A model generated the notes under the pieces. That model saw only the letters and a program-made list of their open reading frames with translations. It had not been told where the DNA came from and searched no databases. Below, piece after piece: positions 1 through 64,000 of a stretch of DNA of 64,000 bases. The DNA comes from Chloroflexota bacterium (GTDB taxonomy: Bacteria > Chloroflexota > Anaerolineae > Promineifilales > Promineifilaceae), in contig JAJRYT010000010.1 of the NCBI GenBank assembly GCA_024275635.1, positions 1 to 64,000 of the forward strand, in the 5' to 3' direction. The translations under genes and the position numbers were made by a program. Every line of letters begins with the position of its first letter. The first letter of the stretch is position 1.

Positions 1-2
1 AG

Positions 3-86
3 CAGGAAAATGCAATTGACAAACAATATCGGCTGATTCATGGTGAAATGCGTTCGTTGTTTCATCTGCTTGGTGTTGTTGTTTGA
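3..86 (+). CDS. C-terminal fragment of an unidentified gene
   Basis: Frame 3 is open from the window edge and reads 27 residues to a TGA. The peptide contains a run of charged residues followed by a hydrophobic end (LLGVVV). Both other frames stop within the first 40 bases. It is too short to assign to a family; it is probably the tail of a gene entering from the left. Confidence 0.4.
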   Translation, partial: QENAIDKQYRLIHGEMRSLFHLLGVVV

Positions 87-163
87 ATGAAAAATTTTTT
101 TATCGACAACTTTCTGTCGATGTGGGCGCGTAAGCGCCTATGCTAAAAAGGAGAAGTTTGATT

Positions 164-1330
164 ATGCTGCGCATCCAAGAGCTAAATTTTGGGAATTGTT
201 CGCTGTCGCGAGGGGCTCTGAATAGCATTACTGATGTGACCGGCGTAGCTGTGGGCCATGCAACTTTGATCAAAGGAGATGGCCCCTGGCGACCAGGCGA
301 AGGGCCGTTTCGGACGGGGGTGACGGTGATTTTGCCACATCAGGGCAATTCGTATGTCGAAAAGGTGGCAGCGGCCGTTCATACCATCAACGGCTTTGGC
401 AAAGTAGCTGGCTTTGAGCAGGTGCGGGAATTGGGCTGTCTGGAAACGCCGATTGCGCTAACCGGCACATTGAATGTGCCCCGCGTGGCTGATGCCCTGA
501 TCACGCTGGCGATTGAACAGAACCCGTATATTGGCGTCGGTTTTGCTGAAACGGGTCGGCAGGGATATGCCAGCGTCAATCCGGTCGTGGGGGAAACGAG
601 CGATGGTTATCTAAGCGACATCCAGGCGCGGCCAATCGGGGAAAAAGAGGTGCGGGCCGCGATGGCTGCGGCTACTACGGGGCTAGTGACCTAGGGCGCT
701 GTGGGAGCGGGAACGGGAACAAGTTGTTTTGGTTGGAAAGGAGGGATTGGCACGGCCAGCCGGGCGCTGCCCCCGGGAAAGGGGGGTTTCATGGTGGGGG
801 CGTTGGTGCAGAGTAATTACGGCCGTCCCGAAGAACTCATGATTGCTGGTGTCCCGGTAGGCCGGCATTTGCAGCCGCCGGGGTATGGAAAGATTGGAGA
901 CTGGAGACCGGAGATGGCCGCTGAGCAATCTCTACTCTCCAATCTCCAGCCGCCCAATGATGGTTCGATTATGATTGTGTTGGCGACGGATGCGCCGCTG
1001 GACAGCCGCCAACTGGGCCGGTTATGCCGCCGGGCCGCGTTTGGCCTGGCGCGGACGGGCAGCACGTGTCATGGCGGCAGCGGTGATTTTGTGATTGCAT
1101 TCAGCACTGCGTTTCGCCTGCCGGATAGGCCACAACAATTGGTGGGGGAACGGCCGTTTCTGGACGAGCAGCCAATCATGAGCGCCTTTTCCCTAGCTGT
1201 TATTGAAGCGGTTGAAGAAGCGATTTACAATAGTTTATTCATGGCCAATACAGTCGTTGGACGGGATGGCAATACACGTTATGCACTCCCGGTTGATGAA
1301 GTAGCAGCGTTGGTAAGAAAGTTAACTTGA
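164..1330 (+). pseudogene. P1-family (DmpA-like) peptidase with in-frame TAG
   Basis: Reading from ATG 164 through a TAG at 692-694 gives one continuous P1-family peptidase (DmpA/L-aminopeptidase D-esterase type). These are N-terminal nucleophile hydrolases that self-cleave into two chains. The N-terminal part has the family start (ITDVTGVAVGH). The part after the stop opens with GAGTGTSCFGWKGGIG and contains GGSGDF, which should hold the Ser nucleophile. The stop falls where relatives usually have Glu (GAG to TAG is one change). ATG 164 is preferred over the track's ATG 140 because AAGGAG lies about 10 bases upstream of 164. Residues around 242-262 come from an inserted heptamer-type repeat. 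Either the gene is decaying or the base is a sequence error; the rest of both halves looks intact. Confidence 0.75.
889..955. repeat. heptad-type inverted array inside the P1 peptidase
   Basis: A purine-rich series of GGAGACT-like units is followed by a pyrimidine-rich series of TCTCCAA-like units, forming an imperfect inverted pair. It closely resembles the intergenic array at 51333-51366. Here it is in frame and adds about 20 residues that P1 peptidases do not normally have at this point. Confidence 0.6.
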
Positions 1331-1334
1331 TACT

Positions 1335-1365
1335 TTGTAGGATGATTTACAAAATCGTCCTACAA
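1335..1365. repeat. hairpin repeat (GTAGGrCGATTT family), copy 1
   Basis: TTGTAGGATGATTT pairs with AAATCGTCCTACAA across a 3-base loop, with one G-T pair. The same unit occurs in the larger repeats at 3310-3404 and 53061-53192. It lies 35 bp upstream of the OsmC start and just after the peptidase stop, so it could act as a terminator, a leader hairpin or a dispersed repeat. Confidence 0.65.
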
Positions 1366-1400
1366 GTTGTCAAAACAATTTGAACCATGCAAAAAAATAA

Positions 1401-1829
1401 ATGGGAAAAATAAACACAGCTCATCTCACCTGGACAGGAAACAGCCTGCATTTTCACGGTGTTGCCGGTTCCGGCCATCAATTTGACATAAGTGGAAAAC
1501 CTGACGCTACAAACGGCAGCAGCCCCATGGAGTATTTACTGGCCGGGGTGGCCGGCTGTACGGCAATAGATGTCGTACAGATATTGCAAAAAAAGCGAGA
1601 AAAGATTGACAGCGTGGAAATTGAAATCAACGGCCAGCGTGCTGATGCGATTCCGGCCGTTTACACAAAAGTAGATATTTTGTACATTATTCGCGGACAA
1701 AACATTTCCGTGAAATCTGTGGAAAAGGCCATTGAATTATCGCAAACCAAATATTGTTCGGCCAGCATCCTGTTCAAGCAGGCTGGTGTGGTTGTGCGGA
1801 CAAATTATCGAATTGAAGATAGCGCGTAA
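1401..1829 (+). CDS. OsmC family peroxidase/redox protein
   Basis: This 142-residue protein matches the OsmC/YhfA family, cytoplasmic thiol-dependent enzymes that reduce organic hydroperoxides or handle related electrophiles. The two expected redox cysteines are visible: C53 in AGCTAIDVVQ and C119 in KYCSAS. The substrate-pocket signature SSPMEYLLAG is also present. Length is typical. No strong Shine-Dalgarno site precedes ATG 1401, but no better start exists in frame. It appears monocistronic, with a hairpin repeat just upstream. Family assignment is firm; the physiological substrate is not deducible. Confidence 0.88.
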   Translation: MGKINTAHLTWTGNSLHFHGVAGSGHQFDISGKPDATNGSSPMEYLLAGVAGCTAIDVVQILQKKREKIDSVEIEINGQRADAIPAVYTKVDILYIIRGQNISVKSVEKAIELSQTKYCSASILFKQAGVVVRTNYRIEDSA

Positions 1830-2255
1830 TGGGGACAAGAGGAAACCCCGGATGTCATCAAAAAACGTTGCAATGGTTAGATGTCAGCGCGGTTTTATGT
1901 AGGTGAATCTCATGGTGGCCCAAGACAGATGTTGGCTCCGACCTGGTTACTACAGTCGAAAGCGGGTTGGCGCACTATTGGAGATTTCAAAGACCGTTAA
2001 ACATTCTAGCCCGTTTCTTGTTCTCCGGGGTTCTATGGCTGTTTAATAGTTGCATTATAGTCATATTAAGGAACGGCCGTCAATCATTTTTCCTTAAAAA
2101 TATCGAGGGGGGTCTAACCGGCTTGCCTAACATGTGCCGTTACCCTGGTCGATTAACTCATCTGATAAGTTATAATATGGGCTGCTGCGCTTGCTCATTC
2201 AATTGGGCGGGATACAATGTTATCATCTAAAATTGACTACTTGGAGGAAGAAATT
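1830..2255. other. intergenic region without a supported gene
   Basis: About 425 bp with no convincing ORF. The track ORF at 1967-2230 has no ribosome site and its composition looks non-coding. One ACGGCCGT palindrome lies at 2073-2080. The last 100 bases are AT-rich and may hold the promoter of the lipoprotein gene. Confidence 0.5.
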
Positions 2256-3260
2256 TTGCCTTTAGGAAAACAGTTACCTACTCTGGGGCGCATGACGCTT
2301 TTCATTTTTGTATTGTTATCGTTGGCTGCCTGCCAATCGGAGACGCTGCTACCGACCATAGCTTCTGTGGCGGCAACGGTTGAACTGCCGACCGAAACGG
2401 CCGAACCGGCGGCCCAAATGCCGCCAACCTGGACGCCGGAGCCGGTTCCGCCAACGAATACACCGGCGCCCCCGCCGCCAACAAGTACGGCCGTTCCCAC
2501 AGCCACCCAACTTCCGCCAACCAATACACCAATTCCGCCAACTAATACGCCTGAACCAACAGCAACGGCCGTGCCACCCACCAATACGGCCGTGCCGCCA
2601 ACCACTATTCCCCCTACATCTATCCCCCCTACATCTCCCCCAGCCGTTCCGACCGTTCCCACCGACCCCATATTAGGCCAAAACATCCTACCCAACCCTT
2701 CATTCGAGGAAGGCCATTACAACCAGGACGGTATTCCCGAATTACAACTGCCTAACGGTTGGTTTTTTGAATGGGACGAAGGGCCAACCGGGTTTGGCAG
2801 CAATCCCTGGGATGTGTATGTGCGGCCAGAAACACGAGTTTTGCCAGCCTCTCAACTGCCTCCTGCAGAACATCCCCTGTTCATTTGGGATGGCACTCAT
2901 ACCGTCAAATTATTCAAAGGAAACGGTGCAATTAGTTTGCGGCTGACAACGAATATTTCTTTAGAGCCGGGCGTCTATCTATTCGAGATAAACATTTTCC
3001 CAGATCTCGTAATGGGGTATGAGAATCACCAGAAAATTTGGGCCGATGATCCCGCCGCTGGCGAAGTGCGTTTCATTGTAACCGGAGCCGGAACCGGTTG
3101 GTTCTACCCGGCCGTTGGGCAAAAGAACACCTTCACTCACACCTTCACCGTCACAGAGTCTCAAACCATTCGGGTTGGGGTTGGGTTGCGCGGCCGTTAT
3201 GCCCTCTCTACCAACGGTTTCTTTGTGGATGATTGGTCGTTGAAAAAGATTGAGGGATGA
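2256..3260 (+). CDS. Secreted lipoprotein with Pro/Thr linker and C-terminal binding-type domain
   Basis: Start chosen at TTG 2256: GGAGG sits about 10 bases upstream and the product then begins with a basic stretch, a hydrophobic core and a lipobox ending LAAC, as in a lipoprotein signal. The track's ATG 2217 would add 13 acidic residues and has no ribosome site. After the Cys there is a linker of about 110 residues rich in PPTNTP-like repeats. The last 190 residues look like a beta-sandwich, beginning NPSFEEG and including a WDGTHTVKLF segment, as in carbohydrate-binding or discoidin-like modules. No catalytic domain is visible, so a surface-binding role is the most one can say. Three ACGGCCGT copies fall in the gene, all in the linker. 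Confidence 0.7.
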   Translation: MPLGKQLPTLGRMTLFIFVLLSLAACQSETLLPTIASVAATVELPTETAEPAAQMPPTWTPEPVPPTNTPAPPPPTSTAVPTATQLPPTNTPIPPTNTPEPTATAVPPTNTAVPPTTIPPTSIPPTSPPAVPTVPTDPILGQNILPNPSFEEGHYNQDGIPELQLPNGWFFEWDEGPTGFGSNPWDVYVRPETRVLPASQLPPAEHPLFIWDGTHTVKLFKGNGAISLRLTTNISLEPGVYLFEINIFPDLVMGYENHQKIWADDPAAGEVRFIVTGAGTGWFYPAVGQKNTFTHTFTVTESQTIRVGVGLRGRYALSTNGFFVDDWSLKKIEG

Positions 3261-3309
3261 ACGCCGTTAGCCGCTGCAACCTTCTTCCTACAGGCGCGTA
3301 AAGCATGGT

Positions 3310-3404
3310 ATTGGACACTGGCGTTTTTTGCATTTTCCAGTGTAGGGCGATTTGGCAAATCGCCTTACGCGCCAGAGAGAAATCTGAAATTCGCCAGACT
3401 CCAG
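3310..3404. repeat. dispersed intergenic repeat with hairpin (copy 2)
   Basis: This segment is nearly the same as 53061-53192. Both run from TGGACACTGGCG through a GTAGGGCGATTT...AAATCGCC hairpin to GAAATCTGAAATTCGCC and ACTCCAG. It ends about 40 bp before the start of the next gene, as does the copy ahead of secG. Confidence 0.75.
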
Positions 3405-3446
3405 CATGATATATAACGAGCAAGTAATTGAAGGAGTGAAAACATC

Positions 3447-3908
3447 ATGAGTGATGAACAAGTTCCCAGTGTGGAAGAAATCAAGGAACGATTGAAAGTT
3501 GAAATCCCGGTTGAAGAAGAATCCGTTAAAGCAGACACGACCCGGCGTGATTTTACTGGCGAATTGAAAGATTTAGGCCGCCAATTTGCGGATACAGTCC
3601 AATCAGCCTGGAACAGCGAAGAACGGGTGCGGGTAGAAAACGAGGTCCGTGATGGCGTAAAATCCTTTGTCAATGAAGTGGACAAGGCCCTACGCGAGGC
3701 AAAAGAAAGTCAAGCTGCAGCTAAAGTAAAAGAAGAAGCGGCCGGGATCAAGACCAAACTCGAAACGGGTCAAATGGGAAGGAAAACACGTGAAGGGTTG
3801 GTTCAAGGCTTGCAATGGCTTAGTGAGGAACTGGGTAAACTGGCCGAACAGTTCGCACCACCCGAAAAATCGCCGCCAGATGCAGCGCCCGGTGAAGAAT
3901 CTGAATAA
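3447..3908 (+). CDS. Acidic helical protein of unknown function
   Basis: A 153-residue, highly charged, soluble protein with no signal or membrane segment. Residues 30-130 are predicted helical and contain heptad-like spacing, for example FADTVQSAW and VRDGVKSFVNEVDKALREA. The C-terminus is Pro/Glu-rich. AAGGAG precedes ATG 3447 by about 11 bases, supporting this start. A hairpin terminator follows at once. I do not recognise a named family. The composition resembles small accessory or stress-related coiled-coil proteins, but function cannot be assigned. Confidence 0.65.
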   Translation: MSDEQVPSVEEIKERLKVEIPVEEESVKADTTRRDFTGELKDLGRQFADTVQSAWNSEERVRVENEVRDGVKSFVNEVDKALREAKESQAAAKVKEEAAGIKTKLETGQMGRKTREGLVQGLQWLSEELGKLAEQFAPPEKSPPDAAPGEESE

Positions 3909-3932
3909 ATGTTACTTCTGCCAATAAATTCA

Positions 3933-3974
3933 AACCTCTCGTCGGCCAGATACCGACGAGAGGTTTTCTGTTTT
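3933..3974 (+). terminator. Rho-independent terminator
   Basis: AACCTCTCGTCGG pairs perfectly with CCGACGAGAGGTT over a short loop and is followed by a T-rich run. It sits 25 bp after the acidic helical gene and ends plus-strand transcription. Confidence 0.85.
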
Positions 3975-3991
3975 GATATGAAGCTAACCAA

Positions 3992-4030
3992 CAATAAAAC
4001 GCCTGTTCCACCAGGGAACAAGCGTTTTAA
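3992..4030 (-). terminator. Rho-independent terminator for thioredoxin
   Basis: AAAACGCCTGTTCC and GGAACAAGCGTTTT form a stem just after the thioredoxin stop codon. Read on the minus strand it is followed by TTTTATTGTT. Confidence 0.75.
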
Positions 4031-4055
4031 TATTTTTACCAATTTTGTACGCTGA

Positions 4056-4394
4056 TTAAGCGGCAGCCGTTTCCAGGTGCGGCAAAATCTGCGCCAGGAT
4101 ACGGTCTTTGGGCAGCGCGCCCACGATACGCTCCACAACTTCGCCATTTTTGAAAAGCATCAAGGTTGGGATGCCAACAACGCCGTAACGGCCAGGGACG
4201 GCGGGATTATCATCCACGTCTACCTTAGCTACCTTGAGCGAATCGCCATACGCTTCGGCAATAGCTTTCACGGATGGGGCGATCATGCGGCACGGGCCAC
4301 ACCAATCAGCCCAAAAGTCAACCAGGGCCGGTTTATCGGAATTTAAAATTTCATCTTGAAATGTTGCATCAGTCACTTCTAATGGAGATGCCAT
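4056..4394 (-). CDS. trxA: Thioredoxin
   Basis: A 112-residue single-domain thioredoxin that reduces protein disulfides in the cytoplasm. The active site WCGPC is at residues 31-35, the cis-Pro motif GIPT follows, and the Asp of VDFWAD is in place. AAGGAG lies upstream of the ATG. It is monocistronic, with its own promoter (4470-4497) and terminator, and convergent to the gene on its left. Nothing is abnormal in length or motifs. Confidence 0.96.
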   Translation of the reverse strand: MASPLEVTDATFQDEILNSDKPALVDFWADWCGPCRMIAPSVKAIAEAYGDSLKVAKVDVDDNPAVPGRYGVVGIPTLMLFKNGEVVERIVGALPKDRILAQILPHLETAAA

Positions 4395-4469
4395 ATTGTT
4401 GCTCCTTAAAATACAATGATCTTTTATTTGCGTTTAGTAGACGCAGTTTGTTGTGATATTCTTACGTAG

Positions 4470-4497
4470 AGTTTAACGAAAGGCTATCCACTGTCAA
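4470..4497 (-). promoter_or_regulatory. Putative sigma-70-type promoter of thioredoxin
   Basis: On the minus strand TTGACA (perfect -35) is followed after 16 bases by TAAACT (-10, four of six matches). The predicted start of transcription would leave a leader of about 65 bases before the thioredoxin ATG. Confidence 0.5.
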
Positions 4498-4605
4498 GAA
4501 TGCCATTATAGTTGAAGAATGGCTGTTGTCATATTAGAGATAGGTAAAAAAGGGCGTTCTTATAAACCTGTTGCATCCTTTGAAAGGAGGGTTAGAATCA
4601 AGATT

Positions 4606-5961
4606 ATGAGTGAGATACTGATTACAAACGGCCGTTTAATCACCTGGGGCGCTCCCAACGAAATTATTGAAAACGGGGGGCTGCTGCTGCGAGACGGCCG
4701 TATCGCCGATATGGGCGCTGCGGCTGAATTGGCGGCAAACCATCCCGATGCGCGGCGCCTCGATGCCCATGGACAGCTTGTGATGCCCGGCAACATCTGC
4801 GCCCATACCCACTTCTACGGCGCTTTTGCGCGAGGGATGGGTATTCCCGGCCCGCCCATGAAAGATTTCCCCGACATTTTAGAGCGATTATGGTGGCGGC
4901 TAGACCGCGCCCTGCTGGACGTAGACGTGAAATTCAGCGCCCTGGTCAGCCTCATTGATGCCATCAAACATGGAACAACCACCCTCATTGATCATCACGC
5001 CAGCCCCAGCGCTGTCAATAACTCCCTGGATCAGGTGGCCGAGGCCGTTGAAATGGCCGGCGTGCGCGCCGCCCTCTGCTACGAAGTAACTGACCGCAAC
5101 GGCCCGGAGGAGGCTCAGGCGGGGATTGATGAAAATGTACGCTTTCTTTATTCGCTGCAGGAACGGGAGGGGAATTTGTTAGCCGGAACTTTTGGTCTAC
5201 ATGCCTCCCTGTCTTTGAGTGATGAGACATTGGCGGATTGTGTAACGGCCGTTAACGGCCTCAAAAGCGGCTTCCACATCCACGCCGCCGAGCATGAAGC
5301 CGACGAGTACGATTCGCTGGACAAATATGGTAAGCGCGTCATCAATCGGCTGGCCGACGCCGGCATTCTGGGGTCAAAGAGCATCGTCGCCCACGCCGTC
5401 CACATCGATCCGGCCGAGATGGCGCTGCTGCGGGACACCGGAACCTGGGTCACCCACCAGCCGCGCAGCAACATGAACAACGCCGTTGGCGCAGCCGACA
5501 TCGAGGGCATGATGCGTCTGGGCATCCCGGTGGCGCTGGGCAACGATGGCATGGGCAACAACATGTGGGCTGAGTGGAAAGCAACCTACTTCATGCACAA
5601 ACAAGCTCACCGCGACCCGCGCCGGGCCAACGGCGCCGACATCGCCCAGATGGCGATTTACAACAACGCCGCTTTGGCAGGACTGTTCTGGCCTGATTTG
5701 CCGCTGGGTAAGCTGGCTGTTGGCGCGGCCGCCGATGTGATTTTTGTTGATTATCATCCGACGACGCCGCTGACGGTCGGCAATTTACCCTGGCACATCA
5801 TCTTTGGCTTTGAGGCCGGCATGGTGACAACGACGATCGTGGCCGGAAAAGTATTGATGCAAGATCGCCGACTGCTGACGCTGGACGAAGCCGAAATCAC
5901 GGCGCGCAGCCGGGAGTTGGCGGCCGAGGTCTGGCAGCGATTTGAGCGGTTAAGCGCGTAA
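4606..5961 (+). CDS. ssnA: SsnA-like aminohydrolase (amidohydrolase superfamily)
   Basis: A zinc-dependent hydrolase of the amidohydrolase superfamily, closest in motifs to SsnA and related deaminases. Visible are the metal site HTH (residues 67-69), the family strings LWWRLDRAL and IDHHASP, a second ligand region HIHAAE, the His of IVAHAVH, RSNMNN, and the distal Asp in ALGNDG. The track start at 4519 adds 29 residues without homology; ATG 4606 has AAAGGAGG about 15 bases upstream and gives the usual MSEILITNGR start and a length of 451. The substrate is unknown, though SsnA relatives act on purine or pyrimidine-like compounds. Four bases separate it from the following small ORF, so it may be co-transcribed with dam. 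Confidence 0.85.
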   Translation: MSEILITNGRLITWGAPNEIIENGGLLLRDGRIADMGAAAELAANHPDARRLDAHGQLVMPGNICAHTHFYGAFARGMGIPGPPMKDFPDILERLWWRLDRALLDVDVKFSALVSLIDAIKHGTTTLIDHHASPSAVNNSLDQVAEAVEMAGVRAALCYEVTDRNGPEEAQAGIDENVRFLYSLQEREGNLLAGTFGLHASLSLSDETLADCVTAVNGLKSGFHIHAAEHEADEYDSLDKYGKRVINRLADAGILGSKSIVAHAVHIDPAEMALLRDTGTWVTHQPRSNMNNAVGAADIEGMMRLGIPVALGNDGMGNNMWAEWKATYFMHKQAHRDPRRANGADIAQMAIYNNAALAGLFWPDLPLGKLAVGAAADVIFVDYHPTTPLTVGNLPWHIIFGFEAGMVTTTIVAGKVLMQDRRLLTLDEAEITARSRELAAEVWQRFERLSA

Positions 5962-5962
5962 A

Positions 5963-6109
5963 ATGGAATTTAACGATCTGGTTCAGCGGGCAATGATAAT
6001 TCGGCAGCAGTATGCAGAAATGGAACAAGAAAAATACGGCCGTTCCTGGATAACCAAAGAAATCGCTCTGGGCTTTGTCCGCAATGAGCTAGAGGATTAT
6101 CTTGCATGA
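5963..6109 (+). CDS. MazG-like N-terminal fragment
   Basis: A 48-codon ORF missing from the track. It begins one base after the ssnA stop and its TGA overlaps the dam ATG (ATGA). The sequence (LVQRAMIIRQQYAEMEQEKYGR followed by W and ALGFV) resembles the start of small MazG-like NTP pyrophosphohydrolases, which normally continue for another 60 or so residues with the metal-binding helices. Those are missing, so this is either a truncated remnant kept for translational coupling or a small protein of its own. Confidence 0.5.
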   Translation: MEFNDLVQRAMIIRQQYAEMEQEKYGRSWITKEIALGFVRNELEDYLA

Positions 6110-7077
6110 AACTCGACATAATAAAAGCGCCCGGACACGAATTTAACAGGCCGTTAAACGCAAAAGTGTTTGTCCCCCCCATAAAAAGCCAGGGCATCAA
6201 AACCAAGCTCGTACCGCGCATCCGAGAAGTCGTCCAATGGGATGAGAACGGCCGTTGGATCGAACCATTCATGGGGACAGGCGTTGTTGGTTTTAATATG
6301 CGCCCCAAGCAGGCGATATTTGCCGATAGCAACCCGCATATCATCAACTTTTACATCGCCATCAGCCGCGGTGAGATTACGCCAGCCATTGTGAGAGCGT
6401 ATCTGGAAAGCGAAGGTCGTTTATTGGCTAGGCAAGGCGCAGACCATTACTATCGAGTTCGAGAACGGTTTAATCAAACTCACACCCCGCTAGATTTTTT
6501 ATTTCTGAATCGGGCTGGGTTTAATGGCATGATTCGTTTTAACCAAAAAGGGGGCTTCAACGTTCCCTTTAACCACAAACCAAATCGCTTTTCCCAGGCA
6601 TACATCACAAAAATAGTCAATCAGATTCAGTACGTTTTTGACTTGTGCCACCTGAACGACTATACATTTGTTTGTCAAGATTTTAGAGAGACGTTCAAAC
6701 TTATGCAGGCCGATGATTTTGTTTACTGCGATCCGCCTTATGCGGGGCGGCACGTTGACTATTTTAATAGCTGGAACGCGCAAGATGAAGCAGATCTGTT
6801 TGCAGCGCTGGCTAACTGTGAAGGTCAATTTATTTTATCTACCTGGCATAGCAATCAATATCGCCGCAACTTGACCATTCCTCGCTTGGAAGAGGCGTAT
6901 CATGTCATCACGCATGAACATTTTTATCATGTAGGCGCAAAGGAAACGAATCGCAAACCGGTTTTGGAGGCGTTGGTGTCCAATTATCAACCGACAACCT
7001 ATCGTCCCCAAAGCAGACATTATCAACAAGCGGCATTATTTGAAACTAAAGCCGCGTATCAACAAGATGAGGAGTGA
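6106..7077 (+). CDS. dam: D12-class DNA adenine methylase (Dam)
   Basis: A 323-residue N6-adenine methyltransferase of the D12/Dam family. It has the SAM-binding motif FMGTG (residues 55-59), the catalytic DPPY beginning at D209, and the family string RAGFNG. Family members methylate the adenine of GATC or a close variant, but the target here is not provable. No cognate endonuclease gene is next to it, so it looks orphan. The gene is visibly richer in A and T than its neighbours, which suits acquisition by transfer. Translation is probably coupled to the preceding short ORF by the ATGA overlap. Confidence 0.9.
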   Translation: MKLDIIKAPGHEFNRPLNAKVFVPPIKSQGIKTKLVPRIREVVQWDENGRWIEPFMGTGVVGFNMRPKQAIFADSNPHIINFYIAISRGEITPAIVRAYLESEGRLLARQGADHYYRVRERFNQTHTPLDFLFLNRAGFNGMIRFNQKGGFNVPFNHKPNRFSQAYITKIVNQIQYVFDLCHLNDYTFVCQDFRETFKLMQADDFVYCDPPYAGRHVDYFNSWNAQDEADLFAALANCEGQFILSTWHSNQYRRNLTIPRLEEAYHVITHEHFYHVGAKETNRKPVLEALVSNYQPTTYRPQSRHYQQAALFETKAAYQQDEE

Positions 7078-7080
7078 ACA

Positions 7081-7740
7081 TTGAAGATCGCAATTTTAGG
7101 TGGAACTGGTAACGAAGGCTTTGGCCTGGGCTACCGTTGGGCGGCAGCCGGACATGAAATCATCATCGGTTCGCGCAAGACGGAGAAAGGTGAGCGGGCG
7201 GCGGCGGACATGAAGTCCCGGCTGCCGGAAGGCAAGATTTCGGGTACGAATAATTTGGCGGCGGCGCAGCAGGCAGAACTGGCAGTGTTGTCGGTGCCGT
7301 ATTGGGCGCAGGCAGGGACGCTGGACACGGTTAAGGAGGCGTTGGTCGATAAGTTGCTAATTACGGTGATTGCTCCGTCAGGCGAAAAAAAGTCGCGTGT
7401 ACATCGTTTAGAAAGCGGTCTTTCGGCAGCGGAGGAGGCACAGAATCAGCTTGATGGCGTCACGCGCGTGGTGGCCGCTTTCCAGAACATTGGGGCGCAT
7501 CATTTGCTGGATTTAGAGCGCCAGATGGATTGTGATGTATTGGTGTGCGGCGATAAGAAGGCGGATAAAATGATTGCGCTTCAACTGTGCCAGGACGCCG
7601 GACTGCGCGGGGTGAATGCGGGCGCTTTGCAAAATGCGCGGGCGGCAGAGGAATTAACGGCCGTTCTCATCGCCATCAACATCATCCACAAAGTGAAAAG
7701 CGCCGGCATCCGCATCACAGGACTGAGTAATGAGGGCTGA
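7081..7740 (+). CDS. npdG: NADPH-dependent F420 reductase
   Basis: A 219-residue Rossmann-fold enzyme that transfers hydride between NADPH and coenzyme F420. The N-terminus MKIAILGGTGNEGFGLG is the dinucleotide-binding loop, and IGSRKTEKGERAA is the NADP phosphate-binding region. The middle part VVAAFQNIGAHHL and the C-terminal RAAEELTAVLIAIN are typical of NpdG. Start is TTG 7081, with GAGGAG just upstream and only three bases after the dam stop. Its stop is followed immediately by cofE, consistent with an F420 operon. The final residues fall inside a heptad repeat. Confidence 0.9.
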   Translation: MKIAILGGTGNEGFGLGYRWAAAGHEIIIGSRKTEKGERAAADMKSRLPEGKISGTNNLAAAQQAELAVLSVPYWAQAGTLDTVKEALVDKLLITVIAPSGEKKSRVHRLESGLSAAEEAQNQLDGVTRVVAAFQNIGAHHLLDLERQMDCDVLVCGDKKADKMIALQLCQDAGLRGVNAGALQNARAAEELTAVLIAINIIHKVKSAGIRITGLSNEG

Positions 7741-7787
7741 GTAATGAGTGACTCAGCCCGCCGCCCGCCGCCCTCATTACTCATTAC
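7722..7787. repeat. heptad-type inverted repeat at the npdG/cofE junction
   Basis: GTAATGAGGGC (7727-7737) pairs with GCCCTCATTAC (7770-7780), and tandem GAGTAAT-like units occur on both sides. The element covers the stop of npdG and the first codons of cofE, so it encodes the ends of two proteins. Confidence 0.7.
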
Positions 7788-8532
7788 GGCGCTCCCTAAC
7801 ATCCCTGACATCCACCCCGGAGACAATGTGGCCGAATTGGTGTTGTCGGCGCTGGCGGCGGCCGGTCTGACCCTGCAAAATGGCGACATTCTGGCCGTCG
7901 CCCAAAAAATCATCTCTAAAGCCGAGGGTCGGCTGGTGAATTTGGCGGCTGTCAACCCGTCAGAACAGGCGGTTGAAGTGGCGGCGCAGAGTGAGAAAGA
8001 CCCGCGTCTGGTTGAGCTAATTTTGCAAGAGAGCGACGAAATCTCACGGCTGAAGCAGGGCGTATTGATCGTGCGGCACAGGCTGGGGTTCACCAGCGCC
8101 AACGCCGGGATTGACCGTTCTAATGTTGGCCCGGCTGATGATGCAGAATGCGTTTTGCTCCTGCCCGTTGACCCGGATAAGTCGGCAAAAAACATCCGGC
8201 AGACGATATGCGACCGCTCAGGCATTGACGTGGGTGTTATCATTACCGACAGTCATGGACGGCCGTTTCGCCTGGGAACGGTGGGCGTGGCCATTGGCGT
8301 GGCCGGGCTGCCCGCCCTTTGGAACCGGCGCGGCGAAGAAGACCGCTACGGTTACACCCTTCAGCATACCGATGTGGGCGTGGCCGACGAAATCGCCGCC
8401 GCCGCCGGATTGCTAATGGGACAGGCGGGCGAAGGTCTGCCCGTTGTTCTCATACGCGGCTTGACTCTGCCCGCACAGGAGGGAAGGGCGAGCGATTTGG
8501 TACGGCCGAAAGAGTTAGATTTATATCGTTGA
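7744..8532 (+). CDS. cofE: Coenzyme F420-0:L-glutamate ligase
   Basis: A 262-residue GTP-dependent ligase that adds gamma-linked glutamates to F420-0. Typical strings are [42 protein letters not shown], and [11 protein letters not shown]. It follows npdG with a three-base gap, making a small F420 cluster; the other cof genes are not in this window. The first 12 or so residues (Ser/Arg/Pro-rich) are coded by the inverted repeat and are not part of the family; the conserved part begins at [12 protein letters not shown]. Confidence 0.92.
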
Positions 8533-8545
8533 GGTCATTAGCCTA

Positions 8546-9778
8546 TTGCGACAAGTTAAATTTGTACTGGTATTTTTATTCATCTTCATAACAGGTTGTC
8601 AAGTCAATACCTTTGCGGCCCTGCCTACGCCGGCGGTCGTGGCAGTTGTTCCGTTAGCGACGAACGTTGTCCCGGCTACTTTTACGCTGCCCCCGGCAAC
8701 GGCCGTCCCCACCGCCACCCCTTACATTCCCCGCGACACCCCCCTCCCCTCCAAAACACCCTTACCCATCCCCACCAATACGCCCATCACACCCACCAAC
8801 ACCCCTACCCAGACCCCCACGCCAGCGCCCGATGTGTACGTGACCGCAACGCCGGACATCAAGCCGCTTGACCAGTACGGCGCATACGAAATCATCCCTT
8901 ACCAGGCATTTCCCACGCCCGTTGGCAACAATGGCTGGGGGATGCACTGGATGCCCAACACCAGCCAGGACAAAGGCGTGGTAGATCGTTTCGTCGCCGA
9001 ACTGGTCAAAATGCACATCAAATGGGTCGTTTTCCTAAATGATGGCGCGGACATCGGCCGCAATGATTATCTGGTGGAAAAGCTGGTCGCCAATAACATT
9101 ATGCCCGTCATGCGTCTCTATCGTTCCGGCGTGTTGGCCTATGATGGCAGCATTTATGCGATGGTGAAACATTACCGGGCCAAAGGGGTTTACTACTACC
9201 AGCTTTACAATGAACCTAATGTCAATGATGAAAATCATCAAGGGTTTGCCAACCCCAACCAATACGCCCAGGCGTGGGCGGCGGCGGCGCGGGCCGTCAT
9301 CAGCGCCGGCGGACTGCCGGGCATCGGCGCGTTCAGCCCTGGCGGGGCGTATGACCACAATGAGTTTTTAGCCCGAACGCTGCAAGCGCTGGATTATTAT
9401 GGGGAGGCGCAGCTGCTTAATCACGCCTGGCTGTCGGTGCATAATTATCATGGATTACGGCCGTATGACGACCCTGACGGCTTTTTACTATTCCGTAAAT
9501 ATGATGAGATTGTACGCAGCAGTATCGGCCGTTCCCTCCCCATCATTGGCACCGAAGGCGGCTCCTACAGCTCCGACCCCGGTGTGGAGGCGCAGTTCAC
9601 CGCCCACCATTACCGCTACATGCGCGATGCCGAGCCATACTTTCTGGCCTACAGCACCTGGTTATTAGCCAATCAAGAAGGCGGGCATCACGACGAGCGG
9701 TGGGAATATCAAGCCCTTTTCCGGGCCGGATTCATTCACCCGGTTGTAACAGGGTTTTTCTATAACAACGAACGGTAA
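8546..9778 (+). CDS. Secreted glycoside-hydrolase-like lipoprotein
   Basis: Start is TTG 8546, with GAGGT about 10 bases upstream overlapping the cofE stop. A signal peptide ends in the lipobox ITGC. A Pro/Thr-rich linker runs from about residue 30 to 95. The rest looks like a TIM-barrel glycosidase of the clan GH-A type: the candidate acid/base Glu223 is in YNEPN and the candidate nucleophile Glu337 is in IGTEGG. The enzyme would sit outside the cell, tethered to the membrane. The substrate and GH family number cannot be read from sequence by eye. Confidence 0.72.
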   Translation: MRQVKFVLVFLFIFITGCQVNTFAALPTPAVVAVVPLATNVVPATFTLPPATAVPTATPYIPRDTPLPSKTPLPIPTNTPITPTNTPTQTPTPAPDVYVTATPDIKPLDQYGAYEIIPYQAFPTPVGNNGWGMHWMPNTSQDKGVVDRFVAELVKMHIKWVVFLNDGADIGRNDYLVEKLVANNIMPVMRLYRSGVLAYDGSIYAMVKHYRAKGVYYYQLYNEPNVNDENHQGFANPNQYAQAWAAAARAVISAGGLPGIGAFSPGGAYDHNEFLARTLQALDYYGEAQLLNHAWLSVHNYHGLRPYDDPDGFLLFRKYDEIVRSSIGRSLPIIGTEGGSYSSDPGVEAQFTAHHYRYMRDAEPYFLAYSTWLLANQEGGHHDERWEYQALFRAGFIHPVVTGFFYNNER

Positions 9779-9889
9779 ACTCATTCTCACTCCTTTGTCT
9801 CCGCGCCGGCTCGCCCCTACTAAACTTAGACTGTAACTCATTGCCTCACGTTCACGTACATATATAGATGATTTTACCTGGGGCAATTT

Positions 9890-9949
9890 AGTAATTGGTA
9901 AATCGGTAATTGGTAACTGGTAATTACCAATTACCAGTTACCAATTACC
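9890..9949. repeat. heptad array forming a 21-bp-stem hairpin
   Basis: Three GGTAATT-type heptamers are followed by their reverse complements, giving a perfect 21-bp stem with a 3-base loop (9905-9949). It lies between convergent genes and may act as a bidirectional terminator. Confidence 0.8.
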
Positions 9950-9978
9950 GGCGAAGAACTTCCGCCAAGCTGTACCAT

Positions 9979-12045
9979 CTATTTCTCAATCCCAACTGTA
10001 CCTTGCACTTTCCGTACGAGCCGGGCCGCTTCTTCAGCCTGCCCTCTCGCCGTCGTCAAGCGTCCCAATAGATCGCGCCAGAACTTGGAACCGGCGCTGG
10101 CGGCCAGGCCAGTCAAGATAATTCCAACGGTAAGTTTTTCCGGGACAAAAGAACCAAGACTCTGCAGAGGAACAGCATTGATTTTTTCGGATACGCCAGG
10201 TACCGCGTAATTCAGATAGGCAGCCGCATCAATCCGGAGATAGTAGGCCAACAGGACTCCCACAATGATTGACATGATTCTCAGGGTACGGATGCGGGAA
10301 GTTTCCTGATCCTGGTGTTTATTCTCCAGTTTAAGCAGCAGCCCAGCGATTGAGGCCGGCCCCGTGTTTTTAATTAACTGCATAACCTTCTCGTCCACCT
10401 GGCCGTACTTTTCGGGATCTTGAGTATCACCCCGGAACCTATTAAGTATCTTCTCGATACTCCGGAGACTTGCCCCCAGCTTCCAATACGTTTTTCCAGA
10501 TTGCCCTGGCTTCTTCTCTTTCTTTAGGAGCGCTTGGTTTATAACCCAGCTAATTCCTATGCCTACTAACAACTCTATGACTACAATCCATGCTTTCCAA
10601 CTCGCTGGCAAAACTAAGGCAAGGGCAATGCCGCCAATGCTAAATATCAAAAACAAAAGGATTGCCGGCAGCATCACTCCGTCACTATCCCGGAGACGAC
10701 GATATAGTTTGCGGAATGGACTTTGCACTTCGTTACGCCGCTCTTCGACAGCCGTCAAAAGCTCTTGCACAGCAAATGTGTAGGTATAGGCTTTATTGTG
10801 AGCCTGCGTTTCGAGCTTATCTAACCCAGCGCTCAGTTGGCTACGTACCGCCCCCGCATCTTCAAAGCCAAGCCCCTGTAATGCGTTAACAACCTCGTCC
10901 AATCCTTGTTCTGCGCCCTTTCTTCCATTCTTCAAATAGGTATTTACCTGAGAACGCAGCCAGTCGGCCGCTAATTCGGGATTTAACGCCTGGAGACTTT
11001 TGAGCGTCGTGTCTGTAAACTCTACAACATCGTCAATTTTGAGCCTCTGTATCTCTTGAGTAATCTGCTCCTCGATTTTTTCAATGAGCGTATCGCTAAA
11101 GAGGGACGTTTTACGGAGCGCCTCAAAGCCTGTTTTAATGGCCGAAACGACCACGTTTTTCAAGTCGTCAAGCTCTCCTTCGATCTTCTCTGTCAAAGTC
11201 CGTAACGCTTCCTCTGCTTTTTTCTTGTCATCCGCATTCGTTAGCTTTCTTAGCGCAACTTTTTTGTCGTCAATCTGTTTTTTCAAGGGATCCGCCGCAG
11301 CTTCAAGAGCTTTAAGGGCATCATAAGCCTCTTCAAAACTACCGGCATTCCTTATCGCCGCAACGGCCTCCGTCGTGTCTCCCACTGGTTGAAGGGTAGT
11401 TTTCGTATCTGTCAGAAGTTTATCAAAATTGCTTCGCAGTTCAGGATCAACGCCCAGCCCTGTGAGCGCTCCAGGAAGTTCACGTTTGAGTTCATCGAAT
11501 GCCTCGAAAGCAGTGACCTTCTGCTTTAATCCCAAGACGAACTTGAACGATTCTATAACGACTTCGGTGCCCACAGCCATGACCGCCATCACAGCAGCAA
11601 ATAAGCCTAATCCGGCAAATAATTGGGCAACGGCCGGGGGAAGAGCCGTCTCGACGACAACGATCTCCGATAAAACCTCCTCGCTGTCATCTTCCACAGG
11701 GATTTTTATGGTAAAGGTTCCCTCATCTGGCGGCGCGAAGAAAGCGCCCTTTGCCTTACCGCTTCCGAATGTGAGTTCTATCTCGCCAGAACGCTTCTCT
11801 ATAATGCCTTCGGGGCCTTCAATGGTGAGTGGATGGGTCACTACCGTACCCTGAGTCACTGTTGTCGCACTGGTATAGGTAAGGGTAATGACGACTTCCT
11901 GACCGGGGTACGGATTCTCCGGCGCGAGGGAAATGCTTTTGAAGACAATGTCTTGGGCTTGAGCCGGCGGCGCCGCTCCCACAACTATTGTGGTTAATCC
12001 CAACAACAGCGCCAATACAAGTGTGGTAAAAAGCAGTTTTTTCAT
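9979..12045 (-). CDS. Large membrane protein of unknown function
   Basis: A 688-residue protein with an N-terminal signal peptide, an extracellular beta-rich domain of about 100 residues (ENPYPGQEVVITLTY) and a membrane segment near 140-160. A long charged helical region with probable coiled coil spans about 190-440. Four more hydrophobic segments lie near 455-475, 480-500, 590-605 and 640-660. The end (LTGLAASAGSKFWRDLLGRL) resembles the tail seen in several bacterial membrane proteins of unknown role. AGGAGG precedes the ATG. It follows the Vps62-like gene after 73 bp on the same strand, suggesting an operon. It contains no ACGGCCGT copy, unlike most of the window. Confidence 0.65.
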   Translation of the reverse strand: MKKLLFTTLVLALLLGLTTIVVGAAPPAQAQDIVFKSISLAPENPYPGQEVVITLTYTSATTVTQGTVVTHPLTIEGPEGIIEKRSGEIELTFGSGKAKGAFFAPPDEGTFTIKIPVEDDSEEVLSEIVVVETALPPAVAQLFAGLGLFAAVMAVMAVGTEVVIESFKFVLGLKQKVTAFEAFDELKRELPGALTGLGVDPELRSNFDKLLTDTKTTLQPVGDTTEAVAAIRNAGSFEEAYDALKALEAAADPLKKQIDDKKVALRKLTNADDKKKAEEALRTLTEKIEGELDDLKNVVVSAIKTGFEALRKTSLFSDTLIEKIEEQITQEIQRLKIDDVVEFTDTTLKSLQALNPELAADWLRSQVNTYLKNGRKGAEQGLDEVVNALQGLGFEDAGAVRSQLSAGLDKLETQAHNKAYTYTFAVQELLTAVEERRNEVQSPFRKLYRRLRDSDGVMLPAILLFLIFSIGGIALALVLPASWKAWIVVIELLVGIGISWVINQALLKKEKKPGQSGKTYWKLGASLRSIEKILNRFRGDTQDPEKYGQVDEKVMQLIKNTGPASIAGLLLKLENKHQDQETSRIRTLRIMSIIVGVLLAYYLRIDAAAYLNYAVPGVSEKINAVPLQSLGSFVPEKLTVGIILTGLAASAGSKFWRDLLGRLTTARGQAEEAARLVRKVQGTVGIEK

Positions 12046-12118
12046 GATGATAACCTCCTATCTCTTGAATCGGCGTGCTTTTGTCGCCTGGATTAGATTG
12101 GGGTTTATACGAAGTAAC

Positions 12119-13821
12119 TTAGCTTCGTAGGTCATCCAACCATTGCGCTGGTTTCTGCCAGCGCTCACGTTCATTGTTTTTCCCGTCCCACATTGGTCCG
12201 GGTGGGCCGGACTCGCCGGGGATGGATGTCCGTCCCCAGAATCCTTTGTATTTGATCCAGCCGGGTAAACGATCGTCTTCTACATCCAGTAAATTTAATT
12301 GGAGATAATGCTTTGGCTCTTTGGCGATCACGCCAAGAACCATACCATCCCCTTCACACAGTTCTTGCAAGTCTACTTCTACGTCCTCAGGAGTTTGGAG
12401 GGCAACGGCCGTTCCGCCACCAGGGCGGCTATCGTCCAAACCGAGCCGGTTTCGATATTGTCTATAAAGAGCCATAGACTCACGGGGGGTATCGTAGATA
12501 TGTTCCATTGACGCCGCTAAATCCATACTCGATTCTTTTTTACCTAATTGTTCAGCTAAGATTGGCTTACGCCCCGGCGTGAAATAATTGGCATGTGATC
12601 CCAGAGCCACATAAATAATTGGATGTGTGCCTTCTTTTTGCAGTTCATCATGCGACCAAGGCCGGTAATCGCCCAGTTAGTGCTGCGACAAAGCCACAAA
12701 AACCGGTGGCGGCGGTGAATTCGAGCCTATACTAAATTCAGCCAATGCTGATTTCTCAAGGAATACGGCCGCCATCTCCCAATCCGCTTCATGTTGGTTC
12801 AACCCTTTAGCCGCCGTGCGCCAATCATTAAAGGCATAGAAGAAAAAATATTGGAGTACAACAAATTGGCCATCTTCTTTGACACGGCCGTAGATGTGGT
12901 AGATTTTCTCTCCCGGCTCCTTTTTCCTTTGACGGATAGAAATAAACTGCTGCCGAGCCGAGACCACTGCATCGGGCGGTAAGCCAGAAAAGAGACTTAA
13001 CAGAAAACCGGGCAAGCCAAATATATCATACACAAACAACAGGATGGCGATTGCCCAGAGAGAAATCTGCCCTATAGAACCATTCTGAACAACGATCGAT
13101 CGCTGCCAAGCCAAGCTGGCGATCATCACCGCCACCATCAAATTTAGGGAAACGCGAGACGTAATGCGCATCCGATGAAGCGTGCGCTTCCGGGCGGCTT
13201 TATCTTCCGTTTCTTCCAGGTCTGGATGAGTCAAATCGCCGGTGAATACCGAAAACCACACAAACAGGATGAATCCAGCCCATCCGGCAATGCCCCCCAT
13301 CCAGCGGTCTGAAAGCGACAAAATACCGGCCGTTGTTAAGCGTAAACTACCCATGGCCAGCGCATACACGACAAACATGCCGCCGGCAGCCCGAACAACC
13401 CCAGAGACTGTTTTAGCATACCAGACCGCCACTAATGCCAACAATACGGATACCAAAACAGGCCACGACCAACCCGTCGCCAGCCAAATAATCAGGAGAA
13501 ATGCCACGAACAAAATCGGATAAAACCAAAAGTTCTTTGCCCATGCCGTTGGCTGCACAAACTGGAGATAGTAATCGTTGCTTTTGTAATCTTGTAGCTT
13601 TTCTGCCGCCTCATCAAGGTTTTCTGGCGAGCGTTTTTTTGGGGGGGCATCGCCAATCCAACTGGAGGTCTCGTCCTTCCCCCGCCAGCCTTTTTGTTTC
13701 AACCGGCAATAACGCAGATATTCTTTCACTGGAATTGGTAGAAAGTTCTCCCCCTTGTTGAATTTCAGCGCTGGCTCATATGTTTTGAGGAAATGGCGCT
13801 GCTCGTCCCTTGACAAATTCA
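12119..13821 (-). pseudogene. Vps62-like membrane protein with in-frame TAA
   Basis: The track lists two ORFs (13906-12677 and 12610-12119). They are in the same frame and are separated only by a TAA at 12677-12679. Read through, they give a protein with several membrane segments in the first 290 residues. A C-terminal domain follows with HEADWEM, VALSQH, RPWSHDE and YVALGSHANYF, which match the Vps62/YAV-type domain. The start is taken at ATG 13821, which has AGGAGG upstream; the track start adds 28 residues with no support. The neighbouring 688-residue gene uses a nearly identical ribosome site. Either a recent nonsense mutation or a sequence error. Confidence 0.7.
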
Positions 13822-14029
13822 TGATAACCTCCTGATTTGTATGCAAGTGGATTCCACACGTGCTGTCTTGAGAATATTGACACGAATCAGTTTTCAAAGT
13901 CACCAAGGACCGTATTTCAAGTAAACAGCTTTCAACGGCAAGCTCATAGCTAAAAGCTTACTACAAGCACTCATTGAATACAGTATAGCATAAGAAATAT
14001 GAAGTTAGAAAAGGCTTTGTTTCGCTGGT

Positions 14030-16444
14030 TTAAGCATACGCCAGACTCTCGCGGACGCTGATGCGGGCGGCGTTGTGAGCGGGGATGAGGGAGGCCAGGA
14101 CGGAGATGCAGAGAATGGCGATGAACCAGATGGCAACGGCCGTATAATTAAACGCAAAATCCAAATCCACTTGTAAAATCGTCTGGCCCAGCACGCGGGA
14201 CATGGGCCGGGCAATAGCAAACCCCAGCGGTACGGCCATCAGCCAGCTCAAAAAACCTTGCAGAACCCCCTCCATCACAAACATCCCCATAATCGTCCCC
14301 GTTTGCGCCCCGATTGAGCGTAACACGCCGATCTCCCGCGTCCGCTCCACCACGCTGATAGAAAGCGACCCCATCAGCCCAATCCCGCCAACGATCCCCA
14401 TCACGATAGCCAGGCCGAACATGATATCGGTAATGATACTGAACTGGTTCACCGCGTATTCTCGATCTTGCGGCTTGGTACGGCTGAAAAAATTATTGAC
14501 ATTGATCCCCCGTTCCTGAAACCTATCGGTCAGCGTTTTCATCAAGGCAGCGGTTGCGGCAGCGTCTTTTTGCTCAGCCTGTACCAGCAGTTGGGTGGCC
14601 TGGTGTACTTTTTTGGTGGCGGCGACAACGGCCGTTTCTGGGGCGTAAATCGGATCGGTCGAAAGCGGGTCGGGCGTGATCGCTTCATACATGCCAATGA
14701 TACGCCAATCGCTCGCGCCCATCTCGCCCAGGTCAACGGTGATCGTGTCACCCAGGACAAGGTTGTTAAATTCGGCCGTCTCCTGGCTGATGACAGCCAC
14801 ATTATCCGTCTCGTCGGGGCGCAGCCAACGGCCGTTCACTATCAACGGCTCATACATCTGGCTGCCCAGCGGCACGGCAAACAACTCCGCGCCCAGACCG
14901 CCCGTATCCTGCACCTGCTCCCCCTCTCGCAAAACCGTCCCTGTCACCGAATACCAGGGTTCGGCCGCAGCCACGCCGGGAACCGCCTCCGCCATCCGCT
15001 CCAAAAGTCCTGCCCGGTAGGGAACAAAGAAAAAGAGACGCATATCATACTGCCGCCGATCCAGTTCATTGTTTAACGTGTGCGTCATGGATGAAGCCAA
15101 CGTCAACACCATCAAAAACATCGCCCCGGCCAGCGTCAGCACCAACTGCGTCAAGACCAGCCGCCCTTTACGCCGGAACATATTGCCCAACGCCACCGCG
15201 TACGGCGCCGGCAGCAGGTTTTCGCCAATCCTCTCGATAAGTTGATCCAGCTTACTCGTACCAAAATCACCGCCCAGGCCATAGGTGGCAATCGCTTCGC
15301 GCACCGAAATCATCGCCCCGCTCAACACCGGCCACAACGCTGCCAGCAGCGGCGCTACAATGGCCGCCAACACCTGAAAAATGACGGCGCGGGTCGAAAA
15401 TTGAAACACGTCATAATCAATGTTGAAAATCGCCAGCAGATAGCGCGATCCGGCAAAAGCGGCATACACGCCCAGCGGCAGGGAGAAAATCAGGGCCATG
15501 ACGCCAAAGGCCAGCACCCCGGCCAAGTAAACACGGGCGATGACCGGCGCGGTTCCGCCAATCGCTTTGATGACGCCGATCTGGTCAGTTTGCTGGGTGA
15601 TGACGGCCGTGGTCGTGTTGATGACGATGATAACGCTAGTCATGAGGGAAACAACGGCCAAAATCTGCAAGACAACGGTGATTCCTTCCACAAACGGCCG
15701 TCCCCAATGCTCATCCGGTTTTTGATAAACGGAGATGCTGATCCCGATCCCTTGTCTGGCCAGCCGCTCCTTAATCGCCGCCGCCCGGTCGCGGGCATAC
15801 GCCTCGCTGTACGGCTCCACCCGCACCAACAACTGCACAAACTGCCCTTCGGGAATGTTCAACCGGGCCATCCCTTCAGCGTCGGTGAAAAAGTAGGCGC
15901 CGCCGCCAAAATCAGGCGGCGGCACAAATGGATGGCGAATTTTGCCAGTCACCGGGAAAGCGCGGTCTGTGCCATCTACCTCCAAAACAACCCGGTCGCC
16001 GATGTCAATGCCGTAATAATCGCTGCTGATCCGCTCGATATTCAGTTCGGAACGGCCGGGCCAGCGCCCTTCCTTTAGCTCCAACCAATCATATTTCTGG
16101 TTTTCATAATCATCGCGCATGACGATTGTGCCCGATTCCCATGCAGCGTCAGGATCGGTTTTGTAGCGGATGGAGCGGATGTTGAGCGGCTCAACGCCGG
16201 CCACGCCGGGGATATTGGTCAGGCTTTCGGCCGTTTCCCGGTCAATAAATTGGCGCAGAACGATGTTGAGGTGGGAAGGCTGCACGGACTGGTGCGCCGC
16301 ATCCATGGTGGAGAGCAGTTGTTCTACCATGCCAAAAATGATGCCGATGGAAAATACGCCCACGGCAATGCTGAGGACGGCCAGCGTCGTACGCGCTTTG
16401 TGCTGCCACAGATCGAACCAGACTTTATCCCAAATAACGCTCAT
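14030..16444 (-). CDS. ABC transporter permease, two FtsX modules
   Basis: An 804-residue permease of the MacB/LolC type. The first TM segment (residues ~18-40) is followed by a MacB-like periplasmic domain and an FtsX block (QTDQIGVIKAIGGT). A second TM, periplasmic domain and FtsX block (RTREIGVLRSIGAQTG) complete it. Such permeases work with a LolD-like ATPase to move lipids, lipoproteins or peptides or to act mechanically across the envelope. The ATPase gene lies directly upstream on the same strand, separated by 133 bp of heptad repeats. The substrate is unknown. Confidence 0.88.
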   Translation of the reverse strand: MSVIWDKVWFDLWQHKARTTLAVLSIAVGVFSIGIIFGMVEQLLSTMDAAHQSVQPSHLNIVLRQFIDRETAESLTNIPGVAGVEPLNIRSIRYKTDPDAAWESGTIVMRDDYENQKYDWLELKEGRWPGRSELNIERISSDYYGIDIGDRVVLEVDGTDRAFPVTGKIRHPFVPPPDFGGGAYFFTDAEGMARLNIPEGQFVQLLVRVEPYSEAYARDRAAAIKERLARQGIGISISVYQKPDEHWGRPFVEGITVVLQILAVVSLMTSVIIVINTTTAVITQQTDQIGVIKAIGGTAPVIARVYLAGVLAFGVMALIFSLPLGVYAAFAGSRYLLAIFNIDYDVFQFSTRAVIFQVLAAIVAPLLAALWPVLSGAMISVREAIATYGLGGDFGTSKLDQLIERIGENLLPAPYAVALGNMFRRKGRLVLTQLVLTLAGAMFLMVLTLASSMTHTLNNELDRRQYDMRLFFFVPYRAGLLERMAEAVPGVAAAEPWYSVTGTVLREGEQVQDTGGLGAELFAVPLGSQMYEPLIVNGRWLRPDETDNVAVISQETAEFNNLVLGDTITVDLGEMGASDWRIIGMYEAITPDPLSTDPIYAPETAVVAATKKVHQATQLLVQAEQKDAAATAALMKTLTDRFQERGINVNNFFSRTKPQDREYAVNQFSIITDIMFGLAIVMGIVGGIGLMGSLSISVVERTREIGVLRSIGAQTGTIMGMFVMEGVLQGFLSWLMAVPLGFAIARPMSRVLGQTILQVDLDFAFNYTAVAIWFIAILCISVLASLIPAHNAARISVRESLAYA

Positions 16445-16445
16445 G

Positions 16446-16596
16446 GTTGGTTATCCGTGTTCCGTATTCCGTGTTACGTGTTCCGTGTTCCGTATTCCGT
16501 AATCCGTATTCCGTGTTCCGTGTTCCGTGTTCCGATTACGGATTACGGATTACGGATTACGGATTACGGATTACGGATTACGGTTTACGGTTTACA
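16446..16596. repeat. heptad arrays (TTCCGTG / GGATTAC) in inverted orientation
   Basis: About eleven TTCCGTG/TTCCGTA-like heptamers run into about seven GGATTAC heptamers, which are partly complementary. The block fills the gap between the ABC ATPase and its permease and extends into the last codons of the ATPase. ORFs in the track here are artefacts of the period-7 sequence. Confidence 0.85.
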
Positions 16597-17288
16597 GTGT
16601 CGCTAAAAATACGGCCGTTCCGAATCTCAATCACACGCGGCGTCCGGGCGGCCATACTGCGGCTGTGCGTCACCATTGCCAATGTTTTGCCCTGGGTCGC
16701 CAGCTTTTCAAACAATTGGAACACATCTTCCGACGTTTCCGAATCCAGGTTGCCCGTCGGCTCATCGGCCACCAGAAGCGGCGGGTCGTTGGCCAGGGCG
16801 CGGGCGATGGCCGCTCGCTGCTGCTGCCCGCCAGACACCTGGCTGGGCAATTTCTGGGCCTGGTCAGCCAGTCCGACCGTGTCCAGCAAATGGTAGGCCC
16901 GTTCCCGCCGCGCTTTAGGCGGCAGCTTTTTGATGAAATCCATCGGCAAAATAATGTTTTTGAGCAGACTCAACGCGGGCAGCAGTTGGAAAAATTGAAA
17001 AATGACGCCCACATACGCGCCGCGCCAGATAGCCAGTTCATTTTCGGTCAGGGTATGAATCGCCTGTCCGGTAACGATGACTTCGCCCTCGGAAGGGTGG
17101 TCAATGCCGGTGATCATGTTGAGCAGCGTGGACTTGCCGTTGCCGGATGGGCCGACGATGGTCACAAATTCGCCGGTCATGACGTCGAAGCAAACGTCCT
17201 GGAGAACAGTGATTTCGCCGTCGCCGACAGGGAAGCGTTTGACCACATTTTGGACTTGAATGATGGGGGATTCGTAGGGGGCGCTCAT
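16578..17288 (-). CDS. ABC transporter ATP-binding protein (LolD/MacB type)
   Basis: A 236-residue ATPase with Walker A GPSGNGKST, signature VSGGQQQR, Walker B LLVADEP and the H-loop VTHS. Start taken at ATG 17288 (MSAPYES); the track's TTG start adds six residues. It pairs with the FtsX permease downstream. Its last residues (DTVNRKP) are coded by the adjoining heptad array, so the native end has probably been altered by repeat growth. Confidence 0.92.
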   Translation of the reverse strand: MSAPYESPIIQVQNVVKRFPVGDGEITVLQDVCFDVMTGEFVTIVGPSGNGKSTLLNMITGIDHPSEGEVIVTGQAIHTLTENELAIWRGAYVGVIFQFFQLLPALSLLKNIILPMDFIKKLPPKARRERAYHLLDTVGLADQAQKLPSQVSGGQQQRAAIARALANDPPLLVADEPTGNLDSETSEDVFQLFEKLATQGKTLAMVTHSRSMAARTPRVIEIRNGRIFSDTVNRKP

Positions 17289-17453
17289 GCCGCTAAGTGT
17301 AATCAACTGGGCAATAAATCACAAGGCCGATTCTATACTGGTTATGAAAGACGGCGCCCTCCCCCTACCCGACTACCCGGTGATTTGGTAGGTGAATTAG
17401 TCACAGACACATAGAATAAACAGATGCGGATAAAGTGACCGGTCAGAATGACT

Positions 17454-17819
17454 CTAAAATATCCAACCCTCGTTTTCCATAAAGCCTTGTAGGTTTGTGT
17501 GGCTTATGTGAAAATATTTACATACATTAGGGATTTTGGCAGCGTTTGGCTTAAAACCTTCTTCGGTGACAACGCAAGCGCTTCTAACCTCCGCGCAAGC
17601 GATAACAAATGGATCGGCGGCGGGTCTTCCGCGCAATATATTGCTCTGGGAGACTAACGCCTGAAAATGCGTAATCTTCAGAATCTCGGCGACAAACAGC
17701 GTCTCTTCGGCGCCTGGTGTCAGGAATATACCGCTATGCTTTTTGATCCACTCCTGTACATGCGGCTTAACATCCTGCCTGCCCGTACATTGGGGATTCT
17801 TTCGGCCAAAATAGATCAT
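17454..17819 (-). pseudogene. DUF4411 (PIN-like) protein, 5'-truncated
   Basis: The 121 residues match the C-terminal two thirds of DUF4411, a PIN-like family often found in toxin-antitoxin contexts. RPAADPFVIACA and VVTEEGFKPNAAKIPNVC are characteristic. The expected N-terminal block with the first acidic residue of the PIN site (an IDTS-like motif) is absent upstream, so about 40 residues are missing. No antitoxin gene is adjacent. Likely a remnant. Confidence 0.6.
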
Positions 17820-17861
17820 GCTTGAACTCTATCTCTATAATGTCTCATTTCAGTTGGCAAA

Positions 17862-17903
17862 CAAAAAGCGTGGATCTTCTGCCCAAGTCTCCACGCTTTT
17901 TTG
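17862..17903 (-). terminator. Rho-independent terminator after acs
   Basis: AAAAAGCGTGGA and TCCACGCTTTTTT form a strong stem with A and T tracts on either side, about 110 bp after the acs stop. The symmetry would also let it work on the plus strand. Confidence 0.8.
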
Positions 17904-18009
17904 ATTCTTACCACAATTAGTACCCGTAACCCGAAGTCCGTATGCCGTTATCCGTAGTCGTTTCCCAGAGGCAGACGCAACGGATTACTGCTCACGGGTA
18001 CTCGTAACT

Positions 18010-19914
18010 TTAATCAGCTAAAGTTGATAAGTCGCCAAGGTCCTGACCGAGCGCTTTGGCCTTGAGAACGCGGCGCATGATTTTCCCGGAACGGGTCTTG
18101 GGCAAATTATCTACAAATTCAACGGTGGCCGGTTTGGCGATGGGGCCTATTTCATGCCCCACATGAGCGCGTAGTTCTTGTTCTAACCGTTCGCTGCCTT
18201 CATACCCCTGACGCAGGATGCAGTACGCTTTAATGATGTTGCCTTTAAGTTCGTCAGGCACGCCAATGCAGGCGGCTTCGGCGACAGATTCATGGCTGAC
18301 TAGGGCACTTTCGACTTCGGCCGTGCCCAAGCGGTAGCCAGACACTTTGATCACATCATCAATACGGCCGATAATCCAAATATAGCCGTCCTCATCCTTC
18401 TTGGCGCTGTCGCCGGGCAAATACCAGCCCTGCTCTGCATAACGCGACCAGTACTGCTGCACATAGCGGTCGGGATCGCCAAAAACAGTACGCAGCATCG
18501 CCGGCCAGGGGGATTTAATGACCAGGTAGCCCTCTTCATTGGGTGGTACAGAGTCGCCTTCCTCATCCACTACATCTACCTGGACGCCGGGGAAGCCGCG
18601 TGTGCCGGAGCCGGGTTTGAGGGGCATACTGGGCAGCGGCGTAATCATGAAGTTGCCGGTCTCAGTCTGCCACCAGGTATCCATGATGGGGCATTTCTCT
18701 TTACCGATGACGCGGTAATACCATTTCCAGGCTTCCGGGTTGATCGGTTCGCCAACGGAACCAAGCAGGCGCAGGCTGGACAGGTCGTGGCGGTTAGGCC
18801 ACGCTTCGCCGAAACGCATGAGGCCGCGAATGGCCGTGGGAGCTGTGTAGAGGATGGTGATGCCATATTTGGCAACCAGCGACCACCAACGGTCGGGGTA
18901 AGGATGGGTGGGCGCGCCTTCATACATGAAACTGGTCGCGCCCAAAATTAGCGGCGCGTACACGATGTAGCTGTGGCCGGTTATCCAGCCAGGGTCGGCT
19001 GCGCACCACCAAATATCTTCGGGCTTGATGTCGAAAACCCATTTGAGGGTAGTGCTGGTTCCGACCATGTAGCCGCCGTGGGTATGCAGGATGGCTTTGG
19101 GTTTGCCAGTGGTGCCGGAGGTGTAAAGGATGAAGAGCGGGTCTTCGGCGTCCATCACTTCGGTAGGAGCGTTGGGGTCAGCGATGGGCAGGGACATAAG
19201 GTCATGGTACCAATGGTCGCGTCCGGGAACCATTTCTACATCTTGCCCGGTGCGCTTGACGGTGACGACGCTTTGGATGGTTCCGGCTCGTTCCAGGGCT
19301 TCATTGGCGATTTTCTTGAGTTCGATGATGTTGCCGCGCAGCCAAGCGCCATCGGCAGTGACGAGGACTTTGGAATGGCTGTCTTCGATACGGCCGTGTA
19401 ACGCCTCAGTCGAAAAGCCACCGTACACAACGGAGTGCATGGCCCCAATTTTGGCGCAGGCCAACATGGCAATCATCAGTTCCGGGATGCGGCCCATGTA
19501 AATTGTCACCCGATCCCCTTTTTGCACGCCCAGGGAACGAAGGACGCTGGCAAATTTGCTCACTTCGTGGTTGATCTGTTGGTAGGTGTAAACGCGCGTG
19601 TCCCCCTTTTCACCTTCGAAAATGAGGGCGGCTTTGTTGCGAACGGCCGTTCTCATGTGCCGGTCCAGCGCGTTGTGAATAATGTTGACCTTAGCGCCAA
19701 CAAACCATTTATAAAATGGCGCATTGCTGTCGTCTAATACTGTTTCCCAGGGTTGGTACCACTCATAGTTTTCAGCGGCGATCTTGCCCCAAAAACCAGG
19801 GAGATCAGCCGTTGCCTCTGCATGAACCTGCTCATAATCAGGAATATGGGCATTGGCTACCACTTCCGGCGCCGGGAAATAAACCTCGCCTACCATCTTC
19901 TTATTCTCTGCCAT
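18010..19914 (-). CDS. acs: Acetyl-CoA synthetase (AMP-forming)
   Basis: A 634-residue acetate:CoA ligase that makes acetyl-CoA through acetyl-AMP. Visible are the P-loop YTSGTTGKPK, the Acs signature DTWWQTETG, the hinge region GRIDDVIKVSGYRLGTAEVE, and the C-terminal catalytic Lys in PKTRSGKIMRR, the site acetylated in other Acs proteins. Length is typical. AGGAGG precedes the ATG. It appears monocistronic, with a terminator downstream. Confidence 0.96.
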   Translation of the reverse strand: MAENKKMVGEVYFPAPEVVANAHIPDYEQVHAEATADLPGFWGKIAAENYEWYQPWETVLDDSNAPFYKWFVGAKVNIIHNALDRHMRTAVRNKAALIFEGEKGDTRVYTYQQINHEVSKFASVLRSLGVQKGDRVTIYMGRIPELMIAMLACAKIGAMHSVVYGGFSTEALHGRIEDSHSKVLVTADGAWLRGNIIELKKIANEALERAGTIQSVVTVKRTGQDVEMVPGRDHWYHDLMSLPIADPNAPTEVMDAEDPLFILYTSGTTGKPKAILHTHGGYMVGTSTTLKWVFDIKPEDIWWCAADPGWITGHSYIVYAPLILGATSFMYEGAPTHPYPDRWWSLVAKYGITILYTAPTAIRGLMRFGEAWPNRHDLSSLRLLGSVGEPINPEAWKWYYRVIGKEKCPIMDTWWQTETGNFMITPLPSMPLKPGSGTRGFPGVQVDVVDEEGDSVPPNEEGYLVIKSPWPAMLRTVFGDPDRYVQQYWSRYAEQGWYLPGDSAKKDEDGYIWIIGRIDDVIKVSGYRLGTAEVESALVSHESVAEAACIGVPDELKGNIIKAYCILRQGYEGSERLEQELRAHVGHEIGPIAKPATVEFVDNLPKTRSGKIMRRVLKAKALGQDLGDLSTLAD

Positions 19915-20232
19915 CGGTGCCTCCTACTCTTAATAAATGTCTGATAGTGTATAAATGATTCGTGGATCCCCCAAACAAGTATAAATGCGAAACACAAAAT
20001 CGTAAAACAAACCGGCGTAATCTGCGAAAAACAGCTTAAATGCCGTAAGAGAATTCGTAACTTACCATTGCTATCCTGGATCGGACATCTTTAGAATTGT
20101 AGTAGCGTATGTGCGGGCATTATAAATGGTCGAATACCCCTACATACATCGGGAAGTAAGACAATGGGATATAGAGGAAAAGAAAAGATAAGTCAACCAG
20201 AGCTTTCAGTTCCTACAGCAGACTGGGGGACT
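19915..20232. other. intergenic region between divergent genes
   Basis: About 318 bp holding the divergent leaders of acs and the response regulator. It is AT-rich. I see no gene, repeat or convincing operator. Confidence 0.5.
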
Positions 20233-20637
20233 ATGAAAGTCCTCCTCGTTGATGATCATGTGCTGTTCCGGGAAGGTCTCACCAGTCTCCTTGACTCTCA
20301 ACCTGATTTATCTGTAATCGGATCGGCCAAAACTGCGGCTGAGGCTATTCATAAAACGCGCGTATTGCAGCCCGATCTCGTTTTGATGGATTTCGACTTG
20401 CCAGATGGCACCGGGCTGGATGTCACACAAACCATTTTGAACGATCATCCGCACACGAAAATTATTTTCTTGACGCTGCATGAAGACGATGAACGGTTGT
20501 TTGAAGCCATTCGTTACGGAGCGAAAGGTTATTTATTAAAAAATGTGTCGGTCACCAGATTGCTGTCTTACTTGCGCGAAGATGGGAGTAAGAGAACTAT
20601 CCATTCTCAATTAATGACTAAATCCAGTAAGAATTGA
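20233..20637 (+). CDS. NarL-type receiver without output domain
   Basis: ATG 20233 (MKVLLVDDH) is preferred over the track's 20164 start because the family begins there. A complete receiver domain follows: DD of the acid pocket, phospho-acceptor Asp in LVLMDFDLPDG, Thr of FLTLH and Lys of GYLLK. After residue 110 the sequence stops matching, and no LuxR-type helix-turn-helix is present. This suggests a NarL-family regulator that lost its DNA-binding domain, or a stand-alone receiver. No kinase is adjacent. Confidence 0.75.
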   Translation: MKVLLVDDHVLFREGLTSLLDSQPDLSVIGSAKTAAEAIHKTRVLQPDLVLMDFDLPDGTGLDVTQTILNDHPHTKIIFLTLHEDDERLFEAIRYGAKGYLLKNVSVTRLLSYLREDGSKRTIHSQLMTKSSKN

Positions 20638-20792
20638 CCATCCAACTTTCATAAATATGTTATCAAGACGGCTTGATTTTAACCGTTTCTAAACCTGACG
20701 AATCTAATTCATTGATATACTATCCTAATAAGTATCGGTAAATTCCCAGAGATTGATAACGATTTAGCAAACAGTGAACACAGGAGAGAGTA

Positions 20793-21548
20793 ATGAATCG
20801 AAAGCAATTATCTGTATTGGTAGTCTTCTTATTGTTAGCCGTCACAACAATTACGGTTTACGCACTGATAACAATAGATGGCAATGTTACCACTGATGCG
20901 GCTGAAACCGAATGGGCCAGCGCATCATGTTCCAATGATGCTGGGGGCGCAAACGATAATGGCGGCGGCGCGCGCGTGGATTTGACCCGCGCCTGTGTCT
21001 ATGAAGGTGAATATTATGCGCCAGGTAATATTTACTTATATTGGAATTGGGATAATTCCAGCTTTACCATTGCTACAGAAGCGTGTGCTTTGTTTGGCAA
21101 TGCGACTAATGGCGTTCCCGACGACGCCAATGCCAATTATGCGCTGTGCGGCACCGTTAACGGCAACCCCTCGACATTGACCAGCGCCACTTTGTATTCA
21201 TGCGATAACTCCAGCGCCATAAGCTGCGGTACGCCCGCCGTGATCAATACGCCCAATTGTGCCGTCGCTGTCAATGGCAACGATCCATTCCAAGTGGGCA
21301 ATGACACAACCATTGAATGTCAAATTCCCATTACCGATATTGGAGCCAACACGGTTACCCAAAATCGCGCCTTTTTAGATGTTTGTGATCCTGGCGGCCA
21401 GGATTGCTTAAATGCGACAGTTGTACCGCTGGCGATTCATTTAGCCAGCGCCGGCGCCAGCAGCGGCAATGGCCTGATTCTTCTGACGCTTGTTTTTAGT
21501 TTCGCTTTGGTTAGTTTGTTTGCTGTGCGCCGTCACCGCACGATTTGA
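20793..21548 (+). CDS. Exported cysteine-containing surface protein
   Basis: A 251-residue protein with an N-terminal signal anchor (residues 5-27), an Asn/Ala-rich extracellular region with several Cys residues, and a C-terminal hydrophobic segment (LILLTLVFSFALVSLFAV) followed by RRHR. That tail resembles a membrane-anchoring or sorting signal. AGGAGA lies just upstream of the ATG. The family is not recognised; a surface or matrix protein is the likeliest role. Confidence 0.65.
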   Translation: MNRKQLSVLVVFLLLAVTTITVYALITIDGNVTTDAAETEWASASCSNDAGGANDNGGGARVDLTRACVYEGEYYAPGNIYLYWNWDNSSFTIATEACALFGNATNGVPDDANANYALCGTVNGNPSTLTSATLYSCDNSSAISCGTPAVINTPNCAVAVNGNDPFQVGNDTTIECQIPITDIGANTVTQNRAFLDVCDPGGQDCLNATVVPLAIHLASAGASSGNGLILLTLVFSFALVSLFAVRRHRTI

Positions 21549-21570
21549 GTATTTGAATGTGATTTGTTCC

Positions 21571-21607
21571 GGAGGGATGCTGGTTCACAGCACCCCTCTT
21601 TTTTTTG
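21571..21607 (+). terminator. Rho-independent terminator
   Basis: GAGGGATGCTG and CAGCACCCCTC form a stem followed by eight or more T residues, 22 bp after the surface-protein gene. Confidence 0.85.
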
Positions 21608-21644
21608 CTTGCCAGAAACGGCCGTTTCGGTATCCTAGTCGGTC

Positions 21645-22283
21645 ATGCGCAAACAATACACATTAGCCGATGTCAAACAGGCCCTTGCCCTACCTGGCTT
21701 TGACGGGATGGCCGCCCAGAAAAAAATGACCCCCTCCCCGCGCGGGAACCGGCGGCCCGATTCTTTGCCGGGACAGGCGCGATTGGGCGGGGTGCTGGCG
21801 CTGCTCTACTGCCGCCAAGATGAGCTGTGTGTGGTTCTCACCCGGCGGCGCGACAACCTGAACAACCACGCCGGTCAAATTTCCTTCCCCGGCGGCCGGC
21901 GCGAAGGGTCGGAGTCGCTGCGGGAAACGGCCGTTCGTGAAGCCCATGAAGAAATCGGCGTCAATCCGGAAGCTTTGACCATCCTCGGCGCACTCACGCC
22001 GCTCTACATCTTGCCATCCGATTTTGAAGTACACCCTACTGTCGCCTGGCACGGGAATGGGGAACGGCCGATTTTCACCCCCAATGATGACGAAGTGGCC
22101 GAAATCCTGGAAACACCGCTGCATCACCTGATGAACCCGGCCACACGAGCCGAAGAGATATGGACGATTCGCGGCTACAACTTGCGCGTGCCCTTCTACG
22201 TTGTGCAAGGCCATAAAGTTTGGGGAGCGACGGCGATGATGTTAAGCGAATTCGTGGAGCGGCTGCGGAAGATTGAAGATTAA
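21645..22283 (+). CDS. Nudix hydrolase, CoA pyrophosphatase type
   Basis: A 212-residue Nudix enzyme. The Nudix box spans about residues 84-106 (GRREGSESLRETAVREAHEEIG). The string LNNHAGQISFPGG just before it marks the CoA diphosphatase subgroup (NudL/NUDT7-like), which hydrolyses CoA and acyl-CoA to 4'-phosphopantetheine and 3',5'-ADP. The C-terminal codons run into a heptad array. It is a single gene, convergent with the kinase. Confidence 0.9.
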   Translation: MRKQYTLADVKQALALPGFDGMAAQKKMTPSPRGNRRPDSLPGQARLGGVLALLYCRQDELCVVLTRRRDNLNNHAGQISFPGGRREGSESLRETAVREAHEEIGVNPEALTILGALTPLYILPSDFEVHPTVAWHGNGERPIFTPNDDEVAEILETPLHHLMNPATRAEEIWTIRGYNLRVPFYVVQGHKVWGATAMMLSEFVERLRKIED

Positions 22284-22354
22284 TGATTAATGATTGAAGA
22301 TTATGGATGGCACACATCCTAATCATCAATCATCAATCTTCAATTATTAATTTC
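22269..22354. repeat. heptad-type inverted arrays between Nudix and kinase genes
   Basis: Units of ATTGAAG, TTAATGA and ATGATTA are followed by the complementary ATCATCA, ATCTTCA and ATTATTA units, forming a hairpin between two convergent genes. The outer edges overlap the 3' ends of both genes. Confidence 0.75.
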
Positions 22355-23807
22355 TTCGGATGAAGGTGGACGCTTCCGGCGCATCAGTGATGGGCAGGCG
22401 GACGATGAAGACGCTGCCATTGCCGACCTGGCTGCGGGCTTGAATACGGCCGTTATGCGCCTCCACCAACTCCTTCACAATTGCCAACCCCAAACCCGTC
22501 CCGCGCCGCCCGCTGCTCCGCGCCTTATCCACCTGGTAAAAGCGCTCAAAAATGCGCGATAGTTCGTCCGGTTCGATGCCCCGCCCCGTATCCTGCACCA
22601 CGCCTTCGACCGCTTTTTTGCCATGCGGCCGTACCTGCAAATGGACGCGCCCGCCGGTTGGCGTATGCGTCAAGGCATTGTCCACCAGATTGGTAAACAC
22701 CTGCACCAGCCGGTCATGATCGCCCAACACCGGCGCGGCTGGGTTTACATCTAACGTCAGGTGAATATCTTGTTCCTGCGCCCGCAAAGCGAGGTTGCGC
22801 TGCACATCAGTCAAGACCTGGCCGAAATCAACAGGAACCCGCGCCAGTTCCAACTGCCCGGACTCGATACGGGCCAAATCGAGCAGCTGCGCCACCATGC
22901 GCGACATACGGTCGGCTTCTTTATGGATGATTTGGACCGCCTGGCGCTGCTGTTCGGGTGAAACGGCCGTGCCATCCAACAGCGCCTGGCTCCACCCCCG
23001 AATCGAAGTAATCGGCGTCTTCAAATCGTGCGACACGTTGGCTACGAAATCTTGCTGGGCATGCCGGGTCATCTTTACCTGAGCGGCCATGCTGTTAAAA
23101 CTAGCCGCCACCCGTTGCACCTCTTCCGGGCCTTGGGGTGGGATTTGTTGATCATAATCCCCTTCGGCAATCGCTTCCGCCGCCGCCGCCAATTTTTGCA
23201 ACGGCCGGGCCACCGACGCCGCAATCCCAAAGGCCAACAAGATCGCTAACAAAAAAGCGGCCGTGCCCGCGCCAAACAAAGGCCGGAAGAACAACGCTCG
23301 AAAGAAGGAAAGAGCGGTCGGCTCTGGGGCAATGTAATACACCTGGATACGGCCGTTCGCCCCGCCAACAGACGAGGGAGAATAAGCCAGCCAGCGCGAC
23401 CCATCCGCCGCCCGGAAACGGCCGAATACAGCATTTTGGTCTGCCTCAGGCAGCAAACGCTGCGACAACGGCTCCACCCCGGTCATCGTTTCCCCTACCC
23501 AACTATCCGCGCTGTCATAAACCACCCGCTTACTATTGGCATTGGCAATCAAAACCCGCACATTACTCTCGGCCGAGAGGCGCGTTAATAACTCTTGCTG
23601 TGCCGCCGCATTGCCGCCCGATTCACGCAAACGGCTCAATTCACGCCGGTGGCTCTGGCTGACGCTGCTCAAATGTTGTAGCGAAGGGAGATAACGAACC
23701 GTGGGCCGCGTGCCAATGAGGAACAGCGCTGCCGCTACCGCCAGCAACACGGCAACAATGACGGCAATGTAGGAAAGGAGCAGACGGCTGCGGAGGGTCT
23801 TGAACAT
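22347..23807 (-). CDS. Sensor histidine kinase (HAMP-HisKA-HATPase)
   Basis: A membrane histidine kinase of about 486 residues. It has a TM near the N-terminus, an extracytoplasmic sensor of about 150 residues, a second TM, a HAMP domain, and the phospho-acceptor His in SHDLKTPITS. The ATPase N box is NLVDNALTH, and the G boxes are DTGRGI and GTGLGL. ATG 23807 (MFKTLRSRLL) is preferred; the track adds eight residues upstream. Its partner regulator lies directly upstream on the same strand. The ligand is unknown. Confidence 0.93.
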   Translation of the reverse strand: MFKTLRSRLLLSYIAVIVAVLLAVAAALFLIGTRPTVRYLPSLQHLSSVSQSHRRELSRLRESGGNAAAQQELLTRLSAESNVRVLIANANSKRVVYDSADSWVGETMTGVEPLSQRLLPEADQNAVFGRFRAADGSRWLAYSPSSVGGANGRIQVYYIAPEPTALSFFRALFFRPLFGAGTAAFLLAILLAFGIAASVARPLQKLAAAAEAIAEGDYDQQIPPQGPEEVQRVAASFNSMAAQVKMTRHAQQDFVANVSHDLKTPITSIRGWSQALLDGTAVSPEQQRQAVQIIHKEADRMSRMVAQLLDLARIESGQLELARVPVDFGQVLTDVQRNLALRAQEQDIHLTLDVNPAAPVLGDHDRLVQVFTNLVDNALTHTPTGGRVHLQVRPHGKKAVEGVVQDTGRGIEPDELSRIFERFYQVDKARSSGRRGTGLGLAIVKELVEAHNGRIQARSQVGNGSVFIVRLPITDAPEASTFIRRN

Positions 23808-23901
23808 CTTACCTGGAAAAATACCAATCAATCGTGAAAAAGTTCAGCAGAAAGTGTTAGAGAAGTGTAAAGTGTCGGCAAGTTTGTAAGACTGCAAGGA
23901 G

Positions 23902-23961
23902 GCGAGTAAGCAGGTTTGCGACTGCATGAATTACTTGCCACAGGCGTACTTGCCTACTCGC
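23902..23961. repeat. inverted repeat between regulator and kinase
   Basis: GCGAGTAAGCAGGT and ACTTGCCTACTCGC form an imperfect inverted pair with heptad-like spacing. The right arm includes the stop codon of the response regulator. Confidence 0.55.
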
Positions 23962-24637
23962 TCACCAATTTATACCCCATCCCCCATACCGTCTCGATAA
24001 CTAAATCGCTGCCGCTCAATTTGTCGCGCAGATGGGCGATGTGAACATCAACGGTGCGGGTCTGGCCGTAAAATTCGTAGCCCCAGACCAGATCGAGCAG
24101 TTGGTCGCGGGAGAGGACGATGTTGCGGTGATCGAGCAGGGTCAGCAGCAAGTCGAACTCTTTGGCGCGTAAATTAATGCGGTCGCCGGCGACGGTGATT
24201 TCGCGGCTGGCGGGGTCGAGGGTGAGATTTCCAGCCTGGCGTTTTTTGTTGGGGGCGTCGGTTACGGCCGTTCCCACCCGTCGCAAAATAGCCCTCACCC
24301 GCGCCACCAATTCACGGGGATTAAACGGCTTGGTCAAATAATCATCCGCGCCCATTTCCAGGCCGACGATCTTGTCAATATCATCGTCCCGCGCTGTCAA
24401 CATGATGATGGGCAGATTGCCCTCGGCGCGGACGCGGCGGCACACTTCCCAGCCGTCCATCTCCGGCATCATCAAGTCCAGCACTAGCAAAGCGGGGCTG
24501 AGTTCTTTGATTTTGATCAAGGCTTGAACGCCGTTAACGGCCGTCGCCACCCCATACCCATCCTTCTCCAGGTACATGCGGGCTAGTTCGCGGATACTGG
24601 AATCGTCGTCGGCAATAAGAATCGTTTCTTGAGGCAT
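23954..24637 (-). CDS. OmpR-family response regulator
   Basis: A 227-residue regulator. The receiver has DDD in the acid pocket, the phospho-acceptor in LLVLDLMMPEMDG, LTAR and YLTKPF. A winged-helix DNA-binding domain follows (LRAKEFDLLLTLL, TVDVHIAHLRDKL, GMGYKLV). It lies upstream of the histidine kinase with 146 bp between, making a two-component pair. Confidence 0.95.
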   Translation of the reverse strand: MPQETILIADDDSSIRELARMYLEKDGYGVATAVNGVQALIKIKELSPALLVLDLMMPEMDGWEVCRRVRAEGNLPIIMLTARDDDIDKIVGLEMGADDYLTKPFNPRELVARVRAILRRVGTAVTDAPNKKRQAGNLTLDPASREITVAGDRINLRAKEFDLLLTLLDHRNIVLSRDQLLDLVWGYEFYGQTRTVDVHIAHLRDKLSGSDLVIETVWGMGYKLVSE

Positions 24638-24641
24638 GAGA

Positions 24642-24694
24642 ATGCGTCATACGTCATACGTCATCAGGTTTTTGGCGCATGACGTATGACGTAT
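24642..24694. repeat. heptad array (CATACGT) with inverted mate
   Basis: Three CATACGT-like units face GACGTAT units across a short spacer, forming a hairpin between the regulator gene and the RidA gene. Confidence 0.8.
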
Positions 24695-24698
24695 CAGT

Positions 24699-25088
24699 TT
24701 ATTTTTTCTTCACCAGCGCCACCGCTTCAATTTCCACCTGAGCGCCCAGAGGCAGCGCGGCTACCTCAACGGCCGAACGAGCCGGGGGATTTTTGGCGAA
24801 GAAACGGCCGTACACTTCATTCATCGCCCCAAAATCAGCCATATTTTGCAAAAACACCGTTGTCTTCACCACATTCTTCAAGCTGGAACCGGCCGCTTTC
24901 AACACCGCCTGCAAATTCTCCAACGCCCGCTCCGTCTGCACCGACACATCTCCTTCCACCATTTTACCCGTCGCCGGGTCCAGCGGAATCTGACCGGCCG
25001 TATACACCAACTCGCCAATCTTCACCGCCTGCTAATAAGGCCCCACCGCTGCCGGAGCATGTTCCGTACTAACAATCTTTTTCTTCAT
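24699..25088 (-). pseudogene. ridA: RidA family protein with in-frame TAG
   Basis: RidA (YjgF/YER057c) proteins hydrolyse reactive enamine/imine intermediates. The track shows only the part from MKIGELVYTAGQ. The true start is ATG 25088: it gives MKKKIVSTEHAPAAVGPY, then TAG at codon 19 (25034-25032), then QAVKIGELVYTAGQIPLDP. RidA proteins normally read GPYSQA here, so the TAG replaces Ser (TCG to TAG). The conserved Arg of RSAVEV and the Glu of VEIEAVA are present. The whole reading frame is otherwise typical at 129 residues. A true nonsense mutation or a base error. Confidence 0.8.
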
Positions 25089-25147
25089 TTGCCTTTTCCT
25101 TCCGACTTTTTCGCCGAAACATAACATTCGTGTACTTGACTAACTGA

Positions 25148-26287
25148 CTACTCGACTGCCTTCTCATAAATCCGGTATGTCTTATAAATTTTCGCCCCCA
25201 TCATTTCAATGGCCCGATTCATCATATCATTAGTTTCCAAAATCCAAGACGCCTCGGCAAATTTGTATCCCTTGGCCACCGCTGCCTTCGTTGTTTCATG
25301 ATACATCAACGCATCAATCCCCAAACCGCGATACGGCTCAATGACCCCCAAAATCAACACGCGCAAAAAATCAGCCTGGTTCTTTTTCCACAAACTGTAC
25401 GCGCCACCCAGGTAAGAACTGAGAATAGACGGGCCTGGGTGAAATTTGTGTAAGGGTTGATTAGCATCGGGCAAAGAAATAGCGACGCCAACCGGTTCAT
25501 CATCTTTTTCGACCATAAACGTCAGCGCGGGGTCGAGAATCAGCTTCAACCCTTCCGCCAGATGGTCGAATTCATGATCGGTCATAGGCACAAAGCCCCA
25601 ATTTCGCTCCCAGGCGCTGTTGTAAATTCGTTTTACGCACTCTACTTCATTGTCCCAATCCTTCATATTTAGATTGCGAATGGTGAGATGATAACGCTCT
25701 TTAACCTTGCCAACCACCCGCAGCAGCTTCTCTGGCATCTGCTCCAGCGTCTCGTTCATATCAGCCCACCAAGCCCACAAATTCATCGCTTTAGTGAATC
25801 CGGCAGCCTCGATGAAATCAACATAATATGGCGGATTGTAGGTCATCATCACAACAGGTGGGCTGTCGAAACCGTCAACAAGCAAGCCGCACTCGTCATT
25901 GGTGGAAAGGTTCATCGGCCCCAGGATTTTATCTACCTTATGGTCTCTGGCCCAGTTACAGGCCGTCTCCAATAACAGCGCGGCCGCTTCCGGGTCGTTT
26001 AACACCTCAAACACGCCAAAATGAGCCGCGTTCTCTTCGTGAAACTCATTGTGCCGGTGGTTGATGATGGCGGCAATGATGCCAACCGGCTTACCCTCTC
26101 GCCGGGTGATGAAAAAATCAACTTCGGCATGTTCAAAAAAGGGATGCTTACCTTTGGTGAAAGCCGCCAACCGTTCATGGTATAACCAGGGAACCCAGTG
26201 AGGATCATCCTTGTAGACCATCCAGGGAACTTTGAGAAATTGACGCAACTGCTTGTTTGTTTGGACTCGTTCTATTTGCAAGCTCAT
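25148..26287 (-). CDS. GNAT-family N-acetyltransferase-like protein
   Basis: A 379-residue protein with two GNAT-like halves. The N-terminal half carries GPMNLSTNDECGLLV and the C-terminal half carries GVIEPYRGLGIDALMYHE, which fits the acetyl-CoA pyrophosphate loop (R/Q-x-x-G-x-G/A). Similar long proteins are common in bacteria and are mostly uncharacterised. The substrate is unknown. It starts with MSLQIERVQTNKQ and has no close operon partner. Confidence 0.8.
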   Translation of the reverse strand: MSLQIERVQTNKQLRQFLKVPWMVYKDDPHWVPWLYHERLAAFTKGKHPFFEHAEVDFFITRREGKPVGIIAAIINHRHNEFHEENAAHFGVFEVLNDPEAAALLLETACNWARDHKVDKILGPMNLSTNDECGLLVDGFDSPPVVMMTYNPPYYVDFIEAAGFTKAMNLWAWWADMNETLEQMPEKLLRVVGKVKERYHLTIRNLNMKDWDNEVECVKRIYNSAWERNWGFVPMTDHEFDHLAEGLKLILDPALTFMVEKDDEPVGVAISLPDANQPLHKFHPGPSILSSYLGGAYSLWKKNQADFLRVLILGVIEPYRGLGIDALMYHETTKAAVAKGYKFAEASWILETNDMMNRAIEMMGAKIYKTYRIYEKAVE

Positions 26288-26498
26288 GATGCGGGACCCT
26301 TTCGATGCGTGAAGATTGATGACTAATGATTGATGTGCAAGCGCATTTTAGCATGGCTGGGGAGAAGCGAGCAAATACAAAATTTGCCCAACCGCATCTC
26401 CTGACAGACACGGCCGTTTATGATAAACTTCTCTGGTTAAAATATGAATTTAAGCAGGTGGCAGGCGTGAAACGGCCGTTTCCCTGCCAACAGCAGCA

Positions 26499-26669
26499 AT
26501 GTACACGCAAATCTGGCCCCTGGTCATCGAATTAGGCGATTTTAGGCTCACCAGCGTCACCCCATTAAACGAGGTGCTCTGGTTCATCGCCGGTCTATTG
26601 TTACTGACCGGATTGTCAGCGGCCGTTTTGTGGTGGCATCGCCGCGCCCGCCCCGATCCATTTATCTAA
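26499..26669 (+). CDS. Possible 56-residue membrane protein
   Basis: This ORF is below the track cutoff. It reads MYTQIWPLVIELGDF, then a hydrophobic segment (LWFIAGLLLLTGLSAAVLWW) followed by HRRAR, giving a single TM with positive-inside tail. No clear ribosome site is seen. It lies 85 bp before efp. It could be chance, but its coding look is better than any other frame there. Confidence 0.4.
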   Translation: MYTQIWPLVIELGDFRLTSVTPLNEVLWFIAGLLLLTGLSAAVLWWHRRARPDPFI

Positions 26670-26753
26670 AAGTGGCAAGGTGGCCGGGTAAAGAAAAAGC
26701 GAACATTCCGTAACCCTGCAACTCTTAATCTTTCCTCAGGAGCAATAATTATC

Positions 26754-27311
26754 ATGATTGATGTCAATCAACTTCGTCGCGGCGTCAACTTCACCCACGA
26801 CGGTAATTTATACAAAGTAACCGAATACAGTCACAGCAAACCCGGCCGCGGTAAAGCGACAATCAAAGTTAACGTGCGTAATTTACGAACCGGGGCTAAT
26901 TTGCAAATCACCTTCACTTCTGGCGACCGAGTCGAAGATATTCGTCTGGACAAAACGACCTACCAATATCTGTATGATGACGGTCAATTCTACGTTTTCA
27001 TGGATACGGAAACCTATGATCAAAAACAGGTGTCCCATGCCGTGATGGAAGGTCACGCTCGTTTTTTGCGTGACAATATGGAACTGGAATTACTCACTTA
27101 CGAAGGCGAAGTGTTGGACTTTATTCTGCCCAAGTCAATGGCGTTTGAAGTTGTGGAAGCCGAAAATGCCGTGGCCGGAGATACGGCAACCGGCGCCACG
27201 AAGGAAGTAATCACTGATACAGGTTTGAAGGTGAAAACCCCCTTGTTTGTCAATATAGGCGATACAATCAAGGTAAATACAGAAACGAGCGAGTATATTA
27301 CGCGGGTGTAA
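26754..27311 (+). CDS. efp: Translation elongation factor P
   Basis: EF-P relieves ribosome stalling at polyproline stretches, which suits a genome with long Pro/Thr linkers. The 185-residue protein has the three usual beta-barrel domains. The loop that carries the modified residue reads KPGRGKA, so the tip is Arg rather than the more common Lys; Thermus EF-P also has Arg there. The C-terminal motif is FVNIGDTIKVNTETSEYITRV. AGGAGC precedes the ATG. Confidence 0.96.
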   Translation: MIDVNQLRRGVNFTHDGNLYKVTEYSHSKPGRGKATIKVNVRNLRTGANLQITFTSGDRVEDIRLDKTTYQYLYDDGQFYVFMDTETYDQKQVSHAVMEGHARFLRDNMELELLTYEGEVLDFILPKSMAFEVVEAENAVAGDTATGATKEVITDTGLKVKTPLFVNIGDTIKVNTETSEYITRV

Positions 27312-27326
27312 CTCGACAAAAAACCC

Positions 27327-27436
27327 GTATCTTCTCAAAATTTCGGGGCAAAGATTACAAAAGTTTCAAAACGGGCGCTATGCAGACAATATGTTGTTAA
27401 AACTTTTGTAATCTCCCCAGTTTATTGAGAAGATAC
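27327..27436. repeat. nested inverted repeat, MITE-like
   Basis: Outer arms GTATCTTCTCAA / TTGAGAAGATAC enclose inner arms AGATTACAAAAGTTT / AAACTTTTGTAATCT, with about 33 bp between the inner arms. The inner arm is close to the palindrome family near the RAYT gene (AGATTACAAAAGTCT at 38945). It may be a non-autonomous mobile element. Confidence 0.65.
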
Positions 27437-27507
27437 AAAAACCCGTTGAAAACGGGTTGAAATGCGCTCGAACCGGGTCTTTAGCGCGTTTCAACGCACT
27501 TTTGGTA

Positions 27508-27536
27508 TTAGATGTGGATTTCCAATCCACATCTAA
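27508..27536. repeat. perfect 13-bp-stem palindrome
   Basis: TTAGATGTGGATT and AATCCACATCTAA flank a 3-base loop. The layout (13-18 bp arms, 3-base loop) is like the RAYT-associated palindromes but the sequence differs. Confidence 0.65.
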
Positions 27537-27819
27537 TTGTAAAGATGATTGTGTCAGAAATGAACCACGCCAAAATAACTGTCCGTTCGTGAACCTCCGG
27601 GAGGATGACTCTGGAGGCACATCTAAACTACGATGCTGACCAATGAGGGCAGAACGGTGATGATTGCGTTGGCGCTGCCAAAAACCTGGCCTGAATGATA
27701 TCTTACGACTACCTTACAGTAATTTTATCTGTAAGGATCAATCCGTATAGTTTATCTACCACTTCCAAAATAAAAAAAGGAAGGAGCGGAAATAGTCTGA
27801 ATCACAATGGAGCCAGACA

Positions 27820-28212
27820 GTGAACAAGTCAATCTTAGTAGCAGACGACGATCCCATGATTCGCAGCTTGCTGCGCGTGATACTGGAAACGGCTAATTAT
27901 ACCGTTTTTGAAGCCCAAAACGGAACGGAGGCCGTGGAAAAAGCAAAACAAATCCAGCCTGATGTCCTGATTTTGAATATTCAAATGCCACAAATGGATG
28001 GCATCACGGTTTGCCAAACTTTACGGCGCGAAGAGACAACGGCCGTATTACCCATTGTGATTCTGAGCGGTCAGGCACATATAACGGCCGTTAACCGCGG
28101 ACTGCTCGCTGGCGCCAACCGGTATATGATCAAGCCCATGACGCCCAGCGCTCTGCTTAAAAATGTTTATGAAATGCTGGGCAACAATCCCACCCCCCCT
28201 TTACCAAACTAA
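27820..28212 (+). CDS. CheY-like receiver lacking the phospho-acceptor Asp
   Basis: A 130-residue single receiver domain starting at GTG 27820, with GGAG ten bases upstream. The acid pocket (ADDDP), Ser of VILSG and Lys of MIKP are present. The residue that should accept phosphate is Asn53 (VLILNIQMPQMDG), where relatives have Asp. This is a single-base change (GAT to AAT). It may be a phosphorylation-independent pseudo-receiver. No kinase is adjacent. Confidence 0.88.
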   Translation: MNKSILVADDDPMIRSLLRVILETANYTVFEAQNGTEAVEKAKQIQPDVLILNIQMPQMDGITVCQTLRREETTAVLPIVILSGQAHITAVNRGLLAGANRYMIKPMTPSALLKNVYEMLGNNPTPPLPN

Positions 28213-28282
28213 CAGCCAGGCCGCGACAGGCGAATTTTTCGCCGTGAATTGCCAGAATATCCGCTCTGATACACCCGACTGT

Positions 28283-29191
28283 CTATCCTTTTAATGCTGT
28301 AAACCCCTCCCCCATTGCCCGGTGACTGACTCCAATCGTCAAAAACGCCGCCGGATCTACCTCCGCCACCACCCGCTTCACTGCATTAACCTGCGGCCGG
28401 TACATCGTACACATCACCATGTACCGCCGGCGATGTGTGTAAGCCCCCGTAATCTCCCAATAGCTCACCCCCCGATGCAGCCGCTCCATCAACGCCGCCG
28501 CCATCTCCTCCGGTAAATCAGTCACAATCGTAGCCGTGCGCGTACTGCTCGCCCCTTCCAACGTGTAATCCGAAGCCAATCCTTGCAAAAACAATACCAA
28601 AATGCCATACAACGCAATTTCCCACCCAAAAATCAGGGCGGCAGCCAGAATAATCACCCCATCGGCAAAGAAAAAAGCCTGGCTTAAAGGCAAACCCGTG
28701 CGCTGTTGAATCACCCGGCCAATGATGCCCGTACCGCCGAACGTACTGCCCGCACGATACACCAACCCGGCGCTAATACCGCCGACAATACCAGCATAAA
28801 TACTGCTAAGCAAAATATCATCCGTCAAAGGAAACTGCGGCATCCAAATCGGCAAATACACCACAAAGATATCCGTCACTACCGAAAAAACAGTAGCTGT
28901 ATACAATGTTCGCACAACAAACCGCCAGCGGCCTAAATTGTAATACCCCAAAATTAATAGAGGCGTATTCATCACCCAATACATCAACCCCACCGGCCAA
29001 CCAGTGAAACGATTGATCATAATGCTGACGCCGGATAAGCCGCCAGCGACAATATTTTCGGGAAGTTGAAAGACCACATAGGCCCACGCGCCCAATATCG
29101 CGCCTATGGTCAGCAGCGCGATCACTTGTACATTATGCCACACGCGATTCCCGGCGGGAAACCGGGCAAATTTGCGCCAATTACGTTTCAT
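28283..29191 (-). CDS. YitT family membrane protein (DUF161-DUF2179)
   Basis: A 302-residue protein with five or six TM segments in the first 210 residues, including AGGLSGVSIMI and GSTFGGTGIIGRV, typical of DUF161. It ends with a cytoplasmic DUF2179 domain (SYWEITGAYTHRRRYMVMCTM). The family is common; its transport role is not established. It starts at 29191, six bp after the DUF971 stop, so the two are probably co-transcribed. Confidence 0.9.
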   Translation of the reverse strand: MKRNWRKFARFPAGNRVWHNVQVIALLTIGAILGAWAYVVFQLPENIVAGGLSGVSIMINRFTGWPVGLMYWVMNTPLLILGYYNLGRWRFVVRTLYTATVFSVVTDIFVVYLPIWMPQFPLTDDILLSSIYAGIVGGISAGLVYRAGSTFGGTGIIGRVIQQRTGLPLSQAFFFADGVIILAAALIFGWEIALYGILVLFLQGLASDYTLEGASSTRTATIVTDLPEEMAAALMERLHRGVSYWEITGAYTHRRRYMVMCTMYRPQVNAVKRVVAEVDPAAFLTIGVSHRAMGEGFTALKG

Positions 29192-29197
29192 CTCGCT

Positions 29198-29536
29198 CTA
29201 GCTCTCCGGCAGACAAACCGGGCAGGGACAGGCCTGGCGCAAAAATTCCCAGGTGTAAATGCCCGCTAAATGGCCGTCACTCCATCGAAACTGAAGAGCA
29301 TAACTGCCAACAGCTTCGACTTGCTCCAGGTTAATCCCTTCGTTGACGGTGTCACGAACAGCACGCCGATCAGGGGGCTGGCCCATGTTCTCATGGCCGC
29401 CGCGACATTCGGCGCAAGGGCAGGCCGCACGCAGCCCGGCGAAGGGGTAGCTGCTTTCATGACCATCATTCCAGGTGATTTTTACGACACGTTGGGTACG
29501 ATCGGCCGTGATGCCGGTTGGTCGAAATTTGTTCAT
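29198..29536 (-). CDS. DUF971 domain protein
   Basis: A 112-residue protein of the DUF971 family (also called the gamma-butyrobetaine hydroxylase-like N-terminal domain). Four Cys residues lie in ACPCAECRG and ACPCPVC, and the family core ITWNDGHESSYPF and FRWSDGH is clear. It is often found near iron-sulfur or cofactor genes and may bind metal. It is first gene of a two-gene unit with yitT. Confidence 0.85.
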   Translation of the reverse strand: MNKFRPTGITADRTQRVVKITWNDGHESSYPFAGLRAACPCAECRGGHENMGQPPDRRAVRDTVNEGINLEQVEAVGSYALQFRWSDGHLAGIYTWEFLRQACPCPVCLPES

Positions 29537-29995
29537 AAATCTAATGCCTCCGACAGTTGATGAAAATACTGTACCACCAACGTATTTATTTGCCGATCCC
29601 GGTTTTACGAGGTGGGGGGGTAAACGGCCGTTTACCCCGCACCTCGCTGGCGATCAGCATATTTGACCTTCAGCGTCGCGCTGAGTACGGTAAAGACAGC
29701 CATCTCATACGATTGCCATCTTTATCAGCGCCCAGCCATGCCCGCAAAGCTTTGGCGGAACAGCGCAACAGTAAACCTTTGACATATCATTATACAATCA
29801 TTAACATGTTAAATAATTCAATGTATACCTTCTTACGCAAATAGCTTTTTCAAAATGTATGATCACCCTCCCGGAAGTTAGCCTGACCAAACCAGCTAAC
29901 CACTCACGAACCTCCGGGAAGATGCCTTAATAGTTTTACTAAAATTTTACCTGTAATGATATCAACACGAATCAACCGCTGAGGAGGACAGTATT
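29537..29995. other. intergenic region upstream of the ABC ATPase
   Basis: About 460 bp with no supported gene. It holds one ACGGCCGT (29624) within a GGTAAACGGCCGTTTACC palindrome, an AT-rich stretch (29770-29850), and a copy of the CACGAACCTCCGGGAAGATG repeat (29904) shared with 27588. The ABC gene promoter should be near 29930-29970. Confidence 0.5.
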
Positions 29996-30673
29996 ATGAC
30001 CAGTATCTTGCAAACAATCGGCCTACAAAAAGCATACCAGATGGGCGAAGTCACCGTGAACGCGCTGCAAGGCGTGGATTTTACGGTTGAGAAGGGCGAA
30101 TTTGTAGCCATCATGGGACCGTCCGGCTCCGGCAAATCTACTTTACTGCATTTACTGGGTGGCCTGGACGCCCCCAGCGACGGCGAGGTGATGTTAGGCG
30201 GGCGGCGGCTGGCCCATCTCAGCGACGATGACATCACGATTGTGCGGCGGCGGCAGATTGGCTTCATCTTTCAATTTTTCAACCTGCTGCCCACCCTGTC
30301 GGCGGCGGAGAATGTGGCCCTGCCTTTGCTGATTGACGGCCGTTCCCTGGACGAATACCGCCTCCGCATTGACGAACTGCTGACCTTGGTAGGGCTGGGC
30401 GACCGGCAAGACCACAAACCCGATCAGCTATCCGGCGGCCAGCAGCAGCGTGTCGCCATCGCCCGCGCCCTCGTCACCGACCCCGTCATCGTTCTCGCCG
30501 ATGAACCCACCGGCAACCTGGACAGCGAATCAGGCGACGAAATTCTGCGCCTGCTGCGCCGCGCCTGTGACGAGAAGCAGCAAACCATCGTCATGGTGAC
30601 GCACGATCCCAAAGCGGCCGAATACGCGGATCGAATTGTCAGATTAAAGGATGGATTAGTCGAGACGGGATAA
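29996..30673 (+). CDS. ABC transporter ATP-binding protein (LolD/MacB type)
   Basis: A 225-residue ATPase with Walker [10 protein letters not shown], signature LSGGQQQR, Walker B VIVLADEP, and the H-loop VTHD. GAGGAGG precedes the ATG. Families like this power FtsX-type permeases. The nearest plus-strand permease is the 2298-residue fusion 565 bp downstream, with two minus-strand genes between. That makes the fusion its likely partner. Confidence 0.93.
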
Positions 30674-30690
30674 ACAGGATTCTTCAATGC

Positions 30691-30960
30691 TCACACAGGA
30701 TAAACGTCTGTCTCAAGAAGACGGCCGTGTACCCATAACTCAGCTTCACTCAAATCAAGTTCATCATTCCAACTGATACCATATCCACCGGCATCCACCT
30801 GCACCGCATTGAAAAAAGCATCATGATGCAGCAGCGCAAACTGATCATCTTCAAGCAAGCGCGTACAATCATAAATTTTCTGCGTGCCGTTCTGAAATAT
30901 CACCAACAGCCGCTTGCCCGGAATAGGACGTACAGCTTCAATTTTTGGATACTTGTCCAT
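30691..30960 (-). CDS. DUF2442 protein
   Basis: An 89-residue protein with the DUF2442 core (LVIFQNGTQKIYDC, GYGISWNDELDLSEAELW). It overlaps the DUF4160 gene upstream by one base, the usual arrangement of this pair, which has been proposed as a toxin-antitoxin-like unit. Its role here is inferred from the pair only. Confidence 0.8.
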   Translation of the reverse strand: MDKYPKIEAVRPIPGKRLLVIFQNGTQKIYDCTRLLEDDQFALLHHDAFFNAVQVDAGGYGISWNDELDLSEAELWVHGRLLETDVYPV

Positions 30961-31208
30961 CAGTCTAACCCTGGTAATTTTCTAAAATCCTGCGTTTGCC
31001 ACATTGTTAACAACTCTTTTTGGTACTGTAACGCCCATTCACGAATGAGTTTTCGCGCTCGTCGCGGCAAATCTCCTTCAATCATCTCCAATGTTTCTAT
31101 CTCAAAAACGCCATTGTACTCGCCATAAATTGCGTGAAAATGGGCAACGCCATGTTCCCGAAAATACATCTTGATGAGGATGCCGTAGAATCTCGTTATA
31201 ACAGGCAT
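30960..31208 (-). CDS. DUF4160 protein
   Basis: An 82-residue protein of the DUF4160 family, with FYGILIKMYFREHGVAHFHA at the start and REWALQYQKELLTMW near the end. It is first of a two-gene unit with DUF2442, transcribed against the surrounding ABC genes. DUF4160 is thought to be the toxin-like partner, but this is not proven. Confidence 0.8.
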   Translation of the reverse strand: MPVITRFYGILIKMYFREHGVAHFHAIYGEYNGVFEIETLEMIEGDLPRRARKLIREWALQYQKELLTMWQTQDFRKLPGLD

Positions 31209-31238
31209 AGTGCAAGTATATCATAATTAGGAAATCCC

Positions 31239-34200
31239 ATGCGCTCTACAAAAGGTCTTATTTGGCGCAACTTAACCGCCCACCCTTTGCGCAGCATTTT
31301 AACCGCGCTGGCGATTACGCTGGGCGTGGCCATGGTGTTGGCGGCCACTGTCATCGGGCAGGCGGCCAACCAGCAGGCAACGGCCGTCTCCGCCACCGCC
31401 CTCCCCATTGATTTAGAAATCGCAGCCAGGGACAACGCCCCCTTTGCAGCCCCCCTCCTGGCCTCCCCCCTCATCCAATCCACCCTGCCTCAACTTCACA
31501 TCGCCGCCCAGATGCAGCCATCTGACCAAATGCAGTCATCCGGCCGCAGTTTGGAGATCGTTGGCACAGAATTGTCGCTGTACGCAGAAATTTATAGGCC
31601 GGAATTAGCCAACGGCCGTTTCCCCGCCACCCCCAACGCCATCATCCTACCCATGACCGTCGCCCTGCAAAACAATCTCAACGTCGGCGATGAAATCACC
31701 CTGGCGGCGGACGGCCGTCGGCAAACATTCATCGTTGCCGGGCGATTGAAATTGGAAACCGGATCGGTCATTGGACAGAAAACGACGGCATTTGTCCCTC
31801 TGGCGGTGGCGCAGGAATTAGCCGGGCTGCCCAACCAGGTTGACCGCATTGACGTACTGTTGGCTGCCGACGCCAATCCGGACGAAGCGAAAAGCAGCCT
31901 CTCGCAGCAGCTTGGCCCCGATTTGATTGTCTCCCGAACGGCCGTTCCCGGCAGCGCCAACTTCAACCTGATCATCATCCAGGCCGGGATGAGTATCGTC
32001 GGCCTCATCATCCTCTTTGCCGCCGCCTTCGTCATCCTCAACGCCTTCGCCATGTCCGTCACCGCCCGCACCGAGGAGATTGGGGCGCTGCGCGCTTTGG
32101 GAATGAAGCGGCGACAGATATTGCGGCTGGTACTGAGTGAAGCGCTGATTTTGGCCGCGATTGGCGCGGGTTTGGGCATCCTGATGGGGATTGGGCTGGC
32201 CTACGCTATTTTGCAAGGGCAGCAGTTGCTCGCCGACGCCGAATTTGTCGTGCCCTGGTGGGGACTGCTCATTGGGCCGCTGCTGGGGTTAAGCGTCACT
32301 CTAGCCGCCGCCTATTTTCCCGCTCGGCGCGCCAGCCGCGTACCGCCCATTGTGGCCGTACGCAACTATCAGGTAACGGCCGCTTCTGGCTGGGCCATTA
32401 CATCCGGCAGTCGAATGGGTCTGATTTTGTTGGTTTTGACAATTGTGGGAACGGCCGTTTTCGCCCTCATCGGCCAACCCAACATCTTTGTCGCTCTGGG
32501 CGCGTTTGGCGTCGCGTTGATATTGTTGCTGGCGTGCATCGTCTTGCTGCTGCCGGGATTGGCAGTGCGGTTGGGAACGGCCGTTCGCCCCCTCCTTGTG
32601 CGCTGGCAGGGGACAAACGGCCGTCTCGCCGCCGATAACCTGAGCCGCAACCCCCTGCGCACCGCCCTCACTGCCAGCGCCCTCATGGCCGGGCTGCTCA
32701 TGATCATCGCCACAACCGGCTTCCTGCAAATCTTCCTCAAAGGCGGCTTCAGCGCGCCCGTTTCCCAAATTCAGGGGGATGCCTTCATCTATTTCGACCT
32801 GCTCAACGTCGCGGACGACGAATTTGATTACGACAATCTGAATTTTGACTCCTTCTTCGACGCCATGGATCCCAATCTTACCGGCGAATTGGAGGCTTTG
32901 GCCGCCGCCGGAACCGTCAGGCTCATGCCCATACGCGGCGTGGAAGTACCGCCGGAACTACAATTAACGCCGGGCAGTCCCGCCTTGCTTGTCGATCCGC
33001 AATCCTATTTTGACAGCGGTAATTTCACCCTGTTTGAAGGCGACCAGGCGCAGGCGTTGGCCTGGCTGGCGCAAGGCAACGCCATCCTGCTGCAACCCTA
33101 TCTGGCCGAGCGCGTCAACGCTGGCGTAGGCGACACTGTAACCATTCCCACGCCGCGCGGAGATGTGGATTTCATCGTTGCCGGGATTGGCGGCAGCAGT
33201 TTTCCGATGGCGATTTTGCCCTTCAGCGCCGGCAAACAGTATTTTGACGCCGCCGAACCCTCGTTCATCGGGCTGTTAATTCCCGACAGCCAGGATGCGG
33301 AACAAGTGATGACGGCCGTCGAAGCTATCGTCAATCGCTATCCTGAGTATGCCATTTTCCACGTTGACGACATGATTGATCCGGTCATGTCCGCGATGGG
33401 TCAACTGCAACAAACCTTGACCGCGCTCCTGTCCATGGCCGTCATTGTGGCCGCGCTGGGCGTGGTAAACACAATGGTCGTCAATGTGGCCGAACGGCGG
33501 CGCGAAATTGGCATGTTTCGCGCTGTGGGAGCGACGCAGCGGCAGGTGCGGCAAACGGTCATCGCCGAAGCCGCTGTGTTGGGATTCATCGCCGCGCTGA
33601 TTGCCGCGCTGTTCAGCTTTTTGCTCATCGGGCTGCTGGCCTTGTTATTTATCCCCAATGGGTACGCTTCAATGGGCGTGATTGTGGATGCGGCGCTGTG
33701 GCAGGAAGCGTATGGGCCAGCCTTACGCGATATGAGCGCAGCAACGGCCGTTTCCCTCATCCTGGCTCCCCTCATCGCGGCGCTGGCCGCTGCCTACCCC
33801 GCCCGGCAAGCCGCCGCCGTCAACATCGTGGAAGCGACCCGCAGCGAACGACTGTCGCTGACCAAATCGGGCGACGGCCGTATCGAATCCCATCGCCGCC
33901 AACCAACCCGCCATCTCACCAGTCTGGCCTGGCGCAATTTGCAGGAACACCGGCTGCGTACTTTTTTGAGCGCGACGGCCGTCGCCCTGGGCACAGCCAC
34001 CTTCGTCGCCGCCGATTTTGCCAACAGCGGCATCCTCAACCTGGAAACCGGCGGCGACAACCTGCTGGCTTCCTTCATGGACGGGATGGGTATTATTTTG
34101 CAAGCGATTGGCGTCATTATTTTGGCGGCCGCCGCCTTCCTCATTTTTAACGCCTTCGCCATGACCGTCGCCCAGCGGCGGCGGCAGTTGGGCTTGCTGC

Positions 34201-37200
34201 GCTCGTTGGGCATGACGCGGCGACAGGTTGTGCGCCAATTGCTGGCCGAAGCGTGGCTGACCGGCGGCGCAGGCACGCTGTTGGGACTGATTGCCGGGCC
34301 GCTGTTAGGCAGCGTCATTTTGCAATTTATCAAAGCCAGCGGCGTTGAAATTGGCAGCGGCGCCATCTCCTTTTCCACCCTCCTCATGGCCATCGTCGCC
34401 GGATTGGGCATCACCACGCTCTCTGTTTGGATTCCGGCCAAACGCGCGGCCAAAGTGTCGCCGTTAGCCGCGTTACAAGATATTGGCGAGCGGAAGCTGG
34501 AACAGCAATCGCCAATCTTCAATCTTCAATTTTCAATCGCCATCTTTTTAATCTTTGCCCTCACCCTCTATCTCGCCATCGCACCACCCGGCGCATGGAT
34601 TGGTTTGCATCCGCCCTGGCATTTTCTGGTTCCCTGGTTGGTGATGGCCCCCTGGTTTGTGGCGATTGGGCTATTGCTGCCCACGTTGGCGGAGGCGATG
34701 CGGCGGATGACGGCACGGCCGTTAACCCGCATTTTGGGCGCAACCGGCCGCCTCATCAGCGACAACATGGGGCGCGACCGGCGGCGGACGACGTTGACCA
34801 TCCTTACCTTCGTCGTCGGTCTGGCGATGATTGTGGGGCTGAACGGGATGCTCACCTTCATGAATGAAGTCCTGCTGGTGGAATCGGCGCAAGGGTTGCT
34901 GGGAGAGACCATCTGGTTCGTTCACCCCTTCGACAACAGTAATGGCCTGGCCCAATTAGACGAGTACAACCGGGGCGAGGGGCTATCGCCGCAGGTGCAG
35001 GCGGACGTGATCGCGTTGGCCGAAGGGCGGGCTGAAGTGCAGGCGCAATATATGGCGCTTGTGCCGGAAATTGGCTCGCCGCTGCCAGGGTTTCCGACGG
35101 CTTTGACTGACGCTCGCTATTTGGCAAACAGCCACCATTACACGCTGACGGAAGGGGATTGGGAAACGGCCGTTCCCATCATGGAAGGATCGGGCTGCGG
35201 CTTGCTCATCCCGCCCACCGTCGCCGGTCAGCATCAGGCGAGCGTCGGCGACACGCTGACCATCACCGGCAAAAATGGCCCGGTCAACTGCACGGTGGCC
35301 GGGATTGGGCATGGCGGCGCGACGCCGGTATCCATCATCAGCATCGCGGCCAAAGATGCGTTTGTGGATGGAGAGCCGACGCAATTGTCGGTACGGCCGT
35401 ATCCCGGCGCCGACCCCACTGCCCTGGAAGCTGATTTACGCGATTTGGCCGAGCGGCACGGCGACGCCGCCTGGGTGACGACGCCGGAAGATGAAATCGC
35501 TTCGGTCATTGATACCAGCGACCAGTTGGAAGGAATCGCCAACGGGATGCTGCTGCTGGCGGTGTTGGCGGCGGCGCTGGGCATGATCAACACAACTGTG
35601 ACCAGCGTCACTGAGCGACGGCATGAATTGGGCTTGCTGCGGGCGGTGGGCGCGACCCGGCGACAGGCGACTCTTGTTGTCGTGGGCGAAGCGGCGTTGA
35701 TGGGCTTCACCGGCGGCTTCATCGGTCTGATTGCCGGGGCGGGCGTGACGATGATTTACGCGCTTTCCTTTGGCGGCATCCCCTTTGGCCTGGTGGATCT
35801 GGCGTTGTGGCCGGCGGCGTTGCAAAGCGTTGGCCCAGCGCTGGCGCAGGGGTTGCCGGCGCTGATTTTGGTTCCCATCGTCAGCGCCAGCGCCGCCTAT
35901 TTCCCGGCGCGGCAGATTTTGCGGGGAACGGCCGTAGAAACATTGCAGGAACAGAGGCCCACATCCGTGAAGCGGCAGGCAGCGGGATTGTTGAGCCGGG
36001 GCGGCATTCGGACGCGGTTTGTGCTGGGTACGGCCGTTCTCATGCTCCTCGTTTTGGCGGGATTAACGGCCGTCGTCGTCCGCCACTCCCGCAATTACCT
36101 GGAAGAAACGACAGCCGACGTCGTGACCTCGTTAGTCGAACTGAACGCCAGCATGGTCGAATTCAATCTGCCGCCGGACGCCGATATGCTGACGTTGGAC
36201 GCGCTGCAAAGCGGCAGTTTGGACGCCGACGCGCTGCTCCAATTCCGCTCCCTGATTGACGAGATGAACGCCTACGGGCTGACCGAGTTTGTCATCGCCG
36301 ACCAGGATGATATTGTCCTATTTGGCTTTGACATGGGGCAAATGGGGACGGCGCTGGAGCCATTGGCAGATGAGGGGAAGGCGGTTACGGCCGTCACCGA
36401 AACCGACTCCGGCCAACGTGAAATCCAAGCCGCCGCCCCCATCCGCAGTGAAAACGGCGACCTATTGGGCAGCGTGCGCCTGCGGATGGAGTTGGGCGAA
36501 ATCGGCGGCTTTTTGCGCGATTTGAACCGGGCGATTTTGGGGATGGGAGCGTTCATTCTGGCGTTGGGGCTGGCGCTGGCCTGGCGGACGACGACGCCGC
36601 TAGCGCGCGCGACGCGCCAACTCTCGGCGGGGGCGGAACAAGTGGGGCAAGGACGATTTGCGCCGCTGACCCTGCCCCGGACGTCGCTGACGCGCCGTTT
36701 GTTGAATGTGTCGCTGCGGGTGAAGTTGACGGCCGTCATGGTCATCCTCCTCATCCTGCTGGTGGGCGCGTTGGAACAAGTCATCCTACCCATCGAGCGG
36801 CGCAAAGTAGAGGAAGTGACGCAGAACACGCTCATCGCGGGGACGGAATGGATGGCGCAGATGCTCTCATCCGGCATTGCCGACCAATCGGCGGCCCTTT
36901 CCGATTTCAGCGATCTCAACGATTTGCTGCGCCTGATGCAAGGGTCTGACATCGGCCAGATACAAGATTTGAGCCGGCAGATGCAAAACGAGGCTATCGC
37001 CTACAGCGCATTGATTAACGAAAAAGGCATTATCCAACTGTCCGACCAGTTCGATTTAATTGGCGGCGAAGTTGCCATCCCGGCCCAAACCCTGATTAAA
37101 GAGGCAGATTGGCAGGGCGAGCCTATCTGGCACATCACGACGCCGCTGCGGGATGAGGCCAGCGGAGACGTGACCGGCGGGCTGCAAATTGGCGTGTATC

Positions 37201-38135
37201 AACTGGTTATCGAAGATTTTCTGGCCGAGAGCCGGACGCTGTTCCGGTTGGCGGGTGTTATCGCCGTGTTGGCCGGGGTGATTCTGGCCCAGGCGATTGG
37301 CGGCGCAGTGTCGGCCCCCGCGCGGCGGCTGGCGGCCGACACCCGCCGCGTCGGACAAGGCGACCTGTCCGTCCAGTTCCGGGTCAACAGCCGGGATGAG
37401 TTGGCCCAGTTGGCCGGGGCGTTTAACGAAATGGTCGTCGGGCTGCAAGAGCGAGAATGGCTGCGGGATATGTTCGGCCGTTTCGTCAGCCAAGAAGTGG
37501 CCGAGGCGATACGAGCGGGGCAGGTAAAGTTGGAAGGCGAAAACCGCGTCGTCAGCGTCCTATTCTGCGACATTCGCGGCTTCACCGCCCGCTCCGAGAA
37601 ATCCACGCCGGCCGAAATTGTGGCCTTGCTTAATGAGTACCTGCCGGTCGTCGTCAATGCGGCGCAAAATCATGATGGCATGGTCAACAAGTTTGGCGGC
37701 GACAGTACGCTGGTCATCTACGGCGCGCCCAAGCCGCTGCAAGAAAGCGCCTATCATGCGATCCGCACGGCGCTGGAAATGCACCAGAATTTGGCCCTGC
37801 TCAATCAACGATTGGCCGAACGGGGCGAAGAGCCGATCCGCATCGGCGTGGGCATCAACACAGGCACGGTGTTGGCCGGCGCGGTGGGGCCGCCGGAACG
37901 GCAAGAGTACACGGTGATTGGCGATACGGTCAATCTGGCGTCGCGGATCGAGGCGTTGAATAAGGTGTACCCGCAGCATGGCGTTTTGATTAGCGGGCAG
38001 ACGTATGAGGCGCTGGGCGGCCGTCGGGCGGCGTTTGCGTTTACGGATTTGGGCGAGGTGCAGATTCGGGGGAAGGCGGCGGCGGTAAGGGTGTGGGCGG
38101 TGATTAGACTACAAAAGTCTTGGAGACTTTTGTAG
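31239..38135 (+). CDS. Four-module FtsX permease fused to dual sensors and class III adenylate cyclase
   Basis: One uninterrupted ORF of 2298 residues. It contains four FtsX-like blocks. Each ends in a 'PA-R-A' signature or close variant, at about 250-377, 727-868, 950-1083 and 1435-1574. Periplasmic MacB-like domains precede blocks 1, 2 and 4; block 3 has only a short one. Two sensor units follow: TMs at about 1592-1613 and 1766-1784, then 1828-1850 and 2001-2023. Each sensor unit has an extracytoplasmic region of about 150 residues. A HAMP domain (2024-2075) and a cyclase domain (about 2100-2285) close the protein. The cyclase keeps the metal Asp in LFCDIRGFT and KFGGDS, and the EYTVIGDTVNLASRIE region with the transition-state Asn and Arg. 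It should make cAMP (or cGMP). The last eight residues are coded by a RAYT-type palindrome. Heptad units code for residues near 1090-1100. Confidence 0.88.
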   Translation: MRSTKGLIWRNLTAHPLRSILTALAITLGVAMVLAATVIGQAANQQATAVSATALPIDLEIAARDNAPFAAPLLASPLIQSTLPQLHIAAQMQPSDQMQSSGRSLEIVGTELSLYAEIYRPELANGRFPATPNAIILPMTVALQNNLNVGDEITLAADGRRQTFIVAGRLKLETGSVIGQKTTAFVPLAVAQELAGLPNQVDRIDVLLAADANPDEAKSSLSQQLGPDLIVSRTAVPGSANFNLIIIQAGMSIVGLIILFAAAFVILNAFAMSVTARTEEIGALRALGMKRRQILRLVLSEALILAAIGAGLGILMGIGLAYAILQGQQLLADAEFVVPWWGLLIGPLLGLSVTLAAAYFPARRASRVPPIVAVRNYQVTAASGWAITSGSRMGLILLVLTIVGTAVFALIGQPNIFVALGAFGVALILLLACIVLLLPGLAVRLGTAVRPLLVRWQGTNGRLAADNLSRNPLRTALTASALMAGLLMIIATTGFLQIFLKGGFSAPVSQIQGDAFIYFDLLNVADDEFDYDNLNFDSFFDAMDPNLTGELEALAAAGTVRLMPIRGVEVPPELQLTPGSPALLVDPQSYFDSGNFTLFEGDQAQALAWLAQGNAILLQPYLAERVNAGVGDTVTIPTPRGDVDFIVAGIGGSSFPMAILPFSAGKQYFDAAEPSFIGLLIPDSQDAEQVMTAVEAIVNRYPEYAIFHVDDMIDPVMSAMGQLQQTLTALLSMAVIVAALGVVNTMVVNVAERRREIGMFRAVGATQRQVRQTVIAEAAVLGFIAALIAALFSFLLIGLLALLFIPNGYASMGVIVDAALWQEAYGPALRDMSAATAVSLILAPLIAALAAAYPARQAAAVNIVEATRSERLSLTKSGDGRIESHRRQPTRHLTSLAWRNLQEHRLRTFLSATAVALGTATFVAADFANSGILNLETGGDNLLASFMDGMGIILQAIGVIILAAAAFLIFNAFAMTVAQRRRQLGLLRSLGMTRRQVVRQLLAEAWLTGGAGTLLGLIAGPLLGSVILQFIKASGVEIGSGAISFSTLLMAIVAGLGITTLSVWIPAKRAAKVSPLAALQDIGERKLEQQSPIFNLQFSIAIFLIFALTLYLAIAPPGAWIGLHPPWHFLVPWLVMAPWFVAIGLLLPTLAEAMRRMTARPLTRILGATGRLISDNMGRDRRRTTLTILTFVVGLAMIVGLNGMLTFMNEVLLVESAQGLLGETIWFVHPFDNSNGLAQLDEYNRGEGLSPQVQADVIALAEGRAEVQAQYMALVPEIGSPLPGFPTALTDARYLANSHHYTLTEGDWETAVPIMEGSGCGLLIPPTVAGQHQASVGDTLTITGKNGPVNCTVAGIGHGGATPVSIISIAAKDAFVDGEPTQLSVRPYPGADPTALEADLRDLAERHGDAAWVTTPEDEIASVIDTSDQLEGIANGMLLLAVLAAALGMINTTVTSVTERRHELGLLRAVGATRRQATLVVVGEAALMGFTGGFIGLIAGAGVTMIYALSFGGIPFGLVDLALWPAALQSVGPALAQGLPALILVPIVSASAAYFPARQILRGTAVETLQEQRPTSVKRQAAGLLSRGGIRTRFVLGTAVLMLLVLAGLTAVVVRHSRNYLEETTADVVTSLVELNASMVEFNLPPDADMLTLDALQSGSLDADALLQFRSLIDEMNAYGLTEFVIADQDDIVLFGFDMGQMGTALEPLADEGKAVTAVTETDSGQREIQAAAPIRSENGDLLGSVRLRMELGEIGGFLRDLNRAILGMGAFILALGLALAWRTTTPLARATRQLSAGAEQVGQGRFAPLTLPRTSLTRRLLNVSLRVKLTAVMVILLILLVGALEQVILPIERRKVEEVTQNTLIAGTEWMAQMLSSGIADQSAALSDFSDLNDLLRLMQGSDIGQIQDLSRQMQNEAIAYSALINEKGIIQLSDQFDLIGGEVAIPAQTLIKEADWQGEPIWHITTPLRDEASGDVTGGLQIGVYQLVIEDFLAESRTLFRLAGVIAVLAGVILAQAIGGAVSAPARRLAADTRRVGQGDLSVQFRVNSRDELAQLAGAFNEMVVGLQEREWLRDMFGRFVSQEVAEAIRAGQVKLEGENRVVSVLFCDIRGFTARSEKSTPAEIVALLNEYLPVVVNAAQNHDGMVNKFGGDSTLVIYGAPKPLQESAYHAIRTALEMHQNLALLNQRLAERGEEPIRIGVGINTGTVLAGAVGPPERQEYTVIGDTVNLASRIEALNKVYPQHGVLISGQTYEALGGRRAAFAFTDLGEVQIRGKAAAVRVWAVIRLQKSWRLL

Positions 38136-38207
38136 TCTAATCGGTTCGCGGATTTGGGCGCGGCGCAGATTCGGGGGAAGGCAGAAAAGGCGAGGGTGTG
38201 GGCGGTG
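38044..38207. repeat. 59-bp imperfect direct duplication of the cyclase 3' end
   Basis: 38044-38102 and 38149-38207 match at about 50 of 59 positions by hand alignment (CGGATTTGGGCG through GTGTGGGCGGTG). The RAYT-type palindrome lies exactly between them. The second copy would read on as a longer C-terminus ending near 38270 if the palindrome were absent. Confidence 0.8.
38103..38141. repeat. RAYT-type palindrome, copy a
   Basis: ATTAGACTACAAAAGTCT, loop TGG, AGACTTTTGTAGTCTAAT: perfect 18-bp arms. It supplies the terminal codons and stop of the permease-cyclase gene. Confidence 0.9.
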
Positions 38208-38317
38208 GGGACGGCCGTTCTCCCACCCACCACAACACCACGCGGGAAAACGGCCGTGCCGGATGAATAGCGGCGTTTGGCGGGTACGGCCGTTTCCAGA
38301 AAGCTCTGAAAATCACC

Positions 38318-38758
38318 TTAACTCAAATTCTCCAAATCAGCCAAATCTTGCAAACGGCCGACTGCCTTCTTGTTCTTCTTCAGGTTTTCCAAATCAATAA
38401 ATGGCAAGGCAACCCCATCAACCATTTCCTCAACGCGCCTGGCGTAGCAATCTGAAAATTTGACGCCTTTCAAGCCGGTAATCAGGTCAATACGATTAGG
38501 CGGGTATCCCAACTGAATAATGATGCCCGGCTCCAGAAAATCGGCGGCGGTAAGCCCCAACGAAGCAAATCCAAACTGGTCGAGCGCTTTAACGAGGTTG
38601 GCCGCATTTTGCTCATCAACCCAAACCCAAATATCAATATCTTTAGTGAATCGAGGATGCCCATGGAAAGCAACCGCATACCCCCCTACCACAAGATAGC
38701 GAACATTATTATCGTTTAATGATTGTATAAACTCTTTGAAATCCGGGGTCAGTATCAT
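38318..38758 (-). CDS. Nucleotidyltransferase-like protein (DUF6036/AbiEii type)
   Basis: About 146 residues from ATG 38758. The N-terminal motif VGGYAVAFHGHPRFTKDIDIWV is the GG...D-x-D nucleotidyltransferase signature. Such proteins often act in toxin-antitoxin or phage-defence pairs. It overlaps the preceding small gene by 50 bp, implying coupled translation. The track's TTG start adds only four residues. Confidence 0.75.
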   Translation of the reverse strand: MILTPDFKEFIQSLNDNNVRYLVVGGYAVAFHGHPRFTKDIDIWVWVDEQNAANLVKALDQFGFASLGLTAADFLEPGIIIQLGYPPNRIDLITGLKGVKFSDCYARRVEEMVDGVALPFIDLENLKKNKKAVGRLQDLADLENLS

Positions 38759-38927
38759 ATTTCCAGGCAATATAGGCGCGTCGAATATCTTCCAGAGCGG
38801 TTAAACGGGCCGCATATGGCTGTGTTCGCCAGTAAGCAAAATCGGATGGTTGTTCGTTAATCCTTATCTTTCTTACGGTTTTGGCAATTTTTTGCGGATA
38901 TTTTTCCGCTTGAATTTCTTCGGACAT
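38709..38927 (-). CDS. Small partner protein of the nucleotidyltransferase
   Basis: A 72-residue protein starting at ATG 38927 (MSEEIQAEKYPQKIAK). It is basic, soluble and helical, with ARLTALEDIRRAYIAWKYD near the end. This type of small ORF is often seen just upstream of DUF6036-like nucleotidyltransferases. The track's longer ORF includes codons from the palindrome at 38945-38977 and is unlikely. Confidence 0.6.
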   Translation of the reverse strand: MSEEIQAEKYPQKIAKTVRKIRINEQPSDFAYWRTQPYAARLTALEDIRRAYIAWKYDTDPGFQRVYTIIKR

Positions 38928-38944
38928 GATAGGCTGATTATACC

Positions 38945-38977
38945 AGATTACAAAAGTCTGCCAGACTTTTGTAATCT
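38945..38977. repeat. RAYT-type palindrome, copy b
   Basis: AGATTACAAAAGTCT, loop GCC, AGACTTTTGTAATCT: perfect 15-bp arms. It lies between the divergent small gene and the restriction-modification gene. Confidence 0.9.
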
Positions 38978-39110
38978 CTCTGCGCGTCAACAGAAACTCC
39001 GCACACCCGAATTGGAACGGCCGTTTTCCTATCCCTCCGCCTTCCGTTATAATTTCGCAGGGGTAGTTTGCGAACCGCTCCTACAAGCGCATATAACCAG
39101 GAGACACCCT

Positions 39111-42110
39111 ATGCCCGCCCCGCAAAAAATCCACGACCTCATCGCCCAATTCGAGCGCAACCGCAGCGATTACCGCGCTGTCAACTATAACGAAACCGAA
39201 ACCCGCCGCGAATTTATTGACCCCTTCTTCAAAGCGCTGGGCTGGGACGTAGACAACCAGCAGGGCTACAGCGAAGCGTACAAAGAAGTCGTCCACGAAA
39301 CGGCCGTCAAAGTGCAAGGTAAAACCAAAGCCCCCGACTACGCCTTCCGCATCGGCGGACAGGCCAAATTCTTCGTCGAAGCCAAAAAACCCTCCGTCAA
39401 CATCAAAGACGACATCCACCCCGCCTACCAGCTGCGCAGCTACGCCTGGAGCGGCAAACTGCCCCTCAGCATCCTCACCGACTTTGAAGAGTTCGCCGTC
39501 TACGACTGCCGCCCGCGCCCCGTCAAAAGCGACAAAGCCGCCCACAGCCGCGTCATCTACTTCACCTATGACCAATATATCGAAAAATGGGACGAGATCG
39601 CCGCCATCTTTTCCCCCGAAGCGATCCGGCGCGGCTCCTTCGATAAATACGTGCAGTCAAACAAGCTCAAGCGGGGCACGGCCGAAGTGGACGACGCTTT
39701 CCTGGCCGATATTAGCGGCTGGCGCGAACTGCTGGCCCGCAATATCGCCCTGCGTAACGAGATTAAACCACGCGAACTGAACTTCGCCGTCCAGCGCATC
39801 ATTGACCGGCTCATCTTTTTACGCATCGCCGAAGATAGGGGGATTGAGCCTTACGGCCGTCTCCGCAACGCCGCCACAGCCGATCCCGTCTACCCCGAAC
39901 TGTGCCGTCTGTTCCGATTAGCCGACCAGAAATACAACTCCGGCTTGTTCCATTTTCAGGCCGAAAAGGGGCGGGAGGGGCGAGACACCTGGACGCTCGG
40001 TTTGCAAATAGACGACAAGCCGCTGCAAACCATCGTCAAAAACCTCTACTACCCCGACACCCCCTTCCAGTTTGACATGATCCCGGCCGATATTCTGGGG
40101 CAGGTGTACGAGCAGTTTTTGGGCAAAGTCATCCGGCTGACGGCCGGGGGACGGGCCAAAATCGAGGACAAACCGGAAGTCAAAAAGGCGGGCGGCGTTT
40201 TTTACACCCCCACCTACATCGTCGAATACATCGTCGCCCAGACGGTGGGCAAACTGCTGGAGACGCGCAAGCCCGGCCCCAAAGGGAGCGCCGCCCAACT
40301 GGCCATCCTCGACCCGGCCTGCGGCTCCGGCTCCTTCCTCATTGGCGCGTACCAATACCTGCTCGATTGGCATTTGGAGCAGTACAAACAAAAGCCGGAA
40401 CGATGGGCCAAAGGGCGCAATCCGGCCATTTTCCAAAGCGGAGACGATTGGCGGCTGACGATTGGCGAGCGCAAGCGCATTTTGCTGGCCAACATTTACG
40501 GCGTGGACATTGACCCGCAGGCGGTGGAAGTGACCAAGCTCTCGCTGCTGCTCAAGGTGTTGGAGGGGGAGACGGAGGCGGTGCTGAAACCGAGGCTGCT
40601 GGCGGAGCGGGTGCTGCCCGACTTGAGCGGCAACATCCAATGCGGCAATTCGTTAATTGGGCCTGATTTTTACGCGGGGCGGCAGCTGTCGTTGGGCTTG
40701 CTGGATGAGGAGGAGATGTACCGGATCAATGTCTTCGATTGGGAGGCGGCGTTCCCCAACATTGTGGGCTGGGGCGGGTTTGATGCGGTGATTGGGAATC
40801 CGCCGTATGTGCGGCAGGAGACGCTTGGCGAATTCAAATCATACTTCAAAAAACATTACAAAACGTATGCGGGAACGGCTGATTTATATGTTTATTTTGT
40901 AGAAAAGGGGATTGGTTTACTTAAGAAAGACGGCCGTTTTGCATACATCATGGCAAATAAATGGATTAGAGCAAAATATGGCAAACCTCTACGAAAATGG
41001 CTGAAGCAAGAAAATATAGACCAGCTAATTGATTTTGGCGATCTCCCTGTTTTCCAATCAGCAACCACTTACCCTTGTATTGTGTCAGTAAACAAAAGCA
41101 AACCGATTAACTATTTTTCGGTAACAAAACCTGATACGTTGCAATTTTCTAATTTGGCTGAATATGTTGATGATAATGAATATGATGTCAATCTACCAGC
41201 GTTGAATGATGATGGTTGGGCATTGGTAGATGAACCTACGAGGTTGCTTCTTTTGAAGCTTTTACAAGTTGGAAAGTCATTAGGGGAAACTCTTGATCAC
41301 AAACTATATTATGGAATCAAAACTGGCTTAAACAAAGCATTCGTAATAGATGCGGAAACAAAAGACGATCTTGTCGCAAAAGATTCTCGAAGCACAGAAC
41401 TTATAAAACCATTTTTAGCTGGACGTGATATTAAACGATACCAAACGCCAAACGCAACTCGATTTCTTATTTTAATCCCATCTGGTTGGACAAATGCCCA
41501 AACTGACACAACAAATAAATGGGAATGGCTTCAAAATAATTATCCAGCAGTATCCGAACATTTAGCTCAATACGCAGAAGCAGCACAAAAACGATCTGAT
41601 ATGGGGGATTATTGGTGGGAGTTGCGGTCATGTGCATACTACGAAGAATTCGAGAAGCCAAAATTGATGCTGCCAGATATTTCATTGCATGGGAATTTTC
41701 TCCTTGATTCTGGAAATAATTTTTACTGTGTCAATACTGCTTATATTCTTGGAACCTCAGACCTTTATTTGTTGGGGATTCTCAATTCTAAGTTGATCGC
41801 CTTCTTGTATGGTCATATGTCCCCTGCGTATCGAGGTGGATATCTACGATTCATTTACCAATATCTTGTACAGCTTCCAATTCCTGTTCTAAATGAGCCA
41901 GAGCAACGCAAGCAGTTAACGGGTTTGGTTGAACAAATGCTGGACTTGCACAAGCGGCTGGCAACCGCCCGGCTGCCGCAAGAAAAAACCCTCCTGCAAC
42001 GCCAAATCGCCGCCGCCGACCGCCAAATAGACCAACTCGTCTACCAACTCTACACCCTCACCCCCGCAGAAATCGCCATCGTCGAGGGACTAAGACTACA
42101 AAAGTCTTGA
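39111..42110 (+). CDS. Fused restriction-modification enzyme (Type IIG/Eco57I-like)
   Basis: A 999-residue protein. AGGAGA eight bases upstream supports ATG 39111; the track start at 38850 is within the divergent gene. The N-terminus has a PD-(D/E)xK-type nuclease site (D76, E90, K92 in VEAKKP). The methylase has motif I DPACGSG near 400 and the catalytic NPPY near 562, so it should methylate adenine. The C-terminal third resembles a TaqI-type target-recognition domain. From about 40830 to 41890 the DNA is distinctly AT-rich against GC-rich flanks, which suggests an exchanged specificity domain. The last residues (LRLQKS) and the TGA lie in a RAYT palindrome. Confidence 0.88.
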   Translation: MPAPQKIHDLIAQFERNRSDYRAVNYNETETRREFIDPFFKALGWDVDNQQGYSEAYKEVVHETAVKVQGKTKAPDYAFRIGGQAKFFVEAKKPSVNIKDDIHPAYQLRSYAWSGKLPLSILTDFEEFAVYDCRPRPVKSDKAAHSRVIYFTYDQYIEKWDEIAAIFSPEAIRRGSFDKYVQSNKLKRGTAEVDDAFLADISGWRELLARNIALRNEIKPRELNFAVQRIIDRLIFLRIAEDRGIEPYGRLRNAATADPVYPELCRLFRLADQKYNSGLFHFQAEKGREGRDTWTLGLQIDDKPLQTIVKNLYYPDTPFQFDMIPADILGQVYEQFLGKVIRLTAGGRAKIEDKPEVKKAGGVFYTPTYIVEYIVAQTVGKLLETRKPGPKGSAAQLAILDPACGSGSFLIGAYQYLLDWHLEQYKQKPERWAKGRNPAIFQSGDDWRLTIGERKRILLANIYGVDIDPQAVEVTKLSLLLKVLEGETEAVLKPRLLAERVLPDLSGNIQCGNSLIGPDFYAGRQLSLGLLDEEEMYRINVFDWEAAFPNIVGWGGFDAVIGNPPYVRQETLGEFKSYFKKHYKTYAGTADLYVYFVEKGIGLLKKDGRFAYIMANKWIRAKYGKPLRKWLKQENIDQLIDFGDLPVFQSATTYPCIVSVNKSKPINYFSVTKPDTLQFSNLAEYVDDNEYDVNLPALNDDGWALVDEPTRLLLLKLLQVGKSLGETLDHKLYYGIKTGLNKAFVIDAETKDDLVAKDSRSTELIKPFLAGRDIKRYQTPNATRFLILIPSGWTNAQTDTTNKWEWLQNNYPAVSEHLAQYAEAAQKRSDMGDYWWELRSCAYYEEFEKPKLMLPDISLHGNFLLDSGNNFYCVNTAYILGTSDLYLLGILNSKLIAFLYGHMSPAYRGGYLRFIYQYLVQLPIPVLNEPEQRKQLTGLVEQMLDLHKRLATARLPQEKTLLQRQIAAADRQIDQLVYQLYTLTPAEIAIVEGLRLQKS

Positions 42111-42126
42111 AGACTTTTGTAGTCTT
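42092..42126. repeat. RAYT-type palindrome, copy c
   Basis: AAGACTACAAAAGTCT, loop TGA, AGACTTTTGTAGTCTT: perfect 16-bp arms. The TGA loop is the stop codon of the restriction-modification gene. Confidence 0.95.
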
Positions 42127-42150
42127 CGTCGGCGCAAACAGGAGCAACCA

Positions 42151-42702
42151 ATGGAACCAGGCAGTTACTACCACATCTTCAACCGGGGCAACAACCGCGA
42201 AAACATCTTCCGCGAAACTGAAAATTACCGCTTCTTCTTGCAACGGTACAAAAAATACCTGACAGCGTATGTCAATACCTACGCCTACTGCTTAATGTCC
42301 AACCATTTCCATTTTCTGGATCGCGTCCATGACGATCCGCGTCTGGCGCAAATCACATCCGGTAAGTTAACGCCTCTGGAAAAAGCGTTCCGCGATTTTT
42401 TCATCTCTTACGCCAAAAGTTTTAACAAGCGCTACGGCCGTACCGGCAGCCTGTTCCAATACAAATTCAAACGCAAACCGGCCGATGATTTGGCGTATCG
42501 AATGCGGCTGGTTGTTTACATTCATGGCAATCCGATACGGGCCGGCCTATGCGCGCGCTTTGAGGATTGGCCGTATAGTTCGTACCGCGCCATTTTGAGC
42601 GATAAGGAAACGGCCGTGCAGCGCGACGCCGTTTTGCAATGGTTTGGCGGGCGTGAGGATTTTATTGCTTTTCACGAGGAGTATAAGGATTGGCGACCGT
42701 AA
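42151..42702 (+). CDS. REP-associated tyrosine transposase (RAYT, Y1_Tnp)
   Basis: A 183-residue HUH-superfamily protein related to IS200/IS605 transposases. The HUH motif is H52-F-H54 in MSNHFHF, and the catalytic Tyr is most likely Y123 in VVYIHGNP. The start YYHIFNRGNN and the NPIRAGL string are typical of RAYTs. It should nick single-stranded palindromes such as those on either side. Its TAA touches the downstream palindrome. Two ACGGCCGT copies lie in the gene. Confidence 0.92.
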   Translation: MEPGSYYHIFNRGNNRENIFRETENYRFFLQRYKKYLTAYVNTYAYCLMSNHFHFLDRVHDDPRLAQITSGKLTPLEKAFRDFFISYAKSFNKRYGRTGSLFQYKFKRKPADDLAYRMRLVVYIHGNPIRAGLCARFEDWPYSSYRAILSDKETAVQRDAVLQWFGGREDFIAFHEEYKDWRP

Positions 42703-42734
42703 GACTACAAAAGTCTTGGAGACTTTTGTAGTCT
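42702..42734. repeat. RAYT-type palindrome, copy d
   Basis: AGACTACAAAAGTCT, loop TGG, AGACTTTTGTAGTCT: perfect 15-bp arms immediately after the transposase stop. Confidence 0.95.
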
Positions 42735-42743
42735 AGGTGTTCA

Positions 42744-43202
42744 GATGAAGCGACGGCGGCCGTGCAGGCCGCCTGGGAGACGGCCGACCGCGCCTATAAA
42801 AAGGCCCTCAAAATCAGCCGCGTCGTCTTCAAAGGGAACCAAAAAGCGCGCAGCGCGCTGGGGTTAAGCGGCAGCCGCAAGAAAAGCTTGAGCGGCTGGA
42901 TCGGTCAGGCGACGAATTTCTATACCAACCTGCTGGGCACGCCCGACCTCCTCGCCGCTATGACGCCTTACAGCTACGATCAAACCAAATTGGAGGCGGA
43001 AGCGGCGCTGGTGCAGGCAGTCGTAACCGCCAGCGCGGCGCAGGATAAGGAACGGGGCGAAGCGCAGGAAGCGACTCAGGCGCGGGATGCCAAACTGGAC
43101 GAGTTGGATCAATGGGTGGCCGATTATAAGGTCATTGCGCAAGTAGCGTTGGCCGATTCGCCGCAGCAGTTGGAGCAGTTGGGCTGGGTGGCGGCATCGT
43201 AA
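42744..43202 (+). pseudogene. 5'-truncated gene of unknown function
   Basis: The open frame continues upstream of the track's GTG start (42762) to 42732 without an ATG, where it meets the palindrome. The product is about 150 residues of Ala/Glu/Gln-rich helix, with YKKALKISRVVFKGN, SLSGWIGQATNFY and a coiled-coil-like stretch rich in A, E and Q. The family is not recognised. Either GTG 42762 is a real start, or the original 5' end was lost when the RAYT unit was inserted. Confidence 0.5.
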
Positions 43203-43237
43203 CGGCCGTATGCCCCCCTATTTTTCCCCATCCGTGT

Positions 43238-43951
43238 CTAAGAATTCTGAATGAGCAGCCGGGAACGGCCGTCTTCAATCCATTTCACCGCCAACGCCAC
43301 CCGGTTTTCACTATCCAGCGCGTTCCAGTAATCGGCCAAAATCTTTTCAGCATTCCCCTGGCAGGGAAGGAGCAGAGGGTCGCCGGAAAAGCTGGGCAGA
43401 GGACGGCCGTCGCCCATGTATGTCGTCAAGCCATAACCCAATCCCGGCGGCGGCGGGGCGGGGCGGTAGGTGAAGCGGTCAGTCAATGCCGGATCCGCGG
43501 AGTTGGCTTTGAGGATGGAGAGGGTGAGGGGAACGGCCGTGTCTCCCGGTTTTAACATGCCGCTGATGCGCGGCGTATAATTAGGCGCGTCTGGTTCTCG
43601 TTCGCGGGTGAGCAGCGCCGCGTCAAACGTCCCCCCGGCGGCCAATGTATCCGCCAGCGTCCGCGTCTGATCGCCATTGCCCGCCAGGTAGACGCCGGGC
43701 AGGGTCAGCATCGCCTCATAGATGATCAGCTCCGGGTTTGCCACCCGCGACGAATCAATCGGCTCTGTGCGCAGCGTCTCTCCCTCGGCCACAAAGCGGC
43801 GGTTGCGGCTGTTGTCGCTCCGCCCCATGATCCAATACACCAGCGCCCAGCCGCCGTCATCCGTCCGGCCAATCACCAGCCCCCGTCCCGGATAATTGTT
43901 TTGGCGGAGGTGTTTTTCAAAATTGTTAGAAGCGGTTTTTAAGTAGCTCAT
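43238..43951 (-). CDS. IMP cyclohydrolase, PurO-like family
   Basis: About 237 residues from ATG 43951 (MSYLKTASNN); the track's longer start is inside a heptad array. The strings YPGRGLVIGRTDDG, IMGRSDNSRNRRFV and GNGDQTRT match the family that closes FAICAR to IMP, the last step of purine synthesis. It lies just downstream of an AICAR transformylase gene that has no cyclohydrolase domain, so together they replace bifunctional PurH. Confidence 0.82.
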   Translation of the reverse strand: MSYLKTASNNFEKHLRQNNYPGRGLVIGRTDDGGWALVYWIMGRSDNSRNRRFVAEGETLRTEPIDSSRVANPELIIYEAMLTLPGVYLAGNGDQTRTLADTLAAGGTFDAALLTREREPDAPNYTPRISGMLKPGDTAVPLTLSILKANSADPALTDRFTYRPAPPPPGLGYGLTTYMGDGRPLPSFSGDPLLLPCQGNAEKILADYWNALDSENRVALAVKWIEDGRSRLLIQNS

Positions 43952-43973
43952 AGGAGTTTGTAGAAGTAATTGG

Positions 43974-44052
43974 TAGTTGGTAATTGGTAATTGGTAATTG
44001 GTAATTGGTAATTGGTAATTGGTAATTGGGTAATTACCAATCACCCAATTAC
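43974..44052. repeat. heptad array (GGTAATT) with inverted mate
   Basis: Eight or so GGTAATT heptamers in tandem are followed by two or three complementary units. The array lies in the leader between the AICAR transformylase and IMP cyclohydrolase genes. Confidence 0.9.
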
Positions 44053-44055
44053 AAT

Positions 44056-45243
44056 CTAATGATGAAACAACCGCACCCCGGTCAGCGCCATCGCCATGCC
44101 GTACTCATCGCAGGCGGCCGTGACCACATCATCCCGCACCGAACCGCCGGGCTGGGCGACAAAGCTCACGCCGCTCCGAGAGGCGCGGTCAATGCTGTCG
44201 CGGAAGGGGAAGAAGGCGTCGGAACCGAGGGAAACGCCGCTGAATTGATCCAACCATTCCCGCTTTTCGGCTCGCGTCAGGCGGACGGGCGGCTCGGCGA
44301 AGCTTTGCCGCCAGTACGCTTCTGCCGCCGGGGTCAGTTCGTCCAGCAAGAACTGGTCAATGGCGTTGTCCCGCTCCGGCCGTTTGATGCCCTGGCGGAA
44401 GGGCAGCGCCAACACGCGGGGATGCTGGCGCAAGAACCAGGCGTCTGCTTTGCTGCCCGCCAGACGGGTGCAGTGGATGCGGCTTTGCTGTCCCGCGCCG
44501 ACGCCAATGGTCTGGCCGTGGAAGGCGTAACAAACGGAGTTGGATTGGGTGTATTTGAGGGCGATGAGGGCGACGATCAGGTCGCGGCGGGCGTCTTTGG
44601 ATAGCTGTTTGTTGGCGGTGACGAGGTTGGTCAAGTCGTCGGGGTGGGGGACGGCCGTATTCCGCTGCTGGGTAAAGGTGACGCCGAATACGTCGCGGGT
44701 TTCGGTAGTCATCTGACCAATAGCCGTTGGCTCATAATCGGGATCAATCTGGACTATCCGGTACGCGCCTTGTTTCTTCGCCTTGAGAATAGCCAGCGCT
44801 TCCGGCTCGTAGCCGGGAGCGATGACGCCGTCGCTCACTTCCCGCTGCAAGAGGCGGGCGGTGGGCACGTCTACCACATCGCTCAACGCCGCCCAATCGC
44901 CAAAAGAGGAAAGACGGTCGGCCCCGCGCGCCCGGGCATATGCTGTCGCCAACGGCGATAGTTCCAGCCCGGCCACAAAATGAATGTGCGCCTCCACCTC
45001 CGACATGGGTACAGCAACGGCCGCCCCCGCCGGACTGACATGTTTGAAGGAAGCCGCCGCCGGTAAGCCCAGCGACTGCTTCAATTCGCGCGCCAACTGC
45101 CAGCCGTTGAGCGCGTCCAGCAGGTTGATGTAGCCGGGCGCGCCGTTCAGCGCTTGAATGGGCAGCTGCCCTTCCCGCATGAGCGCCTCGGCCGGGGTTT
45201 GGTGCGGGTTGCACCCATATCGTAGTTCGATTTTGTTGTTCAT
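44056..45243 (-). CDS. Stand-alone AICAR transformylase, eukaryote-like
   Basis: A 395-residue protein that corresponds to the AICARFT domain of PurH and lacks the IMP cyclohydrolase domain. The catalytic Lys-His lies in [11 protein letters not shown], and [35 protein letters not shown] and SDAFFPFRD follow. These strings resemble animal ATIC more than E. coli PurH (which has NPCG rather than SPAG). It uses 10-formyl-THF to formylate AICAR. It is upstream of the PurO-type gene on the same strand. Confidence 0.9.
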
Positions 45244-45339
45244 AAGTCTCCATATGATGACAATGAATCGTAAAAAGGAACGAATTCAGGGTCTCTGGGA
45301 TTTCGCGCGGTTAGTTCACCGGATGGTTAATTTTTTGAC

Positions 45340-45405
45340 ACGAATGGCACGAATTTTCACGAATTTTCTTATTATTCGTGTCATTCGTGTTATTCGTGTC
45401 AAGTT
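45340..45405. repeat. period-9 CACGAAT / ATTCGTG hairpin
   Basis: Units of CACGAATGG and CACGAATTTT are followed by three ATTCGTGTC/T units, so both halves pair. The block is enclosed by a longer inverted pair, GGATTTCGCG and CGCGAAATCC. Confidence 0.75.
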
Positions 45406-45723
45406 TTTTCCTTGACCCCGCGAAATCCTAAAGAACCCGAATTCAGGTTCATTCCCTCATTCGTTGTCTTGACCCCACAAGCTCTCGAACATCACCTTGT
45501 TCCGATCATTGGCGATGAGTCAGTCGGGAATGTCAATCGGGTAATCACCAGGAGTATAGCAAGAAATCGCGGGGATTAGCAGAGTCGAGGCTTTAACCGG
45601 TCATCATCTCGCTGGTTCCAACGGATTTTGTGGGTTCGGGATTTAAGGGGCGTTCAAAATGATTATGACGCCATTTTGAAGGTAATTACGAGGGGTTCGT
45701 TCAAAATTAACTTTGCAGTTTGT

Positions 45724-45786
45724 TGGTAATTGGGTAATTGGGTAATTGGGTAATTGGGTAATTACCAGTTACCAATTACCTGGTTA
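45724..45786. repeat. GGGTAATT array with inverted mate
   Basis: Five GGTAATTG-type units, mostly of period 8, run into ACCAGTTACCAATTACC. It lies just downstream of the glycosyltransferase stop. Confidence 0.85.
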
Positions 45787-45806
45787 CAAATTTTCAAACA
45801 CTAAAG

Positions 45807-47210
45807 TTATAAACGAACGTCGCCTAAGCGAGGTTTAGACCAGTGGCAAATCAGGCTGATGGCGGCTAGGCTTAACATGGGCAGCCATTCTAATTGGCGC
45901 ACCCATGCCAGTTCACCAAAGTTGAGGGGGTCTATGTAGGTCAGGTAGGAAAATATCAACGCGCCGCTGAGATAAATCCAAGGAAGGGCCAGCAGCCAGC
46001 GCTGTCCGGATTCTTTGGCTGAGGGTGGTAAAAAGGGCAGGAAAATGAGCAGGCTGAGCAGGTACCAGGGGTGCAGTGTGGGGGTGATGAGGATGTAGGC
46101 GATGAAAGGCACGGCCGTTAACCGCAGTGTGTTGAGCGTGTCTTTCTGCCGCCGGGCGCGCAGGAAAACGGCCGTTACCACCAGGAACAAGGCCATGACA
46201 AGCATGATCTTGCTTAACCCGACCGAATCAGGCACACCGCGCCGGTTGAGAACCTGTTCCAGCCAATAGAACAAGCCGCTGTTAAACTGCCATTGACGGC
46301 CGTAAATCCGCAGCGCCCCAAACAAGCCCATCCCATCCAATTCGCCGCACAGCCCCCACCCGGCCTGCCAGCCAAAGGGAACCAGCAGCCCAACGGTAAA
46401 AAGGCCAAATGCGCTACGCTGCCGCCAATTCCAATGCCAGAACAGGATGGGGAACAAGAGGAGGGGCAGGATTTTGGTCAGGGTGGCCAGGGCGAGGAAG
46501 AGAGGAGGGAGGAGGGAGGGAGGAGCAGCGTTACGAATGGAAAGAGCCAGGGCCAGGAGGATAAGGAAGATCATCCAGGCGTCAACGTGGGCGCCATGAC
46601 TGATTTCGACGATGACGAGCGGGTTCCACAGGTAGAGCAAGAGCCGCTGCCGCGGCAGGGAAGCGGCGGCCAGCAGACGGGAAATCAGCCAGGCGCTGAA
46701 CAAATCGAACAGCATCATGGCAATTTGCATGGCCAGGGGGCGGAGGGGGAAAACGGCCGTTATCCCCCAAAACAAAAGCTGGGCCGCCGGCAGGTATGGG
46801 CTGGCCATCCAGGCATTGTTCACCTGGGCGCGCGGCGGGGCGTCCAGATAATCTAGTTCCGGGGCATTAACGGCATAGGCATAAGGGCTGACGCCGTGTG
46901 TGGCGACATGGCCGTCCCAGAGGTAGCGGTACACATCATCTGACAGCGTAGGGGTGGTGAGCAGCAGCAGCAAACGAAAGAGAACGGCCGTTCCCCACAG
47001 CCAGCGTTGGGGAACATCTCGCCGCTCGGCCCAGACCAGGATACCCAGGTAAGCGACAAAGGCCAGCAGATACCAGGCGATTGTTTCCGGTGTACGGCCG
47101 TCGCGCAGCGTCCCGTAACGCCACTGCATCGAAACCATGCCGCCATAAGCCAGCAGTCCCACACCGGCCGCCAGCAGCAGTCCCCATTGACGCTTCACGT
47201 TCATTCCCAT
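45807..47210 (-). CDS. GT-C family glycosyltransferase (DUF2029-like)
   Basis: A 467-residue protein with about 11 TM segments. The first extracytoplasmic loop carries DDVYRYLWDGH, the acidic motif expected of polyprenyl-phosphate-sugar-dependent GT-C mannosyl- or glucosyltransferases. It would transfer a sugar at the outer membrane face. It is last in the yqeY-pgpH-ybeY-dgkA unit. The acceptor is unknown. Confidence 0.82.
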   Translation of the reverse strand: MGMNVKRQWGLLLAAGVGLLAYGGMVSMQWRYGTLRDGRTPETIAWYLLAFVAYLGILVWAERRDVPQRWLWGTAVLFRLLLLLTTPTLSDDVYRYLWDGHVATHGVSPYAYAVNAPELDYLDAPPRAQVNNAWMASPYLPAAQLLFWGITAVFPLRPLAMQIAMMLFDLFSAWLISRLLAAASLPRQRLLLYLWNPLVIVEISHGAHVDAWMIFLILLALALSIRNAAPPSLLPPLFLALATLTKILPLLLFPILFWHWNWRQRSAFGLFTVGLLVPFGWQAGWGLCGELDGMGLFGALRIYGRQWQFNSGLFYWLEQVLNRRGVPDSVGLSKIMLVMALFLVVTAVFLRARRQKDTLNTLRLTAVPFIAYILITPTLHPWYLLSLLIFLPFLPPSAKESGQRWLLALPWIYLSGALIFSYLTYIDPLNFGELAWVRQLEWLPMLSLAAISLICHWSKPRLGDVRL

Positions 47211-47230
47211 ACGGCCTAAATGTTTTTAAT

Positions 47231-47620
47231 TTAAGCGCCAAAAAGCTGCTGCCACAATGGCGGGCCTAAAATCAATAGCCCTACCAATACCGCGCCCATT
47301 GCGCCGACGAGTACGGCCGCTGCCGCCACATCTTTAGCAACTTTTGCCAGCGGGTGAAATTCCGAGGCGCTCATATCTACAAGCGCTTCCAGAGCGGTAT
47401 TCATAAATTCGGCTATCCACACGGCCGTTATTGCCAGGATAAGAACGGCCCAGTCGCGGGCGGGCAAACGCAGCCAGAGGCCCAGGCTGATGACGCCCAG
47501 GCTGATGACGGCGTGAATCCAGGCGTTGTGTTGGGTGCGGAGGACATACCCCCACCCCTCAAAAGCGTATTGGAAACTCTTGGCCCGGTTGTAGAGTTCG
47601 GTGCGATTTTTTTCTGACAT
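47231..47620 (-). CDS. dgkA: Diacylglycerol/undecaprenol kinase
   Basis: About 129 residues from ATG 47620 (MSEKNRTELY); the track ORF adds 12 residues overlapping ybeY. It has three TM segments and the signature EFMNTALEALVD of small integral-membrane lipid kinases. In gram-positive-type relatives the substrate is undecaprenol. It follows ybeY with one base between them. Confidence 0.93.
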   Translation of the reverse strand: MSEKNRTELYNRAKSFQYAFEGWGYVLRTQHNAWIHAVISLGVISLGLWLRLPARDWAVLILAITAVWIAEFMNTALEALVDMSASEFHPLAKVAKDVAAAAVLVGAMGAVLVGLLILGPPLWQQLFGA

Positions 47621-47621
47621 A

Positions 47622-48116
47622 TTACGTTTCGGTGGGGGCGATATGAGGCAGGCCAAGCCGGGTTAAAACGGCCGTTTGCGCTCCCCACATAGGCTCTTTT
47701 TCCGCCGGTTCGGCATGATCGTATCCCAGCAAATGCAATGTTCCATGAACGGCCAGCAGTTGTAATTCGGCCGTCAGGTTGTGCCCGGCGGCCTGCGCCT
47801 GCCGCCCGGCAAAGGGCACAGAAATGATAATGTCGCCCAGGTAAACAGGCCGGTCAACCATTCCCGGCATGGGGTCGCCCGCCGGAAAGCTGAGAACGTC
47901 GGTCGGTTTATCATGCCCCAGGTAATCACGATTGAGTTGGCGGATATGGTCGTCACCGGTTAGCAGCAGCGTCAGCGTGGCCGGGGGAGAGAGTTGACAG
48001 TGATTGAGGGCAGCGGTAACGGCCGTTTCCAACAGCGCCATCATCATTCCATCCACCTGTGTCCGTGTAGCTTCCTCGGCCACTTGAACATCAATGACAA
48101 AATCGGCCATCGTCAC
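47622..48116 (-). CDS. ybeY: Endoribonuclease YbeY
   Basis: A 164-residue zinc-dependent RNase for 16S rRNA maturation and ribosome quality control. The metal motif HGTLHLLGYDH is intact, and LNRDYLGHDKPTDVLSFP is the family core. The first ATG overlaps the pgpH stop by four bases; a second ATG two codons in is possible. Confidence 0.95.
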   Translation of the reverse strand: MTMADFVIDVQVAEEATRTQVDGMMMALLETAVTAALNHCQLSPPATLTLLLTGDDHIRQLNRDYLGHDKPTDVLSFPAGDPMPGMVDRPVYLGDIIISVPFAGRQAQAAGHNLTAELQLLAVHGTLHLLGYDHAEPAEKEPMWGAQTAVLTRLGLPHIAPTET

Positions 48117-50320
48117 CTCGTCGGCGCATCCTGCGTCAGCGCCGGGTTGGGTAACGGATTTAACGGCGGTGAATCCACCGGCGCTGGCAATTCATCCTGC
48201 GCCTTCTGTTCATCCACCGCCAGCGCTTCATTTCCCGGATACTTCACCCGCATATGGAACCGGCCCTTAAGCGTCTTCACAAAAGAACCCTGTAACGCTT
48301 TAACATCCCCCAGCGTCAGTCCCGAATCATCTAACTGCCCCTCTATCAGATGTTCACTCACGATAGAAGTTACTAGTTTTTCAATGGCCTTCTCCGAATT
48401 GGGCCTCAGGGCGCTGGATGTGGCGTCAATGGCATCGGCCAGCATGACGATAGCTGTTTCGCGCGACCGGGGGCGCGGCCCCTTATGCCGAAAATCCACC
48501 TCGTTTACATCGTCCGCGCTTAAACCGGTCTGCTCGGCCTGTTCCTGGGCTCTGGCATAAAAACTTTTAATGACCCGGTCGCCATGATGTTCAGCAATGA
48601 AATCGCGGATACGGTCCGGCAGCCGGTGCTTACGCGCCATCTCCAGCCCATCGGCCACATGACTGATAATAATGTGCGCGCTGGCAGCAGGGGGCATCCT
48701 GTCGTGTGGATTGGCTCCTTCCTGGTTTTCGGTGAAGAAAGCTGGCTGCTTAATCTTGCCAATGTCGTGATAAAACGCGCCGACGCGGATAAGGGTGCTG
48801 TTGGCCTTTACTTTTTCGGCGGCCATCTCGGCTAAATTGGCGACCATGATGCTGTGATGGTATGTGCCGGGCGCTTTTCGCAGCAGTTCCTGGAGTAAGG
48901 GATGGTCTAATCGGGACAGGTCTTGCAGTTGTAGGGATGTGGTGACGCCAAATAAACTGCCCATGATGAAAAAGCCTATCAGTGTCAGGGCAGCCGATAA
49001 AACGCCATTGCCCAATCCATACAAGAGAAGCTGTAGCAATTCAATTACATCAAAGTCTTGTGGCAGCCGGAAAATGAGGATAGCAACCATGTGGCCTAAT
49101 GCTGCCAGCAGTCCGGCGCGGAAGAATGCATTGATGCGCTGGGCATAGGCGTCATGCAGGGTTAACAAGGCCAGCAGTCCGCCGGTGGCCATGTAAATGG
49201 TTATTTCCAGGGAATTATGGCTGAGGAAACCTACCAGGGAGGCCATGATGATGGTTATCAGGATGGCAAAGCGGTTCTCGAAAATAACGGCCAGCAGCAT
49301 GGCCATGGCGCCAATAGGGAACCAGTAAACCAGGAAGCCGGCGCCGGTTGTCATGAAACGGGCAACCAGGGTAAAGATGAGGAGTATTATGGCCAGGGCG
49401 AAGAGGTAACGGCCGTTAGCTCGCAGTTGGCTGCGATACTGCTGCCAATATAAAATAATCAATGTCACGGCCAGCAGCGAGGCCATGAAAATGCTGCCCA
49501 CACCCCGCCAATCTAGTTCTTGCTGCAACAGGCCCAGTTCTGTCAGCATCTCGATGTTGGCTTCTGTCACCACATCACCGGTGAGAATGATGCGCTGGTC
49601 TTTGGTAACGCTGCGCACGATTGGTTCAATAGCGGCGACGGCTTCTTCGCGGGCAACGGCCGTTGCCGCTTCGTCTGGGAAAATGGTGGCCTCGATAAAT
49701 TGGGGGGTCAGGCTGGTAACCACATTCTCCTGGGTCGGCGTCAAATACAGGCTGGCCTGTCGCCGCGCCGAACGCTGCACACTGCTCAACTGGTCTTCAC
49801 GGATGTCCTGGCGCATTAACTCATCAATAATGCCCAAGATATCCGCCCTGGCGACGGCAAAGTCGGTTTGGCTCAAGTTGAGCAGGTCAAGACCAACCGG
49901 TTCCTCAATTTTTAAGCCATCAATCGCTTGCAGGTAACGAAGTTTCGTCTCCTCGGTAGCCTGTACGTCTGCTCGTACCGTTTCAATAAAGGCAAAGATG
50001 GCGCGCGCCTTGCCTAACTGCGCCCGCCCAATATCCAAATTTAGCGGCGTGGAAACGGCCGGCACACTGGCGCTGGCCTGTTCCTGAGCCTGTTTGGTAA
50101 GCACCTGGCTGGTATAGGTTAAAGAGCGGGGGGCCAGAATATCGTTAGCGGCGGGCTGCCCGACAACCACATTGATATTGGTCGACGCGACCTGGTTGAA
50201 GGAAAGGATAAGGGTCATGCCCAGGGTCAACAACATGGCAAACAGCCAGAGCAGCGATCCCTGCGCCATTTGCTGTAGCCAGCGCCACGCCGGGCGTTTT
50301 GTTTCTTCCAAGGTACTCAT
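48113..50320 (-). CDS. pgpH: 7TM-HD phosphodiesterase (PgpH-like)
   Basis: A 735-residue membrane protein with an N-terminal TM, an extracytoplasmic 7TMR-HDED domain (to about 280), seven TM segments and a C-terminal HD domain. The HD residues are in HHSIMVANLAEMAAE, FYHDIGKIKQP and EHHGDRVI. PgpH hydrolyses c-di-AMP in Listeria. It is followed directly by ybeY and dgkA, the usual order. Start is ATG 50320; the track's GTG is two codons upstream. Confidence 0.92.
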   Translation of the reverse strand: MSTLEETKRPAWRWLQQMAQGSLLWLFAMLLTLGMTLILSFNQVASTNINVVVGQPAANDILAPRSLTYTSQVLTKQAQEQASASVPAVSTPLNLDIGRAQLGKARAIFAFIETVRADVQATEETKLRYLQAIDGLKIEEPVGLDLLNLSQTDFAVARADILGIIDELMRQDIREDQLSSVQRSARRQASLYLTPTQENVVTSLTPQFIEATIFPDEAATAVAREEAVAAIEPIVRSVTKDQRIILTGDVVTEANIEMLTELGLLQQELDWRGVGSIFMASLLAVTLIILYWQQYRSQLRANGRYLFALAIILLIFTLVARFMTTGAGFLVYWFPIGAMAMLLAVIFENRFAILITIIMASLVGFLSHNSLEITIYMATGGLLALLTLHDAYAQRINAFFRAGLLAALGHMVAILIFRLPQDFDVIELLQLLLYGLGNGVLSAALTLIGFFIMGSLFGVTTSLQLQDLSRLDHPLLQELLRKAPGTYHHSIMVANLAEMAAEKVKANSTLIRVGAFYHDIGKIKQPAFFTENQEGANPHDRMPPAASAHIIISHVADGLEMARKHRLPDRIRDFIAEHHGDRVIKSFYARAQEQAEQTGLSADDVNEVDFRHKGPRPRSRETAIVMLADAIDATSSALRPNSEKAIEKLVTSIVSEHLIEGQLDDSGLTLGDVKALQGSFVKTLKGRFHMRVKYPGNEALAVDEQKAQDELPAPVDSPPLNPLPNPALTQDAPTR

Positions 50321-50331
50321 CGGCACAGCCG

Positions 50332-50781
50332 TTACCGGCCTTGCAGCAGCTCCCGCACGACTTCATTGACTAAACGGCCGTCTGCTTTTCCCTTCACTTG
50401 CGGCATCAATTGTCCCATCACCTGCCCCATCGCCTTCATATCTACATCGCTCAACCCGGCAATGACGCCAGAGGCAAGGGCGCGAATTTCAGCGCGGCCC
50501 ATCATTTGGGGCAGGTAATGTTCAATGACGGTCAATTCCATCTTTTCATTGGCAGCCATTTCGGGGCGGCCTGCCTTTTCATAATCAATAATGCTCTCGC
50601 GCCGCTGTTTGGCCTGTTTGCTCAATACGGACTGCACGCCGGCATCATCCAGCGTTTTCCGCTCATCTACTTCGACCTGTTTAACGGCGGCTAACAACAT
50701 GCGCAGCGTATTCCGTTTATCCGCGTTTCCGGCGCGCATAGCCATAGCCATGTCGGCGCGTAATTGTTCTTTCAAATTCAT
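50332..50781 (-). CDS. yqeY: GatB/YqeY domain protein
   Basis: A 149-residue protein of the YqeY family (LKEQLRADMAMAMRAG, RNTLRMLLAAVKQVE, GKADGRLVNEVVRE). The C-terminal domain is shared with GatB and may bind tRNA. It is probably first in the operon with pgpH; its function is not settled in any species. Confidence 0.93.
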   Translation of the reverse strand: MNLKEQLRADMAMAMRAGNADKRNTLRMLLAAVKQVEVDERKTLDDAGVQSVLSKQAKQRRESIIDYEKAGRPEMAANEKMELTVIEHYLPQMMGRAEIRALASGVIAGLSDVDMKAMGQVMGQLMPQVKGKADGRLVNEVVRELLQGR

Positions 50782-50953
50782 ACGATCATTCCTCCAAACT
50801 CAGCAAACCCGGAGTCTGACGCGAATCCCATGAATTAAGAACTTATTTTCCGTGCAATTCGTGTCATGCGTTACGAAAATCTCGATCTGCTGAAACTAGA
50901 TTGTAGCAGATGAAGGCGGAAGGCAGAAATTACAGGTAGAAGACAGAAAGCGG

Positions 50954-51325
50954 CTAATTCCGCCAGGCGGCCAGGAACAGCAGCGCCCAGCCGGCCAGAA
51001 AAGCGGCCCCGCCTAACGGCGTTATCGCCCCCAGCCATTTGATGCGGGTAAATATTAACAGGTACAAACTGCCGGAAAACAGGATGATCCCGGCCAAAAA
51101 TAGGTAGCCAGCCCAACTGGTGAGCGCGCCCGGCCATCTGGCGGCCATCCAGGCAGCTATAAATAAAGCCAGCGCGTGAATCATGTGGTAGCGAACGGCC
51201 GTTTCAAATGTCGCGCCCAAATTATGTTTCGTCAAATACTCACTCAACCCATGCGCGCCGAATGCCCCTGCGCCCACGCCCACAAACATCAACACCGATC
51301 CTAATAACACAAAATTTCGTTCCAT
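50954..51325 (-). CDS. DUF423 membrane protein
   Basis: About 123 residues from ATG 51325 (MERNFVLLGS); the track's extra N-terminus is coded by a heptad array. Four TM segments and the strings GAFGAHGL, YHMIHALALF and ITPLGG are diagnostic of the family (YwdK/YgdD). Function unknown. Confidence 0.9.
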   Translation of the reverse strand: MERNFVLLGSVLMFVGVGAGAFGAHGLSEYLTKHNLGATFETAVRYHMIHALALFIAAWMAARWPGALTSWAGYLFLAGIILFSGSLYLLIFTRIKWLGAITPLGGAAFLAGWALLFLAAWRN

Positions 51326-51332
51326 CTTAATC

Positions 51333-51366
51333 TCCAGTCTCCAATCTCCAGTTCTCAGTCTCCCCG
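51333..51366. repeat. CTCCAAT/CTCCAGT heptad array
   Basis: Four to five units of TCTCCAR with period 7. It lies between coaBC and DUF423 and resembles the array inside the P1 peptidase. Confidence 0.75.
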
Positions 51367-51369
51367 ACC

Positions 51370-52596
51370 TCAACGGCCATTCAACGTCTTGGCCACATGA
51401 TGCACTAAGCGCTCGGCGACGGCCGTTTTGCTTTGCAGCGGCATCTTTTCCACCACCCCGGCCGAACTGAGCAGGATGATCTTGTTGGTGTCCACCCCAA
51501 AACCGGCCCCTGCAGCGGTTACGTCATTGACGGCGATGTAGTTTAACCCTTTACGCAGGAGTTTAGAACGGCCGTATTCAAACGCATTCTGCGTCTCAGC
51601 GGCAAACCCCAACGCCACGCGCGGAAACCCCGTCTTCTCCCGCTGCTCCTTCACCGCGCTCAAAATATCCAACGTCCTCTCCAGGCCAATCGCCAACCCC
51701 CATTCCTGGTCTGTCTTCTTGATTTTCTGGTCCGACTGCGTTTCCGGGCGAAAATCGGCCACTGCCGCCACCATGAATAACGCATCGGCGTCTTTAACCG
51801 CGGCACAAACCGCATCGGCCATCTCCTGCGTCGTCGTCACCGCAACATGTTCAGCGCCGATAGGAATGGGCTGACGCACCGGCCCGGCAATAAGCGTCAC
51901 CCGCGCCCCGGCATCCAGCGCCGCCTGGGCCACCGCCAGTCCCTGCTTGCCGGTTGAACGATTGCTGATAAAACGAACCGGATCGAGGGCTTCCTGGGTT
52001 GGCCCGGCCGTAATGACAACGTGACGGCCGTGCAGCGATCCGCCCCGCGCCAATGCCAATCGAATGTGAGCCAGTAGTTCCGACGGCTCAATCATCCGAC
52101 CCAATCCGGTCAGTCCGGAGGCCATGCGCCCTTCAGCCGGCCCGGCGAACAGCGTCCCCCGCTCACGCAGTAGGGTCATGTTGGCCTGGACTGCCGGATG
52201 CTGATACATGCCGCCATCCATCGCCGGCGCCGCCAAAATGGGGCATCGCGCCGCCAACGCCGTTACGGTGAGCAAGTTGTCCGCCAAACCCTGGGCCAGT
52301 TTCGCCAGGGTGTGGGCGGTGGCCGGCGCTATGACGAGGAGATCGGCCGTTTCGCCCAGCCCCACATGGCGCACATGATCATCCAGGCTCCACATATCTG
52401 TGAAAACCGGCCGTCCGGTCACCGAACGGAAGGTCAACGGCGTCACAAACTGCGCCGCCGCCCCGCTCATGCTCACATCTACTAATGCCCCAGCCTGTGT
52501 TAATTTAGAAGCCAGGTCAACGGCCTTATAACAGGCAATTGAACCAGTCACGCCCAACAATATTCGCTTGTTTTTAAGTACGGTTATCGAGTCCAT
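51370..52596 (-). CDS. coaBC: Bifunctional phosphopantothenoylcysteine decarboxylase/synthase
   Basis: About 408 residues from ATG 52596 ([25 protein letters not shown]). The CoaC half has the flavin-binding [13 protein letters not shown] and the [12 protein letters not shown] loop (the usual PAMNxxM with Asp in place of Asn). The CoaB half has [30 protein letters not shown] and [11 protein letters not shown]. It makes 4'-phosphopantetheine for CoA. The track adds 21 residues upstream without support. Confidence 0.95.
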
Positions 52597-53227
52597 GATT
52601 ATAGTGTAAAACGGAACGAGCAAAACGTAAAATGAATGTCGCTGTATCATCCTTATCAAAATGTTGAATGCCCGAATTTCTATCCTGAAAAATAACGACC
52701 AAGCCTCTCCGGAGACCGGCGCGGTTTTGACACGTCACCTGACTGATTTACATCTGATAGAAACCGCACCAGTCGTAGTAGTTATCCTGAAAAAATATGC
52801 AGCAATTTCAAATTTAGAACGTCTGCCGCCAATGTCACCGATTGAAATCGGTGGCTAAGACAGGAAACGTGCTGAAGCACGTTATGGCCGCGCCGATCAA
52901 CGTGCTTTAGCGCGTTTTTCATATTAGCCGGTGAATTCATTCATCGGCAAACGCGGCATAATTGGAATTGCTGAAAAATATGATTGCGATTCGACGGGGT
53001 TGCCGCTGACTGTTATAATGGCCGCTTGATTTTCCGTTCATTGCGGACAAATAATAAATGACTGGACACTGGCGTTTTTTACTTTTTCCAGCGTAGGACG
53101 ATTTTGAAAATCGCCTTACCCATTCCAGTGTAGGGCGATTTTGTAAATCGCCTTGCGCGCCAGGGAGAAATCTGAAATTCGCCCGACTCCAGTAATAAAT
53201 AAAAGCGAAAGAGGAAACAAGGCTAAT
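52597..53227. other. repeat-rich intergenic region upstream of secG
   Basis: About 630 bp without a supported gene. It holds small hairpins (CCGATTGAAATCGG; AACGTGCTGAAGCACGTT; a related AACGTGCTTTAGCGCGTT) at 52839-52920. The larger dispersed repeat 53061-53192 follows. Confidence 0.6.
53061..53192. repeat. dispersed intergenic repeat with doubled hairpin (copy 3)
   Basis: Matches 3310-3404 over its whole length but has the GTAGGGCGATTT...AAATCGCC unit twice. It ends 36 bp before the secG ATG. Confidence 0.8.
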
Positions 53228-53485
53228 ATGAACTTTCAACCTTGGGCCCCTTATTTGGGGGTCGCAGAAATTATTCTGGCTATCACTTTAACCGTATTGG
53301 TACTCATGCAAACAAAGGGGGCCGACCTGGGTGGTTTTATGGGCGGCGGCGGCGGCGATACTGGCGGCAGTTTCCGCACACGCCGCGGCGTTGAACAAAC
53401 GATGCATCGCGTCACCATTTACATCTCGGTCGTCTTCTTTATCGTAACAATATTATCTTTTTTGGCCTGGGGACAAGCAAGCTAA
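53228..53485 (+). CDS. secG: Preprotein translocase subunit SecG
   Basis: An 85-residue protein from ATG 53228 with two TM segments, a Gly-rich loop (FMGGGGGDTGGSF) and RRGVEQTMHRVT, all typical of SecG, the small subunit that helps the SecYEG channel. The track ORF adds 25 residues from the upstream repeat. It is followed by the peptide-binding protein and the tat genes. Confidence 0.9.
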   Translation: MNFQPWAPYLGVAEIILAITLTVLVLMQTKGADLGGFMGGGGGDTGGSFRTRRGVEQTMHRVTIYISVVFFIVTILSFLAWGQAS

Positions 53486-53560
53486 TAATTATTAATTGGC
53501 GTCTGGTAAATTGTCCTGCGACCGGAGTAATTGAGTGATTGCGTCATTACGTAATCACTC

Positions 53561-55263
53561 ATGAATATGAAAATTAATCTTCGTTGGCAGTTGCTCCTGG
53601 CAGTTATGGGCATGGGGTTGATTTTGGCCTTGCTCTCATATCAGGTGCAGACGGCAAGTCTTTGCACAACGCGAGTCCCGGCGGCCGGCGGCACGTTTGT
53701 TGAGGGGATTGTGGGAGCGCCACAGCATCTCAATCCTTTGTTGAGTGATCCCTACCCGGTTGACCAGGAATTGGTAAGCCTGATATTTGATGGCTTGACT
53801 ACTTATGATGAAACCGGCAATTTAGTTCCTAGCCTGGCCGAATCCTGGACGGTTAGTGAGGATGGGCTGACATTAACTTTCAGGCTGCGCCAGGATGTGG
53901 TATGGCATGATGGGGAAGCGTTTACGGCCGATGATGTTCTCTTTACCTACGCTCTGCTGCAAGATGACATGTTTCCCGGTTCTGCAGCGCTGAAAAGATT
54001 GTGGCAGGCGGTCACGGTGAATAAGTCTGGCCCATACAGTATTGAGATTATGTTGCCGGAACCATATGCGCCTTTTTTGGAAGCCACAACACGGGGGATT
54101 TTGCCGGCTCATTTGCTAGAAGGGAGTACGGCCGTTTCCCTGCCGGCATCCCCCTTCAATCGCGCCCCCGTTGGCACCGGCCCCTTCATAGTCAACCCCG
54201 GCCAAAACTGGGATCGTGACCACCTCCTCCGGTTAACCCCTAATCCGGCTTATTGGCGGGAAGGCGACCAAATCGCCGCCCTTGAATTCCGTTTCTATCC
54301 CGATGAAACAGCGCTGCTGGAAGCATTTGCCGCTGGCAACATTCAGGCCATCACCAACGTCTCACAAACCATGCTCCCGTCCGTCGCTGCCCAGCCAGGA
54401 ACCCGCCTCTTCACGGCCGCCGAACCACATTATACGGCGCTGATCTTCAACTTAACTGAATCAGGATCTGCTTTAGAAACAGTCGAAGTGCGGCAAGCGT
54501 TGGCCTATGCTTTGGACCGTGACCGGTTGGTAGATGAAACGGTCAACGGACAAGGCGTGCCCCTGGAAGGCCCCTATTTGCCAACTTCATGGGCTTATAA
54601 TCCCGCACTGCTGACGGCCTATGCTTACCAACCTATTACGGCAACGGCGCTGCTGGAGACGGCCGGTTGGCGCTTGCTGGACGGGGCTGCCATCCGGCAA
54701 AGGATGAAACGTCCCTCAACCTGCGGCTGCTTACCCTGGACAATACCCCGGACAAAGAACTGGCCAATCAAGTTGCCGCCCAATGGCGTGAATTGGGAAT
54801 AGGCGTTACTGTTTCAGTGGCGGCCTCAATAGAGGATTTACATGACATGCTGGCGGCCAGAGATTTTGATGTGGCCCTGGTGGAAATTGCTGCCGGTAGT
54901 GACCCGGATTTGTATGATTTTTGGAGTCAGGAGGCAATTGTCCGGGGTCAAAATTATGGCGGCTGGAATAATCGCCGGGCTAGCGAAGCGCTGGAAAACG
55001 GCCGTAAATTATGGAATCGGGATGAAAGACGGCCGTTTTACGCCACCTTCCTGCGCCAATTTAATAATGATTTACCGGCCATTACCCTTTACCAGCACGT
55101 GTACACCTATGCCCTGAGCCAGGATGTGAACCAGGTTGAAATCGGCCAAATTTCCCACCCGCGTGATCGCTATCAAAACTTCGCTGACTGGTTCCTTCTT
55201 TATCGCAGTGTTACCATTAGTTGCCCTGAAGAATCAAATTTAACAGACGTTTATCTGAATTAA
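53561..55263 (+). pseudogene. Family 5 extracellular solute-binding protein with frameshift
   Basis: Two overlapping ORFs (53561-54802 and 54667-55263) together encode one peptide-type substrate-binding protein (SBP_bac_5, as in Opp/Dpp systems). The first has a signal anchor, the family start AGGTFVEGIVGAPQHLNPL and FTADDVLFTYALL. The second continues with LNLRLLTLDNTPDKELANQ and ends in the C-terminal lobe. The frame changes near 54699-54701; one extra A in CGGCAAAGG would restore RQKDETSLNLRLL. No transporter permeases are nearby. This is either a homopolymer sequence error or a recent mutation. Confidence 0.8.
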
Positions 55264-55351
55264 CCTGATAATTTGGTATAATACACACATCATATGGGCT
55301 TCTTTCCATTTTGGAAAACTAAGTCCAACATAAAACTGGGAGATTTTGGAA

Positions 55352-55531
55352 ATGGGAAGTTTAGGCACACCCGAATTACTTATTATTTTGGCTGTCGTAT
55401 TGCTTGTTTTCGGCGTTGGTCGAATCGGCAAACTCGGCAGCGAACTCGGCAAGGGCGTTAGCTCATTCCGCAAAGGATTACGCGAAGGCCAGGAAGAAAA
55501 TACTGAAGAAACCGAAAAGACCGACGGGTAA
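55352..55531 (+). CDS. tatA: Twin-arginine translocase subunit TatA
   Basis: A 59-residue protein with an N-terminal TM (ELLIILAVVLLVFG), the FGxGRIGKLG hinge, an amphipathic helix and a charged tail. ATG 55352 with GGGAG upstream is preferred over the track's TTG. TatA forms the pore for folded proteins. It is part of tatA-tatB-tatC. Confidence 0.93.
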   Translation: MGSLGTPELLIILAVVLLVFGVGRIGKLGSELGKGVSSFRKGLREGQEENTEETEKTDG

Positions 55532-55565
55532 GGGAATGTTTGTGTATGACTTTGGCGTTTGGAAG

Positions 55566-55646
55566 TTGGCAACCAGGTAACCAAGTAATTAGGTAATTGG
55601 TAATTACTCGATTGTCAGCAAACTACAAAGTTGATTTTGAACGAGC
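55566..55646. repeat. heptad array plus TTCAAAATCAACTTTG element
   Basis: GGTAACCAAGTAATTAGGTAATTGGTAATTA-like units are followed by CAAACTACAAAGTTGATTTTGAACG. The same pair of modules, inverted, is at 45687-45786. Confidence 0.7.
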
Positions 55647-55678
55647 GCTGAATACGATACACCGGATTTCAAACACAT

Positions 55679-56119
55679 ATGGATAGTTTTTTTGGAATCG
55701 GCGCACCGGAGCTTATTCTCATCTTGCTATTGGCCGGCATTGTCATGGGGCCGCAGCGGATAAGCCAGGTAGCCCGGTGGCTAGGTAAGACAACAGCACA
55801 ATTACAGGCGATTTCCCGCCAATTTGTGCGCCAATTAAATACAGAATTGGCGGCGGCGGATGAAAGCGGCGATCTGAAAGGGGCGATAGATGATATTCAA
55901 GCCCTGCGCCGCCAGGTGAATGATTTACGCCAGGAGTTAAAGTCTGCCGCCACAAAACCGATAACCGAGGGCAAAACGGCCGTTAACGAATTCCAGGAAA
56001 TGGTTACAAAGAGTTTAACCCCGGCAAATGAACCAGATAATCAAAAAGAGAATCGAATCGCTCCTCCCACATTATCCTCGTTGCCCAACCTGGTTGAAGT
56101 TCCTGACGACCCTGAATAA
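55679..56119 (+). CDS. tatB: TatA/TatB-family translocase subunit
   Basis: A 146-residue protein with one N-terminal TM (GAPELILILLLAGIVMGPQRI), then a long amphipathic and coiled-coil region and an acidic tail. The longer length and position directly before tatC fit TatB, the receptor partner of TatC. Its TAA overlaps the tatC ATG by one base. Confidence 0.85.
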   Translation: MDSFFGIGAPELILILLLAGIVMGPQRISQVARWLGKTTAQLQAISRQFVRQLNTELAAADESGDLKGAIDDIQALRRQVNDLRQELKSAATKPITEGKTAVNEFQEMVTKSLTPANEPDNQKENRIAPPTLSSLPNLVEVPDDPE

Positions 56120-56889
56120 TGAATAACGCCATAGATACCACTGACGTAGAAGAAGGGCCGCAAGATACGATACTGACCCATCTCAACGAACTGCGAAAAC
56201 GGATTACCTGGGATGTTGTCAGTATCACTGTTACCACCGTTCTCAGTTTCATTTTTGCCGAGCAGCTTCTGGATTTTTTGTTAAAACCCTATGCCGCCAG
56301 CAATCCTTTGGGAGCCGAACTGCAAGTCCTACGTCCCACCGAAGGCATCGAAACATTCTTCAAAGTTTCCCTCCTGGCTGGCGCCGTATTATCCATGCCT
56401 ATTATTCTGTACCAACTTTGGCTCTTTATTGCCCCTGGCCTGACGAAAAAAGAACGCAAGTATGTTTATATTTTCTTGCCCAGCGCTTTGCTGCTTTTTG
56501 GACTGGGTATCTCTTTTGCCTGGTTTATCCTGGTGCCGGCCTCCGTGCAATTTCTAGCCAACTTTTTGCCCGATGTATTCAACCCGGATTGGACCGGCCA
56601 GGAGTATATCGGTTTCCTCATCACGATGCTTTTTTGGATAGGGGTCAGTTTCGAGATGCCGGTCATCGTCTATTTCATCGCGCGTGTGGGTCTGGTATCG
56701 GCCCAAACCCTGCGTGAACAGTGGCGTATGGCAATTGTAGCTATTGCGGTTATTGCCGCCGCAATTACGCCTTCTATTGATCCCATTACAATGCTGTTGA
56801 CGATGGCGCCGCTCACAGCGCTCTACGGCTTGAGCATCTTCCTCGCCTATGTGGGGCAGCGCCAGTTCAATAAAGCGATGGCTGTTTAG
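56119..56889 (+). CDS. tatC: Twin-arginine translocase subunit TatC
   Basis: A 256-residue protein with six TM segments. The N-terminal LTHLNELRKRI, TEGIETFFKVSL and the FVPASVQFL-like region are typical; the receptor Glu is in HLNELRKR. It recognises the twin-Arg signal. It is last in the tat operon and convergent with the rhomboid gene. Confidence 0.95.
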   Translation: MNNAIDTTDVEEGPQDTILTHLNELRKRITWDVVSITVTTVLSFIFAEQLLDFLLKPYAASNPLGAELQVLRPTEGIETFFKVSLLAGAVLSMPIILYQLWLFIAPGLTKKERKYVYIFLPSALLLFGLGISFAWFILVPASVQFLANFLPDVFNPDWTGQEYIGFLITMLFWIGVSFEMPVIVYFIARVGLVSAQTLREQWRMAIVAIAVIAAAITPSIDPITMLLTMAPLTALYGLSIFLAYVGQRQFNKAMAV

Positions 56890-56894
56890 AACAG

Positions 56895-57521
56895 TTAGTC
56901 CAGGTCATCCATATCAATAATTAGAGGAGGGACGGCCGTTCTCCGCCGTGTCAGCCAATAAGCGGCCGCGCCGCCGCCAATAAAACCAAACAGATGCGAC
57001 TGCCAAGAAATGCCAATTTGCTGTGGCAGCGCCCCCCAAATCATCCCCCCATACAAAACCAACACAACCATAGACCACACAATGGATGAGAAACTGCGTT
57101 CAAAATAACCACGCAGCAACAAAAACCCAAAGTAGCCAAAAATCAAGCCGCTGGCCCCCAAATGAACCGTGTTCGAGGGCGCAACAAGCCAGATGCCCAG
57201 ACCGCTGACCAGGGTCACGATCACCGATACGACAAAAAAATCACGGAGACGACGCACCATCACAAACCAGCCCAACACCAGGAACGGAACAGTATTCGCC
57301 GCTAAATGACCAAATCCAGCATGCAACAACGGCGCCAATAATATGCCCCAAAGGCCAACGGCCGTTCTCGGCCAAACGCCAAACCTATCCAGCGCTCCTC
57401 GGAAAAACAGTTGGTCCACCGCCTCGATGAACCAGAGGAAACTCACAAATCCGCCCAGAACAGCCACTTGAATCTTGAACACGCCTTGAATTGTTTGTAA
57501 TCTGTTTTTTTGCGCCATCAT
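56895..57521 (-). CDS. Rhomboid-family intramembrane protease
   Basis: A 208-residue, six-TM protein. The catalytic Ser is in GASGLIFG and the catalytic His in WQSHLFGFIGG, so it should be active. It is last in a four-gene unit; its stop lies five bases from the tatC stop on the other strand. Confidence 0.9.
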   Translation of the reverse strand: MMAQKNRLQTIQGVFKIQVAVLGGFVSFLWFIEAVDQLFFRGALDRFGVWPRTAVGLWGILLAPLLHAGFGHLAANTVPFLVLGWFVMVRRLRDFFVVSVIVTLVSGLGIWLVAPSNTVHLGASGLIFGYFGFLLLRGYFERSFSSIVWSMVVLVLYGGMIWGALPQQIGISWQSHLFGFIGGGAAAYWLTRRRTAVPPLIIDMDDLD

Positions 57522-57522
57522 T

Positions 57523-58524
57523 TTATTCTCTAATCAACAAAGCAGCCGCTCCGTTTATCTTGCTGGCTTTCAGCCGCTGCAAAACTGCGTTCGCTTCGGT
57601 AAGCGGGTAAATTTTCACATCCGTTTTAATAGAGATTTCCGCCGCCAATGGCAAAAACTCCTCTACGTCCTTCCGCGTCACATTGGCCACACTGCGTAAT
57701 ACGCGCTCGCCCCACAAAAGGTCGTAAGGCATTTCAGGGATGGGACTCATGTGGATAGAGTTGATAGCCAGCGTTCCGCCCGGACGTAAATGACCCAGCG
57801 CCAATGGAATCAACCAACCAGCAGGGGCAAAAGTAATGGCGGCATTCAGCGAAACCGGCGGCGCATCTTGCGCCAGACCAACCCAGGCTGCGCCCAACGC
57901 CAGAGCATGGCGGCGATGTTCCTCGCTGCGGGTGAAAACGTATACATCGCAATCCCAATGACTGGCCACCTGGATAACCAGATGGGCGCTGGCCCCAAAA
58001 CCGTACAACCCCAGCCGCTGTCCTGGTTGCAGGCCGCTTAAACGCAAAGAGCGATACCCGATAACGCCAGCGCACAACAACGGCGCAGCTTCAGCATCGG
58101 TAAAGTGGTCGGGCAAGGGATAAGCAAACCGCTCATCAACAATGGTGTACTCGGCATAACCGCCAGCAGCATGGAGACCGGTGAAACGAGCGGCGGCGCA
58201 CAAATTTTCCAACCCGCGTTGGCAATAATCGCACGCACCGCAAGCATGATTGAGCCAGGCAACTCCCACTCGCTCCCCGATGGAGAACCGGCGGCTGCCC
58301 GCGCCGTTTTTTTCCACTTTGCCAACAATTTGATGCCCAGGGATGATGGGCAGTTGGGGCAGATCCAATTCTCCTTCAATTGTTTGTAAATCGGTATGAC
58401 AAACGCCGCATACGTTAATTCGTAAGCGAATCTGACCAGGCCCAGGCTCGGGCACGGCCATTTCCACCGCCATCAATGGACTCTCACTAACTGGTTTAGG
58501 CTGCAACAACCGCATCGCTCTCAT
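57523..58524 (-). CDS. Zinc-binding alcohol dehydrogenase
   Basis: A 333-residue medium-chain dehydrogenase. The catalytic zinc site is in CGVCHTDL and GHQIVG. The structural zinc has four Cys (HACGACDYCQRGLENLC), and the NAD loop is GLYGFGASAH. It resembles the small AdhA-like family TIGR02822. It lies between the aldolase and rhomboid genes with 21 bp and one bp gaps. The substrate is unknown. Confidence 0.9.
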   Translation of the reverse strand: MRAMRLLQPKPVSESPLMAVEMAVPEPGPGQIRLRINVCGVCHTDLQTIEGELDLPQLPIIPGHQIVGKVEKNGAGSRRFSIGERVGVAWLNHACGACDYCQRGLENLCAAARFTGLHAAGGYAEYTIVDERFAYPLPDHFTDAEAAPLLCAGVIGYRSLRLSGLQPGQRLGLYGFGASAHLVIQVASHWDCDVYVFTRSEEHRRHALALGAAWVGLAQDAPPVSLNAAITFAPAGWLIPLALGHLRPGGTLAINSIHMSPIPEMPYDLLWGERVLRSVANVTRKDVEEFLPLAAEISIKTDVKIYPLTEANAVLQRLKASKINGAAALLIRE

Positions 58525-58545
58525 AAAACTTTCTCACGCCCCGCT

Positions 58546-59178
58546 TCAAGTTTCCCGCTTATACTTCCCGCCAGCGATCCTATCCAAAATCTGCATATCT
58601 TCTTTGGATAAAACGCGCGGATCGCCCGCCGCCAACGCGGCCAGGTAAATAGCGGCCTGTTCTTCCAATAAATTTAATCGCAGCAGCGCTTGGCCGACCG
58701 ATTTGCCCACAACCACCGCGCCATGATTTTGCAGCATGATAGCCGTGGCGGAACGAAGGGCCAGGGAAACGGCCGTTTTCAGATTCTCCGTCGTGGGGGC
58801 AATATATGGTAAAAGCGGCGTCGTTCTGCCCAAATGTAAGTAAAAATCCGGGGTAAGCGCCGGCAGAGAACGTCCCAGCAGTCCCAAACTAATCACATGC
58901 GCCGGATGAGCATGGATAACGGCTTGCGTTTTCGGCCGTGCCTCATACGCCCCCAAGTGCATCGCCAGCTCCGACGACGGCTGGGGCAGCCGCTGTTCCC
59001 ATTGTGGCGTTCGGGGATTAATAAAGACAAAATCCGACTGGGTTAAACTGCCTAAATCGGCTCCGGAGCGGGTAATCACAATCTTACCCTGAAAACGGCC
59101 GCTTAAATTACCGGCCCACCCCTTCACCATGCCGGCATCCACAATACGCCGTCCCGCTTCAATTAATTGCTCAATCAT
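58546..59178 (-). CDS. Class II aldolase/adducin family protein
   Basis: A 210-residue protein of the L-fuculose-phosphate aldolase type. The zinc His residues are in HAHPAHV and LQNHGAVV, and GNLSGR is the phosphate-binding start. It may cleave a sugar phosphate to DHAP and an aldehyde, which the next gene (an alcohol dehydrogenase) could reduce. It follows PFK after 17 bp. Confidence 0.87.
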   Translation of the reverse strand: MIEQLIEAGRRIVDAGMVKGWAGNLSGRFQGKIVITRSGADLGSLTQSDFVFINPRTPQWEQRLPQPSSELAMHLGAYEARPKTQAVIHAHPAHVISLGLLGRSLPALTPDFYLHLGRTTPLLPYIAPTTENLKTAVSLALRSATAIMLQNHGAVVVGKSVGQALLRLNLLEEQAAIYLAALAAGDPRVLSKEDMQILDRIAGGKYKRET

Positions 59179-59195
59179 GAGTCATCATCCACTCA

Positions 59196-61415
59196 CTAAT
59201 CCCCGCCATTCGGCCCTGGCTGCGCCAAAACTCGGGCAATCGGCCGTAAATCCAGCCACCACTGTCTTTTGGGTCGAGCATGCTCCACATCCAACATGCG
59301 GGGAACATCTTCCAAATTTGTAAACTCAAGTTGGCCGTCTAACTGGCCAATACAAGCGCTCATCGGTTCATCACTGCCAATCTGCGTTTCCAGAAAGTCA
59401 ACACACCGGGCCGCCAATCGTGTCGCCAGGATACGATCAAAGGGAGACGGATCGCCGCCTTGCTGCAAATGACCCAAAATCGCCTGGCGTACATCAAACA
59501 AATCGCCGCCCTCTTCCTCAAACAACGCATGCATAAAACTGGTAGAATAAATCGGGTTGGCCTTTTCATTGCGGATCACCAATCCTACCCGTTTGCCGCG
59601 TCCAAACCCCTCGCGCAGCCTCCGCACATCTTTTACCAAATCGTCCAGCGTCACGCCCTCTTCATGCAAGTAGACCCGCTCGGCGCCAGTTGCTAATGCA
59701 CCCATCAAGGCCAGATACCCGCAAAAATGCCCCATCACTTCTACCACAAAAGTACGCCGGGAGGCAACGGCCGATTGTTTGATTTTGTCTACAGCTTGAA
59801 TGATGCTGTTCAAAGCCGTGTCGGCCCCCACGCTCAACTCAGCGCCAGGCAAATTGTTATTGATGCTGGCCGGCAAGCAAACCATGGGGATATTGAATGC
59901 CGGGAAATTTTCACGCCGACCGTACAGTTCCAAAGCCGATTGATACCCTGTCCAGCCGCCAATCACCAATAATCCCTCAATATTATGTTGTTCCAGGTTA
60001 CGCGCAATCGCGTAAAAATCGCTGCCGCTGGGAACGGTTCGATTTGTCCCCAATTCTGCGCCGCCGCGCGGCGCCCAGCCCCCCACCTTCATCCAGTCTA
60101 CTTCACGAATATCCCCTTTAATCAAGCCGCGAAAACCATTGTAAACACCCAACATGATGTGCCCTTTGTCCGCGCCTAAACGCACCGCCGCGCGAACGGC
60201 CGTATTCATGCCCGGCGCCGGGCTGCCGCCATGAATCACCCCAATACGCAGCCGCCTTTGGCCTGGTTCTGGCTTGTGTGGCAAAGCGCGTACCAGCGTG
60301 CGCACAATCCGGAAAGAATCACGAAAACTACGGCCGCGCAAAGCCATTGCCTGTTCATAATCTTGCGCTTTTATCGCCTCAGCTACCCCCCACGTTTTTT
60401 GCAAACAATAGCTTAACGACGCACGCGTGATTTTATTACGCTGAATGCCAATAACAACCGGTTCCATTTGGGCTTCACCGGAGAGCATCGCGTCTACGGC
60501 AGCGCTCCCCATCTGTGTGCTCACATTACGGTCAAAAGCGCTGGGCGACCCACCGCGCTGCACGTGACCCAACACCGTCACCCGCGTATCTTCATTGAGC
60601 CGCTCCTCCAACACCTGTTTCACGTATTGGCTGGTGATGGGGTTGCCATGCCGATCTTGCGCCCCTTCGGCCACAATAACGATACTGTCACGGCGGCCAA
60701 CCCGGCGGCCCTCGGCTAATACCGCGCACATCTTCCCTTCCCAATCGTCCAGATTAGGCGGCGATTCGGGAATCAGCACCCAATCGGCTCCAGTGGCCAG
60801 CGCGCCCATCAAGGCCAGGTAGCCACAGCGCCGCCCCATCACTTCCACAACAAAGCTGCGCTGGTGACTGGCAGCGGTGCTGGAAATTGCGTCTACCGCA
60901 TCTACGATACGATGCAACGCTGTGTCCGCGCCAATAGTCATGTCGGTTCCGTACATGTCGTTGTCAATTGAGCCAACCAGACCAACAATTTTGAGCGACT
61001 GGTAACGCTCGGCCATTTCCCCGGTGATCTGGCCGGTTTCAGCTAATTCGGCCAATAAGCCCGGCCACTCATTTTGCAAAGCTTGCGCGCCCGTCAAGCT
61101 GCCGTCGCCGCCGATGATGATCAGTCCCTCGATACCGTGTTGGACAAGATTACGGGCGGCTTGTAAACGGCCGTTTCGCTCCCGAAAAGCGTGGCAGCGG
61201 GCCGAGCCGATCACTGTGCCGCCTTTCTGCAAGATTCCGCCCACATCATTCCAGCCCAGGGGCTGAATGCGATCACCGCCATCCACTATGCCCTGGAACC
61301 CTTCGTAAATTGCAAATGTCTTTGCCCCCCGATCCAGGGCAACGCGCACAACAGCCCGCACGGCTGCATTCATCCCTGGCGCATCACCTCCGCTCGTTAA
61401 AACACCGATCTTCAT
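59196..61415 (-). CDS. Tandem 6-phosphofructokinase, eukaryote-like
   Basis: A 739-residue protein made of two PFK halves. The N-terminal half keeps GGDGS (102-106) and the catalytic SIDND (149-153), followed by GTDMTIGADTALHRI. The C-terminal half (from about 390) has GGWTG where GGDGS should be and ASINNN where the catalytic IDND should be, so it cannot be a normal kinase. The same division (active N-half, regulatory C-half) is seen in animal and fungal PFK-1. It phosphorylates fructose 6-phosphate; the phosphoryl donor is most likely ATP. It is first in an operon with the aldolase, ADH and rhomboid genes. Confidence 0.92.
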   Translation of the reverse strand: MKIGVLTSGGDAPGMNAAVRAVVRVALDRGAKTFAIYEGFQGIVDGGDRIQPLGWNDVGGILQKGGTVIGSARCHAFRERNGRLQAARNLVQHGIEGLIIIGGDGSLTGAQALQNEWPGLLAELAETGQITGEMAERYQSLKIVGLVGSIDNDMYGTDMTIGADTALHRIVDAVDAISSTAASHQRSFVVEVMGRRCGYLALMGALATGADWVLIPESPPNLDDWEGKMCAVLAEGRRVGRRDSIVIVAEGAQDRHGNPITSQYVKQVLEERLNEDTRVTVLGHVQRGGSPSAFDRNVSTQMGSAAVDAMLSGEAQMEPVVIGIQRNKITRASLSYCLQKTWGVAEAIKAQDYEQAMALRGRSFRDSFRIVRTLVRALPHKPEPGQRRLRIGVIHGGSPAPGMNTAVRAAVRLGADKGHIMLGVYNGFRGLIKGDIREVDWMKVGGWAPRGGAELGTNRTVPSGSDFYAIARNLEQHNIEGLLVIGGWTGYQSALELYGRRENFPAFNIPMVCLPASINNNLPGAELSVGADTALNSIIQAVDKIKQSAVASRRTFVVEVMGHFCGYLALMGALATGAERVYLHEEGVTLDDLVKDVRRLREGFGRGKRVGLVIRNEKANPIYSTSFMHALFEEEGGDLFDVRQAILGHLQQGGDPSPFDRILATRLAARCVDFLETQIGSDEPMSACIGQLDGQLEFTNLEDVPRMLDVEHARPKRQWWLDLRPIARVLAQPGPNGGD

Positions 61416-61644
61416 CCTTTCAATCCTTATTCTTCGTTTCGATTATTCGGTGCAACCCATGGATCGTATCAATAGTAACCCACCAATCTTGCACCTGTCC
61501 GGCATGAACTGCAAAGAGCCATAAACAGAAAAAAGGCCGTCGCTGTCTGCCTTGCTTCGATTTTACATCCATCTTCTGCTATAATTTCGGCCGTTGGCAA
61601 GCTGTTAACCCTGACCGTTCACAGTCAGGGCCAATCACAAACCC

Positions 61645-61716
61645 GCCCTCGTAGCTCAAAGGATAGAGCAATCGCCTCCTAAGCGATAGATGATGGTTCG
61701 AGTCCGTCCGGGGGTA
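61645..61716 (+). tRNA. tRNA-Arg (CCT)
   Basis: A full cloverleaf of 72 bases. Acceptor GCCCTCG pairs with CGGGGGT (two G-T pairs), with discriminator A. The D stem is GCTC/GAGC, the anticodon stem ATCGC/GCGAT and the loop CTCCTAA with anticodon CCT. The T arm is GATGG/CCGTC with loop TTCGAGT. CCA is not encoded. A hairpin (CCCTGAC/GTCAGGG) lies just upstream. Confidence 0.93.
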
Positions 61717-61763
61717 TTATACAAAAGATGAAGGATGAAGGCAGAAGGCAGATAGTTCCGCCT

Positions 61764-62510
61764 TTAATCTGGTCGTTTCCCAACCACAATCCCCTCTTGC
61801 AGCCGAAAAGTAAACCCATCCCACTGCAAAAAGGCGGTGGCTGCGCCGTGACCTTCCGTTAACATTGCCCGCAGGTATTGCTGCATCACCGCATCATGCC
61901 GCGCGGCCCATTTTTCAAATTCAATACGTTTGTCCACTGTCTCCTGATGGACAACAGTCAAATCCACGTCCGTAAACAGAGTCAGCCATTCGTCCAGGCG
62001 CAGGCAACGGCCGTGACTGGGATCGCGTAACTTCTCAAATGCATTCACATAATCGCCGGCCGCCCCGGTCGGAACCACATTATCCACGACGGCCAATAGC
62101 CCGCCAGGCTCCAGAACGCGGGTTGATTCGCGCACAAACAGTCCCACGTCCTCAAAATGATGCGGCGCAATACGGCAGGTTACCAGGTCAAAACTGGCGT
62201 CGTCATAAGGCAGCGCTTCAGCGTCGGCAGCCTCTACCGTCACATTATCCAGCCCCAATTCCTGCGCCCGCTGTTGGGCAATTGCCAGCATTTCCGGCGT
62301 GATGTCTGTGGCCCAGACGTGAGCGACATGGGGAGCAAACGTAAACGCCGTATGTCCGGCGGCCGTGGCAATGTCCAGCACGCCCCAATCCGGCTTCGGC
62401 TGCACAAGTTCAAGCAATCGCTTCAGGCTGGCTCCTTGGGCATGGGGTTTGCTGGTCACATAATGAGACGCATTGGCGCCAAATTGTTTTTTGATGAGCG
62501 ATTTACTCAT
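61764..62510 (-). CDS. Class I SAM-dependent methyltransferase
   Basis: About 248 residues from ATG 62510 (MSKSLIKKQFG), with GGAG upstream. SAM-binding motifs are LDIATAAGH, TDITPEML and the acidic AADAEALPYDDASFD, as in UbiE/YcgJ-like methyltransferases. The substrate is unknown. It stands alone between the tRNA and priA. Confidence 0.87.
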   Translation of the reverse strand: MSKSLIKKQFGANASHYVTSKPHAQGASLKRLLELVQPKPDWGVLDIATAAGHTAFTFAPHVAHVWATDITPEMLAIAQQRAQELGLDNVTVEAADAEALPYDDASFDLVTCRIAPHHFEDVGLFVRESTRVLEPGGLLAVVDNVVPTGAAGDYVNAFEKLRDPSHGRCLRLDEWLTLFTDVDLTVVHQETVDKRIEFEKWAARHDAVMQQYLRAMLTEGHGAATAFLQWDGFTFRLQEGIVVGKRPD

Positions 62511-62573
62511 GATGATTTTCTCCAATAATATTTACTCGTGATCCGGTATGCAGCCCTCAGAACACCATCGCCG

Positions 62574-64000
62574 CTACAACATACTCACCGGATCAATATC
62601 CACCTGCCACGGACGCGGAATGGGGAAATCAGCCAAAAGCCGGGTGGGATTGGGGGTGCGGATGATAATTTGCCAGCGGTAACGGCCGTCTACCCTGGAA
62701 AAAAAAGGCGGCGTCGGCCCTAAAATTTCTGTAGCCGCCAACGCCTTTTCACGCACATGCAGCCGCAGCCCCTTGGCCAGCTTTTCCGCTTCACGCTGCG
62801 CCCGGTCATTAAACGGGTCAACAATCACCAGCTTCGCCAGCCGCCGGAAGGGCGGCAAATTATGCTGCGTGCGAAATCGAATTTCATCTACATAAAACCC
62901 GGCAAAATCATGCACCGCCGCCGCCCGGATGGCGTAATGTTCCGGCTTATAGGTTTGGATAATCACCCGGCCGCCCAATAACCCACGCCCGGCTCGACCG
63001 GCCACCTGCGCCAAAACCTGGAAAGCCCGTTCCCCTGTGCGGTAATCGGGCAGCCCCAGGGACACATCAGCCGAAATAACGCCCACCAGCGTCACCAGCG
63101 GCAAATCCAACCCTTTGGCGATCATCTGCGTGCCGACCAAAATGTCGGCTTCCTGATTGATGAACTTTGCCAGGAGCTGCTCATGCTTATCCCGCCCGGC
63201 CGTTGTATCCCGGTCCCAGCGGGTGATGCGAGCCTGGGGCCACTGCTGCTGCACCCGTGATTCCACCTCCTCGGTTCCCAGGCCAAAATAACGGATACGC
63301 TTGGAGCCGCACACCGGACATTCCTGATGCGGCGGTTCGTGACGGCCGCAATAATGGCAGGCCAGCATCATCCCCGGCCGGTGATAGGTAAGCGGCGTGT
63401 CGCAGCGGGGACATTTGAGGACGTGACCGCAGTCGCGGCAGATGACGAAGGTGGCTGTGCCGCGCCGGTTAAGGAAGAGGATGGCTTGTTCGCCACGTTC
63501 CAGGGTTTCGGTTACGGCCGTTGCCAGCGCCCGACTAAAAATGGAACGATTCCCGGCCCGCAGCTCCTGGCGCAAATCCACAACTTGAATGGGCGGCAAG
63601 GGAATCGTAAGCGCATCATCCGGGTCATCCGCGCCACGTTCGTAGTGGCTGATGATGTCCAGCCGTTCGGCTTGGCTTTCGATACGTTGGCGGTGGCCCA
63701 TGACCCGCTTGGGCAGTTCCAGCAGTTGGAAACGGCCGCTTCGGGCGCGGTGATAGGTGACAACATCCGGCGTCGCGCTGCCCATGATGACAGCCGCGCC
63801 GGTAATCCGGCCTAATTCAATCGCCGCTTCACGGGCGTGGTAGTAAGGCGGCGGCACGGGCGGCGTTTGTTTGTAGCTGGGATCATGTTCCTCATCCAGC
63901 ACAATCACGCCCAGGTTGGGCAGCGGCACAAAAAGGGCGCTGCGCGGCCCCACGATGATGTCGAACAATCCCTGCCGCGCTCGCCGCCAGGTGTCGTACC
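62574..64000 (-). CDS. priA: Primosomal helicase PriA (partial)
   Basis: The C-terminal 475 residues of PriA; the gene continues past the window edge (the frame is open to 64000 and reads YDTWRRARQGLF before the track's start). The DEEH box (VLDEEHDPSYKQ), zinc-binding Cys clusters (CRDCGHVLKCPRC, CHYCG, CPVCG) and helicase motifs ILVGTQMIAKGLD and QVAGRAGRG are visible. It restarts stalled replication forks. The end (VDIDPVSML) is typical. Confidence 0.96.
   Translation of the reverse strand, partial: YDTWRRARQGLFDIIVGPRSALFVPLPNLGVIVLDEEHDPSYKQTPPVPPPYYHAREAAIELGRITGAAVIMGSATPDVVTYHRARSGRFQLLELPKRVMGHRQRIESQAERLDIISHYERGADDPDDALTIPLPPIQVVDLRQELRAGNRSIFSRALATAVTETLERGEQAILFLNRRGTATFVICRDCGHVLKCPRCDTPLTYHRPGMMLACHYCGRHEPPHQECPVCGSKRIRYFGLGTEEVESRVQQQWPQARITRWDRDTTAGRDKHEQLLAKFINQEADILVGTQMIAKGLDLPLVTLVGVISADVSLGLPDYRTGERAFQVLAQVAGRAGRGLLGGRVIIQTYKPEHYAIRAAAVHDFAGFYVDEIRFRTQHNLPPFRRLAKLVIVDPFNDRAQREAEKLAKGLRLHVREKALAATEILGPTPPFFSRVDGRYRWQIIIRTPNPTRLLADFPIPRPWQVDIDPVSML

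Follow-up and report, generated by a model that had tools for sequence, protein, structure and literature searches.

On the forward strand of the window, by which we mean the whole stretch of 64,000 nucleotides that was analysed, lies a gene of 2298 codons without an internal stop (ORF check), whose product joins two permease units, a cytosolic linker, two outward-facing sensors, a HAMP domain and a cyclase domain in a single chain (Table 1). An earlier note had described it as one ORF with four FtsX-type permease blocks, two membrane sensor units, HAMP and a cyclase, and this is confirmed by the ORF analysis and by Pfam: the families which that note had proposed to search for are all matched, with four stretches of FtsX (PF02687; 215.6 bits versus a cut-off of 25.5; E 1.9e-64), three of MacB_PCD (3.8e-26), one HAMP domain and one Guanylate_cyc domain at residues 2104–2282 (1.3e-26). 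At positions 35960–36010, where the note had considered that a stop or frameshift might separate permease and cyclase, the frame is open, and third-position GC content amounts to 0.70–0.79 in 10 of 10 segments of 690 bases along the gene, these positions included.

An ABC ATPase is encoded upstream on the same strand, and a DUF4160/DUF2442 gene pair runs in between on the opposite strand, so that the ATPase and the permease of the window are probably not on one transcript. A promoter-like site, for which the evidence is weak, is located at 31198–31227 just before the ATG of the fusion gene. The REP-like palindrome that overlaps the end of the fusion gene, ACAAAAGTCTnnnAGACTTTTGT, occurs in four copies (38102–38142, 38945–38977, 42098–42120, and 42707–42729; 0 expected), two of which directly flank the ORF 42151–42702, which looks by eye like a REP-associated tyrosine transposase. 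On the 3' side of the palindrome at the end of the fusion gene, positions 38144–38207 hold a copy (83%) of the 3' end of the cyclase. An Eco57I/TaqI-type restriction-modification enzyme (38850–42110, +) adjoins the fusion gene. A further palindrome, ACGGCCGT, is found 101 times in positions 1–64000 versus 1.1 copies expected from dinucleotide shuffles; it is the commonest octamer in the window and in the same-family loci L042, L043, L051, L053, L054, and L056, and it is absent from L041, L049, L050, and L052. Its abundance resembles that of the HIP1 palindrome of cyanobacteria (PMC4390886), and a literature search found no report of a HIP1-like palindrome in Chloroflexota.

Table 1. Features of the fusion gene and its neighbourhood; residue numbers refer to the fusion protein, positions to the window unless a locus is named.
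Feature	Position	Strand	Remarks
ABC ATPase, 225 aa, probable motor	29996..30673	+	ABC_tran E 5.4e-36
DUF4160/DUF2442 gene pair between ATPase and fusion gene	30691-31208	-	absent at the G023 locus
Fusion gene	31239..38135	+	2298 aa; ORF and Pfam
Permease unit A (residues 1-900)	31239..33938	+	FtsX modules 1 and 2, each including a MacB_PCD; laid out like YbbP
Module 1 coupling-helix motif (277-293)	32067..32117	+	
Module 2 coupling-helix motif (753-769)	33495..33545	+	
Permease unit B (901-1572)	33939..35954	+	FtsX modules 3 and 4; AlphaFold model, fold matches
Module 3 coupling-helix motif (980-996)	34176..34226	+	
Module 4 coupling-helix motif (1460-1476)	35616..35666	+	
Cytosolic linker, permease B to sensor 1 (1573-1590)	35955..36008	+	length as in G215 within one residue
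Sensor 1 (1590-1825)	36006..36713	+	TM, sCache-like domain (about 1615-1759), TM, short HAMP-like stub
Sensor 2 (1826-2019)	36714..37295	+	TM, sCache-like domain, TM; tandem copy of sensor 1 that has diverged
HAMP domain (2020-2070)	37296..37448	+	Pfam E 1e-10
Class III (IIIb-type) adenylate cyclase domain	37548..38084	+	Pfam, residue alignment, fold
REP-like palindrome	38102..38142	.	supplies the last ~11 codons and the stop of the fusion gene
G023 copy	L024/L042 1-1386 and L010/L043	- (L024/L042)	

Permease units and their ATPase

The four FtsX modules of the earlier note are present, but judging from their sequences they are more aptly described as a tandem of two complete type VII ABC permeases with 10 TM helices each. 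In self-comparison, units A and B are 32% identical (E 9e-65), module 1 matches module 3 at 40% and module 2 matches module 4 at 35%, and the coupling-helix motif is intact in 4 of 4 modules. MacB_PCD, a MacB-like periplasmic domain that lies between TM1 and TM2 of a module, is found in only three of the modules, because module 3 has just a short TM1-TM2 loop, which is common to the relatives G215 and G023 described below. Unit A hence contains two periplasmic domains, while in unit B the first is missing and the second is kept. The AlphaFold model of unit B (mean pLDDT 74) has ten TM helices with an ectodomain only between TM7 and TM8, and in fold searches it matches YbbP with Z 28.1 over 583 residues at 14% identity and BceB with Z 20.0 at 11% identity; the predicted structures cover unit B with sensor 1 and the C-terminal part of the protein. 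Although the fold is similar, the NCBIfam equivalog cut-off for YbbP is not reached (34.8 vs. 999 bits). The identity as a LolCDE exporter was rejected (LolD 251 vs. 307.75 bits; LolCE 108.7 vs. 362.45 bits), so that ATPase and permease are not established as lipoprotein exporters, and MacB was rejected as well, as the curated cut-off was missed. The window contains a second two-module FtsX/MacB permease (14030–16444, –; 804 aa), which is placed very distant from units A and B in the tree.

Regarding the motor, the earlier note had pointed to a LolD-type ATPase gene upstream. An ABC ATPase on the same strand is indeed nearby; the LolD assignment did not hold, since LolD is the best curated model for this protein yet its cut-off is missed. 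The association with the permease has in turn been strengthened: close relatives of the window ATPase (69–76% identity) are encoded directly upstream of stand-alone B permeases in the genomes G393, G318, and G227, at gaps of about 6, 14, and 0 bp, and in G023 a gap of 12 bp separates the ATPase gene from the remaining fusion ORF. The ATPases of the window and of G023 are 91% identical with a dN/dS of 0.04–0.06. Because stand-alone B permeases directly follow close relatives of this ATPase in three genomes, it probably powers the permease units.

Sensors, HAMP, and cyclase

Sensor 1 exceeds the threshold of sCache_3_2 in a scan restricted to the sensor region (30.0 vs. 28.4 bits) and matches it more weakly in the whole-protein scan, and its model, which is part of the unit B model, resembles the receptor domains of CitA, WalK, and DcuS with Z-scores of 10.6–13.3 (CitA Z 12.6). 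For sensor 2, sCache_3_2 gives a weak match in the G023 copy only (18.9 vs. 28.4 bits); the two sensors are 22% identical over 215 aa (E 1.5e-4, self-comparison), and both are modelled as helix, five-stranded sheet and helix with the same order of strands. The fold-search matches listed for the C-terminal model are cyclases, the closest being class IIIb adenylate cyclases, i.e., CyaB (Z 26.5) and CyaC (Z 26.2). The earlier note had stated that the catalytic residues are in place, and alignment with CyaC and PaCyaB bears this out for all six, namely D2111, K2151, D2155, T2225, N2232, and R2236, comprising the two metal-binding Asp, the purine-selecting Lys and Thr (K2151/T2225) and the Asn/Arg pair that acts on the transition state. 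By established rules, sequence and model thus identify a class IIIb adenylate cyclase with cAMP as the predicted product. The same genome encodes many other class III cyclases and gives 19 matches to cNMP-binding domains, which suggests that cAMP receptors are plentiful.

Conservation, distribution, and origin

The earlier note had asked for the same fusion in other Chloroflexota, and it is found in G215, a genome from another family of the same class, as a colinear orthologue in a single frame of at least 2101 codons, the 5' end of which lies beyond the contig start. This copy carries four FtsX modules, likewise without the domain of module 3, both sensors, HAMP and cyclase; it is 43% identical to the window protein over the permeases (45% over unit A alone), 45% over the sensors and 46% at the junction of permease, linker, and sensor. 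As this copy is independent and colinear and includes the junction, the sequences confirm the fusion as real and conserved rather than an assembly accident. A third copy is found in G023, from the family of the window (JALUPA010000674.1, Ardenticatenaceae bacterium, Chloroflexota). Here, half of module 3 is followed in one ORF by sensor 1, of which the second half is present, and by sensor 2, and HAMP and cyclase are located on an abutting contig with a near-overlap of 20 bp, so modules 1, 2, and 4, half of module 3 and half of sensor 1 are missing while the frame is kept. The shortening could be biological streamlining or assembly collapse. Between the genome of the window (G000) and G023, dN/dS (NG86) is 0.08–0.38 for the pieces from the FtsX half, the sensors, and HAMP, with 0.08 for HAMP and 0.10 for the cyclase; all pieces stay below 0.4, which argues for purifying selection.

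The fusion is rare. It is present in 2 of 56 genomes of the order (G000, G023), in 2 of 396 genomes of the class sample (G000, G215; sensor-region search) and in at least 1 of 400 genomes of the phylum sample, where the sensor profile detected G000 only among the candidates scored and where the count is a lower bound given four scored candidates per genome. A wider scan of genome contigs with two short patterns, which may leave out very near genomes, found the G023 copy alone. Viral contigs contained no relative, on which ground a viral origin was rejected. Junction profiles revealed stand-alone relatives of permease B of about 680–720 aa and 37–45% identity in five genomes, i.e., G331 (twice), G393, G318, G212, and G227, and a contig-cut relative in G057 likewise ends without a sensor. 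Close stand-alone relatives of unit A were not found in the genomes searched, and sensors without a permease were found neither in the 396 class genomes nor among the scored candidates of the 400 phylum genomes; at this similarity, unit A and the sensors were met only in fusions. In a maximum-likelihood tree, the two A units form one clade (100/100), and all B units together are its sister group (97/99). No clade unites the two fused B units, as B of G000 groups with stand-alone B permeases (100/100) apart from B of G215, and from this topology B may have been replaced, or the stand-alone copies may have descended from fused ones. The simplest story would be that an ATPase and B system existed, that its permease was duplicated to yield A and that the product was joined to a Cache-HAMP-cyclase receptor, with partial losses or replacement of B at a later stage.

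Transport, signalling, and related systems

Based on sequence and models, we infer that the fusion protein is probably a transporter-coupled receptor cyclase. Copies of the upstream ATPase would bind at the coupling helices, of which there are four in all and two in each 10-TM unit, as in YbbA2-YbbP, and ATP binding and hydrolysis would shift the periplasmic domains of both units by mechanotransmission. TM10 of unit B is connected with TM1 of sensor 1 by the short linker in the cytosol, and because of this continuity the permease state and any ligands of the Cache domains could jointly bias the sensor and HAMP helices so that the cyclase dimer opens or closes. The likely result would be that transport load or envelope stress changes the cAMP level. 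That cAMP output is set by the ATPase cycle of one permease unit or of both, along the covalent path of TM10, linker, Cache, and HAMP, which would make a flux sensor of one protein, we propose more tentatively, at somewhat less than an even chance. Amphiphilic membrane compounds such as lipids, lipoproteins, and peptides are the default cargo for this permease class and would be the expected cargo here. That transport or the state of the envelope controls cAMP, as the earlier note had suggested, is a reasonable reading by analogy, and precedents from BceAB-BceS and the P4-ATPase-guanylate cyclases make coupling of transport and cyclase plausible; the arrangement would be a counterpart of the BceAB-BceS flux sensor, but covalent and with cAMP output.

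The rarity of the fusion and the tree, in which the fused B units form no clade, count against the coupled reading. Fusion need not mean coupling either, and the cyclase could be regulated by the Cache sensors only. The main rival, which we consider rather unlikely, is accordingly that permease and sensor-cyclase are independent and merely co-located at a ratio of 1:1, cAMP being set by Cache ligands while the transporter works alone. A Cache-HAMP-cyclase protein suffices as a receptor by itself, stand-alone B permeases occur without a cyclase, and in G023 purifying selection acts on what is kept, namely half of sensor 1, sensor 2, HAMP, and cyclase, alongside no more than half of module 3, so that the cyclase there needs no full permease, if the assembly is right. 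This independence is countered by the failure to meet the sensors apart from a permease in the class and phylum samples and by the conserved length of the linker, as expected if the helix register matters. The direction of the signal is not fixed by the order of the fusion either, and type VII permeases, which receive their drive on the cytosolic side, are responsive to regulatory partners, as in FtsEX; sensors and cyclase, or a bound nucleotide, might therefore gate the permease, with cAMP as by-product or local feedback. We regard such reverse coupling as improbable, since the catalytic residues are all kept and the cyclase together with HAMP has the lowest dN/dS of the fusion, which suggests that its product matters, and cNMP-binding proteins are numerous in the genome.

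Separate permease and cyclase genes joined by misassembly or a missed stop would fit the facts that all carriers are draft, probably metagenome-assembled genomes, that the gene contains internal repeats and that the G023 copy is broken across two contigs, for one of which the record title gives a coverage of 4.7. This reading is already contradicted by the orthologue of G215 and the uniform codon signature along the gene, was rejected on these grounds and is in our view extremely improbable.

The transporter-coupled reading can be compared with several known systems, of which BceAB-BceS, CbrA and the P4-ATPase-guanylate cyclases come nearest to it. Type VII ABC systems signal outward, as FtsEX, or work beside a kinase, as BceAB-BceS. 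The YbbAP system of E. coli has a pseudosymmetric FtsX pair in a 10-TM permease, an ATPase from a separate gene, a ratio of two ATPases to one permease and mechanotransmission (PMC12646458); with its two periplasmic domains YbbP corresponds to unit A, and it resembles unit B in fold, but it is one permease without sensor or cyclase. In the bacitracin system, the type VII ABC permease BceAB controls the signalling enzyme BceS (PMC7828314). BceB has 10 TM helices and a single large ectodomain between TM7 and TM8 like unit B, whereas unit A has two; BceAB and BceS are separate proteins, and the output is that of a histidine kinase which lacks an extracellular sensor. CbrA and other SLC5-STAC histidine kinases ("transceptors") have a transporter and a signalling enzyme on the same polypeptide (PMC13022988), but with a secondary symporter instead of an ABC permease, a STAC domain and kinase output. 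Class IIIb adenylate cyclases, exemplified by the cores of CyaC and PaCyaB, share catalytic residues and fold with the C-terminal domain but have other N-terminal modules and no permease. P4-ATPase-guanylate cyclases occur in apicomplexans and ciliates. Those of Plasmodium and Toxoplasma likewise unite an ATP-driven domain of lipid-transporter type with a class III cyclase, and in PfGCalpha the P4-ATPase activity acts upstream of cGMP synthesis (PMC7858053); they differ in being eukaryotic, in using a P-type ATPase, in producing cGMP and in lacking Cache and HAMP domains.

The earlier note knew of no such signalling design from the literature. The open-licence full-text literature searched yielded no description of a type VII ABC permease pair joined with Cache sensors and an adenylate cyclase, but the P4-ATPase-guanylate cyclases are a precedent for joining transporter and cyclase, and transporter-signalling fusions (CbrA, P4-ATPase-cyclases) and type VII ABC sensory complexes are already known. 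What appears to be new, judging from the literature searched, is the combination of a type VII ABC permease pair, Cache sensors and adenylate cyclase in one chain. The protein would provide a parallel in bacteria to the puzzling P4-ATPase-guanylate cyclases known from malaria parasites, and a single construct would allow one to test if a second messenger can be controlled by an ABC transport cycle.
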